From contig VBWC01000004.1 in assembly GCA_006218035.1 (NCBI GenBank), positions 221,537-285,536 on the forward strand: a stretch of 64,000 nucleotides of DNA, written 5' to 3'. The notes under the pieces were generated by a model. The model was not told the origin of the DNA, did not search any database, and saw nothing but the letters and a program-made list of their open reading frames with translations. The position numbers and the translations under genes are program-made. The DNA is from Gammaproteobacteria bacterium (GTDB lineage: Bacteria; Pseudomonadota; Gammaproteobacteria; VBWC01). Positions 1 through 64,000 of this stretch are shown here, piece after piece (the first letter of the stretch is position 1; each line of letters starts with the position of its first letter).

Positions 1-1123
1 GATCAACGTCCCACTCCGTTGACCCGCCCGGCCCAAAGCCGTCATCATGATTGCCCTGCACGCCGAGCGCGAGCCGGTTGACCCGGTAATCGCTATCGAC
101 CGTTCCCAGGGAGCGGTTCTGATAATGGCGGCCTTCCGCGGTGGCGCTGACGAAAAGATTGCTATGGCGGCCGCGCAGCAACGCATAGGTGACGTCGGCG
201 CCGGCCGTGTCGCCGTCGCCCTCGGCCGCGAGGCTGCTGAATTCCTCGCCAAGTTCATACGGCAAATTCGAGTAGTAGGCGCCGACGCGCCAGCCGTCAC
301 TGCCGATCGGCATGCCGTAGTGCAGACGCCCGTAATGCGCGAGTTGACTGCCGAGCAAGGTCGCACTCAACACGTCGCCTCGGCCGGCCGGGCTGTTCCA
401 GTGGAGCTGCCCGATCACACGTTCCTCGCCGGTAGCACGAGCACCGGCGTTATCAACCATGATATTTCCCGTGACCGGCGCCTCATCGACGATCATCACC
501 TGCAGATCGGTCTTCCCTTCGGTATCGCCGGGCACCAGCGCCGCGGTGACACCGACGCCCGCCAGATCATTCGCCAGCAGTACACCGCGTTCCAGTTTGT
601 CGAGTCGGACCGGCTGACCCGGCGCATGCGCGGTATCGACGATGCTTTCAACGAAGGCGTGCGACACACGCGCAATACCACCGGCCACACGAGCCCCGCC
701 GAACACTGCCTCGATGACATGGATGGTGACAACACCTTCGACGATTTTCTGCGGCGGCAGGTACGCGAATGCGATGTATCCGGCGCGTTGATAACGCTGC
801 GTCACACGACTCACGGCCTCCTGCAAATCGTCGAACGTCAGCGGCCGGTGCAGCATGTCTTCCAGCGCACCGGCAAGTTGCTCGCTGGACATGAGTTGAT
901 TACCCTCGAACCTGAATACACTGGCCGTCACGGTCACCCCTGGCAGGTTGTGCGGCGGCCGGATGGCGGGTGTCTCGATAGGCGGGGCGGCATCGGGCGA
1001 CTTCTCGAACGTGGCGCGTTCCGCATCCCGCATCAGGTCCCCGGCGCCGGGTGCGGCCTGCGCAACCGCCGGCAACGCGAGCGTTAACCCGATCGCCATC
1101 CATTTCCGTATGGAATGTTGCAT
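1..1123 (-). CDS. TpsB-type outer-membrane transporter (ShlB/FhaC/HecB family), 3' end outside window
   Basis: This reverse-strand frame is open from an ATG at 1123 to the window edge, giving about 374 residues. The start MQHSIRKWMAIGLTLALP and a following AQA give a clear signal peptide. Residues 60-130 read as a ShlB-type POTRA domain: FEGNQLMSSEQLAGAL, then the GYIAFAYLPPQKIVEGVV block ending in VIEA. After it come polar, aromatic-rich alternating stretches (LHYGMPIGSDGWRVGAYYS) expected of barrel strands. The family exports large beta-helical TpsA adhesins or haemolysins across the outer membrane. No TpsA partner lies inside the window, so it would be to the left. The long ORF on the opposite strand is its shadow. 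Confidence 0.85.
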   Translation of the reverse strand, partial: MQHSIRKWMAIGLTLALPAVAQAAPGAGDLMRDAERATFEKSPDAAPPIETPAIRPPHNLPGVTVTASVFRFEGNQLMSSEQLAGALEDMLHRPLTFDDLQEAVSRVTQRYQRAGYIAFAYLPPQKIVEGVVTIHVIEAVFGGARVAGGIARVSHAFVESIVDTAHAPGQPVRLDKLERGVLLANDLAGVGVTAALVPGDTEGKTDLQVMIVDEAPVTGNIMVDNAGARATGEERVIGQLHWNSPAGRGDVLSATLLGSQLAHYGRLHYGMPIGSDGWRVGAYYSNLPYELGEEFSSLAAEGDGDTAGADVTYALLRGRHSNLFVSATAEGRHYQNRSLGTVDSDYRVNRLALGVQGNHDDGFGPGGSTEWDVD

Positions 1124-1485
1124 TGCAAACCGTTCCGGTACGCACACGTCCGTTGTATAAAAATTTCCGTTATCCCGCGCATCCCCTGGGCATACCGACA
1201 GACCTACCCGCGAGAACGGTCGAGGCCGTAGCGCTTTTATCGGCCGGGGCGCTGATTAATTAATTAGAATCTATAAGTTACCGGCCGACAGCGGGCGCAG
1301 GCCGGCGATGTTTTGCTATAATCGCGCGGCGCGGCGCGCCCGGCATCCGACACCGGGACAGCGTAGTCACTCGAACGGCGCCCGGCAGGCCGGGTACCGA
1401 TCCAGTTAACTCCCCGGGAAATAAAGATTTTCCGTGCCGGGCCGTTGCATATAGTCAGAACTGAATTTGATACGGGAGCGCGACG
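1124..1485. promoter_or_regulatory. Divergent intergenic region between tpsB and moeB-like gene
   Basis: This 362-bp spacer separates two divergent genes, so it must hold promoters for both. An AT-rich patch lies at 1256-1280. A TATAAT hexamer sits at 1317-1322, oriented towards the moeB-like gene, but no good TTGACA is found 17 bp upstream. The promoter call is therefore weak. No small ORF or RNA gene was recognised. Confidence 0.3.
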
Positions 1486-2655
1486 ATGAAGGCCAAAGAT
1501 CAGCGCCTGAACGAACTCAAGGCGGAGATTGCCGAGGTGACGCCGAAAGAGGCGATCGCCCTGCAAAAGCAGGGTGCCGCGCTGATCGACGTCCGGGAAA
1601 CCGATGAAATCAAGCAGGGCAGTCCGGCCGGCGCCCACCGGCTCGGCCGCGGCTATCTGGAACTGCGTATCGAGGACGCGGTACCCGATACGAATTGCCC
1701 GCTGCTGGTCATGTGCGCCGGCGGCGTGCGCTCGCTGTTCGCCGCTGAAAATCTGAAGAAACTGGGTTACCGGAATGTACGCTCGGTCGCCGGCGGTTTC
1801 AACCGCTGGAAGAACGACGGCCTGCCGTTCGAGATTCCGCGCATGCTCGACGAGGACGCACGTGAACGCTATTCGCGCCACCTGTTGATGCCCGAGGTTG
1901 GCGAGAAAGGTCAACTCAAACTGATGGACGGCAAGGTGTTGCTGATCGGCGCCGGCGGCCTGGGCTCGCCCGCCGCCTATTACCTGGCGGCGGCCGGTGT
2001 TGGTACGCTGGGTATTGTCGATCACGATGTCGTCGACCGCAGCAACCTGCAGCGCCAGATACTGCACACCGACGCCCGCGTTGGCGTCGCCAAGGTGATC
2101 TCGGCGGTGGAAACGCTCGAGGCGCTGAACCCGAAGATCAAGGTCGTGCCGTATCAACTGCACCTGAACAGCGACAACGTCGACGAGTTATTCTCACAGT
2201 ACGACGTGGTCGTCGACGGCTCGGATAACTTCGCGACGCGTTACCTGGTCAACGATGCCTGCATCAAGCACCGTATTCCCAATGTGCATGGCGCCGTGTT
2301 CAGATTCGAAGGACAACTCACGGTGTTCTGGCCGGCGAACGAAAAAAATCCCGGGCCGTGTTACCGCTGTCTGTTTCCGGAGCCGCCACCGCCCGAGGCC
2401 GCGCCGTCGTGCGCGCAGGCCGGTGTGCTCGGCGTACTCCCCGGCGTGATCGGCGTTATGGAGGCAGTCGAAACCGTCAAGATACTGCTCGGTATCGGCG
2501 AGCCGCTGATCGGCCGGTTCCTGTATTACGACGCGCTGTACGGCCGCTTCACGGAGATGAAGTTCAAACGTAACCCGAAGTGCACGTACTGCAACAGCGA
2601 CACGGAGTTTCCGGGCTACATCGATTACGCGGCGGTGTGCGGCTCGGCGGTCTAG
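1486..2655 (+). CDS. moeB: Rhodanese-MoeB/ThiF fusion, sulfur-carrier protein adenylyltransferase
   Basis: This 389-residue protein has an N-terminal rhodanese domain (about residues 15-118), with a likely catalytic Cys77 in VMCAGGVRS. A ThiF/MoeB/E1 domain follows (about 125-389). The nucleotide motif GAGGLG is at 155-160, the adenylation segment is RSNLQRQ, and two zinc pairs are seen at Cys292/295 and Cys366/369. The family adenylates the C-terminal Gly of MoaD/ThiS-like carriers, and the rhodanese can hand over sulfur. The order is the reverse of MOCS3/MoeZ, where rhodanese is C-terminal. The start has GGGAG upstream. Whether the carrier serves molybdopterin, thiamin or another pathway cannot be decided, since no moaD or thiS is nearby. 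Confidence 0.88.
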   Translation: MKAKDQRLNELKAEIAEVTPKEAIALQKQGAALIDVRETDEIKQGSPAGAHRLGRGYLELRIEDAVPDTNCPLLVMCAGGVRSLFAAENLKKLGYRNVRSVAGGFNRWKNDGLPFEIPRMLDEDARERYSRHLLMPEVGEKGQLKLMDGKVLLIGAGGLGSPAAYYLAAAGVGTLGIVDHDVVDRSNLQRQILHTDARVGVAKVISAVETLEALNPKIKVVPYQLHLNSDNVDELFSQYDVVVDGSDNFATRYLVNDACIKHRIPNVHGAVFRFEGQLTVFWPANEKNPGPCYRCLFPEPPPPEAAPSCAQAGVLGVLPGVIGVMEAVETVKILLGIGEPLIGRFLYYDALYGRFTEMKFKRNPKCTYCNSDTEFPGYIDYAAVCGSAV

Positions 2656-2659
2656 AGGC

Positions 2660-2895
2660 TCACGCCGGTTCAGCCGGCCGGCGCCCGGGCGGCCAACGAT
2701 GCCGAGTCCTCGCCGATACGTAACAGGCTGGGCAACAGATCAATGTGAACACGGTACTAACGCTCATACCGCCTACGATCACCCTGGCCAGTCCGCGATA
2801 AAGCCCGGTACCCGCCCCCACGAGAACAACAGCGGCAACATGCCGAAGATACTGGTCAGCGTCGTCATCAGAATCGGACGCAGACGGCGGCCAGA
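2660..2895 (-). pseudogene. Decayed C-terminal fragment of an RND efflux transporter
   Basis: The reverse strand encodes RRLRPILMTTLTSIFGMLPL, followed shortly by a stop. A second frame then gives VIVGGMSVSTVFTLICCPAC and ends at a TGA at 2660-2662. These are the two conserved C-terminal segments of AcrB/CusA-type pumps: RxRPILMTtltailGmlPL and the last transmembrane helix ViGGl..St.lTL...P..Y. One frameshift separates them and the rest of the about 1000-residue protein is missing. It is a gene relic, not an expressed protein. Confidence 0.75.
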
Positions 2896-3152
2896 ACTAA
2901 CGACCTAAATGCCACCGGCGTATCTCCGGGCAAGTCGCTGGCATATTGAAACATGGCGTCACCACCAGCCTTTGAATACGCGGGGGCATCGCGCTTTCCT
3001 TTGATATTCAGGTCGTTTATGCTACGGCAGATTCGCGAGATCGACCAGAAAATGCACGCGGATCGCGGCGTATTGCAGACCAGTAAACCATCAAGATTCC
3101 AGCGTTACAGCCGACATCGTGTCTTGGATAGTTATATGAAGGGACCGGCACA
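2896..3152. other. Non-coding spacer upstream of the 609-residue gene
   Basis: Nothing recognisable is found here beyond a likely ribosome binding site (AAGGGA) about 8 bases before the ATG at 3153. Together with the RND relic, the gap between intact genes is about 500 bp, which suggests a site of past gene loss. Confidence 0.4.
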
Positions 3153-4982
3153 ATGAGTCGACTGAGAATAATGATCCCGGAACAGCGGGCAGGTAAGCCT
3201 AACTCGGTTCCGGTGCGTCCCGGGACGCTCAAGTCATGGGTAGACGCACTCCCGCTAACAGATTCACCCGAGGCGGCGCGCCGGTCGATCAACGCGCTGC
3301 ACGACATTAACCGCTGCCAGATCCCGGTCGCCGAGCGTCTCCAGTTGCTGGCGCAGTTTTCGCCGCTGGTGGATACGCTCTGCACCGGGCTGAAAAAGAC
3401 CTATCTTAGTGCCGCGTTCCCGCTGAACGACAAGAATTCAATCAATGCCGGACTGGTGGAGCAACTGTGCGCCGAATTGGCCGGCGGTTACAAAGTCGCG
3501 GCCGTCGAACTCGCTTCGATTACCACCAGCAAAGACTCGCCCGGCGCGTTGCTGACACTTGCCGTCTATCAGTCCGTGCTGCAGCTGTCGCGCTGGATCG
3601 TCGAGTCCTACGTCGTCTACTCACCGGAGCCGGCCAGCGCATGGTTTGAACTGCATCAGTTCTATACCTATGCCCATGAAAATGGCTTACTCGAGCGACC
3701 GGTAAATAGCGTCGACCAGAATGAAGCCGCGACGATACTCAGCGCCTATAAACGCATTGCAATGCTGGCACTGGCAAATCCATACCAGTTGATGCAGGGC
3801 GAGGCGGCCGATGCCTATCAGCATCTGTCCGCATGGACGGACAATTGCCGTATTCTGCCGATTGATCAGGCAGCACCTGCCGGGATCGAATTCGTCGTTG
3901 ATCTTGACGCCGACAAGCCCCCTTATTATGCCCATGACGAAGCGGGGGCGCTGCCGAAGCACGGCCGGCGTCTGGACGTTTCGAAGCTGGTGAACATTGT
4001 TAACGCGCATGTCCAGTCGATGGCGGCGCGCAGCAGCAAGTCCGGGGCACAGCAGAACAACCTGTTTGAACGCCGCCAACGCGGTCTCTACCAGCGTATT
4101 GCCCAGGCCTGGGCGGTTCGTTCCGAACGCATCTCCAGGCGCGTCGCCAATCCGATGCAACTCGCCATCATTATCGGTCTGACCAACTGCCATTACCTGA
4201 TGAGCGGCGGTGCGGAATTTTCTCCGGAGCGCGATGAAATCGAACAGGGAAAAAGCAACCTCGAATCAGGCAATCTCGATTCGCTGACCTTGATCGATAC
4301 CGACCAGACGCCGTGGGTCCAGGAGGAACAGGCGACACGGCTGGATACCGGCATCAACGTGCCACGCACGTCGAAATTCGGCAGCCCGGCAGAAATCGGC
4401 AAGGATATCTGGGAAAAGATTTTTGCCAATTCGACACAGGAGCAGGCACAGCAGGCAAAGTCATCGGGCGTCAATATCGTCCCTTTTCTGTGCCGGCAGC
4501 TGCGCGAAAGTGGTAACGGACTCGATGCCGAATGCGCGTTCAACGCCAGCATGCAACTCAGGGTCGGCGATCTTATCGCCTTTCAAATGGAGAATGCCGT
4601 AGGCAAGGAATGGAACATCGGTGCGGTGATCTGGCTGAAATCGAGTGTACGGCAGGAACTGACGTTTGGCATTAACCGGCTCGCCGAAGATGCCCGGGCA
4701 GTGGCGACGAAGGCGTTGAGAGGGGTCGGCTCCGGCGGCGAATACTATCGCGCGCTGCTGACGCCGCGACTGGAACCGCGCGAACATCCGACGACGCTGA
4801 TTACACCGGCCGCGGTCTATGACGTGGGCTCAATGGTCGCGCTGAATATAGGCGCGGAGATGCTCTGTGCCAGGCTAACGAAGTTACTCGACAACACCTA
4901 CTCGTATTCGCGCTTCCGCTTTGAATTGACCGACAAGCCGGCAGCGGCACTCGATATTACCAAGACCAAACGCATTCTCTGA
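3153..4982 (+). CDS. Unrecognised 609-residue cytoplasmic protein with a PilZ-like C-terminal stretch
   Basis: No signal peptide or membrane segment is visible. The N-terminal two thirds are helical and rich in Ala, Leu and Gln. Near residues 467-520 the order MQLRVGDLIAFQM, then WNIGAVIWLKSS, then ELTFGINRLAEDARAVATKA recalls the core of PilZ-like domains (W.iG.v.Wl....leiGv..La..a.pV). The canonical RxxxR and D/NxSxxG c-di-GMP motifs are not obvious. If the resemblance is real it would be a c-di-GMP-related regulator with a degenerate PilZ fold; this is inference. It stands alone, convergent with amgK (7-bp gap). The start is supported by AAGGGA upstream. Confidence 0.8.
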   Translation: MSRLRIMIPEQRAGKPNSVPVRPGTLKSWVDALPLTDSPEAARRSINALHDINRCQIPVAERLQLLAQFSPLVDTLCTGLKKTYLSAAFPLNDKNSINAGLVEQLCAELAGGYKVAAVELASITTSKDSPGALLTLAVYQSVLQLSRWIVESYVVYSPEPASAWFELHQFYTYAHENGLLERPVNSVDQNEAATILSAYKRIAMLALANPYQLMQGEAADAYQHLSAWTDNCRILPIDQAAPAGIEFVVDLDADKPPYYAHDEAGALPKHGRRLDVSKLVNIVNAHVQSMAARSSKSGAQQNNLFERRQRGLYQRIAQAWAVRSERISRRVANPMQLAIIIGLTNCHYLMSGGAEFSPERDEIEQGKSNLESGNLDSLTLIDTDQTPWVQEEQATRLDTGINVPRTSKFGSPAEIGKDIWEKIFANSTQEQAQQAKSSGVNIVPFLCRQLRESGNGLDAECAFNASMQLRVGDLIAFQMENAVGKEWNIGAVIWLKSSVRQELTFGINRLAEDARAVATKALRGVGSGGEYYRALLTPRLEPREHPTTLITPAAVYDVGSMVALNIGAEMLCARLTKLLDNTYSYSRFRFELTDKPAAALDITKTKRIL

Positions 4983-4989
4983 CGCGATC

Positions 4990-6000
4990 CTAGAACGCCG
5001 TTAACCTCGGCACGACTGCGGTATCAAGAAATTTTCTCAGTTCGGCGAGCTCCGGGAATCGGCCGCTGACGTCCAGCACGTAACCAAGTGTGCGCGGAAT
5101 ATCCCGCAGATAGCCGGGCTTTCCATCGCGGTGATTCAGCCGCGAAAATATTCCGGTTGCCTTCAGGTGCCGCTGCACACCCATCAGATCGAACCAGCGT
5201 AGCAGCGCCGTAAACTGCACTCCATCCAGCAACCCGGCCGCTTGCGCCCGGTCAAAATAATTTTCGACCCAACGCTCGATGGCATCGCGCGGCCAGGCGA
5301 TATAACAGTCCCGCAGCAGCGACACCAGATCATAGGTTACCGGACCGGTAACGGCATCCTGAAAATCGAGCACGCCCGGGTTGTTCGTTCCGGTCACCAT
5401 CAGATTGCGGGAATGATAATCGCGATGCACCCAGACCTGCGGTTGCTCCAGCGCCGATGCGGCAAGAAAATCGTATGCGCCGTCGAGCGTGCGTTGCTGC
5501 GCGGCACCAAGCGACAACCCCAGATGCCGGCCCAGGTACCAGTCGCCGAACAATGTCATTTCCTTGATCAACAACGCGTGGTCGTACGGCGGAAGAAAGG
5601 ATTCCCGGCCGGCGCCGTGCCGCTGCAGGCGCAGCAAGGCGTCTATTGCGTCGTGATACAACGGCGCGGCCGTCTGGTTATCCAGCGCATCGAGATACAA
5701 TCGGTCACCCAGATCCGTCAGCAGCAAAAACCCCAGCTGCGTGTCGCTATCGAGCACACGGGGAACATTCAGGCCGGCGTCAAGAAAGGCGCTCGCGATT
5801 CTTATATATGGTCCACAGTCTTCCCTGTCGGGGGGCGCGTCCATGACGATGTGCGTCTGCCCGTCGCAGACAACACGAAAATAACGCCGGAAGCTGGCGT
5901 CGCTGGACGCCGGCGTAATCTGAAAATCGACATGGCCGAGCGTGTTACGCAGCCAGCGCTTCAATTGTTCCACACGTTGTGGCATAGACGGGCCGGACAT
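4990..6000 (-). CDS. amgK: N-acetylmuramate/N-acetylglucosamine kinase (AmgK-like, APH-fold)
   Basis: This 336-residue aminoglycoside-phosphotransferase-fold kinase carries the catalytic loop HRDYHSRN at 192-199 and the metal-binding LDFQDA around 211-216. AmgK phosphorylates MurNAc and GlcNAc at the anomeric carbon in the peptidoglycan recycling route that bypasses de novo UDP-MurNAc synthesis. In pseudomonads amgK is followed by the nucleotidyltransferase murU and sits next to lptD. Here murU is absent and the eight-gene TolQ/TPR operon lies between amgK and lptD. It is on the same strand as that operon, 83 bp beyond its last gene, and may be read through from it. Confidence 0.82.
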   Translation of the reverse strand: MSGPSMPQRVEQLKRWLRNTLGHVDFQITPASSDASFRRYFRVVCDGQTHIVMDAPPDREDCGPYIRIASAFLDAGLNVPRVLDSDTQLGFLLLTDLGDRLYLDALDNQTAAPLYHDAIDALLRLQRHGAGRESFLPPYDHALLIKEMTLFGDWYLGRHLGLSLGAAQQRTLDGAYDFLAASALEQPQVWVHRDYHSRNLMVTGTNNPGVLDFQDAVTGPVTYDLVSLLRDCYIAWPRDAIERWVENYFDRAQAAGLLDGVQFTALLRWFDLMGVQRHLKATGIFSRLNHRDGKPGYLRDIPRTLGYVLDVSGRFPELAELRKFLDTAVVPRLTAF

Positions 6001-6083
6001 GCGCGGTCACCTGTGGTGATAACCGCTGTTCTTTTCTGGTTCGTGATCGAAAACAGTCAGGCTATAGTAACGCCGTCAGGCGA

Positions 6084-6995
6084 TCATCCGGAAGTAGGCA
6101 GGAAATCGATCGGGTAGGTCACGATCATCTCTTCGACATCTTTGGTACCAAAATCGAACAACTTCACCCGCGCCACCAGCTTGCGCAGAAAATCATCGTC
6201 CCGCACATCGCTGGAGATTACCTTGCAGTCGAGGATCACGCCGTTTGGCGCCACTGTCAGCTCAAGAACAACCTTGCCCTGCAGGGACGGATCACTGCGC
6301 AGCGCACGATGGTAAAGCGAGAACAGCGCTCCCTTGTTCTGCTCCAGCACCAGCTGAATCTCCTCGAGGCTCCGGGTCTTTCTGCGTGGTTTTTTAGGAT
6401 CGTCATTCGCCACTTTCACGTCATCAACGCCTATTGGCGACTCCACTTGCGTGGTTGAAATCGACGCCAGTGACTGGACTCCAATGTTGCGATTGATCGC
6501 CGCGCCCTGAACGCCGCCACTTCCCCGTGCGACATTCGACGTGATGATGGACCGCTGATTGGTCAACATTTGCTGTCCGCTCAGCAACAGCGCCGTGTCC
6601 TTCTTCAGACTGTCGAGCGCCGGGTTTTTGCGCAGCTCCGCCAATTCGCTACGCAACGCTACCAGCCCTGATTTCTGCGCCTTTTCGCGCGCCTTCTCGG
6701 TCGCCTTCTCCACCTTGTCTTCCGGTTTCTTTTCCTCCGGTTTCTTCTCCTCCTCCTTCTTGATCTCCGGTGGCGGCGGTTCTTCCTTCTTCTCGATAAC
6801 CAGCTTTGCCAGACGCGACGGTAATGCCTCCGCCTCCTCGCGCGCAATCTCCGGCACATTTATCCACGGCACGACGGCGCTGATCGCAATGCACAGCAGG
6901 AGGACGACCCAGAGTATATTCCGGAAGCGGCGTTCATCGTCCGCTCCCAGGGTCCACGGCAAATGCAGCGAGTGATAGGATTCCGCCGTCGTCAT
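6084..6995 (-). CDS. TonB-like / AgmX-type energy-transducer protein
   Basis: The 303-residue protein has one N-terminal membrane helix (about residues 24-45), a strongly charged Glu/Lys/Pro-rich linker (about 67-108) and a C-terminal domain from about 220. That domain contains GKVVLELTVAPNGVILDCKV and ends near TYPIDFLPTSG, resembling TonB/AgmX (PglI) C-terminal domains. This is the layout of a protein anchored in the inner membrane that spans the periplasm and transmits force from a TolQ/TolR-type channel. Its ATG overlaps the TGA of the upstream ExbD gene (ATGA), so the two are translationally coupled. It is the last gene of the motor operon. Confidence 0.8.
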   Translation of the reverse strand: MTTAESYHSLHLPWTLGADDERRFRNILWVVLLLCIAISAVVPWINVPEIAREEAEALPSRLAKLVIEKKEEPPPPEIKKEEEKKPEEKKPEDKVEKATEKAREKAQKSGLVALRSELAELRKNPALDSLKKDTALLLSGQQMLTNQRSIITSNVARGSGGVQGAAINRNIGVQSLASISTTQVESPIGVDDVKVANDDPKKPRRKTRSLEEIQLVLEQNKGALFSLYHRALRSDPSLQGKVVLELTVAPNGVILDCKVISSDVRDDDFLRKLVARVKLFDFGTKDVEEMIVTYPIDFLPTSG

Positions 6996-7501
6996 GTCGC
7001 GCCTTTCAACTTGGTTTCTTTCTTCTGAACGGCCAGGAATATCTGGCTGTAACTCGCCTGACTACAGGTCATCATGATTTTCTTGAGCAGTTTGTAGGGA
7101 ACTTCCCGATCCCCCATGATCATGACTTTGCCGACGAAATCGCTATCTGCCGCACCGCGCCGGCCGGCCTTGCCGGCCTGGTAATCAAGCTCTTGTTTCA
7201 GGCCCGGAATGATCGCGGCATCCGATTTGTATACATCAGAAACATTGGCGACCTTACGATCGGCAACGACAATATCGCTGTCGCTGATGATCACCACCAG
7301 CATTTCCTCCGGCTTTTTATCGGAAATGGATTCTGGCAGCTTGACGGCATTGGTCGGCAATTTTTCGACCGTCGACGAATTCACGAGCAGGAAAAACACC
7401 AGAATCGTGAATATATCCATCAGCGACACAAGATTGATGGTGGCCATCCCGTGGCGCTTGTGATGCGTCTCCATGCGCTTCGCGCGGCGCGACATCTTCA
7501 T
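6992..7501 (-). CDS. ExbD/TolR-family proton-channel subunit (second copy)
   Basis: The protein is 169 residues, with a basic N-terminus, one membrane helix (INLVSLMDIFTILVFFLLV, about residues 23-41) containing the Asp of the conserved D-hydrophobic motif, and a periplasmic domain. TolR/ExbD proteins couple proton flow through a TolQ/ExbB pentamer to movement of periplasmic partners. It follows the first ExbD gene by 16 bp and overlaps the TonB-like gene by 4 bp. Two different TolR-type genes beside one TolQ gene is the AglR-AglQ-AglS pattern. Confidence 0.9.
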   Translation of the reverse strand: MKMSRRAKRMETHHKRHGMATINLVSLMDIFTILVFFLLVNSSTVEKLPTNAVKLPESISDKKPEEMLVVIISDSDIVVADRKVANVSDVYKSDAAIIPGLKQELDYQAGKAGRRGAADSDFVGKVMIMGDREVPYKLLKKIMMTCSQASYSQIFLAVQKKETKLKGAT

Positions 7502-7517
7502 GACGGATTACCCACTT

Positions 7518-8033
7518 CTATTCCTTCTTGGCCACGATCGCCGGCGCGTCACCGAGCGAGATATCCTTGAACAATTCCGTCCTGACCACCTGGCCAGGCG
7601 TTACAATTTCCGCGATATTCAGCTTGTCCATCACCTGCACCAGCGTGTCATACGAGACGTCAGGCTCGGACAGCAGCAGCGCATCGGTCTTGTCCGGGAA
7701 AAGCCGCTTCAATTTTTGCAGAATCTCGGAGAAACCTTTCATGTCGTATCCACTGGCGCCCTTCTCAAAACGACCAACGATACTACCCGGCCTGTCGGCG
7801 ACCTCCAGGACATCCTTGCGCAGGATTACCTCGAGTTGTAGATCTTCCTTGTTTTCGTCCGCCTGATTGGCCAATGACGGCGGCGGAATGAACAACTCCA
7901 GAATGGTGATCTGCGAGAATACCGCCGTCAGTAACAGGAACGGCACCAGCACCACCATCAGGTTCATAAAAGCGGTGATATTGAGCTCCGGCGGCTCATG
8001 GAGATTCTTTTTCGGCCGGAAACGGCTGCTCAC
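7518..8033 (-). CDS. ExbD/TolR-family proton-channel subunit (first copy)
   Basis: The protein is 171 residues with a basic N-terminus (SRFRPKKN), one membrane helix around ITAFMNLMVVLVPFLLLTAV and a periplasmic domain. The position equivalent to the proton-carrying Asp of TolR appears to be Asn (AFMNLMVVL), unlike the following paralogue, which has Asp (LMDIFTIL). In Agl-type motors one TolR-like subunit can lack the acidic residue; here this is seen by eye and not from an alignment. The GTG start at 8033 overlaps the TGA of the TolQ gene (GTGA). Confidence 0.88.
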   Translation of the reverse strand: MSSRFRPKKNLHEPPELNITAFMNLMVVLVPFLLLTAVFSQITILELFIPPPSLANQADENKEDLQLEVILRKDVLEVADRPGSIVGRFEKGASGYDMKGFSEILQKLKRLFPDKTDALLLSEPDVSYDTLVQVMDKLNIAEIVTPGQVVRTELFKDISLGDAPAIVAKKE

Positions 8034-8683
8034 GGCCGCTCGCCCTCGACCCGGCCACCGCCGGTAATCGCGTTCAGAAACTTTACCGCCGCCATTTCAA
8101 GTCCGTCGACAACACTGGTTGTCTTGCTCTGCAGGAACGCATGCGCCAGCAACAACGGAATCGCCGCGATCAAGCCGAATGCGGTGGTATTCATCGCAAC
8201 CGAAATACTCGATGACAGCATGTTGGCCTTCTCCGCCGGATCGGCGTTCGATACCGCGGTAAACGCCTGGATTAAACCGATAATCGTGCCAAGCAGGCCA
8301 AGCAGCGTCGCAATATTGGCCAATGTCGCCAGATAATGCGTGCGCTTTTCGAGATTCGGAATAATCTCCATCAGCCCTTCTTCCATCGCGGTTTCCATAT
8401 CATCGCGGCGCCGCGCCAGCGGGCTGCGCGACAGTCCATACGCCAGGACCTTGCCCATCGGCGCGTCGGACTCCGTCGCGACTTGCATGATCTGATGGTG
8501 ATCCCCCGATTCGAGAATCGGCACCAGTCCCTCCCACATCTTCTGGTTACTGCGCTTCGATGCAGACAGGTAAATGAAGCGTTCTATCGCGATGGCCAGG
8601 CCAACCGCGGTAACCAGCATAATGGGATACATAAATATCCCGCCTTCCTGCAAAAAACGCGTGATCGTGTTAAAGCTGTCCAT
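8030..8683 (-). CDS. MotA/TolQ/ExbB proton-channel protein
   Basis: The 217-residue inner-membrane protein has a first helix near residues 16-36, a cytoplasmic stretch, and two C-terminal helices. These contain the family signature LANIATLLGLLGTIIGLIQA (about 121-140) and VAMNTTAFGLIAAIPLLLAH (about 162-181). It forms the proton channel with the two TolR-like subunits encoded directly downstream. The start is supported by AGGAG 6 bp before ATG. A 146-bp gap separates it from the small periplasmic gene upstream. Confidence 0.92.
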   Translation of the reverse strand: MDSFNTITRFLQEGGIFMYPIMLVTAVGLAIAIERFIYLSASKRSNQKMWEGLVPILESGDHHQIMQVATESDAPMGKVLAYGLSRSPLARRRDDMETAMEEGLMEIIPNLEKRTHYLATLANIATLLGLLGTIIGLIQAFTAVSNADPAEKANMLSSSISVAMNTTAFGLIAAIPLLLAHAFLQSKTTSVVDGLEMAAVKFLNAITGGGRVEGERP

Positions 8684-8829
8684 CCCGTTCTCCTCATCAC
8701 TCTGTCAATACCGGTTGTTACCGGTGCCTACCTGGCCGCATAACCCGAAATCGTCGAACCGCGCCGGAACCGGCGGTCTGCTTGCCAATCGTCGTATTTG
8801 CCCCGCCCTCCCGGCCCAGGTACCGGAAA

Positions 8830-9126
8830 TTACCGGGCGGCGCCACCCCATAAATTGTTAACGCGAATCTTGTCTTCATAATCCAGCATGCGCCGGAATT
8901 CATCCCTGTCCAGGGGAGCCATGCGCGGGGAAACCAGGCTCACAGGTGACATATCGCTGACATTGCTGTCGAACGGACTACGCCACGGGACGATATAAAG
9001 GATCTTCGGCAACTCGCTGTCACCGACGATAGTCGCACCCTGCACGTCAACGCGGTCCTGCGCGCCGGCCGGCGCAACCGACACCAGCAGCGTTGCGAAC
9101 AAAACGAATAAAATATTTCTGGTCAT
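8830..9126 (-). CDS. Small exported protein of the TolQ/TPR operon
   Basis: This protein of about 98 residues begins with a signal peptide (MTRNILFVLFATLLVSVAPA, then GAQ). A short mature part contains the motif GATIVGDSELPKILYIVPWR. A GTG at 9135 is an alternative start with three more residues; neither has a good ribosome binding site. It lies between the TPR lipoprotein and TolQ on the same strand. No function is recognised, but its position says it belongs to the trans-envelope machine. Confidence 0.72.
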   Translation of the reverse strand: MTRNILFVLFATLLVSVAPAGAQDRVDVQGATIVGDSELPKILYIVPWRSPFDSNVSDMSPVSLVSPRMAPLDRDEFRRMLDYEDKIRVNNLWGGAAR

Positions 9127-9157
9127 CGTATTCACTGCAAAAAAATCGGTTATCGCG

Positions 9158-9760
9158 TCACTGGCGCCGCTTCAGATCGGCAATCCACATCGAGACCTCT
9201 TCGTCTTTCTCCGGCACCAAACGCTGGTAACGCTTGTAATGTTTCGCCGCGTTCTTGTAATCGAGCAGATAAAGATCGTAGAGAATGCCGATATTCAGCT
9301 GCGCGTTGGCGTATTTCGGATCAATCTCCAGCGCTCGCTCGTACGCCTTGCGGGCGTCTTCGAAACGACCCGCGTTCCGGTAAAGAATCCCCAGCTGGTT
9401 ATAGGTCTCGACGGCACCGGGTTTCAGGGTGATCGCCTTCTGCAACGCCTTTTCCGCTGATTCGACATTGCCTTCGCGGGCATAGACGATACCCAGATTG
9501 GCATATGGACCGTAGAGATCGGGATGCGCCGCGGTCAACGCGACCAGCATCCTTTCCGCTTCCTCCAGGCGCCCGGCGGCCAACGCGCTGGTCGCCAGCG
9601 AAAAATCACTGCGCGTCTGCTCATCGATTAAAACCGGTGCAACCGGTTCCACCGGAACCGGAATGGCCGCCTGCCGTGGCGGCGCGGACCCGCAGCCACC
9701 GAGTGACAGGCTAAAGACGACGCTGATAGCCGCGATACAATAATTAGTTGATCGCTTCAA
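9158..9760 (-). CDS. TPR-repeat outer-membrane lipoprotein
   Basis: The start is placed at a TTG at 9760, which has GGGGAG 6 bp upstream and gives MKRSTNYCIAAISVVFSLSL followed by GGC. This is a lipoprotein signal with the acceptor Cys in SLGGC. A GTG at 9781 would add seven residues and spoil the signal. The mature protein has at least three TPR units (for example AVETYNQLGILYRNAGRFED and ALEIDPKYANAQLNIGILYD). The gene overlaps the end of the giant TPR gene by about 17 bp, which suggests translational coupling. It is probably a scaffold or outer-membrane contact of the motor complex (inference). Confidence 0.83.
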   Translation of the reverse strand: MKRSTNYCIAAISVVFSLSLGGCGSAPPRQAAIPVPVEPVAPVLIDEQTRSDFSLATSALAAGRLEEAERMLVALTAAHPDLYGPYANLGIVYAREGNVESAEKALQKAITLKPGAVETYNQLGILYRNAGRFEDARKAYERALEIDPKYANAQLNIGILYDLYLLDYKNAAKHYKRYQRLVPEKDEEVSMWIADLKRRQ

Positions 9761-12700
9761 TGTAAAGCTCCCCTTTTTCACTCTTAGAGTATCGGGCCGG
9801 CATCAACTTACTTAAACCGGCAAAACTCTTCCGGACCCACTCATTGTAGATGCCGTTAGCGACGCGCCGGGCATTGATTTCGTGTATCTCGATCGCCTTT
9901 TCCTCAAACGGGAAGGCCTGCTCTTCAAGCAGCACATTGTATTGCTCAAGCTCTTCACCGCTCAGTTCCGGCGGCCGCTCCGACGCCATCAGGGATTTGC
10001 CGAATTCCTCGTAGATACTGGCGATCCAGTAGGTCGCCGCCGGCGTGACATCGGCCACTTCGTACTCCGCCGCCTGACCGAACGCCTGTAGCGCCGTTTC
10101 CATGGCCTTCTTCTTCGCTTCCAGGCTGGTCTTCAGCGGCATCGTCAGTTTAATACTGTTAAATGGTTCGATAGTGATGGCGGCCAGCTCATAAGCGGCA
10201 CTTGCCGCGAGATAGCGTGTCCGGTCGGTGCGCTGTGTACCACCCTCCTTGTCGGCCTTGATGATCTCCTGTAACCAGCGATGATATTCGTCGGCCTGGC
10301 CGGCTTTTTTGTAATGGTCCGCCAGCCGATGGCGCGCCTCCGTCGCCGGCTCCAGCGGCGTCGGGAAACGGTTGAGATAGGTGTTCAACGCGGTAATGGC
10401 TTCCGCGTCCCGGCCGGCCTTCTGGTACAGCTCTACCGCCTGCCAGCTCGCCTCGCGCTGCAGGTCGGGGTTCGTACCGTGGAACGAAATCGACGAGAAC
10501 TCTCCGGCCGCCTTGTCCGTTTGATTGGTTTCCGTGTAGGCGACTGCCAGCTTGGTCGTGACGTTCTCCTGCAATTCATGCGTCGGATAGCGCCGGCGGA
10601 AATCCTCAAGCACCGCAATTGCGCCCTTCCAGTCTTTCTTGGCGAGTAACGCGTTGGCGGCATCGAAATCCGCGTTTACGCGCACTGAAGACGTCGGTGC
10701 CGCCTGACCGACGCGCAGGAAGTGCGCAATCGCACTTTCGAGGTCACCAATGGCATTGGCCGCCTCGGCCTGGCGATAGATCGACAAGGCATACTGCTCA
10801 ACGGTCTTTTGATAGGCCGGATCGCTCGCCGGCACGAACCCCAGCAACTGCTGGTAGGATGACTCGGCCTTCGGGAAATCCTTGTTCTCGAACGCCGTGT
10901 GCGCAATGATCGTCCATGCCTCGCGCCGCGCTTCCGTGTCCTGCGGCGTGGTCAACACCAGTATACGTTCCGCCACTTCCGCCGAACGTCCCAGCTCGTC
11001 CATCGAGAACAATTCCTGGGTCGCCTTGGTCATCGCCCCGGGGACGCGCGCGTCCTTGGGAAAGTGCTCGGCAAAGCGGATAGTGCCATCAACCATCGCG
11101 AGGCGGACTTTACGCTGTTGCGGTCCCTGCGCGCCCTGTGTCTCGCGTTGCAGGGAAACCAGCCCGGCGTAGGCGGCATCGGCGGCCTTGCCGTGTGGCG
11201 GGTAGTCATACGCGGTTCTATCGTATTCTTGAGCAGCGAGCTCGTGCTGTCCCGTTTCGGTGTAGATATCCGCAAGCAGGTAATTGATCTCCCCGGTCTT
11301 CGGCTCGCCGGGGAAGCTGTGGACATAGGACTGGTACCAGCCGGCCGCCGCCGTGTACGCTTCGGCATCCCGGGTCTTCTGCGCCGTGGCGTGGTAGTAG
11401 CGGCCGAGTTCTTCAATAATCTCGCGCAGACGCGGCCGGATCTTGTCCTGGACTTCCGGGCCATAACTCAACCACGCGACGCTGCCAACCTCGTTGGCCT
11501 TGGCAAATTCAGTCTTTGCCTCAAGCAGCAGCGCCTTGTATCCCGCCTGCCGGTAGGCATCCATGACCTTCAGATGAAAAAACGGCGCCTGCGGGTGCCC
11601 CGGATACAGGTTTGCAAACGTGCGCAGCGTTTCGGTGGCATCGGCAACGCGGTCCTTCTCAAGATAATAATCGGCCAGAGCCTCGTAGGCGCGCACCTGA
11701 TAGGTACGATTACCCATTTCAGAGAAGTACTTCGCCAGCGAATTCACCCCATCCAGATGCGATACGCTCAGACTGACGGCGCGGAAGATATCATCGGCAA
11801 GCTCCTTGTCGCCGCGCGACAGCTCGATGGGTTTCTCGCCGACACGCCAGGTCCGCGCATCGCCCAGTTTGCGATCGAGCAACTGAAAGAAGACCTTGAT
11901 CCCGTCGTCGTAACGGCCTTGCTTGTACATCGCCCAACCGAACTTATACAGCGCCTTTTCGTAAAACGCTGAAAACTCGCCCTTGGTGACGACACCCCGG
12001 TACTCCTTCTCGGCATCCGCGTAGCGACCCTTGGCAAAATAATTCTCGCCAAGACGGAAATGAACCTCTTCTGCGTAAATGCTGGCGGGATAATCCGTCC
12101 CGAGCTTCTCCAGCCACTCGATCGCCTTGGCCGATTCACCTTTCAGGTCGAATATCTTGGCAAGCTGATAATAGACGTGATCGTTGCCGGGACCGCGCGG
12201 ATTGGCCTTCAGGATCGTATCGTACAGCTCCATAATCTGACCGAAGCTGGCGGTCGGCGAGACATCCTTGGTCGCGATGCCTGGCTCGGCACGCTCGCTC
12301 TTGATCATCTCCAGGTCGGCGAGCCGCCGGATTACCGAGCCGTTCTGCGGGTGATGGATGCCCAGCCCGAGAAAGATACGGTAGTTCTCGATCGCCCTTT
12401 CCATATTATTTGTTTTGGAACCGGCGATCGCCCCTTCTGCGGCGGCCGGCGCGGGAGTCCCGCTTTCCTGACGAATAAACTGCGAGTCATAGCCCTGCGC
12501 CACTGCCAGTCGCGCGAATCCCAGATACTGCCTCAGCCTATCCTTGTCCTGATTCAGCGACGTAATGGAGAGGTCGCGAATATACTCCTTATGAATTTCA
12601 GCCAGCGAATCGACTTCGACCAGCAGTTGATCGATGCGATCGTGAAACGCGTCGAGCTGTTGCTTCAGCGCATCAAATTTCTTGCGCGCCTGCAACACGT

Positions 12701-13931
12701 GCCCGTATGACTTGATATCGCGATCCCAACCCACCAGCGAGCGTCTCAGCACACCAAGATCGCGATAATTGACGGACGCTGTCCGGAATTCGTTACGTGC
12801 CAGCAACTCCACCAGGTACTTCGACCCGGGAGCGGACAGGAAACTGCCGGTCAGCTTGACACCGCCGCTCTTGGACTCCGGCTTGAGCGCAAGAACCTTG
12901 TCCAGCAGCGGCCCTTCATGCAACGCCTTGATCGCTTCATCAATGGCTTCAAGTTGGGCACTGTATACGCTGATCGCATCCTGATTCTTTTTCAGCGATG
13001 TTACCTGGTCGCCCAGCTGACCGAGCACGAACGGCACAGCGATCAATGCCTGCTGAACACGGGCGCTGCTTACATCGCCTTTCTGGAGCTTCTGCCAGGA
13101 CGTGAGCGAACCATAATGATCGCCGGCCAGCGTCCGGGACCACCCCAGCCCGAGCAGCGCTTCCTCGTAATAAACGCTGGTGGCGGGGATTTTTTCAAAA
13201 TACGCCCGGGCACGTTCGTGGTTCTTGTCATTGAGCGCGATCTGGGCAAGCGTCAGGTTGGCCCGATCGCGCAACGCCTTGACTTCCTCATCGTCGCTGA
13301 ACACGCTCGCGAGCGCTTCCAGGGAACTGATCGCCTCATCGGTACGCTTGAGCCGATGCAGCGCGATCGCCCGGTTGTACATGCCGTAGTAAGTCCAGTT
13401 CGACTCGCCCCGCAGCATGTTGAGCACCTGTACGGCGCGCTCCAGACGACCCTGTACCAGCAGCACATCGCCTAACAACACCTGCCGTTCTTCGTTGAGA
13501 TCGCTCGGCAATGTGGTGTCGGACTGCGACAGTATCTCCTCGGCACGCTTGTAGATGCCGCGATGATAATAGGCCCGGGCAAGATCAAGCTGTGTGCGAG
13601 CCAGCAGCGCCGGCGCTGCGGTCATAGTCGTACCGGCGCGGAACATCTCCTCGACATCGGTATGCAGCCCGTAACTGATGTACGACTGGGCCAGCAACAG
13701 GTCGGTATTAGTCAATCCGCGCGTCGCGATCGTCCCGTCCCGCACGGCCGTGGGGAGTGACAGTGCCGTGATGAAGTCGTTTTGATAATAGTGATAGAGG
13801 ACTTCACGCGAATAGATGTCCTTGAAATCGACCCGCAACCCGTTAATATCCGCGGCCGGCACCGCCCCGCAGTACAGCAGGGCACCGGACAACAAGACCG
13901 CCAAGCGAGAGGAAATAGTCAAACCGGACAT
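9744..13931 (-). CDS. Giant periplasmic TPR-repeat protein of about 1395 residues
   Basis: The ATG at 13931 is chosen because it follows a GAAAGA-type ribosome binding site and starts a good signal peptide (SGLTISSRLAVLLSGALLYC, then cleavage near PAADI). The ATG-equivalent 20 codons upstream would give a hydrophilic extension overlapping the previous gene. The mature protein is built of many TPR-like helical pairs, for example YADAEKEYRGVV, RYDDGIKVFFQLL and DLESAIAHFLRVGQ, with a central stretch of coiled-coil character around residues 420-480. It resembles the large TPR components of the Glt/Nfs envelope complexes, the presumed load-bearing scaffold. It lies 13 bp after the preceding periplasmic-protein gene. 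Confidence 0.88.
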   Translation of the reverse strand: MSGLTISSRLAVLLSGALLYCGAVPAADINGLRVDFKDIYSREVLYHYYQNDFITALSLPTAVRDGTIATRGLTNTDLLLAQSYISYGLHTDVEEMFRAGTTMTAAPALLARTQLDLARAYYHRGIYKRAEEILSQSDTTLPSDLNEERQVLLGDVLLVQGRLERAVQVLNMLRGESNWTYYGMYNRAIALHRLKRTDEAISSLEALASVFSDDEEVKALRDRANLTLAQIALNDKNHERARAYFEKIPATSVYYEEALLGLGWSRTLAGDHYGSLTSWQKLQKGDVSSARVQQALIAVPFVLGQLGDQVTSLKKNQDAISVYSAQLEAIDEAIKALHEGPLLDKVLALKPESKSGGVKLTGSFLSAPGSKYLVELLARNEFRTASVNYRDLGVLRRSLVGWDRDIKSYGHVLQARKKFDALKQQLDAFHDRIDQLLVEVDSLAEIHKEYIRDLSITSLNQDKDRLRQYLGFARLAVAQGYDSQFIRQESGTPAPAAAEGAIAGSKTNNMERAIENYRIFLGLGIHHPQNGSVIRRLADLEMIKSERAEPGIATKDVSPTASFGQIMELYDTILKANPRGPGNDHVYYQLAKIFDLKGESAKAIEWLEKLGTDYPASIYAEEVHFRLGENYFAKGRYADAEKEYRGVVTKGEFSAFYEKALYKFGWAMYKQGRYDDGIKVFFQLLDRKLGDARTWRVGEKPIELSRGDKELADDIFRAVSLSVSHLDGVNSLAKYFSEMGNRTYQVRAYEALADYYLEKDRVADATETLRTFANLYPGHPQAPFFHLKVMDAYRQAGYKALLLEAKTEFAKANEVGSVAWLSYGPEVQDKIRPRLREIIEELGRYYHATAQKTRDAEAYTAAAGWYQSYVHSFPGEPKTGEINYLLADIYTETGQHELAAQEYDRTAYDYPPHGKAADAAYAGLVSLQRETQGAQGPQQRKVRLAMVDGTIRFAEHFPKDARVPGAMTKATQELFSMDELGRSAEVAERILVLTTPQDTEARREAWTIIAHTAFENKDFPKAESSYQQLLGFVPASDPAYQKTVEQYALSIYRQAEAANAIGDLESAIAHFLRVGQAAPTSSVRVNADFDAANALLAKKDWKGAIAVLEDFRRRYPTHELQENVTTKLAVAYTETNQTDKAAGEFSSISFHGTNPDLQREASWQAVELYQKAGRDAEAITALNTYLNRFPTPLEPATEARHRLADHYKKAGQADEYHRWLQEIIKADKEGGTQRTDRTRYLAASAAYELAAITIEPFNSIKLTMPLKTSLEAKKKAMETALQAFGQAAEYEVADVTPAATYWIASIYEEFGKSLMASERPPELSGEELEQYNVLLEEQAFPFEEKAIEIHEINARRVANGIYNEWVRKSFAGLSKLMPARYSKSEKGELYIEAIN

Positions 13932-13944
13932 CGATCTTTCGTCG

Positions 13945-14490
13945 TCAGGACGATCTCCATTCCTTGAGATTGAGCTCCGGCTGCTTGCCACCGGTAATGA
14001 TTACTTCGAGAATCTTTGACGTCTCGTCCTTACTAAAATCAAACGACTTGTCGCCGCGGAAACTGCGGCCTTCCGCCTCGCTGACAAGATAAGAAATGGT
14101 TAGCTTGTGCTTGCCCGGATCGACGCGCCCAAGAAATAGCCGCTGTACGCCGCCTTCCCGCAGAGCCCCGTTTTCGGCGGGCGAATATACCCGGTTTGCG
14201 ATCGCCTTGCCGTCCAGCGAAATCTGCAGTGAGCTGATCTGGAAACCGACGGCGCTGTCCGCAGAAATATAGACGGCAAGCTGGGTTTCCGCGGGAAACA
14301 GTGCTTCTTTCATCAATGAGTGAAGATCGCGGCTGAAACCGAGAATATCGCGCTTTAACGACTGAACCTGCCCTTCAAGTAGCTGGAAACGCTCACCCGC
14401 GAGGCGCTCTACCTCGTCCGGCGTACTATCCTGGGCACGGGCACTCATTGCCAGTGCCGCCCACAGCAAAACGGTCAGAAAGCGTTTCAT
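13945..14490 (-). CDS. Exported protein with coiled coil, first gene of the TolQ/TPR operon
   Basis: The protein is 181 residues from the ATG at 14490, which has GAGG 7 bp upstream. The signal peptide is MKRFLTVLLWAALAMSARA. A short helical coiled-coil region follows (ERFQLLEGQVQSLKRDILGF), then a beta-rich C-terminal part (LFLGRVDPGKHKLTISYLV). The domain looks like a carbohydrate-binding-like or Ig-like beta sandwich, but no family is recognised. As the promoter-proximal gene of the eight-gene operon it is likely a periplasmic subunit of the same complex. A GC-rich hairpin lies about 50 bp upstream. Confidence 0.8.
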   Translation of the reverse strand: MKRFLTVLLWAALAMSARAQDSTPDEVERLAGERFQLLEGQVQSLKRDILGFSRDLHSLMKEALFPAETQLAVYISADSAVGFQISSLQISLDGKAIANRVYSPAENGALREGGVQRLFLGRVDPGKHKLTISYLVSEAEGRSFRGDKSFDFSKDETSKILEVIITGGKQPELNLKEWRSS

Positions 14491-14496
14491 CCCCAA

Positions 14497-15164
14497 GCCT
14501 CGCCCACCGAGAACACGCTGAAATCAGGACCAGCGGTAACACCCCCATATCGTTAAGCGGGGGTATTTCTTTAGTCAGCCACGCCAATCGAAAACAGCAA
14601 CAAAATAAATATCAATGAGTTAATAGCCCGCTACCGCGGGAACAGATGCTGGCGCGCGATCAGAACGGTCAGCCGGGGCTGTTGTTAACACCTTCCCCGG
14701 ATAACACGCGTGACGTGACAGGAATTAGACGAACTCGGGTCTTCGCTGTTTCACTTCCTACTGCGCCCAGCCCCGACACCGCGTCCCCCGGCAAAAATCG
14801 CGCGGATTTTATCGGCCTGCAATGCACGGCAAACTCAAGCGCCGGGATTCTACCAAATAACTGCCCAGACCCCAAGCCCGTTGCGCGGCTACGTCGCGGC
14901 GACCATCCAGCGCGATACCGCGGCGACCATCGTTCGCACCGGCTCGACGAACGTTTTGGGAAACGCGCCGACAGGCGATGCAGCGATTTGCCGGTCTGGC
15001 ACCCGAATCACGACCATGACTGGGCCCGCTGCGATGGCGACGGAAACACACCGGGCAAACAAAACATCAGGTTATCGAACGCCTGGAGTTGGGGCGCCTC
15101 AATGAAGCAGGTATGCTTCTAGGCGGCCGATCCCTCATAATTCCAGAAAACAACTACGCCCACA
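14497..15164. other. Divergent 670-bp spacer between the motor operon and lptD
   Basis: The spacer contains the ACCCCC/GGGGGT hairpin at 14541-14564. The rest shows no convincing gene: the ORFs crossing it have no domain and no ribosome binding site. It must carry promoters for both the minus-strand motor operon and lptD. No clear sigma-E or sigma-70 promoter could be assigned by eye. Confidence 0.4.
14541..14564. repeat. Hairpin in the leader of the motor operon
   Basis: ACCCCC at 14541-14546 pairs with GGGGGT at 14559-14564 around a 12-base loop. It lies about 50 bp before the first gene of the minus-strand operon, inside its probable 5' leader. On the plus strand TATTTCTTT follows the stem, so it could instead end a transcript coming from the left. 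The role is not known. Confidence 0.45.
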
Positions 15165-17384
15165 GTGATCGATTTCAGACGTACACGCCATATTGGCCAC
15201 ATACTGATCGTGCCGCTCTGGTTGCTGTCCGTGGGAGCGCAGGCTGGCGCTCTGCCGGCATCCACCTGGGGGCTGTGCGAATCGGTCACGGCCAGTAGCG
15301 CCGGTACAGCGCATCCCGCCAGCGAGGATCTGCTGGCCACCGAGTTGACCGCCGATCATGGCGAAGTCCGCAACTCCAACATTTTTTCGCTGCAAGGCAA
15401 TGTCTCGATACGGCGCGGCAGTCAATTGATCGAGGCTGATGAGGGGTACTACGAAAGTGACGCCGAGCAGGCACAGGTGCAGGGTAACGTGCGTTTGCAG
15501 CGCGACGGCCTGGTGATAGAGGGATCAAAGGCCGACTTCGACCTCGCCGGCGAGCACGGCTACATCGAGAACCCGGCGTTTTTCCTGACCGACCGGCATG
15601 CCCGCGGCAGCGCCGAGTCTATCCGCTTCGAGAGCCGCGAGGTGCTGCGACTATCGCACGCGACCTACACGACCTGCGATCCTGGCGATGATGACTGGTA
15701 TCTGAAATCGCGTAACGTAAGGCTCGATCGCGAGCACGGCTTCGGCACCGCGACCCACGCAACGTTGTCGTTCCAGGGCGTGCCGTTTCTGTATTTCCCG
15801 TACATCACCTTCCCGATCGATGATCGACGCAAGTCCGGCGTACTGGTGCCGAGCTTCGGCACCTCCAATGAATCCGGAACCGAGATCAGTATCCCGTACT
15901 ACTGGAATATTGCACCGGACTACGATGCGACGATCACGCCACGCCTTATTTCCAGGCGCGGCACGCAGGCCCGCAGCGAGTTCCGCTACCTGACCGGCGG
16001 CAGTTATGGCGAACTCAACCTCGAATACCTGCCCGACGACACACTGTTCGGCGATGATCGCCAACTGGCGGCGCTGCGGCACACCACGACATTCTCGCCG
16101 GCCTGGCGCGGCGACATCGACGCCAGCTACGTCTCCGACGGCGAGTACTTCCAGGACCTGGAAAACAGCCTGAGCCTGGCCAGTATTACGCATCTCGAGC
16201 GGCGTGCCGATCTGAGCTATACCGGCGACGACGCGATGTTTCTGGGCCGCCTGCAAGGCTTCCAGACCGTCGACGAAACCATCCCGGCCACCTCGCGACC
16301 GTACCAGCGCCTGCCGCAACTGCTGTTCGCGACCAGCCCGCTGCCGCAAGGCGGTGGCACGGAGATGGCGTTTCACAGCGAACTGGCCCACTTCGAGCGC
16401 GCGGACAGCGTGACCGGCAGCCGAGTCGATATCGCGCCGCGCATCAGCCTGCCCGTCGAAACCATTGCCGCCTATCTGCTTCCCGAGCTCACCCTGCGCT
16501 ACACGCAGTACCAGCTGGATGCCCAGGTCCCCGGCGTCGTCGATGAACCGCATCGCGGCATACCGATAATCAGCGTCGATTCGGGCGTATTCTTCGAGCG
16601 CGACACCCGGTGGCAATCAGCCGATTATCTGCAGACACTGGAACCGCGCCTGTATTATCTCTACGTGCCCGAACGGGACCAGTCGGCGCTGCCGTTGTTC
16701 GACACCGGCGCCAGGGACTTTGGCTACTCGGAATTGTTTCGCGACAACCGCTATACCGGCGCCGACCGGGTCGGCGATGCCAACCAGCTCAGCATGGGAC
16801 TCACCACGCGGTACATCGAAAACGCCAGCGGTAACGAACGGCTGCGCGCCAGCATCGGGCAGATCGTTTATTTTGATGACCGCGAGGTAACCCTGTCCGC
16901 CGGCACCCCCGAAACGCGCAGCACCTCCGATCTGGTCGCCGAAATAGTCGCCAATCCGACCAGCAGCTGGACGACCCGGGCGGACTGGCAGTGGAACCAC
17001 GAGGCCGACCGTACCGAGAAGGGGACTTTCAGCCTGCAATACCATCCGACCACCGGGCGGGTCATCAATATGTCCTACCGGTTTCGTGAGACCGCGCTCG
17101 AACAGACCGACCTGTCATTGTTGTGGCCGCTGCACCGGCGGTGGCGCGCCGTCGGGCGCTGGAACTACTCGATGCTGGACCAGCGTACGCTGGAATCACT
17201 GGCGGGGCTGGAATATGAAAGCTGCTGCTGGCGGCTATCGATGGTCGGACGGTCCTATATCAACGACCCGACCGGCGCCAGCAACCGCTCGTTGTTCGTC
17301 GAACTGGAGTTGAAAGGTCTGACATCCGTCGGCAACCGTGTCGAGGGTCTGCTGGAGAATGGTATTCTAGGCTACTCACGCTAA
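15165..17384 (+). CDS. lptD: LPS-assembly protein LptD
   Basis: This 739-residue outer-membrane protein inserts lipopolysaccharide into the outer leaflet with the lipoprotein LptE. A GTG start gives a signal peptide ending near GAQAGA. An N-terminal LptA-like jellyroll domain follows (about residues 60-160, with NIFSLQGNVSIRRGSQLIEA). The LptD barrel comes next, with hallmarks TYTTCDPGDDDWYLKSRNVR, VPFLYFPYITFPIDDRRKSG and a C-terminal CC pair (YESCCWRLS). The cysteines at TTC and CC fit the disulfide pattern of the family. The gene heads the classical lptD-surA-pdxA-rsmA run. No strong ribosome binding site precedes the GTG, so the exact start is less sure. Confidence 0.95.
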   Translation: MIDFRRTRHIGHILIVPLWLLSVGAQAGALPASTWGLCESVTASSAGTAHPASEDLLATELTADHGEVRNSNIFSLQGNVSIRRGSQLIEADEGYYESDAEQAQVQGNVRLQRDGLVIEGSKADFDLAGEHGYIENPAFFLTDRHARGSAESIRFESREVLRLSHATYTTCDPGDDDWYLKSRNVRLDREHGFGTATHATLSFQGVPFLYFPYITFPIDDRRKSGVLVPSFGTSNESGTEISIPYYWNIAPDYDATITPRLISRRGTQARSEFRYLTGGSYGELNLEYLPDDTLFGDDRQLAALRHTTTFSPAWRGDIDASYVSDGEYFQDLENSLSLASITHLERRADLSYTGDDAMFLGRLQGFQTVDETIPATSRPYQRLPQLLFATSPLPQGGGTEMAFHSELAHFERADSVTGSRVDIAPRISLPVETIAAYLLPELTLRYTQYQLDAQVPGVVDEPHRGIPIISVDSGVFFERDTRWQSADYLQTLEPRLYYLYVPERDQSALPLFDTGARDFGYSELFRDNRYTGADRVGDANQLSMGLTTRYIENASGNERLRASIGQIVYFDDREVTLSAGTPETRSTSDLVAEIVANPTSSWTTRADWQWNHEADRTEKGTFSLQYHPTTGRVINMSYRFRETALEQTDLSLLWPLHRRWRAVGRWNYSMLDQRTLESLAGLEYESCCWRLSMVGRSYINDPTGASNRSLFVELELKGLTSVGNRVEGLLENGILGYSR

Positions 17385-17409
17385 CCTGTTGTTCTGGCTT
17401 ACCGCAACG

Positions 17410-18702
17410 ATGAAAAAATATTGGCTGTCCACCTGCCTGCTTTTGGCGACCTTGTCCGGCGACGCCACGTTCGCCGACACTGCAAAGACGACCGAACTCG
17501 ACCGGATTGTGGCCGTGGTCAACGACGACGTTATCACACGCACCGAGCTCGACAACGCGGTTGCCGTCATCAAACGACAACTGGCGCAAAGCAACACGCG
17601 GCTGCCGCCGCCTGACGTCCTCGACCGGCAGGTACTTGAGCGGCTGATCGGCATGCGCATGCAGTTGCAACTGGCGGAACGCACCGGCATCCGCGTCGAC
17701 GACGCAACGCTTAACCGGACGGTCGGCGTTATCGCGGAACAGAACAAGCTGTCGCTCGCCGCGTTCCGCGACGTGCTGGAGCAGGACGGCTTCAGCTTCG
17801 AGAAGTTTCGCGAGGACATGCGCAATGAAATCGCCGTCGGTCGCCTGAATCAGCGCCAGGTTGACAATCAGATAGTGGTTTCCGAGGGTGAGATCGAGCG
17901 CTTCCTCGAAACCCAGAAAACCCAGGGAAGAGCGACTGACGAGTACCATTTGGCGCACATTCTGGTGGCCGTTCCCGAAGCGGCGTCGCCGGAGAAAATC
18001 CAGGACGCGCGGCGGCGCATCGATGCCATCATGACCCAGCTGCGCGAGGGAGCGGATTTCGCTCAAACGGCCATGTCCCTGTCCGACAGTCCGCAGGCGC
18101 TGGAAGGGGGCGACCTCGGCTGGCGCAAGGCCGGGGAACTACCGACACTGTTCGCCAGTGTCGTACCACGCATGGCCCCCGGCAACATCAGTGAAGTCAT
18201 GCGCAGCCCGAGCGGCTTTCACATTATCAAGCTGCTTGATTATCGCGGTGCCGAGCGCGTTATCGTTACCCAAACGCATGCGCGCCATATGCTGCTCAAA
18301 ACCAACGAGCTCGTCACCGAGGCGGACGTCATCGCACGGCTCCGCGACCTGCGGGAGCAGGTGCTGGCGGGCGCCGACTTTGCCGATCTGGCGTCCCGGC
18401 ATTCGGCCGACACCGCGTCGGCGAAGAGGGGCGGCGATCTCGGCTGGCTGTCGCCGGGCGATACCGTGCCGCCGTTCGAGAAGGCAATGAATGCGCTCGA
18501 CCCCGGGACCATCAGCGAACCGGTGCAAAGCAATTTCGGCTGGCACATCATTCAGGCGCTGGAGCGGCGCGAGCATGACGACACCGAGGAATCCGAACGC
18601 AGTAAGGCGCGCGAATTCATCCGCAAACGCAAGATCGACGAGGAGACCCAGGCGTGGCTGCGACGCTTGCGCGACGAGACCTTTGTCGAATACCGGCTGT
18701 AG
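17410..18702 (+). CDS. surA: Periplasmic chaperone and peptidyl-prolyl isomerase SurA
   Basis: The start at 17410 (MKKYWLSTCLLLATLS) gives a signal peptide; an in-frame ATG seven codons earlier is less likely. The 430-residue protein has the SurA N-terminal domain (LDRIVAVVNDDVITRTELDN) and two parvulin domains at about 175-275 and 285-385. Each has its own GGDLGW block, and the second reads KRGGDLGWLSPGDTVPPFEK. SurA escorts unfolded outer-membrane proteins, LptD among them, to the BAM complex, which explains the pairing. It begins 25 bp after lptD. Confidence 0.95.
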   Translation: MKKYWLSTCLLLATLSGDATFADTAKTTELDRIVAVVNDDVITRTELDNAVAVIKRQLAQSNTRLPPPDVLDRQVLERLIGMRMQLQLAERTGIRVDDATLNRTVGVIAEQNKLSLAAFRDVLEQDGFSFEKFREDMRNEIAVGRLNQRQVDNQIVVSEGEIERFLETQKTQGRATDEYHLAHILVAVPEAASPEKIQDARRRIDAIMTQLREGADFAQTAMSLSDSPQALEGGDLGWRKAGELPTLFASVVPRMAPGNISEVMRSPSGFHIIKLLDYRGAERVIVTQTHARHMLLKTNELVTEADVIARLRDLREQVLAGADFADLASRHSADTASAKRGGDLGWLSPGDTVPPFEKAMNALDPGTISEPVQSNFGWHIIQALERREHDDTEESERSKAREFIRKRKIDEETQAWLRRLRDETFVEYRL

Positions 18703-18760
18703 ACCCGACCGATAAGCGCGGCGGCAATACCGCTGCCGCAATAGCCACGGACATAACAGG

Positions 18761-19774
18761 ATGATCACACACGCCGTGCCGCGTCTCGCGCTGACACCGG
18801 GCGAACCGGCCGGTATCGGCCCCGACCTCTGTGTCCTGCTGGCGCAACGCACACCAATGGCGGACATCGTCGCGATTGCCGACCCGGCCGTACTACGCTT
18901 CCGCGCCGCGCAACTGGGACTGCCGCTGGATATCATCGAGTATCGGGCCGCCGATGCGCGCTCGCCGGCAGTCGCCGGATCATTGAAAGTACTGTCGGTG
19001 CCACTCGCGAAACCGGTCGACTCCGGCCGCCTGGATCCGGCCAACGCCGGCTATGTCCTGGATACGCTGGCCACCGCCGCAACCGCTTGTCTGAACGGTG
19101 AATTCGATGCGCTGGTAACCGGCCCGGTACATAAGGGTGTCATCAATGACGCCGGGCATCCGTTCAGCGGTCATACCGAATTTCTCGCCGCACTCTGCGG
19201 CGCGGCGCAACCGGTCATGATGCTTGAAACCGACGGGCTGCGTGTGGCGCTGGTCACCACACATATGCGTCTGCGCGATGTCTGCGACGCGATCACCCAA
19301 CCACGACTCGAATCGGTGCTCACCGTACTGCACGACGACCTGAGGCAACGCTTCGGCATCAAGCATCCGCGGATACTGGTGTGCGGTCTCAATCCGCACG
19401 CCGGCGAGGACGGTCACCTCGGCGATGAGGAAATCACGGTGATCCGGCCGGTAATACAGCGACTGCGCGCGGCCGGCATGGAACTGACCGGCCCGTTACC
19501 CGCCGACACGCTGTTCACGTCGAAGTATCTGGCACAGTGCGATGCGGTACTGTCGATGTACCATGACCAGGGTCTGCCGGTCCTTAAACACATGGGATTC
19601 GGCAACGCGGTCAACATCACGCTGGGCCTGCCGTTCGTGCGCACATCGGTCGACCACGGTACCGCGCTGGAACTGGCCGGCACCGGGCGCGCCAGCGTCA
19701 GCAGCCTCGAGTACGCGGTCCGGTCCGCGATTCAGCTCAGCGGCACAAAGCCGCCTTCCTCCGCCCGCCGATGA
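18761..19774 (+). CDS. pdxA: 4-hydroxythreonine-4-phosphate dehydrogenase
   Basis: The protein is 337 residues. It acts in the DXP-dependent pyridoxal phosphate pathway, oxidising 4-phosphohydroxy-L-threonine with NAD. Recognisable segments are [12 protein letters not shown] at the N-terminus and the metal-binding histidines in [18 protein letters not shown] and [11 protein letters not shown]. The gene lies 58 bp after surA, and its stop codon overlaps the rsmA start (ATGA at 19771-19774), so pdxA and rsmA are translationally coupled. Confidence 0.95.
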
Positions 19775-20592
19775 CCCGCTTTGCGGACACCTTGCCACTG
19801 CGCAGGCCGTTGCCACGCAAACGCTTTGGCCAGCATTTCCTGCATGACCCCGCCATCATCGGCAGAATCGTCGCGACGTTCCACCCGCAGCCGGGTCAGC
19901 ACGTTGTCGAGATCGGGCCGGGCCGCGGTGCGCTGACGCTGCTCTTGTTGCAGGCGATCGGCAAACTTGACGCGGTGGAACTCGACCGCGATCTGATTCC
20001 GACGTTGCGCGAGACGTGCGCCAGCGCCGGGCAATTGACCGTGCATAGCGCCGACGCGCTGTCCTACGATTTCTGTCAACTGGCGCGCGGCGCCGGCAAG
20101 CTGCGCATCATCGGCAACCTGCCTTACAACATTTCAACGCCGCTGATCTTTCATTTACTCGACCAAAAGACCTGCATCAGCGACATGCACTTCATGTTGC
20201 AGAAGGAGGTCGTCGACCGGATGGCGGCGACGCCCGGCGGCGGTGATTACGGCCGGCTCAGCGTCATGGTGCAATACCACTGCGCCGTGACAAGACTGTT
20301 CGGAATCGGACCGGGCGCGTTCACCCCGCCGCCCCGCGTCGATTCGGCCATGGTACGCCTGACGCCTCATGACGCGCCGCCGGTTGCCGTCGCCGATCCG
20401 GCGCAGTTTGCGCGCGTCGTGGCGCAGTCCTTTTCGCAGCGGCGCAAAACACTGCGTAATTCCATCAGGACGCTGCTGACCGATGCGGAAATCACCGGCT
20501 GCGGCATTGATCCGCAGCGACGCGCGGAAACACTGTCGCTCGGTGAGTTCGCGGCGCTCGCCAATGCGGTATCGTCCAGGCCGAACGGTTAG
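19771..20592 (+). CDS. rsmA: 16S rRNA dimethyladenosine transferase RsmA (KsgA)
   Basis: This 273-residue SAM-dependent methyltransferase dimethylates the two adjacent adenines in helix 45 of 16S rRNA late in 30S assembly. Motifs seen: the family start [13 protein letters not shown], motif [13 protein letters not shown], the catalytic NLPYNIS and the C-terminal [10 protein letters not shown]. It ends the lptD-surA-pdxA-rsmA series. The E. coli version continues with apaG-apaH, which are absent. Its TAG overlaps the stop codon of the convergent plsC gene inside a small hairpin. Confidence 0.96.
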
Positions 20593-20599
20593 GGTTCGG
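20581..20599. terminator. Hairpin holding the convergent stop codons of rsmA and plsC
   Basis: CCGAAC at 20581-20586 pairs with GTTCGG at 20594-20599. The 7-base loop contains both stop codons (TAG 20590-20592 on plus, TAA over 20589-20591 on minus). There is no clear T run on either side, so it is at best a weak bidirectional terminator or a block to read-through. Confidence 0.4.
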
Positions 20600-21383
20600 T
20601 CGGCGCTGACACTGCATTGCCGGACAGCGTCGTAATCCGCTGCATCGTGGTCTCGATCCAGTCTTCGGCCAGCTTGTTGATCTGCTCGGCGGCGAGTCCG
20701 TCGGGATCGATAGTCGGGCCAATGACCAGCCGGATGGTGCCGGGGTGCTTGATAAAGCCGCGACGCGGCCAGTATTCGCCGGCGTTGTGAGCGACCGGCA
20801 CGATCAGATGGCCGGTCTTTTCAGCGAGCAGCGCGCCGCCGATGCCATACCGGCGTCGCGCGCCGGGCGCGACCCGCGTCCCTTCCGGAAACACCACCAC
20901 CCAGCGGCCATTCTGCAAGCGCCTGGCGCCCTGCTCGAGCAACTGCATCACGGCCTTGCGTCCCGCCTTGCGATCGATCGCAATCGGTTCAAGCATTGCC
21001 AGACCCCAGCCGAAAAACGGCATCCACAATAATTCGCGCTTCAGTATCCAGACCTGCGGCGGAAAGATTTTCTGCAGCGCGAATGTCTCCCAGGTCGACT
21101 GGTGCTTGCAGAAAATAATGGCGGACCGTGCCGGGATGTTTTCAGCGCCCTCGACCTCAAAGCGCAGGCGGCAGAGCTTCGCCAGCATGTAGAGATTGAA
21201 TATCGTCCAGCGACTGATAAACCAGTAACGCTGGTGAAATGGCCACGGAAAGGTGAGCACGGCGAGCGGTGCGAAAATCACCGTCGACACGGTCATGACG
21301 ACCATGAACAGCATCGATCGCACCGACAACGACGCGATGCCGGGTGGACGGGACGACGGATTAGTGGAGTCGGGCACGGCCAC
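20589..21383 (-). CDS. plsC: 1-acyl-sn-glycerol-3-phosphate acyltransferase (PlsC family)
   Basis: The 264-residue protein has an N-terminal membrane segment (about residues 24-50), the acyltransferase block CKHQSTWE and FPEGTRVAPGARRRYGIGGA. It transfers an acyl chain to the sn-2 position of lysophosphatidate in phospholipid synthesis at the inner membrane. The catalytic HX4D motif appears as HQSTWE (His, then Glu), a known variant in part of the family. The start is a GTG at 21383; an internal ATG near residue 24 is possible. It lies 19 bp downstream of gmhB on the same strand, the gmhB-plsC pair common in gammaproteobacteria. Confidence 0.88.
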   Translation of the reverse strand: MAVPDSTNPSSRPPGIASLSVRSMLFMVVMTVSTVIFAPLAVLTFPWPFHQRYWFISRWTIFNLYMLAKLCRLRFEVEGAENIPARSAIIFCKHQSTWETFALQKIFPPQVWILKRELLWMPFFGWGLAMLEPIAIDRKAGRKAVMQLLEQGARRLQNGRWVVVFPEGTRVAPGARRRYGIGGALLAEKTGHLIVPVAHNAGEYWPRRGFIKHPGTIRLVIGPTIDPDGLAAEQINKLAEDWIETTMQRITTLSGNAVSAPTEP

Positions 21384-21402
21384 AGCGGAGTACGTTGATC
21401 AT

Positions 21403-21951
21403 TCAGCCGGCCGCATCGGCGGCAAGCAATGCGTCCGCCACCGCGGCAAGATCGTCAAATACCGCCACACCGTCGAGGCCGGTCGCCGCCGCCAGCGCGC
21501 GGCTGCCCTTGCCGGTACGAACCAGCATCGGGCGGGCGCCAATCGCCTGCGCGGCCTGGATATCGCGCAGCGCATCGCCCACGGCCGGCACATCCTGCAG
21601 ATCCACGTACAACCGGCTCGCGATATCGTGGAACAACCCCGGTTTGGGCTTGCGGCACTCGCAATGATCGTCCGGCGCGTGCGGACAGAAAAAGATCGCT
21701 TCTATCCGGCCACCCGCCTCGGCCACCTTGCGGTGCATCTTCTCATGGATGCGCGACAACATGCTGGCGTCGAACATCCCCCTGCCAAGGCCCGATTGGT
21801 TGGTCGCGACGACGACGCGATATTTCGCGCGTGTCAGCCGTGCGATCGCCTCAAGACTGCCTGGGATCGGCAGCCACTCCTCGGGCGTCTTGATATAGTC
21901 ATCCGAATCCTGGTTGATCACGCCGTCGCGGTCGAGAATGATCAGTCGCAT
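21403..21951 (-). CDS. gmhB: D-glycero-beta-D-manno-heptose-1,7-bisphosphate 7-phosphatase
   Basis: The ATG at 21951, preceded by AGGCGG, gives a 182-residue protein starting MRLIILDRDGVINQ, the HAD nucleophile motif. Upstream in-frame codons have no such support. The HAD signature ATNQSGLGRG follows, then the zinc-binding FFCPHAPDDHCECRKPKPG and GDALRDIQAAQ. GmhB makes heptose-1-phosphate for the ADP-heptose used in the LPS inner core. It begins 16 bp beyond the MazG-like gene and is followed by plsC. Confidence 0.93.
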   Translation of the reverse strand: MRLIILDRDGVINQDSDDYIKTPEEWLPIPGSLEAIARLTRAKYRVVVATNQSGLGRGMFDASMLSRIHEKMHRKVAEAGGRIEAIFFCPHAPDDHCECRKPKPGLFHDIASRLYVDLQDVPAVGDALRDIQAAQAIGARPMLVRTGKGSRALAAATGLDGVAVFDDLAAVADALLAADAAG

Positions 21952-21967
21952 AGCCGCCTGTCGCCCG

Positions 21968-22303
21968 TCAGTTATCGCGAAACTCGGACACGCGGACATG
22001 CCCGTCGATCATGCGTGCCTCGCGTGTGGAGAGCTTGCCGATCTTTTCCCAGAATGCGTCGCGCAGATCGAAATCCGCCGCCAGCGCCGTCCCGAGCAGC
22101 AGAATGAACAGATCGGCACATTCCTCGGCCAGCATGTCGCCCGGCCGGCCTTTGGTGATACACGCCGAAATCTCGCCGAGCTCCTCGGCCATTAACGCTA
22201 CGCGATACGCGAGATCTTCGCCGCCGGTGCCGGAAAAGTCGTGCTTGACGTGAAAGGCCCGCACCGCCACCAGCATGTCGTTATAAGAATCGGCATTCAT
22301 CAT
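21968..22303 (-). CDS. MazG-like nucleotide pyrophosphohydrolase domain protein
   Basis: This 111-residue, all-helical small protein carries the metal-binding pattern of the MazG/dUTPase superfamily: MAEELGEISAC followed by LAEECADLFILLLG (EExxE and ExxD). Such proteins hydrolyse NTPs to NMP and pyrophosphate, often as house-cleaning enzymes. Two adjacent ATGs (22303 and 22300) start it just 3 bp after the glyS stop, with GGGGTG serving as ribosome binding site inside the end of glyS. The substrate is unknown. Confidence 0.75.
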   Translation of the reverse strand: MMNADSYNDMLVAVRAFHVKHDFSGTGGEDLAYRVALMAEELGEISACITKGRPGDMLAEECADLFILLLGTALAADFDLRDAFWEKIGKLSTREARMIDGHVRVSEFRDN

Positions 22304-22306
22304 CGA

Positions 22307-24430
22307 TCACCCCTGCAAACACGACAGGTCGGCAATACGCAGAAACAGCGCGCGCGTCTGCGCCAGCAGCGCCAGCCGGTTGTTGCGCAATTTTTCATTG
22401 TCGACCATCACCAGCACGCTATCGAAGAACGTATCGACGGCGTCGCGTATCCGCGCAAGCCGCACCAGGTAGGTCTGGTAATCGCCCCTTTCCAGCAACG
22501 GCGCCAGTTCGCCGGCGAGCGCCACCATGCGGGTCACCAGTTCCCGCTCGGCAATATCCTGCAGCAGTTCCGGCGATAACGCGCCGGGTACCGCACCGTT
22601 GGCCTGGCGCAATATATTGGCGATCCGTTTGTTCGCCGCCGTCAGGCTGGCCGCTTCCGGCAGTCCGCGGAACACCTCGACGGCGCGCACACGCCGATCG
22701 AAATCCCTCGGTCGCGTCGGCCTGCAGGTCAGCACCGCCTCGAATACGTCGGCACCGATGCCGGCATCGTGATAGTACGCGCGCAAGCGCTCCATCATGA
22801 ACGAGAACACTGCATCAGCGACCCCGCCCGGCTCGAATTTCAGATCGTAAATACTGACCGCATAGTCGAGCAGTTCAGCGAGGTCCAGGTCGAGACGTTG
22901 TTCGATGATGGTACGCAGTACACCCAGCGCCGCGCGACGCAGCGCGAAGGGATCCTTGTCGCCGGTCGGCAGCTCACCGATACCAAAGATGCCCACCAGC
23001 GTATCGAGCCGTTCGGCGATCGCGAGCGCCTGGCCGGCAGCAGTGGTCGGCAATACGTCACCGGCAAAACGCGGCAGATACTGCTCTTCCATCGCGACAG
23101 CAACCTCAGCCGCCTCACCGTCATGCGCGGCGTAATACCGGCCCATCGTACCTTGCAGCGTCGGGAACTCGCCGACCATCGCGGTCATCAAATCGGTCTT
23201 GGCGAGCAACGCGGCACGCTGCACCACTGGCCGGTTGGCACCGAGCATTTCGGCGATACGCACGGCCAGCCGCTGCACCCGCCCGGTCTTGTCGAACAGC
23301 GTGCCCAGTTTGACGTGAAAAACGACCGAGCGTAATGCATCGACGCGTTGTTCAAGGCGCACCTTGCGGTCGGTATCCCAGAAAAAACGTGCGTCCGAAA
23401 AGCGGGCGCGCAGCACGCGCTCGTTACCGGCACGCACCTGCGCCGGACTTTTGCTCTTGATGTTACTGATGGTGATGAAGTGCGGCAACAGGCCGCCTTT
23501 CCTGTTCACAACCGGAAAATACTTCTGGTTGTTGCGCATCGTGGTCACCAGCGCTTCCTTGGGCACCTCGAGAAACCGCTTGTCGAAACCGCCCAGGATC
23601 GCGTGCGGCGACTCGACAAGACCGGTGACCTCGTCCAGCAACTCGTCATCCGCCGGCGTACTGCCGCCGATTTCCGCGGCGAGGCGCGTCACCGCTGCCG
23701 CGATGCGTGCACGACGTTCAACAAATGACGCAATCACACCGCCCTTTTTTTCCAGCTGCGCGGCATAGCTCGCCGCGGAATCGAGCGCGATCGTCCCGGG
23801 ATGGTGGAAGCGGTGACCCCGGGTCTTGCGATCCGACGTGACGGACAGCAGGTCCATTTTGATAAGCTGCTTGCCGTGCAGAACTACCAGCCAATGCACC
23901 GGCCTGACGAATTCGACGCTTAGATCACCCCAGCGCATGCGCTTCGCCACCGGCAGCTCCTTGATGGCGCGCTCCAGTACCAACGGGATCACCTTGTCCG
24001 CCGCCTGACCTTTAACCTGCTGGATATACACCAGCCGCGGACCCTTGTCAGTCTCCTCGCGCGCCAGCGCGTCCAGCGCCACCCCGCAGGATTTTGCGAA
24101 GCCGATGGCCGCGCCGGTCGGCTTGCCGGTCGCGTCGAACGCCGCCTGCACCGATGGACCCAGACGCTTCGATTGCTGATCCTGCTGGCGCGAGCGCACG
24201 TCCGGGATCAGCACTGCCAGTCGCCGCGGCGTCGCAAACGTCTCCACAGTTGTCACAGCCGGGTCGAGCAGATGCTCATTAATCAGATGGTGGCGCAGGC
24301 GCTCGCCGAATGCCTCACTGAGACGCTTGAGCGATTTCGGCGGCAGTTCCTCGGTGCCGATCTCGATCAGCAGCGGCTGCCGGCGGCCGCGGGAACCGGA
24401 TGGGTTTGCCTGCTTCTTCGCTCGCGCCAT
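22307..24430 (-). CDS. glyS: Glycyl-tRNA synthetase beta subunit
   Basis: This 707-residue subunit of the bacterial alpha2beta2 glycyl-tRNA synthetase binds tRNA. The N-terminal family block LLIEIGTEELPPKSLKRLSE is followed by MRWGDLSVEFVRPVHWLVVL, and the C-terminal part contains the anticodon-binding DALR-like region (VMVDNEKLRNNRLALLAQ). The ATG at 24430 lies 2 bp after the glyQ stop; a GTG two codons upstream overlaps that stop. The arrangement glyQ-glyS is standard. Confidence 0.96.
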   Translation of the reverse strand: MARAKKQANPSGSRGRRQPLLIEIGTEELPPKSLKRLSEAFGERLRHHLINEHLLDPAVTTVETFATPRRLAVLIPDVRSRQQDQQSKRLGPSVQAAFDATGKPTGAAIGFAKSCGVALDALAREETDKGPRLVYIQQVKGQAADKVIPLVLERAIKELPVAKRMRWGDLSVEFVRPVHWLVVLHGKQLIKMDLLSVTSDRKTRGHRFHHPGTIALDSAASYAAQLEKKGGVIASFVERRARIAAAVTRLAAEIGGSTPADDELLDEVTGLVESPHAILGGFDKRFLEVPKEALVTTMRNNQKYFPVVNRKGGLLPHFITISNIKSKSPAQVRAGNERVLRARFSDARFFWDTDRKVRLEQRVDALRSVVFHVKLGTLFDKTGRVQRLAVRIAEMLGANRPVVQRAALLAKTDLMTAMVGEFPTLQGTMGRYYAAHDGEAAEVAVAMEEQYLPRFAGDVLPTTAAGQALAIAERLDTLVGIFGIGELPTGDKDPFALRRAALGVLRTIIEQRLDLDLAELLDYAVSIYDLKFEPGGVADAVFSFMMERLRAYYHDAGIGADVFEAVLTCRPTRPRDFDRRVRAVEVFRGLPEAASLTAANKRIANILRQANGAVPGALSPELLQDIAERELVTRMVALAGELAPLLERGDYQTYLVRLARIRDAVDTFFDSVLVMVDNEKLRNNRLALLAQTRALFLRIADLSCLQG

Positions 24431-24432
24431 GA

Positions 24433-25398
24433 TCACGTCCGCCGCGCGTTGCCGGCAGCCGCCTGCGGTGACGTCTTGTCATCCGTTTGAACCGGCACCC
24501 GGCTGTCGTAATACGTCTGCGCGACACCACGCGCCATCGCACGTACGCGTCCGATATACCGCGCCCGCTCGGTCACGCTGATGGCATGCCGCGCATCCAG
24601 CAGGTTGAACGCATGCGACGCCTTCAACACCTGGTCGTAGGCCGGCAGCGGCAGTTTCTTCGCGATCAAACGCTTGCCTTCCTGCTCGCAGGCATCGAAC
24701 CGGGCGAACAACCCGTCGACGTCGGCGTGCTCGAAGTTATACGCCGACATCTCCACTTCGTTCTGGTAGTAGACGTCACGATAGCGCACGGGCCCGGCCG
24801 GACCGGTCGCCCAGACCAGATCGAACACGCTGTCGACACCCTGCAGATACATCGCGATGCGTTCCAGTCCATAGGTGATTTCGCCGGTCACCGGCCGGCA
24901 ATCGAGGCCGCCGACCTGCTGAAAATAGGTGAACTGCGTAACCTCCATGCCGTTCAACCAGACTTCCCAGCCCAGCCCCCACGCCCCCAGCGTCGGCGAT
25001 TCCCAGTCGTCCTCGACGAAACGGACATCCTGCGTCAGCACATCGATGCCCAGCTCGCGTAACGAATCGAGATACAGGTCCTGGATATCCAGCGGCGACG
25101 GTTTCAGCACGACCTGAAACTGGTAATAGTGCTGCAATCGGTTCGGGTTTTCGCCGTAACGCCCGTCGGTTGGGCGCCGTGACGGCTGCACATACGCCGC
25201 GCGCCACGGCTCCGGCCCGATGGCACGCAAAAATGTTGCGGGATGAAATGTGCCGGCGCCGACCTCGTTGTCATACGGCTGCATCAGGACGCAGCCTTGT
25301 GCGCCCCAGTACTGCTGCAATCGCAGGATGAGCTCCTGAAAAGAGAGCACCTTGCGCGCCTTCGGCCGTGCGGTGACACGCTTTTTTGCCTGACTCAA
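24433..25398 (-). CDS. glyQ: Glycyl-tRNA synthetase alpha subunit
   Basis: The catalytic subunit of heterotetrameric GlyRS forms glycyl-adenylate. The start is placed at a TTG at 25398 because AAGGA lies 6 bp before it. This gives 321 residues beginning [17 protein letters not shown]. The much longer open frame upstream has no homology-like content. Class II features are clear: [40 protein letters not shown] and [16 protein letters not shown]. The basic N-terminal extension of about 20 residues before [10 protein letters not shown] is slightly longer than in E. coli. Confidence 0.93.
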
Positions 25399-25620
25399 GC
25401 TGATTCCTTCACACGCGAAAAATGTCGCGGCAAGTATAGCCCGCGCCCGGTGGCGAATACAGCGTGGTCGGCACTCTGTCAGCGGGAAATGCCCCGACGC
25501 AGGGTCTGCGCCAATCGTTCGTAGCTCCGGTGGCCCCGCCTGAATAATGGTGCGCCGGCAGCACACTTAAAGTCGCTTTCCTGCGGGTCGATATTTTGTA
25601 TATAGTGCCTGGAGCAGGTT

Positions 25621-26220
25621 ATGACGACACTGATGCTGCATTCGAATCCTACCGCACAGTGGCACGCGCTGGTCAACGAGGCGCAGGTCGCTGCCGATTG
25701 CCAGCTGAACAAGGAACTGGAAAGCTATCTCGTTTTTGTCCTGATGCGGTTCGTCGACCGGCCGGAACTCGCCGGTCGGGTCTTCGCACTGGATTTTCTG
25801 CAGGGTACTTTGGCGACCGGCCGCATCCGCCAGACCCGGCTGCGCGATGTCGGCGACCAGTGTCTGCTATATTCCGGCCTGTTTCCGGAACAGGCGGAAC
25901 ATCGCCATGTCAGCGTCCACTATTTCGTTGACCTGGGCAGAACTGCCTATCAGGAACTGGCCGCCCGGCTGGAGCATGATAATGCCGAGATATTCGCCCA
26001 GCTGGCGAAGGGCTTCGTCACCTTGATGGATGTGCTGCTCGCCATGCGTACTCTGGGCGAGAAAACCCGGCGCCTCGCGCCGCTTAGTATGCTCGAGCTC
26101 GCCGCAAGTACCGGCAGCCGCTATGCCTATAAGCTACTGCGTCCTGGCGTGGCTGACGGACAGACCGATTCAAACCTCTTTGTTGATTCCCCGAATTCCT
26201 CTAGAATCAAGCCTCACTAG
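25621..26220 (+). CDS. Conserved-looking protein of unknown function (199 residues)
   Basis: It is a soluble, mostly helical protein with no signal peptide. The start is supported by GGAGCAGG upstream, and a TATATAGT-like -10 element lies about 20 bp before that. Features are LNKELESYLVFVLMRFVDRP near the N-terminus and VHYFVDLGRTAYQELAARL in the middle. It stands between divergent glyQ and the PP-loop gene. No family is recognised; codon use and GC are like its neighbours, so it is likely a resident gene. Confidence 0.75.
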   Translation: MTTLMLHSNPTAQWHALVNEAQVAADCQLNKELESYLVFVLMRFVDRPELAGRVFALDFLQGTLATGRIRQTRLRDVGDQCLLYSGLFPEQAEHRHVSVHYFVDLGRTAYQELAARLEHDNAEIFAQLAKGFVTLMDVLLAMRTLGEKTRRLAPLSMLELAASTGSRYAYKLLRPGVADGQTDSNLFVDSPNSSRIKPH

Positions 26221-26349
26221 ACAAGCGAATTCCTCCCGGCGGCATTGCTGCTCCGCATGACACTATTGCACCAAGTACTTTCTGTCATCTGCGGCTCGGC
26301 GGGTTTCGCGCGCGACACAAGCAATATCCCGGAGCACTGGCAACCACAC

Positions 26350-27390
26350 ATGGCAACCCCCCGCAAAGCAGTCGCACTCATTTCCGGCGGACTCGATTCG
26401 ATGCTCGCCGCCAGAACCATGCTCGAGCAGGGCATTCACGTCGAGGGCATCAACTTCTTCACCGGCTTCTGCGTCGAGGGCCATACGCACGCGATACGCG
26501 CGAAAGACCGTGCCCGGCCCAAGCGTAACAACGCGCTGTGGGCGGCGGAACAATTGGGCATCCGGCTACATATCATTGACGTCATCGACGAATACAAGGA
26601 TGTCCTGACCAAACCAAAACACGGCTACGGCGCCAACCTGAACCCGTGTCTCGACTGCAAGGGTTTCATGGTCGGCAAGGCCTACCAGTGGATGACGGAA
26701 AACGGTTTCGATTTTGTAGTGACCGGCGAAGTGATCGGCCAACGGCCGATGTCGCAGCGCAAGGACACCATGCCGGTAATCGCCCGGGAATCCGGCGCCG
26801 GGGATCTGTTACTGCGTCCGCTCAGCGCAAAACTACTGCCGCCGACCCGGCCCGAGCGCGAGGGCTGGGTCGACCGGGACAAACTGTTTGATTTCAACGG
26901 ACGCAACCGCAAACCGCAGATGGCGCTCGCTGCCGCACACGGCATCACCGAATACGCCCAGCCGGCCGGCGGCTGCTGCTTTCTGACCGACGCCACTTAC
27001 GCGCGCAAACTGACCGACCTGTGGCAGGTACGCGGCAGCAAGGAATACGAACTGGACGACATCATGCTGTTGAAGGTCGGTCGTCACCTGCGGCCGCGCC
27101 CGCATTTCAAACTGATCATCGGGCGCGAAGAAGGCGAGAACAACTTTCTCGAAGGATACCGTCGTCAGTTCACCTGTCTGCGGCCAATCAGCCACCACGG
27201 CCCGCTCGCCTTGCTGGACGGCACGGCCGATGAGAGTGATCTGCAACTCGCGGCGCGCGTCACCGCGCGCTTCAGCCAGGGCCGTAACGCCCCTCTGGTA
27301 CAGGTCGAAGTCACCCGCCAGAGCGTCACAACGCGGCTCGATGTTCAGCCGCTGGCCGAGGACGAAATACCCCACGCGTGGTACATATGA
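26350..27390 (+). CDS. PP-loop thiouridylase-like protein with NFACT-R-like C-terminal domain
   Basis: From the ATG at 26350 the protein is 346 residues; the open frame extends 35 codons upstream, but that part looks non-coding. The adenylating PP-loop SGGLDS lies at 12-17. Cysteine motifs are NPCLDCKG (Cys100, Cys103) and GGCC (209-210). The C-terminal part, GRHLRPRPHFKLIIGREEGE, resembles the RNA-binding-associated NFACT-R/DUF814 module. Databases often label relatives tRNA (5-methylaminomethyl-2-thiouridylate) methyltransferase, but a sulfur-inserting tRNA thiolase is the better reading of the motifs. Its stop overlaps the TusA-like gene, the likely sulfur donor. Confidence 0.8.
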   Translation: MATPRKAVALISGGLDSMLAARTMLEQGIHVEGINFFTGFCVEGHTHAIRAKDRARPKRNNALWAAEQLGIRLHIIDVIDEYKDVLTKPKHGYGANLNPCLDCKGFMVGKAYQWMTENGFDFVVTGEVIGQRPMSQRKDTMPVIARESGAGDLLLRPLSAKLLPPTRPEREGWVDRDKLFDFNGRNRKPQMALAAAHGITEYAQPAGGCCFLTDATYARKLTDLWQVRGSKEYELDDIMLLKVGRHLRPRPHFKLIIGREEGENNFLEGYRRQFTCLRPISHHGPLALLDGTADESDLQLAARVTARFSQGRNAPLVQVEVTRQSVTTRLDVQPLAEDEIPHAWYI

Positions 27391-27623
27391 CACGGCACAC
27401 GCTGGATGCGCGGCGCCTACTCTGTCCGATGCCGGTGATACGCACACAAAACAAGATAAAATCCCTTGCGCCTGGCGATATCGTGGAGGTAGTCTGTACC
27501 GACCCTGGGGCGACCAACGACATTCCCGCATGGTGCCGGATGCACGGTCATGCGGTCATAGGCACGGAAACCCGTTCGGGCGAGTTCATCATCACGGTTG
27601 AGGTTGGCAAGATAGCGGGATAA
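27387..27623 (+). CDS. TusA/SirA-family sulfur-carrier protein
   Basis: This 78-residue member of the TusA family has the catalytic CPxP motif as LLCPMPVIRTQ (Cys13). TusA-like proteins relay persulfide sulfur to tRNA thiolation or other sulfur pathways. The ATG at 27387 overlaps the stop of the PP-loop gene (ATGA), so the two are co-translated, which supports a donor-acceptor pair. It is not necessarily the canonical TusA of mnm5s2U synthesis, since no tusBCD or mnmA is nearby. Confidence 0.9.
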   Translation: MTRHTLDARRLLCPMPVIRTQNKIKSLAPGDIVEVVCTDPGATNDIPAWCRMHGHAVIGTETRSGEFIITVEVGKIAG

Positions 27624-27665
27624 CACCTGCTGGTTGCGCCATCATGGGGCTCGCGAGGCGCCAGA

Positions 27666-27682
27666 TGTACTATTATTGTGCT
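27666..27682 (+). promoter_or_regulatory. Possible NtrC-binding site upstream of glnA
   Basis: TGTACT-N5-TGTGCT is an imperfect match to the NtrC palindrome TGCACY-N5-RGTGCA. It lies about 65 bp before the sigma-54 promoter, a suitable distance for an enhancer site. The right half-site is poor, so this is tentative. Confidence 0.35.
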
Positions 27683-27745
27683 TCTGATGTCAGGATGAAG
27701 ACGGAACTTGCTAGAAACTTATTGATATTTAGAAGAATTAAGTCG

Positions 27746-27761
27746 TGGCATGCTTCATGCT
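27746..27761 (+). promoter_or_regulatory. Sigma-54 (-24/-12) promoter of glnA
   Basis: TGGCATG-CTTC-ATGCT matches the sigma-54 consensus TGGCAYR-N4-TTGCW except at one position of the -12 box, with the invariant GG and GC at the required 10-bp spacing. It lies about 90 bp before the glnA ATG. With ntrBC directly downstream, nitrogen-regulated activation by NtrC is expected. Confidence 0.8.
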
Positions 27762-27851
27762 TCAACATGGGCTGTCATGATTTTCCAGGGTGTCCCGGTA
27801 TCCCGGTGCCCGCATAATCACGTACCAAACGTTACCAGCTGGAGAAAACCA

Positions 27852-29261
27852 ATGTCAGCAGCAAATGTCATGAAGATCATCGACGACAACAAGGTCAAGT
27901 TCGTCGATCTTCGGTTCACGGATACCCGAGGCAAGGAGCAGCATGTGTCGGTGCCATCACACACGCTGGACGACAGCTTCTTCGAAAACGGCAAGATGTT
28001 TGACGGCTCCAGTATCGCCGGCTGGAAAGGTATTCATGAATCCGACATGGTGCTGATGCCGGAGGCCTCCACGGCCGTGCTGGACCCGTTTACCGATGAG
28101 CCGACGCTGATTATTCGCTGTGACATTCTCGAGCCGCACACGATGACCGGTTATGAGCGCGATCCGCGCTCACTGGCGAAACGCGCCGAGGCTTACCTCA
28201 AATCGACAGGTATCGCGGACACCGTTTATTTCGGGCCGGAACCGGAATTCTTCATCTTCGACGACGTGCGCTGGGGCGCCGACATGAGCGGCTCGTTCGT
28301 CAAGATCGATGCCGAGGAGGCCCACTGGAACTCCGAGCGCGTGTTTGAAGACGGCAACATCGGGCACCGCCCAGGCGTCAAGGGCGGCTACTTCCCGGTA
28401 CCGCCGGTCGATTCATTCCAGGACCTGCGCTCCGCGATGTGTCTCGCGCTGGAAGAGATGGGCCTCAAGGTCGAAGTCCACCATCACGAGGTCGCGACCG
28501 CCGGCCAGTGCGAAATCGGCACACGCTTCAACACGCTGCTCCGGAAGGCCGACGAAGTACAGATTCTGAAATACGTCATTATGAACGTTGCGCACGCCTA
28601 CGGCCGGACAGCCACCTTTATGCCGAAACCGCTGGTCGGCGACAATGGCAGCGGCATGCACTGCCACCAGTCGTTGTTCAAGGACGGCCAGAACCTTTTC
28701 AGTGGCAATCGTTACGGCGGCCTGTCCGAAAACGCGCTGTACTACATCGGCGGCATCTTCAAACATGCCCGCGCGATCAATGCGTTCACCAACCCAGGCA
28801 CCAACAGTTACAAGCGCCTGGTGCCGGGCTTCGAGGCGCCGGTTCTGCTGGCCTATTCCGCGCGCAACCGCTCGGCATCGGTGCGCATTCCGTTCGATCC
28901 GAACCCGAAGGCACGTCGTATCGAGGTTCGCTTCCCGGATCCGAGCTGCAACCCGTATCTCGGCTTCAGTGCAATGATGATGGCCGGTCTGGACGGCATC
29001 CAGAACAAGATCCACCCGGGTGAGGCAATGGACAAGGATCTTTACGATCTGCCACCGGAAGAGGAGAAGAAGATCCCGACCGTTTGCCACGCGCTTGACC
29101 AGGCATTGGACTACCTGGACAAGGACCGCGAATTCCTGACACGCGGCGACGTGTTTACCAATGACATGATCGACGGCTATATCGACCTCAAGATGGGTGA
29201 AGTCACGCGTATACGCATGACAACGCATCCGGTCGAGTTCGACATGTACTACAGTCTGTAA
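27852..29261 (+). CDS. glnA: Glutamine synthetase type I
   Basis: The protein is 469 residues, the standard GSI length, making glutamine from glutamate, ammonia and ATP as a dodecamer. The ATG at 27852 has GGAGAAAA upstream; the longer open frame runs into the promoter and is rejected. Visible motifs are [35 protein letters not shown] and the adenylylation-loop tyrosine in [11 protein letters not shown] (near residue 397). Adenylylation control by GlnE is therefore likely. It is expressed from the sigma-54 promoter at 27746 and ends at a strong terminator. Confidence 0.97.
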
Positions 29262-29280
29262 GTCGGAATCGTTAATCCCC

Positions 29281-29317
29281 GCAAAAAGAACCCCCGCCCG
29301 TCGGGGGTTCTTTTTGC
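29281..29317 (+). terminator. Strong terminator after glnA
   Basis: A perfect 16-bp stem (GCAAAAAGAACCCCCG / CGGGGGTTCTTTTTGC) encloses the 5-base loop CCCGT. The A and T runs at the ends make it work in both directions in principle. It isolates glnA from the DUF4124 gene and ntrBC. Confidence 0.9.
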
Positions 29318-29355
29318 GCTTGTCAGCGCCACCGGGCATGGATTATCTTGCAACG

Positions 29356-29874
29356 ATGATGAAAACCCTGTCACTGCCGGTTCTGATCCTGCTGCTACCC
29401 TTCGCCGCCCACGCCGAGATATACAAATGGGTCGACGAAAACGGCGACACGGTATTTTCCGATCAGCCGCGCGCGAAAGCCCAGAAAATCCAGGCGACGC
29501 CGACACAGACTTTTCGGCCGGGCATTGTACCGCCGCCGGCCGAGACCAACGCCGTCCCGCAGGACACCAGCACCGTTTATTCGGAACTCGCCGTCACCAG
29601 CCCTGCCAACGACACAACGATTCGCGACAACGCCGGTAACGTCACGATCAGTCTGGCGATCACGCCCACGCTGGACACGGCGGCTGGCCATTACATGACA
29701 CTGACGCTGGACGAAAACATCGTCGCTGACCGCATCAAGAGTACCTCGATAAATCTGTCCAACCTCGACCGTGGCACGCATACCGTGCAGGTCCAGATCA
29801 AAAACGCCGGTGGCGGGATTGTCCGTACGTCGGGTGCCAGCGTGTTTCATTTGCAGCGCGTATCTGTTCGCTAG
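29356..29874 (+). CDS. Exported DUF4124-domain protein
   Basis: From the ATG at 29356 it is 172 residues: a signal peptide (MMKTLSLPVLILLLPFAAHA), the DUF4124 core EIYKWVDENGDTVFSDQP just after cleavage, a Pro/Thr-rich linker and a C-terminal beta domain (about 90-170). The domain is common in proteobacterial periplasmic proteins and frequently lies between glnA and ntrBC. Its function is unknown. Confidence 0.85.
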   Translation: MMKTLSLPVLILLLPFAAHAEIYKWVDENGDTVFSDQPRAKAQKIQATPTQTFRPGIVPPPAETNAVPQDTSTVYSELAVTSPANDTTIRDNAGNVTISLAITPTLDTAAGHYMTLTLDENIVADRIKSTSINLSNLDRGTHTVQVQIKNAGGGIVRTSGASVFHLQRVSVR

Positions 29875-30186
29875 CCGTTATAAGGCTGACTCGAATCCGT
29901 TTTCTGGCGGGCCAGCACGTGCGCTGGTACTGCGCCCGCTGATATTGCCCTGACCATCCGACGCCTTGAGAAACGCACTATAATAGGGCACAATAGCCCA
30001 GTTTTGGACGTCACAAGCACCAAGGCATACCGTACTGGCCCTGCCGCCGCTATTGCAGCCCCGCTTGTACGATCACCAATGACTTACAACTATCTGTTTT
30101 ATTGAGCCTTATTATTCGTTCGCACGGGAACGTCGAATGCGGACGTCAGATTCACGCAGCTGGTTCAGATATTGCTACGCCATCGT
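29875..30186. promoter_or_regulatory. Leader region of ntrBC
   Basis: This 312-bp spacer lies between the DUF4124 gene and ntrB. A TATAAT at about 29989-29994 sits within GCACTATAATAGGGCAC. Its GCAC ends recall NtrC half-sites, which would suit autoregulation as in enterics, but the match is imperfect. No small gene is seen. Confidence 0.3.
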
Positions 30187-31272
30187 ATGCCCGACAAGCC
30201 CTTAATTGACGATGACGCCGTCCGACGCATCATCGAGCACCTTGGCACTGCCGTGCTGGTGTTCGACCGGACGCTCACCCTGCTGTTCATGAACCCGGCC
30301 GGCGAGATGATGCTGGCGATCAGCGCCCGGCAGGCGACCGGCAAGCTGTGCGGTGAATTGTTGCCAGACGCGGTCGAGTTCGAGAAAACCCTGCGCCGGT
30401 CGCTGGTCAACGATCACCCGCTTACCGAGTACCAGATGGAGCTGCCACTACCGGGACACGGACCGATCACGGTGGACTGCTCGGTGACGCCGTTCAGCGG
30501 CCCACGACTCAGCCCGGTGCTGCTGGTTGAAATGGCGCAGGTGGATCGTCACATGCGCATCTCGCGCGATGAAAACCAGCTCGCCAAACAACAGGCGACG
30601 CGCGCGATCGTGCGCGGCATCGCCCACGAAATCAAAAACCCGCTCGGCGGCCTGCGTGGCGCGGCACAGTTGCTGGAGCGCGCGCTGCCAAACGAGGCGT
30701 TGAAAGAATACACCGACGTGATCATCCGCGAGGCGGACCGTTTGCAGAATCTGATGAACCGCATGCTTGGCCCGAATACGCTGCCGCAGAAGCGGCTGAT
30801 CAATATTCACCAGGTGCTCGAACACGTGCGCACGCTGGTACAGGCGGAGCTGACGAAACCGATCGAGATCGTGCGCGACTACGACCCAAGCATCCCTGAA
30901 GTCCATGCCGATCTGGATCAGATCATCCAGGCCGTACTGAATATCGTGCGCAATGCGACACAGGCGATTGAGGGCAAAGGCACCATTACCCTGCGCACGC
31001 GCACGCAACGGCAGTTCACGATCGGCCACGGGCGTCACCGGCTGGCGGCGCGCATCGACATTATCGATAACGGCACGGGCATACCTCCGGACATGATCGA
31101 AAACATCTTCTATCCGATGGTCACAGGCCGCGCCGATGGCACCGGCCTGGGCCTCGCGATAGCCCAAAGTCTGGTTAACCAGCATGGAGGATTGATTGAA
31201 TGCAGCAGCACCGCCGGCGAAACCACCTTTACCTTGCTGCTCCCGTTGGAGACAACACATGACCAAAAGTGA
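30187..31272 (+). CDS. ntrB: Nitrogen-regulation sensor kinase NtrB
   Basis: This is a soluble histidine kinase of 361 residues from the ATG at 30187; a TTG at 30172 would add five residues. The N-terminal PAS domain covers about residues 11-115 and contains LTLLFMNPAGEMML. The H-box GIAHEIKNPLGGLRGAA has the phosphorylated His147. The ATPase domain carries DNGTGIPPD and GTGLGLAIAQSL. It phosphorylates or dephosphorylates NtrC according to the PII state. It overlaps ntrC by 14 bp. Confidence 0.95.
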   Translation: MPDKPLIDDDAVRRIIEHLGTAVLVFDRTLTLLFMNPAGEMMLAISARQATGKLCGELLPDAVEFEKTLRRSLVNDHPLTEYQMELPLPGHGPITVDCSVTPFSGPRLSPVLLVEMAQVDRHMRISRDENQLAKQQATRAIVRGIAHEIKNPLGGLRGAAQLLERALPNEALKEYTDVIIREADRLQNLMNRMLGPNTLPQKRLINIHQVLEHVRTLVQAELTKPIEIVRDYDPSIPEVHADLDQIIQAVLNIVRNATQAIEGKGTITLRTRTQRQFTIGHGRHRLAARIDIIDNGTGIPPDMIENIFYPMVTGRADGTGLGLAIAQSLVNQHGGLIECSSTAGETTFTLLLPLETTHDQK

Positions 31273-32671
31273 ACAAGTCTGGGTCGTTGATGACGACCGC
31301 TCGATACGCTGGGTGCTGGAAAAGGCGCTCTCCCAGGCCAATATGGATGTAAGTTGCTTCGAAAGCGCCAATGGCATCCTTGAGCGGCTGGCATCGCGGC
31401 AGCCGGATGTCATCGTCGCCGACATCCGCATGCCAGGCATGGACGGGCTGGCGCTGCTCGATGGTATACATACCCGTCACCCGGACCTGCCGGTCATTAT
31501 CATGACCGCGCATTCCGACCTCGACAGCGCGGTATCCGCCTATGGAGGCGGCGCCTTCGAGTACCTGCCGAAACCGTTCGACGTCGACGACGCGGTCAGT
31601 CTCGTGCGCCGCGCAGTCGACCAGCGCCATCGCAGCCACACACGTAGCGAAATCGAATCCGGCACACGGCCGGCCGACATCATCGGTTCCGCACCGGCGA
31701 TGCAGGAGGTGTTTCGCGCGATAGGGCGCTTGTCACGCTCCAACGTCACGGTGCTGATCAACGGCGAGACCGGTACCGGCAAGGAACTTGTCGCGCGCGC
31801 CCTGCATCGCCACAGCCCGCGGTCCGGCGGGCAGTTCATCGCGCTGAATATGGCAGCGATCCCGCGCGAACTGCTTGAATCCGAACTGTTCGGCCATGAA
31901 CGAGGCGCCTTCACCGGCGCGCAGACGCAACGCCGCGGCCGCTTCGAACAGGCCGACGGCGGCACCTTGTTTCTCGATGAAATCGGCGACATGCCCGCAG
32001 ATTTGCAAACGCGCCTGCTGCGCGTGCTCGCCGACGGCGAGTTCTACCGCGTTGGCGGCCATACCCCGGTAAAGGTCGATGTGCGTGTCATCACCGCGAC
32101 CCACCAGGATCTGGAACAGCGTGTCAAGAGCGGCGCATTTCGCGAGGATCTGTTTCACCGGCTGAACGTGATCCGTGTGCACATCCCGCCACTGCGCCAA
32201 CGCCGCGAGGACATCCCGACATTGTTGCGGCATTTTCTGGCGTCGGCGGCCAAGCAGCTCAACACCGAGATGAAGACGCTGCATCCGGATGCCGAAAAAT
32301 TCCTGTGCGGTCTCGACTGGCCCGGTAATGTGCGGCAGCTGGAAAACACCTGTCACTGGCTCACCGTCATGTCACCCGGTCAGGTGATACGCACCGAAGA
32401 GCTGCCGCCGGAGCTACGCAACGAAACCAGCGCGCCCGGCGAGAGTGATCAATGGGAAACTGCACTGAAGAACTGGGCGGACCGGACACTTGCCCGCGGA
32501 GAAACCGGCATACTCGACACGGCGGTGCCACGCTTTGAACGGCTGATGATCCAGATGGCGCTCAAGCACACCGGTGGACGGCGTCAGGAGGCGGCAAAAC
32601 TGCTCGGCTGGGGACGCAACACGCTGACCCGCAAGATCAAGGAACTCGATATGGAGACCGATCTGTCCTGA
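31259..32671 (+). CDS. ntrC: Nitrogen-regulation response regulator NtrC (sigma-54 activator)
   Basis: The protein is 470 residues from the ATG at 31259. The receiver domain has Asp55 in IVADIRMPGMDG and Lys105 in YLPKPFD. The AAA+ domain has Walker A GETGTGKE (169-176) and the sigma-54 contact loop GAFTGA (216-221), then GGTLFLDEIGDMP. The C-terminal Fis-type helix-turn-helix (about 435-465) includes RRQEAAKLLGWGRNTLTRKI. It activates sigma-54 promoters under nitrogen limitation, most obviously the one found upstream of glnA. Confidence 0.96.
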   Translation: MTKSEQVWVVDDDRSIRWVLEKALSQANMDVSCFESANGILERLASRQPDVIVADIRMPGMDGLALLDGIHTRHPDLPVIIMTAHSDLDSAVSAYGGGAFEYLPKPFDVDDAVSLVRRAVDQRHRSHTRSEIESGTRPADIIGSAPAMQEVFRAIGRLSRSNVTVLINGETGTGKELVARALHRHSPRSGGQFIALNMAAIPRELLESELFGHERGAFTGAQTQRRGRFEQADGGTLFLDEIGDMPADLQTRLLRVLADGEFYRVGGHTPVKVDVRVITATHQDLEQRVKSGAFREDLFHRLNVIRVHIPPLRQRREDIPTLLRHFLASAAKQLNTEMKTLHPDAEKFLCGLDWPGNVRQLENTCHWLTVMSPGQVIRTEELPPELRNETSAPGESDQWETALKNWADRTLARGETGILDTAVPRFERLMIQMALKHTGGRRQEAAKLLGWGRNTLTRKIKELDMETDLS

Positions 32672-32695
32672 TACCGCGCCGGCGTCGCGTGGCGG

Positions 32696-33661
32696 TCAAA
32701 CGCAGACTTTTTTCGTCGCTTCGTGCAGCACCAGCGAACCCACCAGTTGCTGCACGTTGGCGAGGCGATGACGCCGCAGATAGTCGGCGATGCCCGCGTT
32801 AATCTTCGGGCACACCAGCGGATCGTAGAACAGCGCCGTACCAATACCGACAGTGCTGGCGCCGGCGATGATGAATTCCAGTGCGTCATGCGCGGTCAGA
32901 ATCCCGCCCTGGCCGATGATCGGAATATCGTGCGTGCGGCACACCTGATAGACCTGATGCACCTTCAGTAACGCAATCGGCTTGATCGCCGGACCCGACA
33001 ATCCACCCTGGTTGTTACCGATAAACGGCGTGCGGCTCTCGATATCCACTGCCATGCCCATCAAGGTATTGATGACCGCGAACGCATCCGTACCTGCCTC
33101 GATACAACGTCGCGCATTCTCGGCAATATCCGTCTGGTTCGGCGACAACTTGGTAATCAGCGGCTTGTCGGTGATCTTGCGGCACGCCGCAACGACGCGC
33201 GCCGACATGTCCGGATCGTTGCCGAACGCGACGCCGCCTTCTTTTACGTTCGGGCAGGAAATATTGATCTCGATTGCATCGATCGGCGAGTCGTCGAAGA
33301 TGCGCGTGACTTCCTCGTATTCCTCAACGGTCGATCCCGACACGTTGGCGATAAACCGGGTTTCGGCAAAATCGAGTTTCGGCAGAATCTCGTCGACCAC
33401 ATGCCGCGCACCCGGATTCTGCAGCCCGATCGCGTTCAGCATCCCCAGCGGCGTTTCATAGACTCGGTGCGGCGGATTGCCGAGCCGCGGCGCCAGCGTC
33501 GTGCCTTTCAAACACACGGCGCCGACGTCGCGATTGGAAAAGCCGTCAACGCGCGTGTATTCTTCGCCGAAGCCGACACAACCGGACAGCAGCACCAGTG
33601 GCGTCGCCAGGCGCATGCCGCAGAATTCAACCGCCAGTAAATCGCTTACGTCGTCAGACAT
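32696..33661 (-). CDS. Dihydroorotate dehydrogenase, class 1B-like
   Basis: The 321-residue FMN TIM-barrel protein has FIANVSGSTVEEYEEV, the substrate loop INISCPNVKEGGVAFG with a Cys in the class 1 position, and the C-terminal phosphate-binding GQGGILTAHDALEFIIAGAS. The soluble class 1B enzyme normally works with an iron-sulfur partner, PyrK, which is not adjacent. Most gammaproteobacteria use the membrane class 2 enzyme instead. The ATG at 33661 is chosen over a TTG at 33664. Only 2 bp separate its start codon from the divergent trmL start. Confidence 0.85.
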   Translation of the reverse strand: MSDDVSDLLAVEFCGMRLATPLVLLSGCVGFGEEYTRVDGFSNRDVGAVCLKGTTLAPRLGNPPHRVYETPLGMLNAIGLQNPGARHVVDEILPKLDFAETRFIANVSGSTVEEYEEVTRIFDDSPIDAIEINISCPNVKEGGVAFGNDPDMSARVVAACRKITDKPLITKLSPNQTDIAENARRCIEAGTDAFAVINTLMGMAVDIESRTPFIGNNQGGLSGPAIKPIALLKVHQVYQVCRTHDIPIIGQGGILTAHDALEFIIAGASTVGIGTALFYDPLVCPKINAGIADYLRRHRLANVQQLVGSLVLHEATKKVCV

Positions 33662-33663
33662 CA

Positions 33664-34119
33664 ATGTTTCACATCGTACTTTATCAACCGGAAATCCCGC
33701 CGAATACCGGCAACATTATACGCCTGTGCGCGAACAGCGGCAGCGATTTGCACCTGATCCGGCCGTTGGGATTCGATCTCGACGACAGCAAGCTCAGACG
33801 CGCCGGGCTGGACTACCACGAGTTCGCGCGGATACACGAACATGACAGCCTGGACGCCTGTGTTACCACTATTAAGCCGAACCGTCTCTTTGGCTGCTCG
33901 ACGAAAGGCAAGGTCTGTTATACGGATGTCGAATTCCAGCCCGACGACGCGCTGCTGTTCGGCCCCGAAACACGCGGTCTGCCGGCTGAGGTACTCGCGC
34001 AACTGCCGCAATCACAGGTGCTGCGCATCCCGATGCAACCGCATAGCCGCAGCCTGAATCTGTCCAACGCCGTCGCGATTGTTCTCTATGAAGCCTGGCG
34101 GCAACAGGGATTCAAGTGA
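33664..34119 (+). CDS. trmL: tRNA (cytidine(34)-2'-O)-methyltransferase TrmL
   Basis: The 151-residue SPOUT methyltransferase modifies the ribose of the wobble base in some leucine tRNAs. Motifs: start MFHIVLYQPEIPPNTGNIIR, then DALLFGPETRGLP and the knotted C-terminal IPMQPHSRSLNLSNAVAIVL. Its ATG is 2 bp from the start codon of the divergent dihydroorotate dehydrogenase gene, and no clear ribosome binding site is seen. It is followed by a MITE-like element. Confidence 0.95.
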   Translation: MFHIVLYQPEIPPNTGNIIRLCANSGSDLHLIRPLGFDLDDSKLRRAGLDYHEFARIHEHDSLDACVTTIKPNRLFGCSTKGKVCYTDVEFQPDDALLFGPETRGLPAEVLAQLPQSQVLRIPMQPHSRSLNLSNAVAIVLYEAWRQQGFK

Positions 34120-34148
34120 AGACGAGTAAAATCGGCCGAATCTATTAA

Positions 34149-34234
34149 GGAAGCTCTGATGTGTCGTCATTCCGGGCGGAGCGTAGCGGAGACCCGGAAT
34201 CCAGAGCTTTCGAAAATGATTAATCAGAGCTTCC
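34149..34234. mobile_element. 86-bp MITE-like element flanked by TTAA
   Basis: The perfect 12-bp terminal inverted repeats GGAAGCTCTGAT (34149-34160) and ATCAGAGCTTCC (34223-34234) are bordered on both sides by TTAA (34145-34148 and 34235-34238). A 4-bp TTAA duplication fits the YTAR target of the IS5 group. No transposase is encoded. The interior carries an ATTCCGGG...CCCGGAAT palindromic repeat that also occurs at 37521. Confidence 0.65.
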
Positions 34235-34239
34235 TTAAC

Positions 34240-34328
34240 ATCATTCTTGCGCAGGCGGGAATCCAGACCTGCAGCAACAGAGAGAACCTGGATTCCGGGT
34301 CAGCGCTACGCGCTGCCCGGAACGACCA
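34240..34328. repeat. Palindromic intergenic repeat unit
   Basis: GGAATCCAG near 34260 pairs with CTGGATTCC near 34290. The right arm, GGATTCCGGGTCAGCGCTAC with GCCCGGAACGAC, is an inverted relative of the repeat inside the neighbouring MITE and at 37521. It lies between the ends of trmL and the methyltransferase gene and can fold as a long hairpin. Confidence 0.55.
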
Positions 34329-34352
34329 ATAATCAACTCCGCGCCGAACTAC

Positions 34353-35018
34353 TCAGCCGAGAGCGCCGTACACGATCAAGTGCCGGTCCGACGCCTGTTC
34401 AACGGTCAAATGCTCAAGGCCGGTCTCGGTCAGCTGGCGGCGCACCTCATCCGGCCGATAGGCCGCACATAGAGAATTGAAAAAATCCCGGCGCAGAATC
34501 TCCGGCTCATTCCCGGCGTACTCGCTGACCAATGCCGCAACTTCCTCGCGGGTTACGGGCCGCAGCAGATCCATGACAAATACCGCTGCACCCCTGCGCC
34601 CGAATTGAGCGATCGCCCGCCAAAGATCCCGAGGGCTTTTCAGGTGATGCAGCAGGCTGTTCGAGATTACGGCGTCGTAATCGGTCGCGGGCGGTATCAC
34701 GCCCGGCAGATAACCATGCACGAGATTCAGGCGCTGCCCCAGACCGGCGTTCGCGATCGCGTTCCGGCCATAGCGCAACATCGCCCCGGCGCCGTCGACA
34801 CCATCGATGCAACACCGTGGATACGCATGCGCGACACGGATCATGATGTCCGCCGCCCCGCAGCCGAGATCCAGCATGCGACACGCGCCACCTAAATCAG
34901 AAAACCGCGCGCCGAGCAGCTCGACGAACCGCGCGTGCGGTTCGTCAAAATCCGCCAGCGCATAGGCACGCGCCTGGGCATTATCGTCCATCAGCTCGGG
35001 TTCCGGGGTACGGCGCAT
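34353..35018 (-). CDS. Class I SAM-dependent methyltransferase of unknown substrate
   Basis: The protein is 221 residues. Motif I is MLDLGCGAADIMIRVAHAYP, with the acidic residue of motif II in DGVDGAGAML. The post-motif region DYDAVISNSLLHHLKSP is typical of small-molecule methyltransferases. The C-terminal half is less conserved. It stands alone on the minus strand after the repeat cluster, convergent with trmL, and the substrate cannot be inferred. Confidence 0.85.
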   Translation of the reverse strand: MRRTPEPELMDDNAQARAYALADFDEPHARFVELLGARFSDLGGACRMLDLGCGAADIMIRVAHAYPRCCIDGVDGAGAMLRYGRNAIANAGLGQRLNLVHGYLPGVIPPATDYDAVISNSLLHHLKSPRDLWRAIAQFGRRGAAVFVMDLLRPVTREEVAALVSEYAGNEPEILRRDFFNSLCAAYRPDEVRRQLTETGLEHLTVEQASDRHLIVYGALG

Positions 35019-35273
35019 GGTCGATTGTCCGATCGATCTGCAAGCAAGGAAAACATTAGATCACAGAACACGCAGGCCAAAGAAATTGTCGATGCAATTT
35101 TGCAATGGACAGCAAGGGAACAAACCCCGTCAGACGCGACCAGGCCTCGCTTGCAACAGTGTGCTTAAGCAAGCCATTGAAAGTCAGTGATGAACAGAAC
35201 CGACGCGCCTGCGTCTTTTCGTCGAAGCAGCGGCCGGATGATCCTCAACGTCGGGACTCATTCACCGGGAGAC

Positions 35274-36527
35274 TTACACGCTGGGCAGCAGCATCTCGCC
35301 GGCCATCAATCCGTCGATGGTCTCGCGTTCGCGGATCAGATAGGCGCGCCCGCCATCGACCATGACCTCGGCGGCACGCGGGCGGGAGTTGTAGTTGGAG
35401 CTCATCGAGAATCCATACGCACCGGCCGATCGCACCGCAAGCAGGTCGCCTTCACGGACCGCAAGCTCGCGCTCCTTGCCGAGAAAATCGCCGGTTTCGC
35501 AGACCGGGCCGACGACGTCATAGACACGCGCGTCGGCATCGGATTTCTGTTCCACCGGAATGATATTCTGCCACGCGTCATACAGCGCCGGACGCATCAG
35601 ATCGTTCATGCCCGCATCGACGATCGCGAAGTTCTTGTGATGGTTGGCCTTCAGGTACTCGACGCGCGTCAGCAATATGCCGGCATTACCGACGATCGCA
35701 CGGCCCGGCTCTATAATAATCTTGTATTTTTCGTCCACCAGCTTGGCGAAGATTGCCGTTGCGTAGGCCGCCGGGTCTGGCGGTGTTTCATCACGGTAGG
35801 TGATACCGAGGCCGCCGCCGATATCGAGATGGCGCACCGGAATACCCTGAATCTTCAGTTGCTCGGCAAGTTGCACGATGCGCTCCAGCGCCGCGACAAA
35901 GGGCGCGCTGTCGGTGAGCTGGGAACCGATATGGCAGTCGATACCCACCAGTTCGACGCCCGAACGCTCGACTGCCCGTATCGCGACGCTGATCGCATCG
36001 CTGATGTCGATGCCGAACTTGTTTTCCTTCAACCCTGTCGAGATGTAACGATGGGTCTTCGCGTCGACGTCGGGATTGACGCGCAGCGACACGGGCGCGA
36101 CCTTGCCCAAGCGAACGGCTATACGATCGATCCGCTCCAGCTCGCTTTCCGACTCGACATTGAAACACAGGATGCCGGCCTCCAGCCCACGCTGAATCTC
36201 CTGTTCGGTCTTGCCGACGCCCGAGAACACTGTCTTCGCCGGATCGCCGCCCGCGCGCAGTACGCGCTCCAGCTCACCACCCGAGACAATATCGAATCCG
36301 GAACCCAGCCGCGCCAGCAGGTTCAGCACGGCGATATTAGAGTTGGCCTTGACGGCGTAGCACACCAGATGGTCACGACCTGCGAACACGCCATCGAAAG
36401 CGCGCCAGTGCCGCTCGATGGTGGCGCGCGAATAGACGTAACACGGCGTACCGTGTTGCTCCGCGATCGCGGCAAGCGCGATATCCTCGGCGTACAGGCG
36501 CCCGTTACGGTAATTGAAATGGTCCAT
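35274..36527 (-). CDS. lysA: Diaminopimelate decarboxylase
   Basis: This 417-residue PLP enzyme makes lysine from meso-diaminopimelate. The PLP lysine lies in CYAVKANSN, the glycine loop in LDIGGGLGITYRDE and the phosphate-binding region in IIEPGRAIVGNAG. The active-site Cys and Glu come in VCETGDFLG. It follows an lptM-like reading frame by 11 bp, the usual gammaproteobacterial lptM-lysA order; dapF does not follow. The next gene downstream is the methyltransferase. Confidence 0.96.
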   Translation of the reverse strand: MDHFNYRNGRLYAEDIALAAIAEQHGTPCYVYSRATIERHWRAFDGVFAGRDHLVCYAVKANSNIAVLNLLARLGSGFDIVSGGELERVLRAGGDPAKTVFSGVGKTEQEIQRGLEAGILCFNVESESELERIDRIAVRLGKVAPVSLRVNPDVDAKTHRYISTGLKENKFGIDISDAISVAIRAVERSGVELVGIDCHIGSQLTDSAPFVAALERIVQLAEQLKIQGIPVRHLDIGGGLGITYRDETPPDPAAYATAIFAKLVDEKYKIIIEPGRAIVGNAGILLTRVEYLKANHHKNFAIVDAGMNDLMRPALYDAWQNIIPVEQKSDADARVYDVVGPVCETGDFLGKERELAVREGDLLAVRSAGAYGFSMSSNYNSRPRAAEVMVDGGRAYLIRERETIDGLMAGEMLLPSV

Positions 36528-36538
36528 GGTCGATCCGT

Positions 36539-36677
36539 TTATTCAGGCGGCGCTGCGCCCGGGGTGGCCGGCGCCTGTTTTTCCTGGGGCAGGTACAGCG
36601 GCCCCTTGTTGCCGCACGCAAGCAATCCGGCGAGGATCACCAGCATCATCAATGACAAAAACACGCTGCGTTTCATC
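36539..36677 (-). pseudogene. lptM: LptM (YifL)-like small lipoprotein frame with a 1-nt frameshift
   Basis: The reverse strand upstream of lysA encodes the lipoprotein signature LVILAGLLACGNKGPLYLPQ, ending at a TAA 11 bp before lysA. This is the family hallmark (acceptor Cys, then G-x-KGPLY). The natural start ATGAAACGCAGCGTG is in a different frame: a run of six A on the plus strand (36657-36662) is one base too long to join MKRSVF to LSLMMLVILAG. LptM assists LptD disulfide maturation in E. coli. The shift could be a sequencing or assembly error in the homopolymer, a real mutation, or transcriptional slippage. A TTG or ATG within the second frame would lack the positive N-terminus. Confidence 0.72.
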
Positions 36678-36804
36678 GGCACTCGGGCAGATACAGGGGC
36701 ATGCGCTGAAGTATAAACCTTTAATATGAACCGATGAACACACCGGATAAACCCGTTGTTTCCAAATCGGCACCGCCTCGCGCGGCGTATGGCACAATAG
36801 CCCC

Positions 36805-37488
36805 GTGTCCTCCTCCCTGCTCCCCTGCGTCGAGTTAGCCCCGGTCGGTCCGGCGCGCGCCGTCGTCATCTGGCTACACGGCCTCGGCGCGGACGGCAAT
36901 GATTTCGTGCCGGTCGTACCGGAACTTGGTCTGCCGGACGAACTTGGCGTACGGTTCGTGTTCCCGCACGCGCCACACCGGCCGGTGACCATCAACGGCG
37001 GCTACGTGATGCGCGCCTGGTACGACATCCTCGCAACCGACATGGACCGGCGCGAGGATGAAGAGGGGATACGCGACTCAGCGGCGGCTGTCGGCCGGCT
37101 GATTGAACGCGAAGTGGGTGCAGGCGTCCCGGCCAACCGGATCGTACTCGCCGGATTTTCACAGGGCGGCGCTATCGCCCTGCACACCGCCTTGCGGTAT
37201 CCGCAGCGGCTGGCCGGCGTCCTAGCGTTGTCCACCTATCTGCCGCTCGCCGACCGGCTGGCCGCCGAGGCGCATGGCGCCAGCACCACCGTGCCGATTT
37301 TCATGGGCCACGGCACGCGCGACGCGATGGTTCCCGTGCGCCTCGCTGAGCGATCGCGCGATCTGTTAATGCAAGCCGGATATGAAGTCGCGTGGCACAC
37401 CTACGCGATGGAACACAGTGTCAATCCTGCGGAAATCGCCGACATCGGCGCATGGCTCAGGCAGCGGTTGTCGACTGCGGACTTATGA
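36805..37488 (+). CDS. Carboxylesterase (alpha/beta hydrolase, phospholipase/carboxylesterase family)
   Basis: The 227-residue cytoplasmic hydrolase has the oxyanion region VVIWLHGLGADGNDF and nucleophile Ser119 in LAGFSQGGA. The acid is in GHGTRDAMVP and the catalytic His in MEHSV. It resembles carboxylesterase II of pseudomonads, acting on short acyl esters. The start is a GTG at 36805; no ribosome binding site is strong. The next element downstream is an intergenic palindromic repeat. Confidence 0.88.
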   Translation: MSSSLLPCVELAPVGPARAVVIWLHGLGADGNDFVPVVPELGLPDELGVRFVFPHAPHRPVTINGGYVMRAWYDILATDMDRREDEEGIRDSAAAVGRLIEREVGAGVPANRIVLAGFSQGGAIALHTALRYPQRLAGVLALSTYLPLADRLAAEAHGASTTVPIFMGHGTRDAMVPVRLAERSRDLLMQAGYEVAWHTYAMEHSVNPAEIADIGAWLRQRLSTADL

Positions 37489-37520
37489 GAATTGCCAAAT
37501 GACGGACAACACATGGCGAT

Positions 37521-37603
37521 CGTCATTCCGGGCGTAGCGTAGCAAAGACCCGGAATCCAGTGGTCGTTAGTGTGACTGGATTCCCGCTTTCGCGGGAATG
37601 ACG
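37521..37603. repeat. 83-bp palindromic intergenic repeat, second copy
   Basis: It begins CGTCATTCCGGGCGTAGCGT and ends GCGGGAATGACG. It contains two nested hairpins: ATTCCGGG...CCCGGAATCCAG, then CTGGATTCCCGC-TTTC-GCGGGAATGACG. The first arm matches the interior of the element at 34165-34204 in nearly every position. It lies between the ends of the esterase gene and cyaA, so it may also act as a terminator. Confidence 0.65.
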
Positions 37604-37662
37604 GACTTTGGACGTGTCATGCTTACAGGTAATGCTCAATAATTGCCTTGGCGGGCGGCCGT

Positions 37663-40554
37663 TCAACCCCGCACCAGGTTCATCAGACGATCAACAATAT
37701 TGGCGGGCCTGTCGCTGTCAGACGCGATACCGAGCGCGCGATTCAACTGATCCTCGATCTGTTTCTTGTAATTCAGATAGTGAATCGTCTGTACGTGGCC
37801 GTCGGGATCGGCACCAAGCACTGTGCCGGGTATGTCGATGTCGGTGATATAAATGGGATAGGCGGCCGTCGTATCTCGCAGACGGGTGATATGCGCGGCC
37901 ACTTTGCGAAACACGTCCGCACCGAACTCCAAAGAACTGAATTCACGGTCTTCGCAAAAAATCGTATAGCCGAGATCGCTGTTGGCAACCGCATTGCCGA
38001 TGACCTTGACGCTGAAGAACCCGGTCGCTGCACGCATGCTGTCGGTATCGATCCGGCGCAGGGTCACGCCGCTTTTCTTGCTGCGCGTTATTTCATAACA
38101 GATCACCGGAATAGTTACCGGAGCCGCGGTACCGGCGTAGCCACCATGGATCTCGCGCCGATGAGCGATCGCATCGAAAAACAACATGAATTGGTTCACC
38201 AGGGAATCCATCCTGTGGAATACACGCTGCTCGAAATAGATCGAACCCCGCTCGTCGGCAACATAAACCATCGCTTGCGAAGCATCAGCGAGAAGAAACA
38301 GCTGAATCACATCCGGACGATTCGCATCGAACACGTTCGGCAGGACAGTATCGGTCAGCGCGAAGCGATCCGCCGCAATCGGGCTGAACACCGGCCTGCC
38401 GCGCGCCAGTTCGAGATAAAGAGGATCAAGATTGCCGACGCGCTGGTACTCGAGCGCTTCAGCGTTCTTCCGCAGTATGACAAATGAATTTCCGGAACGG
38501 ATCACGTAGCGTCGCGTTTCTGTATTGATGCCTTTATAAAAATTATCGATCACATCGGCGAACAACTGCTCGATGCGGCTTCCTATGGTCGCGCCACGCA
38601 TCGACGAAAAACTGTGTGCGGAAACGCGCGGCAACGGCACACCGCGCGACGGCGGCACCCTGCGATAATAGTCGCACAAGCAATCGAAAATACAGTCCGC
38701 GCCGCTGTACCGGTAGATCTCCACTTCCTGCCAGCTGGTCACGACCACCTGGTCCAGAGACACGACGAGATTTTCGTTAAGCCCGCTGTAGCTAAGCGCA
38801 TCGGTTTTGTTGCTGGTCAGCATCTTTCCGTCGCGTGTGCGGTTATACATCGGATCGATGCCGACATTGGCAAATATGGCGGTCACCAACGGGCGAGGGG
38901 CGTTCTCGAAAACCGCCATGTTGGTTTCCTTGAGTAGCGCGGCCGGAAACAGTCGCTGTAATACGTCCACCAGACCATATATCTCCTTTACCGTCGCGCC
39001 GCCCTCGCGCGCCAACAACGTCAGAATCGTGCGGTTATCCACCAAGCCGTTGAAGTGGCACCAGGCGAGCAGTTCCACAACGCTGTAGGCCCGCTTCAGC
39101 GGGGTTTCGCGCGCCGCCTCGTCGGCGTTCAGGGTGCCGCGATAAATTACCCAGCTACTATGGCCGTCGCGATTGCTGACTTGATGCACCGACAAATGAC
39201 TCTCCCACAGATTGTCTGAAATGCCATGGTTTATAATTTCGATCTTCTCAGCGCGGCGTTCGAACGCCGCAAACAGCTTTCGACCGAGGATGTTCAGGTC
39301 CCGCTGGTCGATAGCGCTAAGCTCACCCTTGTCACGGGCAAAATTCGACAGGAACGTATAGCTGTTGGTCAGCTCGTTCACCAGCACGTTGCGCTCAAAA
39401 CTGACCTGACTGATCTTCCATTGCGGCCGGGTGTTCAGCACGCGCAAGTCGGCATCGGTCCATTCCCAGCGGCGCAGCAGCTCGACGATGAAGGCGCGCC
39501 GCCATTCGGTGTCGTCGACCTTCATGTCCAGACTGGAAATACGCTCGTTGACCTTGAAGTAGAAACAGCGGCGCAGCAGATTGATACGTTCATCGTCATT
39601 CCGCGCGCGAAAGTGGTCCTCGATCTTCTGGTACAACATGACGTACGGATCAAGATGACTGAGGTTCTTCTCGCCTTCGTAAACCGCATATTTAAATCGG
39701 CGACTCAACAGATCACCGTGCGGATATTCCTGCGCGTAGGTTTCCATCAGAAACATCTTCAACAGCGACTTGTATGGCGAGTCTATCGCCTTGTACAGCT
39801 GCCAGAGGGCTGCGCCAAAGAACTCCGCCGGCGGAATCGTCGGCAGCGCACCAAAATCGACATATTCGTTGTTGCGGATAAACCCCTTGCGTAACAGCTC
39901 CTGCACATAATGGTCATAGTCGTTCTCGTATTCGACCGGCACCATCCACCACAACGGGTAGCGCCCGGCCAGCAACAGGCTGGTGCGGTAGAACTCCTCG
40001 AGCAGCAGGTGATGTTGCGCGCTGCCGCTGCTCTCCGAAGACAGGGTTACGCGCTCCCCGGCCTTGAAGCTCTCGGCATCCATCAAAAAGAAGTGTGCGG
40101 TCACGCCAAGACCAGCCGCCCAAAGCTCCACCGCGGTTGCCTTCTGGCGCAGCTCGCTGAGCTGGACCGGCGGAGTATCGGGGCGGTGACAGATCCAGAC
40201 GTCGAAATCGCTCGCGTCGGAGTGGGCGATGGTGCCGCTGCTGCCCATGATAAATATTGAATAGATGTCGTAGTGCAGCAGTGCGCGCTTGCGCGTGTAA
40301 AAGCTTTTTGCCAGCTTGTTAGCGGCCTTTATCGACCGCGCGCTCGGGCTGTAGTCCGAGATCCCGCGCGGGCTGTCCTTGGTTATGAAGCCCGGTAACA
40401 GCGGGTGATTGACATGAAAGATCAACGGCAGTAGATCGAGAAACGGAACCTGCCTGGCGCTCAGCGAATCGCGCGTACGCTCGAGGCGATCACGGTTGAG
40501 CGCCATAAAGCGACGCTTCAGCGCCTTGATTTCCCGTAGACCCGTCACTGCCAT
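37663..40554 (-). CDS. cyaA: Class I adenylate cyclase
   Basis: This 963-residue protein makes cAMP for CRP-dependent control. The start at 40554 (MAVTGLREIKALKRRF) is chosen because a CCAGG-type ribosome binding site precedes it and the 54 codons upstream look non-coding. The nucleotidyltransferase signature FIMGSSGTIAHSDASDFDVW lies at about 101-120, with the metal-binding Asp116 and Asp118. The long C-terminal half is the regulatory region of the enterobacterial-type enzyme. It stands alone between a palindromic repeat and a divergent GGDEF-like gene. Confidence 0.93.
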   Translation of the reverse strand: MAVTGLREIKALKRRFMALNRDRLERTRDSLSARQVPFLDLLPLIFHVNHPLLPGFITKDSPRGISDYSPSARSIKAANKLAKSFYTRKRALLHYDIYSIFIMGSSGTIAHSDASDFDVWICHRPDTPPVQLSELRQKATAVELWAAGLGVTAHFFLMDAESFKAGERVTLSSESSGSAQHHLLLEEFYRTSLLLAGRYPLWWMVPVEYENDYDHYVQELLRKGFIRNNEYVDFGALPTIPPAEFFGAALWQLYKAIDSPYKSLLKMFLMETYAQEYPHGDLLSRRFKYAVYEGEKNLSHLDPYVMLYQKIEDHFRARNDDERINLLRRCFYFKVNERISSLDMKVDDTEWRRAFIVELLRRWEWTDADLRVLNTRPQWKISQVSFERNVLVNELTNSYTFLSNFARDKGELSAIDQRDLNILGRKLFAAFERRAEKIEIINHGISDNLWESHLSVHQVSNRDGHSSWVIYRGTLNADEAARETPLKRAYSVVELLAWCHFNGLVDNRTILTLLAREGGATVKEIYGLVDVLQRLFPAALLKETNMAVFENAPRPLVTAIFANVGIDPMYNRTRDGKMLTSNKTDALSYSGLNENLVVSLDQVVVTSWQEVEIYRYSGADCIFDCLCDYYRRVPPSRGVPLPRVSAHSFSSMRGATIGSRIEQLFADVIDNFYKGINTETRRYVIRSGNSFVILRKNAEALEYQRVGNLDPLYLELARGRPVFSPIAADRFALTDTVLPNVFDANRPDVIQLFLLADASQAMVYVADERGSIYFEQRVFHRMDSLVNQFMLFFDAIAHRREIHGGYAGTAAPVTIPVICYEITRSKKSGVTLRRIDTDSMRAATGFFSVKVIGNAVANSDLGYTIFCEDREFSSLEFGADVFRKVAAHITRLRDTTAAYPIYITDIDIPGTVLGADPDGHVQTIHYLNYKKQIEDQLNRALGIASDSDRPANIVDRLMNLVRG

Positions 40555-40895
40555 CGGTTGCCTGGAATTTGTGCTTGCCTGGCCGCTGCGTAGGAGCCAC
40601 CACCAGCACCTGACGCCATGATTCTCCACCATTTTTGTGGATCGAACGCTGGCGATGCGGGCGCGCGTCCCAGCCTGGACACTGCCTGGACTTTCGCTCC
40701 CCACCGCAATCGTCACCGTGTCAGTCCGTTATCGGCACCGCGTACCCCAACTCCAGAACGCCGCCAATACAGGCTAAAGACATGCATGGCGTTTCCGCTA
40801 TCAGTACACGAAGTTATCCAGGCACCCCCGATGCATCATTAATCACCGGCAACTGGCGGCTCAGATCCATTGCCTGACAGAAAAAGGGAACATAA
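40555..40895. other. Divergent spacer between cyaA and the GGDEF-like gene
   Basis: Apart from a ribosome binding region (AAAAAGGGAACATAA) directly before the ATG at 40896, nothing specific was recognised in these 341 bp. Promoters for both genes must lie here. Confidence 0.35.
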
Positions 40896-41744
40896 ATGAC
40901 CCGTGAAATATCGCACACAGCAGCGCTGAAATTACTCGACACAGCTCCATGCGGCATCATCATGCTGGCGCGCGACAACACGATAATCTGGTGCAACGCG
41001 AATATCGGCGCATTGCTGGGGCTCGACCTGTCGCCACTGGCCGGGCAGTACGCGGCGGCGCTAAAACCGCTTGCCTGGTTGTTTGAGTCGCAGGATATCG
41101 GTTACATCCCGGCTTCGGAATCGCGGCCGGCCCGCTGGTTGCGAGGGTGGCGTGAGAAACTCGACGGCGACGGGCAGGCGATATTTCTGATCGACGTAAC
41201 GGAACAACAGCGTCTGGATTCCGAACATAACCGGCTGACGCAGCAACTTGACGAAGTTGACACGCGCGACTCGCTAACCGGGCTCGCCAACCGGCGCGCA
41301 CTGTTGCAGAACCTGGAACCGCTGGTATCGCGCAGCCGGCGCTACGGCAATCCGTTCAGCGTGATACGCATCCGCACCGACGACCCCGCACAACTCGACA
41401 AACGCTACGGCACCGGCGCCGGCAAGTCGATCCTGGTATCGATCAGCCGCGAGCTTAAGGATCAATTGCGCTGGACTGACATCGTCGGTCGGCTCGATGG
41501 CGGTGAGTTCCTGTTGATACTGCCGGAAACGGCACGTGACGCCGCCACCGATTTAGCCGCCAAGATCGCTGAACAGCTGGCCACAACAACGCTGACCACC
41601 GCCGACAACAAAACCGTGGCACTGACGACGCGATACGGGGTGACCGGCTGGGAAAAAGGCGATGACAGCCGGAAATTACTGGAGCGTGTCGCGCGCCTCG
41701 CCAACCAGGCGGCCGCCGCACCGAATCATATCGCCGTCGGCTAG
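40896..41744 (+). CDS. PAS-like plus degenerate GGDEF-domain protein
   Basis: The protein is 282 residues with no membrane segment. An N-terminal PAS-like part (about 5-110) includes LARDNTIIWCNANIGALLGL and ends IDVTEQQ. A coiled linker joins it to a GGDEF domain that begins DSLTGLANRRALLQNL. The active loop reads VGRLDGGEFLLILPE, so GGDEF is replaced by DGGEF and the catalytic pattern is disturbed. It is probably a sensor or GTP-binding module rather than an active diguanylate cyclase (inference). Its end is 4 bp from the convergent argH end. Confidence 0.85.
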   Translation: MTREISHTAALKLLDTAPCGIIMLARDNTIIWCNANIGALLGLDLSPLAGQYAAALKPLAWLFESQDIGYIPASESRPARWLRGWREKLDGDGQAIFLIDVTEQQRLDSEHNRLTQQLDEVDTRDSLTGLANRRALLQNLEPLVSRSRRYGNPFSVIRIRTDDPAQLDKRYGTGAGKSILVSISRELKDQLRWTDIVGRLDGGEFLLILPETARDAATDLAAKIAEQLATTTLTTADNKTVALTTRYGVTGWEKGDDSRKLLERVARLANQAAAAPNHIAVG

Positions 41745-41748
41745 CGGG

Positions 41749-43143
41749 TCAGCCGGCGGCGTCAAGCGCAGCGCGCGCCCGTGATACGGCGGCGCGCACC
41801 TGAACGGGGGCGGTACCGCCGATGTGATCGCGGGCCGTAACCGAGCCATCGAGCGTCAGCACGGCGAACACGTCTTCGTCTATCGTTGCCCAAAACTGCC
41901 GCAACTGATCGAGCGACATCTGCGCCAGATCCTTGCCGGATTCCACGCCATAACGCACCGCGCGCCCGACGATCTCGTGGGCATCGCGAAACGCCACGCC
42001 CTTGCGCACCAGATAATCGGCCAGATCGGTTGCCGTCGCAAAGCCACGCAGCGCCGCATCGTGCATGACATCTCTTCTGACGTCGAGCGCGGCGATCATG
42101 CCGCTGTATACCTGCAGCGACGCCTTCACGGTGTCGACGGAATCGAACAACGGCTCCTTGTCTTCCTGATTGTCTCGGTTGTACGCCAGCGGCTGGCCCT
42201 TCATCAGCATCAGCAGCGCGAGCAGGTTGCCGGTGACGCGCCCGGTCTTGCCGCGCACCAGCTCGGCGACGTCCGGGTTCTTTTTCTGCGGCATGATCGA
42301 CGAGCCGGTGCAGTAGCGATCCGGCAGCGCAATAAAATTAAACTGCGCCGACGACCACAGGATCAGCTCCTCCGAAAACCGCGACAGGTGCACCATGATC
42401 AGCGCCGCCGCCGCGTTGAATTCGATGACGAAGTCGCGGTCGCTGACGGCATCGAGCGAGTTCGCGCATACGCCATCAAACCCGAGCAGCTTTGCGGTGT
42501 ATTCGCGATCGATCGGATAACTGGTCCCGGCCAGCGCGGCCGAGCCAAGCGGCATCACATTGATACGCGCGCGGCAGTCCGACAGGCGCGTACGGTCGCG
42601 CGCCAGCATTTCGAACCACGCCATCATATGGTGGCCAAACGTCACCGGTTGCGCCGTCTGCAGATGGGTAAATCCCGGCATGATCGTCGCAGCCTCGCGC
42701 TCGGCGACATCGAGCAGTACACGCTGAAGGCCAAGGATCTCGCCGGCGATAGCATCGACCTCGTCGCGCAGATACAGGCGCAGATCGGTCGCAACCTGGT
42801 CGTTGCGCGACCGTGCCGTGTGCAACCGCTTGCCGGCATCGCCGATATGCTCCGTCAGGCGCGCCTCGATATTCATGTGCACATCTTCGAGGCCGGCCGA
42901 CCAGGCAAAGTCGCCGCGTTCGATATCGTCGGCGATTTTCCCGAGGCCCTTCACGATTGCATCGCGGTCGGCTTCAGTGATGACACCGACGTGCGCCAGC
43001 ATCCGCGCGTGGGCAATCGACGCGGTGATGTCGTGCCGGTACAATCGACTGTCGAACTGCACCGACGCGGTAAAACGCTCGACCAGTTCGTCGGTACGCT
43101 CGGCAAAGCGCCCGCCCCAGAGTTTTTCGATGTTTTTGGCCAT
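41749..43143 (-). CDS. argH: Argininosuccinate lyase
   Basis: The 464-residue enzyme catalyses the last step of arginine synthesis, splitting argininosuccinate into arginine and fumarate. The start [15 protein letters not shown] is at 43143; an upstream extension is rejected. Motifs are [24 protein letters not shown]-type [16 protein letters not shown] and the superfamily signature [16 protein letters not shown]. It is divergent from the AlgZ-type kinase gene, the adjacency seen in pseudomonads (argH-algZ-algR-hemC). Confidence 0.97.
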
Positions 43144-43385
43144 TACCAGACGTATCCGCACAAGGATTGCGCGCAGTATATCAATTATTGTCGCCACCAG
43201 CTCGGCCTATCTTCCGCCAATTCAACGCGTTACCCCGCCATCGCAGTCACGCCTGTATTGCAGAGAACGCCATAGCCGCCGATACAGGGGACGGCGTAAT
43301 CCGGAATCCGGATCACGCCACTGACGGACGGGAGACATCAATCAGGCAACCCTCCAGGAATCAGCCCTGCAGGGACGAGGCATCG

Positions 43386-44480
43386 ATGAAGGAGCATACA
43401 CGCGATAACGGCCAGGTGATGGGCGATTCATTTCTACCGGACTTCTGTGCGGTACGCGTCGTGCTGCTGGTAGTCGTCATCGGTGAATTGATCGCGTTTA
43501 TCATGGCGCTGGCACCGGCGCAACCGATCGACGACAGATGGACCAACCTGAGCATGATCTCGCTGTTCGTGCAGTGGGTCGGCCTGTCGTGCGCTGCACT
43601 GTTGTGTGCCAGCCGCCGCTGGCTGCGCCGTACCAGCGATCTGCGGGCGACGCTTTACGGTTACGCATTAATTCTCTCGATCACCGCGCTGTTCAGCGAG
43701 GTGGCGTTTCAGCTGAACGGGTATATCGGCAACGTCACCCTGATCACCGCCAACCAGCATATCGATTTTCTGCTGCGCAACCTCGCGCTCGGGATTATTG
43801 TGGCGACGGTAACGCTACGCTATTTTTACGTACAGCATCAGTCGAAAAGGCATATTGAAGCGGTGTCGCACGCGCGGCTCGAGGCATTGCAGGCGCGCAT
43901 CCGGCCGCACTTTCTGTTCAACAGCATGAACACCATCGCCAGCCTGACCCGGCGCCAGCCCGATGTTGCCGAGCGCGTCGTCGTGGACCTGGCCGATCTG
44001 TTTCGCGCGACCCTCGGTGATGTGCGCCGCATGACCAGCCTGCACGACGAGCTGGATCTCGCACGGCGTTACCTGAACATCGAAATATTGCGCCTCGGCG
44101 AGCGGCTGACAATCGAATGGCACGGCGAACGGCTGCCCGGCGACGCGCTGCTGCCGGCCTTTACCATCCAGCCACTGGTCGAGAACGCGATCTATCACGG
44201 GATAGAACCGCTGACCGGCGGCGGCACGATCCACCTGTCCGGTCAACTGGAAAACGGCATCGTCAAGGTGACGATCGTCAATCCGGTTGCCACGGGCGAC
44301 CGCGGTACAAGTAGCGGGACGACGTCACCCCCGCACGACGGCAATCATATGGCGCTGGCGAACATACGCGCCCGGCTCGAAGCGTATTTCGACGGCGCCG
44401 GACGCCTCACCACGGAACAACACGACAACCGCTACACCGTGACGGTATCGTTTCCTTACCGCACCGGACCCAGGTCGTGA
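43386..44480 (+). CDS. algZ: AlgZ/FimS-type LytS-family sensor histidine kinase
   Basis: The protein is 364 residues from the ATG at 43386, with four membrane helices in the first 150 residues (for example VVLLVVVIGELIAFIMALA and NLALGIIVATVTLRYFYV). The His-kinase domain is of LytS type: IRPHFLFNSMNTIASL holds the phospho-His, followed by LVENAIYHGIEPL and a weak glycine box. It would phosphorylate the LytTR regulator encoded directly downstream, whose GTG start overlaps its stop codon. In Pseudomonas the pair controls alginate, fimbriae and virulence; the targets here are unknown. Confidence 0.88.
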   Translation: MKEHTRDNGQVMGDSFLPDFCAVRVVLLVVVIGELIAFIMALAPAQPIDDRWTNLSMISLFVQWVGLSCAALLCASRRWLRRTSDLRATLYGYALILSITALFSEVAFQLNGYIGNVTLITANQHIDFLLRNLALGIIVATVTLRYFYVQHQSKRHIEAVSHARLEALQARIRPHFLFNSMNTIASLTRRQPDVAERVVVDLADLFRATLGDVRRMTSLHDELDLARRYLNIEILRLGERLTIEWHGERLPGDALLPAFTIQPLVENAIYHGIEPLTGGGTIHLSGQLENGIVKVTIVNPVATGDRGTSSGTTSPPHDGNHMALANIRARLEAYFDGAGRLTTEQHDNRYTVTVSFPYRTGPRS

Positions 44481-45226
44481 GGATACTGATCGTCGATGAC
44501 GAACACCTTGCACGGTCGCGCCTGCGCGACCTGATTGCCGAACACGCGGCGGGCGAGATCGTCGGCGAGGCCGGCAATGGCGCCGAAGCGCTTGCGGTCG
44601 CGCAGCAGACGGAACCCGATGTCGTGCTGCTCGATATTCGCATGCCCGGCATGGATGGACTGGAAGCGGCACTGCACATGACACGGCTGGCACGTCCACC
44701 GGCGGTGATATTCACAACCGCCTATGGCGACCATGCGTTGGACGCGTTCCAGGCGCGCGCCGTGGACTACCTGCTCAAACCGATACGCAAGGAACGCCTG
44801 ATCGAGGCGCTCGAACGGGCCCGCCAGCTGTCCCGCAAACAGCTGAGCTCCATCGCGACGACCTCCGGCAAGCCGCTGTCACGCACGCATATCAGCGCAA
44901 CCCGCGCCGGCACCATCGACTTGGTACCGGTGACCGACATCCTGTACTTCGAGGCCGAGCAGAAATACGTCACCGTTCGTCACCGGCACGGCACGACGCT
45001 GATCGAGGACACGCTGAAAATACTGGAAGACGAATTCACCGACCGCTTTCTGCGTATCCACCGCAAATATCTGGTGGCGACTGCCTGTCTTTCCGGCATC
45101 GAAAAAGGCCCTGACGGACATTTCGCTGTGACCCTGCGCGGGTTTGACGGCCGTCTGCCGGTAAGCCGCCGGCAGATAGCCGACGTCCGGCAGGCGCTCA
45201 AGTCGCTCGGCTCGCGCCTGGCCTAG
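44477..45226 (+). CDS. algR: AlgR-type LytTR response regulator
   Basis: The 249-residue protein begins with a GTG that overlaps the kinase stop (GTGA). The receiver domain has phospho-acceptor Asp53 in VLLDIRMPGMDG and KPIRKERL at its end. The LytTR DNA-binding domain covers about 145-245, with DILYFEAEQKYVTVRHRHG and FLRIHRKYLVA. It is likely a transcription factor for surface or polysaccharide genes. The TAG stop lies inside the terminal repeat of a MITE-like element. Confidence 0.92.
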   Translation: MRILIVDDEHLARSRLRDLIAEHAAGEIVGEAGNGAEALAVAQQTEPDVVLLDIRMPGMDGLEAALHMTRLARPPAVIFTTAYGDHALDAFQARAVDYLLKPIRKERLIEALERARQLSRKQLSSIATTSGKPLSRTHISATRAGTIDLVPVTDILYFEAEQKYVTVRHRHGTTLIEDTLKILEDEFTDRFLRIHRKYLVATACLSGIEKGPDGHFAVTLRGFDGRLPVSRRQIADVRQALKSLGSRLA

Positions 45227-45304
45227 CAGGATGCTGAAAAAGTCCATCCATGGCCTTTTTCAACGCGCAAAGCAAAAAATGTGATTTTTGCTTCAGCCTG
45301 CTAG
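45223..45304. mobile_element. 82-bp MITE-like palindromic element with CTAG ends, overlapping the algR stop
   Basis: The ends are inverted repeats: CTAGCAGGATGCTGAA at the left and TTCAGCCTGCTAG at the right, differing by an AT insertion. CTAG occurs on both sides and may be the target duplication, again a YTAR site. Inside are two hairpins, GAAAAAGTCCATCCATGG-type with CCTTTTTC, and AGCAAAAAATGTGATTTTTGCT. The element supplies the algR TAG and, with its T-rich hairpins, probably also its terminator. Confidence 0.6.
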
Positions 45305-45471
45305 CCCCGATACCCGCACACGCCGATTAACGGCCGCACCGCCGGCCCTGTTAAAATCCCCGTCTGCCTGTTATTGCCGCCCCAAGCCCGGTGGCGCCGC
45401 AGTACGGCGGCCGCACGTTCCAGGCGGACGTTCCGCCAGGCGGATTCATAATAGACAGCGACCTGTTACCC

Positions 45472-46401
45472 ATGCCGAAAAATATACTTCGTATCGCCAC
45501 ACGCCAAAGTCCGCTCGCACTTTGGCAGGCCGAACATGTCCGCGACCGCCTGCTCCAGGCCCACCCGGGGCTGAGCATCGAACTGGTGCGCATGGTGACC
45601 CAGGGCGACAAGATCCTCGACAGCCCGCTCGCCAAGATCGGCGGCAAGGGTCTGTTCGTCAAAGAGCTCGAGCAAGGCATGCTCGAAGGCCGCGCGGACA
45701 TCGCGGTGCATTCGATGAAGGACGTCCCGGTAGAGTTCCCCGCCGGCCTGCACCTGCCGGTGGTGCTCGAGCGCGAGGACCCGCGCGATGCATTCGTCTC
45801 GAACAATTTTAATAGCTTCAGCGCACTGCCTCAGCGCGCGCGCGTCGGTACCTCCAGCCTGCGACGCCAGTGCCAGTTACGCACCTTGCGTCCCGATCTC
45901 GAAATCCGCGACCTGCGCGGCAACGTCGGCACCCGGCTCGGCAAGCTCGATCAGGGCGAGTACGATGCCATCGTGCTGGCGGCGGCCGGCCTGAAACGCC
46001 TCGGTCTGGCGAGTCGCATCACCGAGTCTCTCGACACGGACATCAGCCTGCCGGCGATCGGCCAGGGTGTCGTCGGCATCGAGTGCCGCGCCGATGACCC
46101 GTGGGTCAACGGGCTGATCGCCGTGCTCGCCGACGCCGACACGCAAACCCGCATCACCGCCGAGCGCGCGTTCAACCGGCGGCTGGGCGGCGGCTGCCAG
46201 GTACCGATCGCCGGCTACGCAACGCTAGGCAACGGCACGCTGACGTTGCGCGGCCTGGTCGGCGAACCCGACGGCAGCCGGGTGATACGCGGCGATATCA
46301 CCGGGGATGCGCGGCAGGCTCAACAACTCGGCACGCAGCTCGCGAATGAACTGCTGGCCCGCGGCGCCGGCGTGATACTGGAACGGCTGCATGCCCACTG
46401 A
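45472..46401 (+). CDS. hemC: Porphobilinogen deaminase (hydroxymethylbilane synthase)
   Basis: The 309-residue enzyme joins four porphobilinogens into hydroxymethylbilane. It starts [20 protein letters not shown] at 45472. The dipyrromethane cofactor Cys is in [15 protein letters not shown]. Other family blocks are [13 protein letters not shown] and [19 protein letters not shown]. It opens the hemC-hemD-hemX-hemY operon and overlaps hemD by 11 bp. A small GGCGGA-CGT-TCCGCC hairpin (45423-45437) lies in its leader. Confidence 0.97.
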
Positions 46402-47203
46402 ACGGTCCGCGGGCCTCGCCGGCATTACCGTGCTGGTGACGCGCCCGGCGCACCAGTCGCAACATTTATGTGAATTGATCGAAGGCGACGGCGGGCGTGT
46501 CATCCGGTTTCCGGTCATCGACATCGCCCCGCCCGCCGACCCCAGCGCGGCAACCCGCGTGGTCGAACACCTGGACAATTTTGATATCGCGATCTTCATC
46601 AGCGCCAATGCCGTCGACCACGGCATTGACCTGATCCGGCGCGTGCGCGGTCATCTCCGCGCGCGATTGACCCTTGCCGCCATCGGCAAAGCAACAGCTG
46701 AGCGGCTTGAACAACAGTGGCGGCACGTGGATATCTGCCCGCCAGCGGGCTATAACAGCGAGGCATTGCTGGCGACAGCCGCGATGCAATCGGTATCCGG
46801 AACAAGAATCGTGATATTTCGCGGCATTGGCGGCCGGGAATTGCTCGGCGATACGTTGCGGCAACGTGGCGCGACGGTTGAATATGCGGACGTTTATCAA
46901 CGTATCAAACCGGAGCCGGCCGCCCTACCTCTGTTTCAGGATTATTCCCGTGGTAATATCGACTGCGTCGTGGTGACGAGTAACGAAGGCCTCGAAAATC
47001 TTCTCGAACTGGTGGGCGACGCGGGAAGAAAGTTATTATTGAACAGGCCGCTGGCGTTGCTCAGTCAGCGTGGCGCTGCGCTCGCCACGGCGCGCGGTTT
47101 TACCGGCCCCGTGCTGGTCGCCGTGGAAGCGACCGACGAGGCGCTGGTCGACGTTATCCGCCAGTGGTGGTCAACGACAGGCGTTGCCGGTCAGAGGAAA
47201 TAA
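46391..47203 (+). CDS. hemD: Uroporphyrinogen-III synthase
   Basis: The 270-residue protein has the two-lobed HemD fold: [20 protein letters not shown] at the N-terminus, then [14 protein letters not shown], and in the second half [15 protein letters not shown] and [16 protein letters not shown]. It cyclises hydroxymethylbilane with inversion of ring D. Sequence conservation in this family is low, and the operon position makes the call firm. HemX begins 2 bp after its stop. Confidence 0.92.
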
Positions 47204-47205
47204 AC

Positions 47206-48435
47206 ATGACGACATCCACCCAAGCAAAAATGCCTGCAGGCAACCCTGAATCCGGCGCCGCCGACAACACCTCATCTGCATCGAAAAAGGAACCGAAATC
47301 CGACCGGCCTGACCCGATGACTGTGACGGCCAAAACCGGCAGCGCGGCACGTGCCGCCACGCCGCCGCGGCGCGGCCGATCGTTCGTCGCGTCGCTGGCA
47401 CTGTTGCTGGCACTCGCCGCCGCCGGTGCCAGTTATTACACCTGGCGAACGCTGCAGACCGACCGCCAGCAACTGGGCTCGACGCTGCAGTCGATAGAGG
47501 CCCGTTCCGCGGCGTTGTCCGGCGAGACACGCGCGACGCTACCCGCGCTCGAGGGCCGGCTGAACGAGGACCAGACCCGGATTCAGGCCATCACTTCTCA
47601 GCTGGGCGACGTGCAAAACGCCCAGCAGCAGATCAATGATGCGATCGATACACTGCAGGCCGAGGTCAGCCGCGACCGGGCCAACGGCTGGCTCGTGGCC
47701 GAGGCGGAGTATCTGGTCCGGATCGCCGGCGAGCGGTTGAAACTGGCCAATGATGTCGCTACGGCGGTCGCAGCGCTGCTTGCCGCGGACGAGCGTCTGA
47801 AGAGTACCGGCGATCCGTCGCTGATTACCGCGCGCAGCGCTATTGCCGACGACATCAACGCGCTGCAGTCGGTCACGGTTCCCGACATCACCGGCATGGC
47901 GCTGTCGCTCGGCAGCCTCCAGCACCGCATCGACGATCTGCCGCTGTCCGGCGTGGAACCCGGTGAACAGGCCGGCAGCACGGAAGCGCCCGCGGCCGAA
48001 GGCTGGCGGGCGGCGGCGAATGCGGCCTGGGCAGCGATACGCAATCTGGTCGTCGTGACCCACGCCAGCGACAGCGGCAACAGCCCGTTACTGACGCCCG
48101 ATCAACGGGTGTTTTTCCGGCAGAATCTCGGCCTGAAGCTCGAAGCCGCGCGGCTCGCGCTGCTGCAGCGCGATACCGAAACCTTCCGCGACAGCCTGAA
48201 CGCCACGCGCACCTGGGTCACCACCTACTTCCGGGAAAGTACCGCGCGCAGCAATCTGCTGGACAGCCTGGCGCCGCTCGACAATGTGGATCTGAGCCCG
48301 GATTTTCCGGAGGTTTCCGCGTCGTTGCAGGCGCTGCGTAACTGGTCGAACCGCCGCGGTGAGGGTACAGCGCAGGCGCCGGCGCGCGGTGACGTCACCG
48401 TGGCGAGTCAGGCAACCCGAGACGCGGGACGATGA
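47206..48435 (+). CDS. hemX: HemX-family membrane protein
   Basis: The 409-residue protein starts at 47206 with AGAGGAAA upstream. A disordered Ser/Pro/Lys-rich cytoplasmic N-terminus (about 60 residues) is followed by one membrane helix (FVASLALLLALAAAGASYYT) and a long periplasmic coiled-coil region. The family was once annotated as uroporphyrin-III C-methyltransferase, but no methyltransferase motif is present. Its role in the haem operon is unclear. It overlaps hemY by 4 bp (ATGA). Confidence 0.9.
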   Translation: MTTSTQAKMPAGNPESGAADNTSSASKKEPKSDRPDPMTVTAKTGSAARAATPPRRGRSFVASLALLLALAAAGASYYTWRTLQTDRQQLGSTLQSIEARSAALSGETRATLPALEGRLNEDQTRIQAITSQLGDVQNAQQQINDAIDTLQAEVSRDRANGWLVAEAEYLVRIAGERLKLANDVATAVAALLAADERLKSTGDPSLITARSAIADDINALQSVTVPDITGMALSLGSLQHRIDDLPLSGVEPGEQAGSTEAPAAEGWRAAANAAWAAIRNLVVVTHASDSGNSPLLTPDQRVFFRQNLGLKLEAARLALLQRDTETFRDSLNATRTWVTTYFRESTARSNLLDSLAPLDNVDLSPDFPEVSASLQALRNWSNRRGEGTAQAPARGDVTVASQATRDAGR

Positions 48436-49694
48436 AACGCATGGTGATCATCATCGTGGCGCTGGTGATCGGTGTCGCGCTGGCGCTGATCGCACATCAG
48501 GACCCCGGCTATGTGCGTATCGCGTTCCAGGGGACCACGGTCGAGACCACGCTGCTGGTATTCGGCGGCATGGCGATCGTTGCGTTCGTGACGATTTATA
48601 TAGTCCTGCGCGCGCTGCTGACCACGCGCCGCGTGCCGCGTCATCTGCGCCGGTGGAATGCCGAACGCCGTGTCACCCGGTCGCACAAGCTGCTGACGCG
48701 CGGCATGCTCGACCTGGTCGAGGGCCGCTGGCGGGAGGCCGAGCATCTGCTGACCAGGCAGGCCGACACCAGCGAGGTGCCACTATTAAACTACCTTGCC
48801 GCGGCGCAGGCGGCGCAACGTCAGGGCGCTGTCCAACGCGCCGATGGCTATCTTAAAAAGGCCCAGAGCAGCGGGCACGCGTCGGAATTCACGCTGGACC
48901 TCGCGGCCGCCGAACTGCAACTGCAAAACGGCGAGTTCGATCGCGCCCTGGCGACGTTGAAGCGGTTGCACGCGGCGGTGCCGAAACATCCCAAGGTGAT
49001 GTCACTGCTGCTGCAACTCCATGTCGACCTGAAGAACTGGGAGCATCTGCTCGAATTGCTGCCGGCGGTGCGCAAACGTCACCTCATTGCCGACACCGAG
49101 GTGAAGCGTCTCGAGATCACGGCGTGGTCAGAGCTGCTCGGCAATGCCGCGCGCGAACAACAGGCCAAACTGATACACGAGGTCTGGGCGCGCATTCCGA
49201 AGGCACTGCAGGAAAACGAGGCGCTGCTCTACGCGTACGCCAGCCAGTTGATTGCCTGCCAGGCCGATGCCGATGTGATCGCCGTACTGCGCAAGGCGCT
49301 CAACCGTGACTGGAGCGATGCGCTGATCTATCTCTACGGCGTCGCCGACGGTGGCACGGCGTTCTCGCCGCAGCAGTTACACAGTGCCGAAGAATGGCTG
49401 AAAAACCGCACCAATAACCCGGTACTGCTGTTGACCCTCGGTCGCCTCGCATTACGCAACGGCAGACTCGACAAGGCGCGCGGCTATCTGGAAGCCAGCA
49501 TCGCCGCCGGTGCGCAACCGGAGACCTATCAGGATCTCGGTACGCTGCTGGAGAAACTCGGCGAGAAATCGGGCGCGCTGGCGTGTTACCAGAAAGGACT
49601 GTCGCTGATCACCGCCGCGCCGCGCACCGGGCCGTTGCTACCGGGCACCCGCGAATCCGCCGGCCGTTCCACACCGATGCTGGCGGCGCAGTAA
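48432..49694 (+). CDS. hemY: HemY-family TPR membrane protein
   Basis: The 420-residue protein has two N-terminal membrane helices (MVIIIVALVIGVALALIA and LLVFGGMAIVAFVTIYIVL) followed by HemY_N and TPR repeats, for example EFDRALATLKRLHAAVPKHP and RLDKARGYLEASIAAGAQPE. It is the proteobacterial HemY of the hemCDXY operon and is unrelated to protoporphyrinogen oxidase HemY of Bacillus. Its exact function is unknown. It is the last gene of the operon. Confidence 0.93.
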   Translation: MKRMVIIIVALVIGVALALIAHQDPGYVRIAFQGTTVETTLLVFGGMAIVAFVTIYIVLRALLTTRRVPRHLRRWNAERRVTRSHKLLTRGMLDLVEGRWREAEHLLTRQADTSEVPLLNYLAAAQAAQRQGAVQRADGYLKKAQSSGHASEFTLDLAAAELQLQNGEFDRALATLKRLHAAVPKHPKVMSLLLQLHVDLKNWEHLLELLPAVRKRHLIADTEVKRLEITAWSELLGNAAREQQAKLIHEVWARIPKALQENEALLYAYASQLIACQADADVIAVLRKALNRDWSDALIYLYGVADGGTAFSPQQLHSAEEWLKNRTNNPVLLLTLGRLALRNGRLDKARGYLEASIAAGAQPETYQDLGTLLEKLGEKSGALACYQKGLSLITAAPRTGPLLPGTRESAGRSTPMLAAQ

Positions 49695-49855
49695 CCGCTG
49701 GCGGTTTGGCGAGAACGCGTAGAAAGTCGATCGGTCGCTTATCCGAAGACAGAAGACTAACGGCGTGATTGTCGTTTTTCTTTGCTTTCCAGGTCCGCTT
49801 CGCGGCCACAATATAGCGCTACACAGCAGCGACTGCCGGATCTATCCGGGGTTTG

Positions 49856-50887
49856 CTAACTCGCCGATGCCTTGCGGGTATCGGCGGCAAATTCAAACGA
49901 ATCGTAAAACAACCGGTCGGCCGGCAGTCCGCGCTCCAAAAACGCCGCCTTGCCGGAGTTCACCATAATCGGCGGACCGCTGGTATAGACGTCGAAACCG
50001 CCCAGCGTCGGAAAGTCCGCGGTCACCGCGTTATGGACAAAACCGGTACGGCCCTGCCAGTTGTCCTCGGGTTTCGGGTCCGACAACACCGGCACGTAAT
50101 GGAAGTTCGCATGTTCCCGCGCCCATTGCCGTGGCAACGAGTCGAGATAAAGATCCTGTTTGCTGCGCACGCCCCAGTAGAAATGCATCGGCCGGTCGAC
50201 ACCCTCGGCAAACGCGTGCTCGATAATACCCTTGATCGGCGCGAAACCGGTGCCGCCCGCCATGAAGATCATCGGCCGGTCACTGTCCTGACGCAGGTAA
50301 AAACCGCCGAACGGCATCTCGACCCGCAGCAGGTCTTTCTCTTTTAATACATCAAATATGTAGTCGGTGAAGTTGCCGTGCGGCACGTGCCGGATGTGCA
50401 GTTCGATAAACTCATCATCATGCGGCGCATTGGCGATCGAGAAACTGCGTCGCTTGTTGGTGGGCAGCAGAAAGTCGAGATACTGCCCGGCGAGGAACTG
50501 CAGCCGCACGGTATTGGGCCCCTTCAGGAACAGGCGGACGACGTCCGGTGCAAGCTTCTCGATCTTTGCCACACGCACCGGCACCTTGCGGATCTGGATA
50601 TCGCCGAGCTGTACTTCTTTCACCTCGACCGTCAGATCGCTGAGCGGGCGCGCCTGACAGAACAGCGCCATGCCGGCACGCTTTTCCGCATCGGTCAGGG
50701 TGTTGGGGTCGTAATCGCCATAATCGACCGTACCGGAAACAATCTTGCCCTTGCACGAACCGCAGGCGCCGTTGCGACAGCCGTAGGGAAACGCGACACC
50801 ATGATGCAGCGCCGCATCGAGGACCGAGTCGCTGTTCTCGACGGTGAATTCCTTGCCACTGGGCTCGACATGAATCTTGAAGCTCAT
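49856..50887 (-). CDS. Plant-type ferredoxin / NAD(P)H-flavin oxidoreductase
   Basis: The protein is 343 residues from the ATG at 50887, which has AAGGAA upstream. The N-terminal [2Fe-2S] domain has Cys37, Cys42, Cys45 and Cys77 (YGCRNGACGSC). The FAD domain has RRSFSIANAP and the NAD domain AGGTGFAPIKGII. This is the electron-transfer chain of oxygenase reductases and of CDP-6-deoxy-glucoseen reductase-like proteins. No oxygenase partner is adjacent, so its acceptor is unknown. It lies 121 bp downstream of the cupin gene on the same strand. Confidence 0.92.
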   Translation of the reverse strand: MSFKIHVEPSGKEFTVENSDSVLDAALHHGVAFPYGCRNGACGSCKGKIVSGTVDYGDYDPNTLTDAEKRAGMALFCQARPLSDLTVEVKEVQLGDIQIRKVPVRVAKIEKLAPDVVRLFLKGPNTVRLQFLAGQYLDFLLPTNKRRSFSIANAPHDDEFIELHIRHVPHGNFTDYIFDVLKEKDLLRVEMPFGGFYLRQDSDRPMIFMAGGTGFAPIKGIIEHAFAEGVDRPMHFYWGVRSKQDLYLDSLPRQWAREHANFHYVPVLSDPKPEDNWQGRTGFVHNAVTADFPTLGGFDVYTSGPPIMVNSGKAAFLERGLPADRLFYDSFEFAADTRKASAS

Positions 50888-51008
50888 TGATGGTTCCTTG
50901 CGTCGCCTGGACCCGGGATTGTCGCCGATTTGGCCGCCGGGTGAAAGCCCGTGGCACCGGCCGGTCAATCGCGCCGATTGTTCACGTACCCCGATACACG
51001 CCAATACG

Positions 51009-51374
51009 TCATGCCAGCAGCTCGGTGTCGGCGTCTGCGTAGGGCGGCGCGGAACAGCACAGCAGGCGCAAGACCTCTGTACCGGTATTGGCAATCGCAT
51101 GTGGCGTGCCCGGCGGTATGCAGATCGTATCGCCGACAGTGACCGCAAAGGTGTCATGGTCGAGAAACATCCGGCCCTCGCCGGCGACGATGTAATACAA
51201 CTCCTCGCTGCGCGCGTGGCGGTGCAACGCGGTTCGGGTTCCGGGCGGCACGGTCGCTTCGGCCAGGCTCTGGCGGGCGTTGCCATGACGAACGGGATGC
51301 ATCAGCTCGCGGATGATCGAGCCATCCTTGGTCAAAAAGGCCTGTACCTGGTCATATACGGTCACGGTCGCCAC
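51009..51374 (-). CDS. Small cupin-fold protein (121 residues)
   Basis: The start is placed at a GTG at 51374 because AGGAGGGG precedes it; the open frame extends further, but without support. The cupin motif 1 has metal-binding histidines (TALHRHARSEELYYIVAGEG). Motif 2 reads GDTICIPPGTPHAIANTG. Such single-domain cupins act as sugar-phosphate isomerase-like enzymes or metal-dependent binding proteins; the substrate is not predictable. A 71-bp piece of this gene is repeated at 55048-55118. Confidence 0.82.
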   Translation of the reverse strand: MATVTVYDQVQAFLTKDGSIIRELMHPVRHGNARQSLAEATVPPGTRTALHRHARSEELYYIVAGEGRMFLDHDTFAVTVGDTICIPPGTPHAIANTGTEVLRLLCCSAPPYADADTELLA

Positions 51375-51703
51375 ATACCCCTCCTGCCTGCAATAAATGA
51401 AAAGCCTCACGAGTGTTCGCCGCCTTTCGCCACGAACCCAATAATCGTCGCGGTTGACTAATAGCACGCCCGCTCGTAGCATGTGCGTCTCTTTGCCGAC
51501 CGCCCCCCCCTGCATCGCTGGTCGGTTGCGGTCCGGCGACCAGCGGAATGTGGAAAATTTTTACCTCCGGGAACCATGCCCGGGTGGTTGATTCACCTCG
51601 CTGGACAACAGTAGACCCCATAAAACCGCCTGTGGATACGTTGCGGTTGTTGCTCAACAGAGCAGTTCCGGGGCAAGGATTCAATTGAAGAGGCACTGAT
51701 TTT
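51375..51703. other. Divergent spacer between cupin and glycosyltransferase genes
   Basis: About 330 bp with a homopolymer C run near 51505-51512 and no gene-like frame with support. Promoters for the cupin (minus) and glycosyltransferase (plus) genes must lie here. AGAGG lies 11 bp before the ATG at 51704. Confidence 0.35.
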
Positions 51704-53995
51704 ATGACGGATACCGTCATTCGTAGTATTGCGTTGCCCGCAAATAACCACGCCGCGTCCACCGATGACGCTTCCGGCGCGCGCGGCAAGATCGACGATC
51801 AGCGCTGGGCCAGGCGACGGGAAATCTTTCTGACGTGGTGCGGTATCGTATTCACGCTCGCGACAGGCGCGCTGGTGATCGGCGATCAATATCCGGTATT
51901 GCTCGGGCAAATCGAGGCCGGCCGCTACGGCGACGCCGCCGCGCATGGCGCGTTTCTCGTGATCATCGCGTTTCTGGTCTACGGCAGTCTGGTCTATCAG
52001 ACGACGCGTCTCGGTTACATCAAGCGCCGGCGCGCGCACCGGCCGGCAGCGCGCCACGAACTCGATGCGCTGTACCAGGAGACACCGCCGCTGGCGATAC
52101 TGGTGCCGTCCTATAAGGAAGAGCGCCGCACCATTCTGCAGACACTGATGTCCGCCGCATTGCAGGAGTATCCCAACCGGCGCGTGGTGCTGTTGATCGA
52201 CAATCAACCCGATCCGACATCGACCGAGGAGGCCGCGCTACTAGACGCGGCGCGAAAACTGCCCGCCGAACTGAACCGGATACTGGGCGCGCCCGCCCGC
52301 GTATTCAGTAGCGCATTTGCCGGCTTTACCGAACGTCAACAGCACGGCACGGTCAACGGCCAGACCGAACTGAAACGCCTCGCTGACCTGTGGCAGCAGG
52401 CGGCCGCATGGTTCGAACGCGCCGCCCGCGACTATCCCGTGCACGATCATACCGACCGCTTCTATGTCGCCGAGACACTGAGCGCGCGCGCCGACACCCA
52501 TCGTGCGCATGCGCGGGTGTTACGCGCCCGCATCGAGCTGGGGGTCGCGGCCGATGCCGACGAATTGCGGGTCGAGTACCAACGCCTCGCGGCGTTGTTC
52601 GCCTGCGAAGTCACCGCTTTCGAACGCAAGCGCTATCTGAACCTGTCGCACGAAGCGAACAAGGCGATGAATCTGAACAGCTACATCGGCCTGATCGGCA
52701 AGCATCTGCGGGAACGCCCGACCGAAGATGGACTGCTGCTGGAGAAAACCCACCGATATAACGCAGATCTTCACGTGCCGGATGCGAAGTATTTTATTAC
52801 GCTGGACGCGGACAGTCTGTTGCTGCCTGAATATGCGCCGCGTCTGGTTCACATGATGGAACAGGCAGGCAACAAGCGTCTCGCCGTCATTCAGACCCCG
52901 TACAGCGCCATTCCCGGCGCATCGAATCCCATCGAACGCATCGCCGGCGCAACGACGGACATTCAGTACATCATCCATCAGGGTTTCACGCGGCATAACG
53001 CCACGTACTGGGTCGGCGCCAATGCGCTGCTACGCCATGAAGCGCTGCTCGACATCGCGGAAAACGACACCGAGCGCGGTTTTCCGATACAGCGCTTTAT
53101 CCAGGACCGAACGGTTATCGAGGACACTGAGTCCAGTGTGGATCTGATTGCACGCGGCTGGCGGCTTTACAATTACCCCGAACGACTCGCTTATAGCGCC
53201 ACGCCACCGGACTTCGGATCGCTATTGATCCAGCGGCGCCGCTGGGCCAATGGCGGCCTGATCATCCTGCCAAAGCTGTTGCGGTTTCTTGCCGTGAAAC
53301 CGCAGCGCAAAATCGCCGAGGGATTTCTGCGGGTACACTACCTGGTATCTATCGCCGCGGTAAACATCGGCCTGCTGGCAATGCTCGCGTTTCCATTTAC
53401 CGACAGCGTGCACAGCGCGTGGCTGCCGCTAACGGCGCTGCCATACTTCCTTCTTTACGGTCGTGACTTGTTATTAAGCGATTATCGGGGCACTGACCTG
53501 TTGCGCGTCTATGCACTCAATCTGTTGCTGATCCCGGTAAACCTGGGTGGCGTACTCAAATCGGTGCAGCAGGCGTTCAACAAGAAAAAAATACCGTTCG
53601 GGCGCACGCCGAAGGTTCAGGGACGAACCGCAACGCCGGTATTCTATCTACTCATGATCTACGTGTTGCTGCTGTATTGGCTGATCGGCGCCGGTTTTGA
53701 TTTTGCTACCGGATACCGGGCACACGGTACTTTTGCGCTGGTCAACGCGGCTTTCCTGGCTGCCGCTATTGTGTCGTTTATCGGACTGCGCGCAAGCCGC
53801 GAGGACATCGTTGCCGACCTGCGCAGCCGGCAACGCACGGCAACACCGGTGGCGCCACAGGCGATTACGCACGAAGACCATCAAGTGGTCGCTTTCATGT
53901 TGCCGGTTGCCATCACCATTCGGGCTGACGATTACGCGGAATTGGTCGAAGTTGACACAGAGCGCAATGAGAGCGCACGCAAGTACGGCACCTGA
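51704..53995 (+). CDS. Membrane glycosyltransferase, family 2 (cellulose-synthase-like processive type)
   Basis: The 763-residue protein has two N-terminal membrane helices (about 44-64 and 84-104). The GT-A domain starts LAILVPSYKEERRTILQTLM. It contains DxD in FITLDADSLLLPEY, the acceptor-side EDTES and the processive-enzyme signature QRRRWANGG. Several C-terminal membrane helices follow (for example FYLLMIYVLLLYWLIGAGFD). The region between 200 and 300 is an unusually long helical insertion between the nucleotide-binding part and DxD. It probably polymerises and exports a beta-linked polysaccharide. The following gene is a polysaccharide deacetylase, which suggests an amino-sugar polymer (inference). 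Confidence 0.88.
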   Translation: MTDTVIRSIALPANNHAASTDDASGARGKIDDQRWARRREIFLTWCGIVFTLATGALVIGDQYPVLLGQIEAGRYGDAAAHGAFLVIIAFLVYGSLVYQTTRLGYIKRRRAHRPAARHELDALYQETPPLAILVPSYKEERRTILQTLMSAALQEYPNRRVVLLIDNQPDPTSTEEAALLDAARKLPAELNRILGAPARVFSSAFAGFTERQQHGTVNGQTELKRLADLWQQAAAWFERAARDYPVHDHTDRFYVAETLSARADTHRAHARVLRARIELGVAADADELRVEYQRLAALFACEVTAFERKRYLNLSHEANKAMNLNSYIGLIGKHLRERPTEDGLLLEKTHRYNADLHVPDAKYFITLDADSLLLPEYAPRLVHMMEQAGNKRLAVIQTPYSAIPGASNPIERIAGATTDIQYIIHQGFTRHNATYWVGANALLRHEALLDIAENDTERGFPIQRFIQDRTVIEDTESSVDLIARGWRLYNYPERLAYSATPPDFGSLLIQRRRWANGGLIILPKLLRFLAVKPQRKIAEGFLRVHYLVSIAAVNIGLLAMLAFPFTDSVHSAWLPLTALPYFLLYGRDLLLSDYRGTDLLRVYALNLLLIPVNLGGVLKSVQQAFNKKKIPFGRTPKVQGRTATPVFYLLMIYVLLLYWLIGAGFDFATGYRAHGTFALVNAAFLAAAIVSFIGLRASREDIVADLRSRQRTATPVAPQAITHEDHQVVAFMLPVAITIRADDYAELVEVDTERNESARKYGT

Positions 53996-54035
53996 GCGCA
54001 TGCCAGCCGCGGATGGAGTAAGCAGGAATATAGAC

Positions 54036-55025
54036 ATGATCCCGACATCGTGCGCGCGTTTCGGGGCAACCAAAACGATCATTGCGCTGATACTTGCGGG
54101 TATGTGGTCACCGCTGGTGGCCGCGCCAGCCACAGAGCCATCATCGCATGCCCGCGTTTTTCTGACATTCGATGACGGCCCTATCGACGTGACGTTGAAC
54201 GTACTTGAGGTGCTGCGGCGCCACCATATCAAGGCAACATTCTTTGTGAATGGCATTCATCTGACCGGACAGGGCGGGGAAAATGAGACCCGCTCGGCAG
54301 AGGCGTTGCGCCGCATAATCGCCGATGGACACGTGTTGGGCGATCATAGTTTCGATCATATGAGGCATAACAGCACGACGGGCATCGCATCGTCCGTCGA
54401 CACCTACCGCGACATGACCAGCGATCTACGCTATTTCGTGCCCGAGAATCGCGCTATCGTGAACGCGGCACTCGGCGAGCTCGCCGCCCGACCGAATAAT
54501 CAGGTCGCCGGCATGGCCCGATTGCCGTATACCAACACCTGGATATTGCCGGGATACCAGGCGGTCTGCGGTATCTGCACCACCGACAGCGATGCGCCAG
54601 CGCATGCGGACCAGACACCGGCGAGCGGATTAAGCGCGACGCGCTCGGACGGCATCGCCACCCGGATTGCCGAAACACTGTTTCACGAGTACGGCATGAC
54701 GATTTTCGGCTGGGATATCCACTGGCAGCCGGCGAACTGGCAAGGGCCCGCATCAAGTGAAACGCTGGAACCGGCGATGTCGCTGGCCGGTCGCATCAAT
54801 GCGCTGATTGACCGGCCACCGTGCGCATCGGACCATACCGGCGACAGCATACGATGTCAGCACCTGCCACGCTTCAACAAGGTCGTGGTGCTGACCCATG
54901 ACTTTCTGTTCGAAAACAGCGCACGCGGCCGCGGCGCGGATATCAATATTCCGCAACTCGAACAGTTGATCCGCACGCTACAGGCAAGTGGCTATCGCTT
55001 TGACACCTTGGATCGCTATTTTTGA
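54036..55025 (+). CDS. Exported polysaccharide deacetylase (NodB homology domain)
   Basis: The 329-residue protein starts at 54036 with AGGA upstream; the longer open frame overlaps the glycosyltransferase gene and is rejected. A signal or anchor segment (TIIALILAGMWSPLVAAPA) precedes the NodB domain. Its motif 1 is FLTFDDGP and motif 2 GDHSFDH, the metal-binding Asp and two His. The middle is enlarged with several cysteines (AVCGICTTD, PPCASDH, IRCQH), atypical for the family and perhaps disulfide-bonded. It lies 40 bp after the glycosyltransferase and would trim N-acetyl groups of its product. Confidence 0.88.
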   Translation: MIPTSCARFGATKTIIALILAGMWSPLVAAPATEPSSHARVFLTFDDGPIDVTLNVLEVLRRHHIKATFFVNGIHLTGQGGENETRSAEALRRIIADGHVLGDHSFDHMRHNSTTGIASSVDTYRDMTSDLRYFVPENRAIVNAALGELAARPNNQVAGMARLPYTNTWILPGYQAVCGICTTDSDAPAHADQTPASGLSATRSDGIATRIAETLFHEYGMTIFGWDIHWQPANWQGPASSETLEPAMSLAGRINALIDRPPCASDHTGDSIRCQHLPRFNKVVVLTHDFLFENSARGRGADINIPQLEQLIRTLQASGYRFDTLDRYF

Positions 55026-55047
55026 CCCGGCGATCCGGCGGGCCGTG

Positions 55048-55118
55048 AGATGGTATCGCCGACAGTGACTGCAAAGGCGTCATGGTCGAGAAACATCCGG
55101 CCCTCGCCTGCGACGATG
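55048..55118 (-). pseudogene. 71-bp duplicated fragment of the cupin gene
   Basis: These bases repeat 51122-51192, inside the cupin gene, in the same orientation with four mismatches in 71 (67/71 by eye). Neither flank continues the similarity. The two copies bracket the glycosyltransferase-deacetylase pair. Confidence 0.75.
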
Positions 55119-55284
55119 CCTGAGAAAACCCCGCAAGCGGTCGCCGCTGATCACCACGAACCGTCATAAGCGCCGTATTCGACATGGCAAGAGCTGACGT
55201 GTGTCCGGAATACAGCGTAATGACAAAAGTCGTTCCGTCACGAGGCATTACTGCGCCAGTGATTCGATAGATTGACAGTACCGC

Positions 55285-55301
55285 TCACCTCATAGAGGTG
55301 A
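55285..55301. repeat. Small hairpin downstream of the cytochrome fragment
   Basis: TCACCTC-ATA-GAGGTGA forms a 7-bp stem with a 3-base loop. It lies just beyond the minus-strand end of the cytochrome c fragment and may be the remnant of its terminator, although no T run follows. Confidence 0.35.
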
Positions 55302-55315
55302 CTTACCACCAAGGA

Positions 55316-55600
55316 TCAGGGGATCACCACCGAGGGCCAGGCCGGCGCGGGATCGGCGCAGAAGGGATCGCCGCCACACGGATTTTGTACCGGATCCAGT
55401 ATGCCGCCGTTGAGAAATCTAACACCGCCATGATTCGCGCCACTACCATTAAAATAGGTGTAGAACCCTTTCTGGTAGATTGGATAATCACCAAATACCT
55501 TATTACCGTTGCCTCCCTGAAGATTATATCGATCGTGACAGGCCTGACAGGGTGAGCCGGTTTCTGTCCATCCCGCTCCCTCCGTAAAAATATACCGACC
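55316..55600 (-). pseudogene. C-terminal fragment of a cytochrome c-like protein
   Basis: The reverse strand reads GRYIFTEGAGWTETGSPCQACHDRYN in one frame, with a CxxCH haem site (shown here as PCQACHD), and continues through YPIYQKGFYTYFNGSGANHG to a TGA at 55316. The N-terminal part and start are missing: the frame runs directly into the transposase fragment at about 55600. It looks like a gene cut by the insertion sequence and is not expected to be functional. Confidence 0.65.
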
Positions 55601-55892
55601 CGCGCTTATCAATCAGCGTTTGCTCGAGCTTTTGCTGGGTGGCGGCCAGCTCCTCTTCAAGTTCGCGGATACGGCGAACCTGCTCGATCGAGACGCCTTC
55701 GGTCTCAGCGATGGTCTCGATGCGCGCCATCCGCTCGCGGCGTTCGAGCTGCACGCGCCATTTGTAGATCTGGCCACGTACCAGCCCTTCACGTCTGGCC
55801 AGATCGTCTGCCGGAATTATCCCGGCGAGATACTCCTGCACGATACGGCGTTTTTTATCATCGAGGTCATAGTGGTGTCGTCGCTTCTTCAT
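55600..55892 (-). mobile_element. Insertion-sequence remnant: IS3-type orfA-like helix-turn-helix transposase, 3' truncated
   Basis: The frame starts at an ATG at 55892 with AAAGGAG upstream. It encodes MKKRRHHYDLDDKKRRIVQE, a helix-turn-helix of orfA type (ADDLARREGLVRGQIYKWR), then a leucine-zipper-like coil (RELEEELAATQQKLEQTLI). After about 95 residues the reading passes into the cytochrome frame. No orfB with a DDE domain is present. The partial element shows past transposition and deletion at this junction. Confidence 0.7.
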
Positions 55893-56384
55893 GCCGGCTT
55901 CTCCTTTCAATCAACCACAGGGAAAAGCCGGTTCGGGCTTTACGCGATAGGCTCAGGCACTCCAGTTAACCGCCCGCAGTCCAGTGGCTGCGATAAGAGC
56001 CAACCCATATTTAGGAAATCTCTGATAGTGACTAAGTACGTACAGCGCGGGTGGATCAAGCCTATGGGGCGACAGGTGACTGTCGACATACCTTACACAT
56101 TCATCCCGGCGACCGCTTCGGCGAAGACCGGACGCTATCTGCCTGACTGATTATTCGATACAATTACGGAAGGGAATGGTTCTTGCTTGATACAAGGATG
56201 TGAGCTCACCGCATTTGCATGAGATCAGCAAGGGTGGGGAGAGCGCGTCTTGTCTTGATGCTCTCCGTAATATTAGTCCAAACCAATAAGACATTGCTTC
56301 TGAACCGGATGCCGCGGGTTATCCCGCGCATCAGGCTCATCAGAACAAATGTTTTTTCGATTCCACGTGATTTGGGAGATCGAC
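55893..56384. other. Non-coding spacer between IS remnant and small exported protein gene
   Basis: About 490 bp. TTTAGGAAATCTCTGATAGTG near 56010 vaguely recalls the terminal repeat of the MITE at 34149, but not closely enough to call. AT-rich sequence lies near 56150-56170. A GGGAG ribosome binding site lies before the ATG at 56385. No other gene was recognised. Confidence 0.35.
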
Positions 56385-56657
56385 ATGAAGAAAATATTCG
56401 CTGTTATTGCCATTAGTGCGATGGGGTTGGCTGGTACCACCCATGCCGGTAATTCATTCGGAAATGACCCGACGGTTCATACGCCAGGAACCGGGATCGG
56501 CTTTGCCAATGGCCCCGGGAACAACAATGGCCTGGGTCTTGGTCAGATCGTGCCAAAGCCTGAAAAACCTGCCGTGGATAAACTGCCGAGCCCGCGCCCG
56601 CCGAAAGAACCCGGCACCAATAACGGAAATCACCTCGGCCTGGGTCAGGTCCCGTAG
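56385..56657 (+). CDS. Small exported Gly/Asn/Pro-rich protein (90 residues)
   Basis: The ATG at 56385 has GGGAG 8 bp upstream and gives a signal peptide (MKKIFAVIAISAMGLAGTTH, then AG). The mature part of about 68 residues has low complexity, with two related segments: GNNNGLGLGQIVPKP and NNGNHLGLGQVP, separated by a Pro/Lys-rich linker. No family is recognised. It lies just upstream of two larger exported proteins and is closed by a strong terminator. Confidence 0.72.
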   Translation: MKKIFAVIAISAMGLAGTTHAGNSFGNDPTVHTPGTGIGFANGPGNNNGLGLGQIVPKPEKPAVDKLPSPRPPKEPGTNNGNHLGLGQVP

Positions 56658-56675
56658 CGATCTTCGTGAAAACAA

Positions 56676-56715
56676 TAATAAGCACAGGAAGAATCTGTCC
56701 TTCCTGTGCTTATTA
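56676..56715 (+). terminator. Strong hairpin terminator after the 90-residue gene
   Basis: A perfect 16-bp stem, TAATAAGCACAGGAAG with CTTCCTGTGCTTATTA, surrounds an 8-base loop. A T run (ATCTTTTTGC) follows about 15 bases later. It separates the small gene from the next. Confidence 0.75.
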
Positions 56716-56814
56716 GTCGAAGTGTCATCTTTTTGCTTATCGGCGCCATATGCACTGGTTGACTGACAACAGACCGGAGATACCTGCAGCTTTACCAAAC
56801 GCCAGGTTTTTATT

Positions 56815-57786
56815 TTGAAATATATAGTAACGCCACTGCTAGTTTTGCTTTGTCTTTTTACCGGGGCCAGTTTTGCCGCGCCGACACCGTCAAGCCTGAC
56901 GCTGGATTTCCAGCCGCAGCCGGGCGCGAAGCTGTTCGCCGCCTGCGGTGTCGGTAGCATCCGTGTCGGTGAAGGCGCCAAGGGCAACAGCATGTGCGAC
57001 GACAACCAGGGCGGACCGGGAACCGGCAAGGAGATCCGTAACCACGTCGGCTATATTGCGGGCCAATCCTTGTACCTGCAGGAAACCGATGGCGACATCT
57101 GGCATCAGGTCATCCTCGAACCCAAGGACAATTTCTCCATGGAGGTGTTCATCAACACCAGCCACGGCACGGCGGGTTTGAGTAATGCGCGCGAAATGAG
57201 CGGTGGCAAGAACGAAGAGCACTATCAACCGCTGATACACAACATCGAAAAGAACGGTACCGCCACCGGCGATCCGACCAAGGTCATGTTCCGCATGAAA
57301 ATCGACGACGGCGGCATGACACAGGACATGATCAAGGACAAATTTGACCGCAAACCGACGATCATCCAGACCACCAGCGGCCAGAGTATGAACGCGCGCT
57401 TCGAAATGGACATGCGGAACAGTACGTATTACGACATGAATACGCCGGCGACGATCGTCAATACGCTGTCGCTGGATCTGCCGAACATTTCGCCGCAGGA
57501 CGCGCCATTCTTCGATCCGGCGAATCTGCAGTTCGACATGGCGAAAAATATCGACAAGTCGGTGGTGACCGGCGGCCGTTTCAAAATCTCCGGCTGGGCG
57601 GATGACGGTAAGAACCCGAACTATACCTACGTCGGCGGCACGTTCGATCACATCAATCAGCCGTGGCTGAAATTCTGGCACGGCTCCATATATTGGCAGC
57701 CAGGCGATCCGTACCCGGACCCGACTGGAAAATTTGGTGGCGACGGCGCGGACGACGGCAGTTGCAAGCAGTTCGACAGCTGCTGA
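56815..57786 (+). CDS. Exported protein of unrecognised family, member 1 (323 residues)
   Basis: The TTG start at 56815 gives a clean signal peptide (KYIVTPLLVLLCLFTGASFA). The mature protein is soluble, beta-rich and Asp/Gly/Asn-rich. It is homologous to the gene at 58226. Shared blocks in order are L.F.P...G...FACG, WHQVILEPKD, GGKNEEHYQPLIHN, a KDKFD segment, FEMDMRNSTYYDMNTPA and PWLKFWHGSIYWQPGDPYP. It contains few cysteines, two of them near the C-terminus (CKQFDSC). No catalytic motif is evident. It lies between two terminator or relic regions and so is probably its own transcript. Confidence 0.8.
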   Translation: MKYIVTPLLVLLCLFTGASFAAPTPSSLTLDFQPQPGAKLFAACGVGSIRVGEGAKGNSMCDDNQGGPGTGKEIRNHVGYIAGQSLYLQETDGDIWHQVILEPKDNFSMEVFINTSHGTAGLSNAREMSGGKNEEHYQPLIHNIEKNGTATGDPTKVMFRMKIDDGGMTQDMIKDKFDRKPTIIQTTSGQSMNARFEMDMRNSTYYDMNTPATIVNTLSLDLPNISPQDAPFFDPANLQFDMAKNIDKSVVTGGRFKISGWADDGKNPNYTYVGGTFDHINQPWLKFWHGSIYWQPGDPYPDPTGKFGGDGADDGSCKQFDSC

Positions 57787-57835
57787 TAACCCGGTTCCAC
57801 CCGATTTCAGTACCGTTTGTTAGCCAAATAACCGC

Positions 57836-57943
57836 TTCGCATAACGCTTGTGGGCTAATTCGGCCAGCGTCCTATCACCCGGCGGTAAACGCCACCTTGG
57901 CTTTAAACTCCGTTGCGCGGTTACGTCGGATCTTCTGCTCATG
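57836..57943 (-). pseudogene. IS3-family orfA relic with frameshift
   Basis: The reverse strand reads KIRRNRATEFKAKVAF and then, one frame away, GDRTLAELAHKRYA. Together they match the start of IS3/IS911-type OrfA proteins (RRxxxxEFKAKVAL...GEKTLAELAxKY). Stops and a frame change between the pieces show it is dead. It lies between the two members of the exported protein family. Confidence 0.65.
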
Positions 57944-58225
57944 ATTCTCGTCTATCAGGCGCTACCGGCGCCTGTGTGAAGCAGTTTACCCACTGATCGG
58001 CTTGCTCAATTTTCCGGCCAAACCACCGATAACTCTAACGGTGCTGGAAGTTTTATTGGTGCCGGTGGCCGCCCACACTTTATCTATAGGAATACCAATT
58101 GGTTAGGATGACCGCCCGGCTGACAGACCGGACTCGGTCAGCCCTGTCTGTTTTCAACCTGTGGCGACACCGGCACCACCTAGCGCTGTTACTGGCGTGC
58201 AGGTAATTTCAGGGGGTAGCTGTCG
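57944..58225. other. Non-coding spacer upstream of family member 2
   Basis: About 280 bp, without any recognised gene. It probably holds the rest of the decayed insertion sequence and the promoter of the gene at 58226. Confidence 0.3.
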
Positions 58226-59332
58226 GTGAGCAGTATCGCGCGCCATATATCTGCGATTCTATTAACGATTCTATGCGTGGGCACCCAGGGCATGGCCACG
58301 GCTGCAGGCTTTGGCGAACAGTTTGGCCTGAATTTCGAGCCCATCGCCGACCGCAACGGCGGAGAAATTTTCTTCGCCTGTGGTTACCCCGGCCTCGCCA
58401 ACCAATCCAATCAGGATCCGGCCAATGCCTGCGGCGAGGCGATGGGCGGCTCCGGCGCTTCCGACGGCAAACCGCACCCGGGCTGGCCGGACGGCGATGC
58501 CTGGCCCTATCTCGTCGAAACCTGGGGCAGTGGTGACACTGGCTACTGGCACCAGATCATCGGCGATCCGGATCTCGGCTGGGTGCAGGAGGTCTACATC
58601 CACGGTCCCGGCCAAAACGTCGGCAGTACGCAGGGTGGCATACGTTCGCCCAGTGACGGCAAGAACGACGGACGGTTCCAGCCGCTCGCGCATGAATCCG
58701 AGACACCGGCCATGACCGGCAACGGGACCGGAAATCCGACAATGATCGCGATCCGGCAGTACATCAACGATACCGATGCCAACGGCACCAACATGGAACT
58801 GAACTTCGTCAAGGACAAGTTCGACGTCAGCGGGAATTACAAGCGGTTTCTCTACAAGCCGCAGATTACCCAAACGGTGACCGTGCCCGGCCAGTTGCGG
58901 ACCGAGTTCGACGTCGACATGTCGAACTCGAAATACACCGAGGACAACAAAGCACCGCAAAAATTTGTGATGCGTCAATACAATCTGGACATGGCCAATC
59001 CGGCCAACCCGGTCCCGCCAGAGACCTATGAACGCTCGCCCTTCATGAGCCAGCTGACCATCGAGCCCCTGTCCGGCAGTCCGGCGTTCCTGTTTGACCC
59101 GACGACGGCGCCACCACCGCCTGCGCCCGGTCTGCCGCCGGTGCTACCGACCCAGGACGTCCGCGTCACGGCCGGAAAATATCTATGGACGGGCGGGCTC
59201 ACCGCGAGCGGCGGTTACGGCGATGTCTATGTCTACTCCGGGGGCGCCGGGTTCAACGTGCTAACCGTTCCGTGGCGCAAGTTCTGGGAAGGTAACTGCC
59301 CGGAATGGTGCGCCGACGATCCATATCCATAG
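58226..59332 (+). CDS. Exported protein of unrecognised family, member 2 (368 residues)
   Basis: The GTG start gives a signal peptide (SSIARHISAILLTILCVGTQ, cleavage near ATA or AAG). The mature part is beta-rich and rich in Gly, Pro, Asn and Asp. It shares ordered blocks with the 56815 protein: F.P..DRNGGEIFFACG, YWHQIIGDPD, DGKNDGRFQPLAHE, NFVKDKFDVSGN, RTEFDVDMSNSKYTEDNKAP and VPWRKFWEGN...DDPYP. It carries extra segments, including a Pro-rich PTTAPPPPAPGLPPVLP loop. It is followed after 22 bp by the giant modular protein, so the two are likely co-transcribed. Confidence 0.82.
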   Translation: MSSIARHISAILLTILCVGTQGMATAAGFGEQFGLNFEPIADRNGGEIFFACGYPGLANQSNQDPANACGEAMGGSGASDGKPHPGWPDGDAWPYLVETWGSGDTGYWHQIIGDPDLGWVQEVYIHGPGQNVGSTQGGIRSPSDGKNDGRFQPLAHESETPAMTGNGTGNPTMIAIRQYINDTDANGTNMELNFVKDKFDVSGNYKRFLYKPQITQTVTVPGQLRTEFDVDMSNSKYTEDNKAPQKFVMRQYNLDMANPANPVPPETYERSPFMSQLTIEPLSGSPAFLFDPTTAPPPPAPGLPPVLPTQDVRVTAGKYLWTGGLTASGGYGDVYVYSGGAGFNVLTVPWRKFWEGNCPEWCADDPYP

Positions 59333-59354
59333 GGTTTTCGAGAACTGAATCGCA

Positions 59355-62300
59355 ATGCCTATCGGCAGTCGCAAAAATAGATACATGATCGCAGGCGTAG
59401 CGCTGATGCTCGCGGGCGCGCAAGCGCACGCCGCGAACGTATCGTCGGTCTCTGCGACGCCGAATCCGTTTAACGCGAACAACGCCGAAAGCACCACGAT
59501 CAGCTACACGCTCGGTAACAGCTCACTGCTGTGGCTGAAGATCTACAACGGCTCGGCGGTGCTGAAACGAAAACTCGTCGATCCCACCGGCTTCACCGGC
59601 ACCAACCGCACCGCCGGCGCCAAGTCCGAGATCTGGAACGGCAAGGATGACGCCAACGCCATACTGCCGGATGGCAACTATCCGTATCAGATCGATGCCG
59701 CGTTCTACAGCGCTGACTTCTCGCTCGGACAGAACGTGCATGACGTCGCCGTCGATCCGTCCAGCCCCAACGTCATGTGGTACGTCGGAAAAACGACCCC
59801 TTACGTCTACAAGTCGACTGACAGCGGCAGTAACTGGACCGGCGTTAGCGGCACCGGATGCTCGGCGAAGTGCTACGGTGTCGTGACAAACTCTACCGGG
59901 CAGTCGATTTATGTCGTCGAGGACGGCCAGGCAAGTCTCAACGTTTCTACCGACGGCGGTAATAACTGGGGGACATCAGCGGCCTTCCCTGGCAGTGACA
60001 CGAAGGTCGCTGACGTCGCGACCAGCAGTGATGGCACGATCATTTACGTCGTTGCCTATACGAACAATGCGATCTATAAGTCCGTCAACAGCGGCGGATC
60101 GTGGAGCACCTGCACCGCCACCGGCATGAGTCTCGGTGGCGCCGCGAGCGGCATCGGCACCAGCGCCGACGGCACGACCGTGATCGTCACCGACAGCTCG
60201 AATCACCGCGTATATAAATCCACCAATAGTTGCAGCAGCTTCAGTCTGATCAGCGGCATCACCAGCGGCACGACCGCCGGCCGGGTAAATTATCCGTACC
60301 AGGTCGCGATCCAGTCTGACGGCAAGTTCTGGGTATCCGAGCGCGATAACCACCGCATCCAGCAATTCGATTCCAGCGGTAACGTGCTGATGACCGTCGG
60401 CGGCACGGCGGCGGCGAGCGGCAACTATCAGTTCAACAGCGGTGCCTTCTATTTCGGTGTCGGCCTCGCGACGATATCCGGCCAGCCGTATATCGTCGTA
60501 GCCGACTACGGCAACACGCGCATCAAAAAACTCGGCTACGACAACTGGGCGTCCAGCACGCACTTGCAGATTGCTTCTGGCGGCGGCGCAACGACGACGG
60601 CAGCCGGCAGCGCGACAGCGTCTGCCGCCAGCGCCACATCGATCGGCGTGTCGATGCCGTACACCGACGACGGCAACACTAACAATACCTATACGGTGGA
60701 TTACAAACTGTCCGCCGCCGGCTCATGGACCAACTGGGTCACCGCCGCCGCGCACTCCACCAGCCCCTATACAACGACGATCACCGGTCTGACCAGCGGT
60801 CAGAGCTATGACGTGCGCATGACCTACAACGACGTCGACGGGGTCACCGGCACCAACCCGCAGACCGTCACCGGTATCGTCATGCCAAGCAACGCGACGG
60901 TAGCCGGCACCGCGACGGCCACGGGCGCGACAATGAGTTCGATCAGCGTGTCGATGCCCTATACCAGCGATACCAACAACAACAATACCTATACCGTCGA
61001 CTACAAGCTTTCCAGCGCGGGTTCGTGGACCAACTGGGTTACCGCCGCCGCGCATGCGGCAAGCCCCTACGCGACGACCATCACAGGCCTGACCATCGGT
61101 GAAACCTACGACGTGCGCACGACCTACAACGATGCCGATAGCGTTACCGGCACCAACCCGCAAACCGTTTCAAGCATCACCTTGCCCAGCGGAGTGTTCA
61201 ACGTCAGCAGTATTTCCATATCGCCGAACCCGTTCAATCCCGGCAATTCGGAAACGACGACCATCTCCTACAACCTGACCAACGCCGCATTACTGTGGAT
61301 GAAGATTTATAACAACGGCAGCGTACTTAAACGGACACTGGTAACACCCGGAAGCTACACCGCGACGAACAAGGCCGCCGGCGCCAATAGCTCTATCTGG
61401 AACGGAAAGAACGAAAGCAACGTGATCCAGCCCGACGGCCAGTATCCGCTGAAGATCGACGATGCCTTTTTCGTATCGCACTTCGCCACCCCCGGCAGCA
61501 ACCCACAGGATGTTGCCGTGGTGTCGTCGAACCCGAGCACTATCTGGATGACGGACAAGACATCGCCCTATGTCTTCAAATCGACCAATAGCGGTTCATC
61601 GTGGAGCGGCGTGTCGGGCACCGGAGCGTCCGCCAAGGACTACGGCATTGCGGTCAGCGCCGACGGCCAGCGTATCTATATTTCCGACGACGGCCAGTCC
61701 AGCCTCAACATGTCAACCAACGGCGGCAGCAGCTGGGCGACGTCGGGTACGTTTCCCGGCAGCGCGACCCAGATCTCCGACGTTGCCACCAGCGACAACG
61801 GCCTGATCGTCTATGCGTTGAACTACAACGCCGGCGTCGTCTACAAATCGATCAACGGCGGTACGGCATGGGGTACGTGCAGCAATCCGGGATACAGCCT
61901 CAGCGGTCCACGCGGCATCACCACTAACGCCGCCGGCACAACCGTGATGATCGCCGACAGCGGCAACAACAAAGTCTGGCTGGGTAGCGGCGGCGCGACC
62001 AACAGCAATACCGACTGCGGATTCTTCTTCGACTACTCGATCGCTGCCGGTACCGGCGCCGGCCAGCTGAGCTATCCTTACCAGGTCGAGATCCAGGAGG
62101 ATGGCAAGTTTTGGGTCAGTGAGCGCGATACGCATCGCATTCAGCAGTTCGACCCGAGCAGCCAGGTATTGATGACCATTGGCGGCAGCGCCAGCGGCAG
62201 CGGCAATTATCAGTTCAACAGCGGCGCGTCGTATTTCGGCATAGGCCTTGCCTCGATCAGCGGTCAGGCGCATATCTTCGTCGCCGACTACAACAACGCC

Positions 62301-64000
62301 CGTATCAAGAAGGTCGGTTACGACAACTGGTCATCGGGCAGTCCGCATATCACGATCGCCAGCGCGCCGCCGAATGCTCCCACCAGCGTCAGCGCAAGCG
62401 ATACCGCTTCCGACAACGGTGGTTCGGTGAGCCTGTCATGGACGGTGTCGTCATCGGCGGAAACAACTCATCAGCGCATCTACCGCAGCACCACGAGCGG
62501 CAGCGGTTACGCCTTGCTGGCCACGATCAACAACAACACGACCAACAGCTACGCCGACACGACCGCAACAACGGGGACGCCCTACTATTACGTGATCCGC
62601 GCCTGGAACGGATCACAGGAATCAGCGAATTCGAATCAGGCCAGCGCCACCGCCGCCGACAATATCGTGCCCAACGCGCCGACGGGCCTGGCAGCGACCG
62701 CTGGCAACGGCGAAGTCAATCTGTCGTGGACCGTTTCAAATTCAGCCGACACTTCCCAGCAAAGAATTTACCGCAGCACGACGGACGGCAGCGGCTATAC
62801 GTTGCTGACAACGATCAATAACAATACGGCTGCGACCTATCGCGACAGCACCGTCGTCAACGGAACGACCTACTATTACGTCATCCGCGCCTATGATGAT
62901 TCGCAGGAATCCGCCAATTCGGCGCAGGCAAGCGCCACGCCGTCGGCAAGCATCGTCAATGCGCCAACGAGTCTCCTCGCTGTCCCAGGTGACGCGCAGG
63001 TCAGCCTGTCCTGGACGGTATCGACGTCCGGCACCGTCTCACAACAAAGACTTTACCGCAGCACGACCAATGGCAGCGGATACGCGCTGCTGACAACGAT
63101 CAATAACAATACGACCAACAGCTACGTCGACAGCAGCAGCGTCAACGCCACAACCTACTATTACGTCATCCGTGCCTGGAACGGCACAGCGGAATCCGCT
63201 AATTCTAATCAGGCCAGTGCGACGCCGTCGGCGAACGCAGTGCCGGTCGCCGTCAATGGCGTGCTCTATCCGCTCAAGAACAGCACCGCGACCGGCACGC
63301 TGGTCGCAACTGATGGTGACAGTGACCCGTTGACCTACAGCATTGCCACCAATGGCTCACTCGGCACGGCAACGATCACCAACGCCGGCACCGGCACCTA
63401 CCAGTATGTCCCGAACACCAACGCAACCGGCGCCGACAGCTTCACGTTCCGCGTCAACGACGGCAAGGTGAACTCGAACACGGCGACGATCAGTGTAACG
63501 ATCACACCGCCCGTCACCGGCACGACGATAGTCAAGGGCGGCTGGAACATGATCTCGATCCCGACCAACCTGACCCAGAAATCCGATTTCTACACTATAC
63601 TGCTCGACGATATCGGCAGCCCGCCGTTCGTGTTCGGCTGGAACAGCGACCGCGTACCCGGCAGCTTTGCCGGCGCCCACGTCAGCGCCGCGAATGCGCA
63701 ACCGGGCAAGGGGTATCTGGTCTATTTCCCGAGCAACAGTATCGCAATCGATGATCAATTCAACGGTGAACATGTCGCGCAATGTGATGCGGTGAACTTC
63801 ACCGGGGTGCAGTGTGTCGACGTGCAGTTGCAGATTGGCGGCTCGATGATCGGCAATCCATACCCGGTTAACAAGGATCTGCTGCAGGCCGCGGACGTCA
63901 AGATCTGCAATGCCTCGCAAACGCCCGGATGCACCAGCGCGGGCGACTGGAAGACCTATAGTCAGGCCGTCACCAACGGTTGGATATCGAACATTATCTA
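59355..64000 (+). CDS. Giant modular exported protein, 3' end outside window (>1548 residues)
   Basis: The frame is open from an ATG at 59355 to the edge. A signal peptide (YMIAGVALMLAGAQAHA) is followed by a FlgD-like Ig domain (about 35-115: NPFNANNAESTTISYTLG, then EIWNGKDDANAILPDGNYPY) and an NHL/BNR-type beta propeller (about 128-402). Two Fn3-like repeats (412-612) come next. A second FlgD-Ig (615-709) and second propeller (715-992) are clearly duplicated from the first. Three near-identical Fn3 repeats (about 1001-1292, for example QRIYRSTTSGSGYALLATIN), a tandem-95/cadherin-like domain (1295-1389) and a domain starting GWNMISIPTNLTQ complete the visible part. It is probably a surface or secreted adhesive protein; FlgD-Ig domains often accompany secretion tails in other phyla (family knowledge). 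Confidence 0.88.
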   Translation, partial: MPIGSRKNRYMIAGVALMLAGAQAHAANVSSVSATPNPFNANNAESTTISYTLGNSSLLWLKIYNGSAVLKRKLVDPTGFTGTNRTAGAKSEIWNGKDDANAILPDGNYPYQIDAAFYSADFSLGQNVHDVAVDPSSPNVMWYVGKTTPYVYKSTDSGSNWTGVSGTGCSAKCYGVVTNSTGQSIYVVEDGQASLNVSTDGGNNWGTSAAFPGSDTKVADVATSSDGTIIYVVAYTNNAIYKSVNSGGSWSTCTATGMSLGGAASGIGTSADGTTVIVTDSSNHRVYKSTNSCSSFSLISGITSGTTAGRVNYPYQVAIQSDGKFWVSERDNHRIQQFDSSGNVLMTVGGTAAASGNYQFNSGAFYFGVGLATISGQPYIVVADYGNTRIKKLGYDNWASSTHLQIASGGGATTTAAGSATASAASATSIGVSMPYTDDGNTNNTYTVDYKLSAAGSWTNWVTAAAHSTSPYTTTITGLTSGQSYDVRMTYNDVDGVTGTNPQTVTGIVMPSNATVAGTATATGATMSSISVSMPYTSDTNNNNTYTVDYKLSSAGSWTNWVTAAAHAASPYATTITGLTIGETYDVRTTYNDADSVTGTNPQTVSSITLPSGVFNVSSISISPNPFNPGNSETTTISYNLTNAALLWMKIYNNGSVLKRTLVTPGSYTATNKAAGANSSIWNGKNESNVIQPDGQYPLKIDDAFFVSHFATPGSNPQDVAVVSSNPSTIWMTDKTSPYVFKSTNSGSSWSGVSGTGASAKDYGIAVSADGQRIYISDDGQSSLNMSTNGGSSWATSGTFPGSATQISDVATSDNGLIVYALNYNAGVVYKSINGGTAWGTCSNPGYSLSGPRGITTNAAGTTVMIADSGNNKVWLGSGGATNSNTDCGFFFDYSIAAGTGAGQLSYPYQVEIQEDGKFWVSERDTHRIQQFDPSSQVLMTIGGSASGSGNYQFNSGASYFGIGLASISGQAHIFVADYNNARIKKVGYDNWSSGSPHITIASAPPNAPTSVSASDTASDNGGSVSLSWTVSSSAETTHQRIYRSTTSGSGYALLATINNNTTNSYADTTATTGTPYYYVIRAWNGSQESANSNQASATAADNIVPNAPTGLAATAGNGEVNLSWTVSNSADTSQQRIYRSTTDGSGYTLLTTINNNTAATYRDSTVVNGTTYYYVIRAYDDSQESANSAQASATPSASIVNAPTSLLAVPGDAQVSLSWTVSTSGTVSQQRLYRSTTNGSGYALLTTINNNTTNSYVDSSSVNATTYYYVIRAWNGTAESANSNQASATPSANAVPVAVNGVLYPLKNSTATGTLVATDGDSDPLTYSIATNGSLGTATITNAGTGTYQYVPNTNATGADSFTFRVNDGKVNSNTATISVTITPPVTGTTIVKGGWNMISIPTNLTQKSDFYTILLDDIGSPPFVFGWNSDRVPGSFAGAHVSAANAQPGKGYLVYFPSNSIAIDDQFNGEHVAQCDAVNFTGVQCVDVQLQIGGSMIGNPYPVNKDLLQAADVKICNASQTPGCTSAGDWKTYSQAVTNGWISNII

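Follow-up and report, generated by a model that had tools for sequence, protein, structure and literature searches.

Two homologous exported proteins of 323 and 368 amino acids, encoded near the right-hand end of the window (the whole 64,000-nucleotide stretch analysed here, C47:221537-285536, from a genome of 3.0 Mb in 62 contigs), belong to a protein family that is real but unnamed, and for which the libraries searched contain neither a curated model nor a relative of known structure. The explanation that we favour, tentatively and with rather less than even confidence, is that both belong to a single secreted, beta-rich family located outside the cytoplasm, part of which serves as companions of large adhesin-like surface proteins. 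The evidence laid out below points to a surface-attachment module at this locus, not to a new secretion machine.

Gene order and history of the locus

The sequence-only reading had described four plus-strand genes for exported proteins, and open reading frames, hydrophobic N termini and A-x-A-like sites confirmed them at or very near that place. These genes encode a Gly/Asn/Pro-rich peptide of 90 amino acids with two GLGLGQ/LGLGQ-type repeats (56385-56657, +, ATG start); the 323-aa protein (56815-57786, +), with a TTG start that is the same in the sister species; the 368-aa protein (58226-59332, +, GTG start); and a giant protein (+) that begins at 59355 and runs through position 64000 past the edge of the window. 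Contig sequence placed the end of the giant open reading frame at C47:285672, 136 bases outside the window, giving a complete protein of 1593 aa. As judged from their sequences, all four N termini carry a hydrophobic stretch and an A-x-A-like site, and a home-made signal screen concurred for the 323-aa, 368-aa and giant proteins.

Sequence to the right of the window, where that reading had proposed looking for sorting genes, was found to encode a fifth exported protein 3' of the giant. This is a choice-of-anchor U protein (L005:8670-10685), which measures 691 aa from an upstream start in the table of open reading frames and 671 aa from the ATG in its overlap with the giant gene. The stop of the giant gene and the start of the 671-aa gene overlap by 4 bases (ATGA), and the 368-aa and giant genes are separated by 22 bases, so that the 368-aa, giant and 671-aa genes look like a single operon, with the 368-aa gene as its putative first member.

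At the matching site of the sister species (G001), the 90-aa and 323-aa genes are followed by the same cation-efflux gene, without the 368-aa/giant block, which means that the block of the 368-aa, giant and 671-aa genes was either gained here or lost in the sister. The 323-aa gene and the 90-aa peptide are best explained as a separate unit common to the sister species. A perfect, terminator-like 16-bp inverted repeat lies between the two (56676-56715, no strand assigned) and is kept in the sister species; the number of sites returned by a terminator scan was not above that in shuffled sequence. This repeat 3' of the 90-aa gene, the 440 bases that separate the 323-aa from the 368-aa gene and the presence of the first two genes alone in the sister led us to rule out a single transcription unit of all four genes. 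Among 56 genomes, the 90-aa peptide was found in its own genome and the sister species only (86.7% identity) and is therefore genus-specific. The proposal that the four genes form one system is not supported, given this genus-specific peptide with its inverted repeat, the sister locus with two of the genes and a family whose members are mostly solitary. What remains of the suggested surface structure is the three-gene module of the 368-aa, giant and 671-aa genes; the 90-aa peptide falls outside it, and the relevance of the neighbouring 323-aa gene is uncertain.

Measured against the sister species, dN/dS was 0.18 for the 323-aa and 0.32 for the 90-aa gene; values of 0.14-0.23 were obtained for the family member on contig C49 and, on contig C32, for the paralogous family, giant and anchor genes. 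These low values indicate purifying selection and argue that the genes common with the sister species are not chance open reading frames. A foreign base composition of the block was not seen (57-61% GC inside versus 52-65% around it). We also dropped the idea of mobile-element cargo, since the family had no match in the plasmid collection and no confirmed relative among viral contigs.

Several side observations concern the history of the region. A C-terminal remnant of another family member (55316-55612, -; profile match E 8e-11), 65% identical to the member of a biocathode MAG, adjoins an HTH_Tnp_1 transposase-like open reading frame (55524-55910, -) that seems to have cut it. Beyond the window, a degraded third paralogue of the 323-aa gene occupies L005:10702-11085 (-) and 11005-11075 (+), its 3' part inverted relative to its own tail. 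This right-hand remnant is only ~72-74% identical to the 323-aa gene of the sister species and is thus an old degraded paralogue, which ruled out a recent duplication or an element insertion bounded by 323-aa gene repeats. A glycosyltransferase (763 aa) and a polysaccharide deacetylase (51704-55025, +) separate a ferredoxin-reductase/cupin region from the 90-aa gene and are absent at the matching sister-species site. A 71-bp direct repeat with 94% identity (51122-51192 and 55048-55118) flanks this segment; together with the absence in the sister, it suggests an insertion in which a piece of the cupin gene was duplicated. Two more family copies in the same genome lie at G000:C49:29480-31542 (L062), one of them broken by a TGA; the sister shows one at the matching site.

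An unnamed family of exported proteins

BLASTP aligned the 323-aa and 368-aa proteins over nearly their full length (29% identity, 102 bits, E 3e-29), which establishes them as homologues, as the sequence-only reading had held. Its description of both as proteins of unknown function also agrees with our searches: neither protein matched a Pfam or NCBIfam family over its curated cut-off, and a PDB profile search with the family gave no match at E 1. Scanning 29 family members singly against the models yielded only isolated weak matches. Given that no model matched, an enzyme identity by homology was dropped.

Relatives of the 323-aa protein are divergent, mostly at 23-33% identity. By profile search, the family occurs in 23 of the 369 species genomes sampled from the Gammaproteobacteria; these 23 belong to nine GTDB families and carry one to six copies each. 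In a phylum-wide draw of 398 genomes, which held few of the nine family-bearing GTDB families, the family was present in its own genome only. The named family-bearing records are all MAGs, with isolate names that suggest groundwater, vent and biocathode origins.

Residues C44, C61, H97, P154, K174, K180, Q185, D199 and M200 (323-aa numbering) are invariant in an alignment of 29 members. An AlphaFold model of the 323-aa protein, which is only moderate overall (mean pLDDT 65, pTM 0.59) and mostly above 85 at residues 161-220, predicts about 11 strands arranged as a meander and hardly any helix past the signal peptide. The family is best read as Sec-exported, beta-rich proteins, probably held by one disulphide.

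Recurrence and probable anchoring of the three-gene module

The giant consists of two copies (57% identical) of a unit that joins a FlgD-Ig-like domain to an NHL/BNR propeller, together with fn3-like repeats, Big_9 and a C-terminal domain of 204 aa. It belongs to the broad kind of modular FlgD-Ig/NHL/fn3 surface proteins but differs from them in this C-terminal domain, which a search independent of the family located at exactly four loci in 94 genomes, all four adjoining family genes. The N-terminal domain of the 671-aa protein, with matches spanning residues 20-170, was found at four loci in the same number of genomes, and again all four adjoin family genes; adjacency was judged by coordinates from the family profile search. 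Two of the four loci are orthologous between the sister species, which leaves three independent ones, plus L049.

The L049 locus, from a MAG, has the same order of 368-like, giant and 671-like genes (54%, 55% and 45% identity, respectively) with small gaps. Two more loci, on another contig of the same genome (C32, L020) and on contig C16 of the sister species (L019), have a family gene 5' of a different giant with fn3 repeats, and then a 671-like protein; the C-terminal domain of both of these giants is the same as that of the giant in the window. In L026, a locus of a biocathode MAG, the family gene comes after a giant of smaller size and a short anchor protein. A tree of the family groups the 368-aa protein with the L049 copies, its nearest kin including one directly 5' of the giant's homologue in L049, and we therefore dropped the idea that the 368-aa gene is a recent tandem duplicate of the 323-aa gene. 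Absence of linkage in other genomes would have spoken against the sequence-only reading; instead, other genomes again place family genes next to the giant's C-terminal domain and the 671-aa anchor protein. Calling the 368-aa, giant and 671-aa genes a surface module is supported.

The 671-aa protein contains the choice-of-anchor U domain NF041766 (75 bits against a cut-off of 32), which was also above cut-off in L020, L049 and L048. It resembles other choice-of-anchor U proteins in this domain and differs from them in its N-terminal domain, found, among the 94 genomes, only at family-gene loci. Its C-terminal tail, APTSGGGALGPITLLLLLVPGLYLTRRYYR, reads as a glycine-rich run followed by a hydrophobic segment and, at the very end, basic residues, and the protein also has a signal peptide; a simple screen was positive. 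The protein thus shows the tripartite layout of GlyGly-CTERM tails (a Gly-rich motif, a transmembrane segment and a basic end, plus a signal peptide). The TIGR03501 model gave no match to the 671-aa protein at E 0.1 and none in its genome at E 0.01, and we accordingly call the tail GlyGly-CTERM-like, rather than a tested member of that class.

In published descriptions, GlyGly-CTERM proteins are linked to rhombosortase and to surface display that depends on the type II secretion system (T2SS) (PMC3237569, PMC6219818, PMC13393428). The locus is like GlyGly-CTERM/rhombosortase anchoring (PMC3237569, PMC6219818) in the layout of the 671-aa tail and in the rhombosortase encoded in the genome (G000:C32:150127-150585; 155.8 bits against a cut-off of 84). 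It is unlike that system in that the 671-aa tail does not reach TIGR03501 and that the family proteins and the giant are without such a tail. Rhombosortase was above cut-off in all 23 family-bearing genomes compared with 103 of 346 others (Fisher 4e-12), and in nine of nine family-bearing GTDB families compared with 61 of 173 (1.3e-4), both counts being uncorrected for phylogeny. The T2SS secretin GspD exceeded its cut-off in 21 of the 23 family-bearing genomes and was fragmentary in the other two; the GspD of the genome itself scored 619 bits against a cut-off of 351, with the T2SS judged from the secretin alone. The genome therefore combines Sec signals, as read from the sequence, with a T2SS, a combination that is necessary but not sufficient for a T2SS substrate.

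The sequence-only reading had recognised no known secretion, S-layer or pilus component. This stood for S-layer and pilin models, none of which was among the matches for any protein of the locus, but not for sorting: the choice-of-anchor U domain and GlyGly-CTERM-like tail past the window edge, with a rhombosortase in the genome, form a recognisable sorting element. Its suggestion of an extracellular matrix system gained no support, and nor did a secretion machine, an S-layer or a pilus.

Possible role of the family beside large exported proteins

Of the 66 family genes in the loci examined, 14 are followed in the same direction by a gene for a large exported soluble protein; for the other genes of these loci the figure is 17 of 391 (Fisher 2e-5). 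The count relies on the home-made signal screen, takes orthologous loci separately, carries no correction for phylogeny and includes one partner among the 14 that is itself a family member. The partners are of several kinds: FG-GAP/Calx-beta giants with GG tails in L035, its homologue L040 and L076, a choice-of-anchor U protein in L048, and a caspase-domain/Sel1 lipoprotein-like protein whose gene lies directly 3' of a family gene in L034 (L034:11069-13126, +). In L044 and the orthologous L043, L073 and L078, an exoprotein of two-partner secretion (TPS) and a ShlB-type transporter lie directly 3' of the family gene (domains shown for L044). In the family tree, one clade consists of the orthologous TPS loci and another of the L035/L040 pair, which suggests that subclades of the family tend to retain their partner type. 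The TPS lineage resembles two-partner secretion (TpsA/TpsB) in having a family gene directly 5' of these two genes; by contrast, the window locus is without TPS genes, and the family is no part of classical TPS systems. Separately, we observed four tandem family genes, three of them with long Ser/Thr/Gly-rich C-terminal tails (L021:9658-15844, -).

We directly observed the family, its export-signal-like N termini, the operon layout, the recurrence of the module, and genes for a rhombosortase and a T2SS secretin in every family-bearing genome of the sample. In the explanation that we favour, part of the family would act as small companions to large adhesin-like surface proteins. The 368-aa member would share its operon with a scaffold of 1593 aa, built of paired Ig/propeller units, fn3 and Big_9, and with the 671-aa protein, which may be anchored in the membrane through its choice-of-anchor U/GlyGly-CTERM-like tail. 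All three proteins would cross the outer membrane by means of the T2SS and meet at the cell surface, where the family protein may bind or cap the large protein; rhombosortase would trim the 671-aa protein. Against this explanation stand the unrelated types of partner and the lack of a large exported neighbour for most of the family genes. The majority are solitary and lie beside housekeeping genes (dnaG, metG, gpsA, mrp or similar), and the partnership is therefore not obligatory.

The main rival explanation, for which this solitary majority speaks, is an independent enzymatic or binding role. The family would then comprise independent secreted enzymes or binding proteins, acting for example on a surface- or mineral-associated substrate, and adjacency to giants would reflect only a common address of exported genes. 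The invariant polar residues H97, K174, K180, Q185 and D199, a set resembling that of a binding or active site, fit such a role, as does purifying selection. However, the gaps to large exported proteins are small in several lineages (often -3 to 54 bases) and the module recurs at four of four loci; we consider this role quite possible, if somewhat doubtful.

Family genes lie codirectionally 5' of giants that would leave by different exit routes (GlyGly-type, TPS and fn3 giants), an arrangement also expected if the proteins were periplasmic chaperones or escorts that hold large exoproteins competent for outer-membrane passage, rather than surface proteins. Yet many copies are solitary, no chaperone model matched, and the long Ser/Thr/Gly-rich tails in the L021 lineage are typical of exposed proteins, which together make an escort function improbable. 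Chance neighbouring of unrelated exported genes with no common function could account for the sister locus, where the 90-aa and 323-aa genes occur without the block, and for flanking remnants that mark a region gaining and losing genes, but is the least plausible explanation, because the 368-giant-anchor order recurs across MAGs, the tree joins the 368-aa protein with L049 copies adjoining the same giant, and codirectional large exported neighbours are enriched.

Returning to companionship with large adhesins, a bolder form of it, which we rate as unlikely though worth stating, is that the family constitutes an undescribed class of adhesin companions in uncultured Gammaproteobacteria with T2SS and rhombosortase, that the 368-giant-anchor genes encode a three-part attachment device and that the giant carries a new C-terminal docking domain. 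The family reaches up to six copies per genome in nine GTDB families of environmental Gammaproteobacteria, including groundwater, vent and biocathode MAGs. If it does partner large adhesins, the attachment of these uncultured bacteria to minerals, electrodes or one another would be explained in part, and the 368-aa, giant and 671-aa genes would provide a defined operon in which this idea can be tested.
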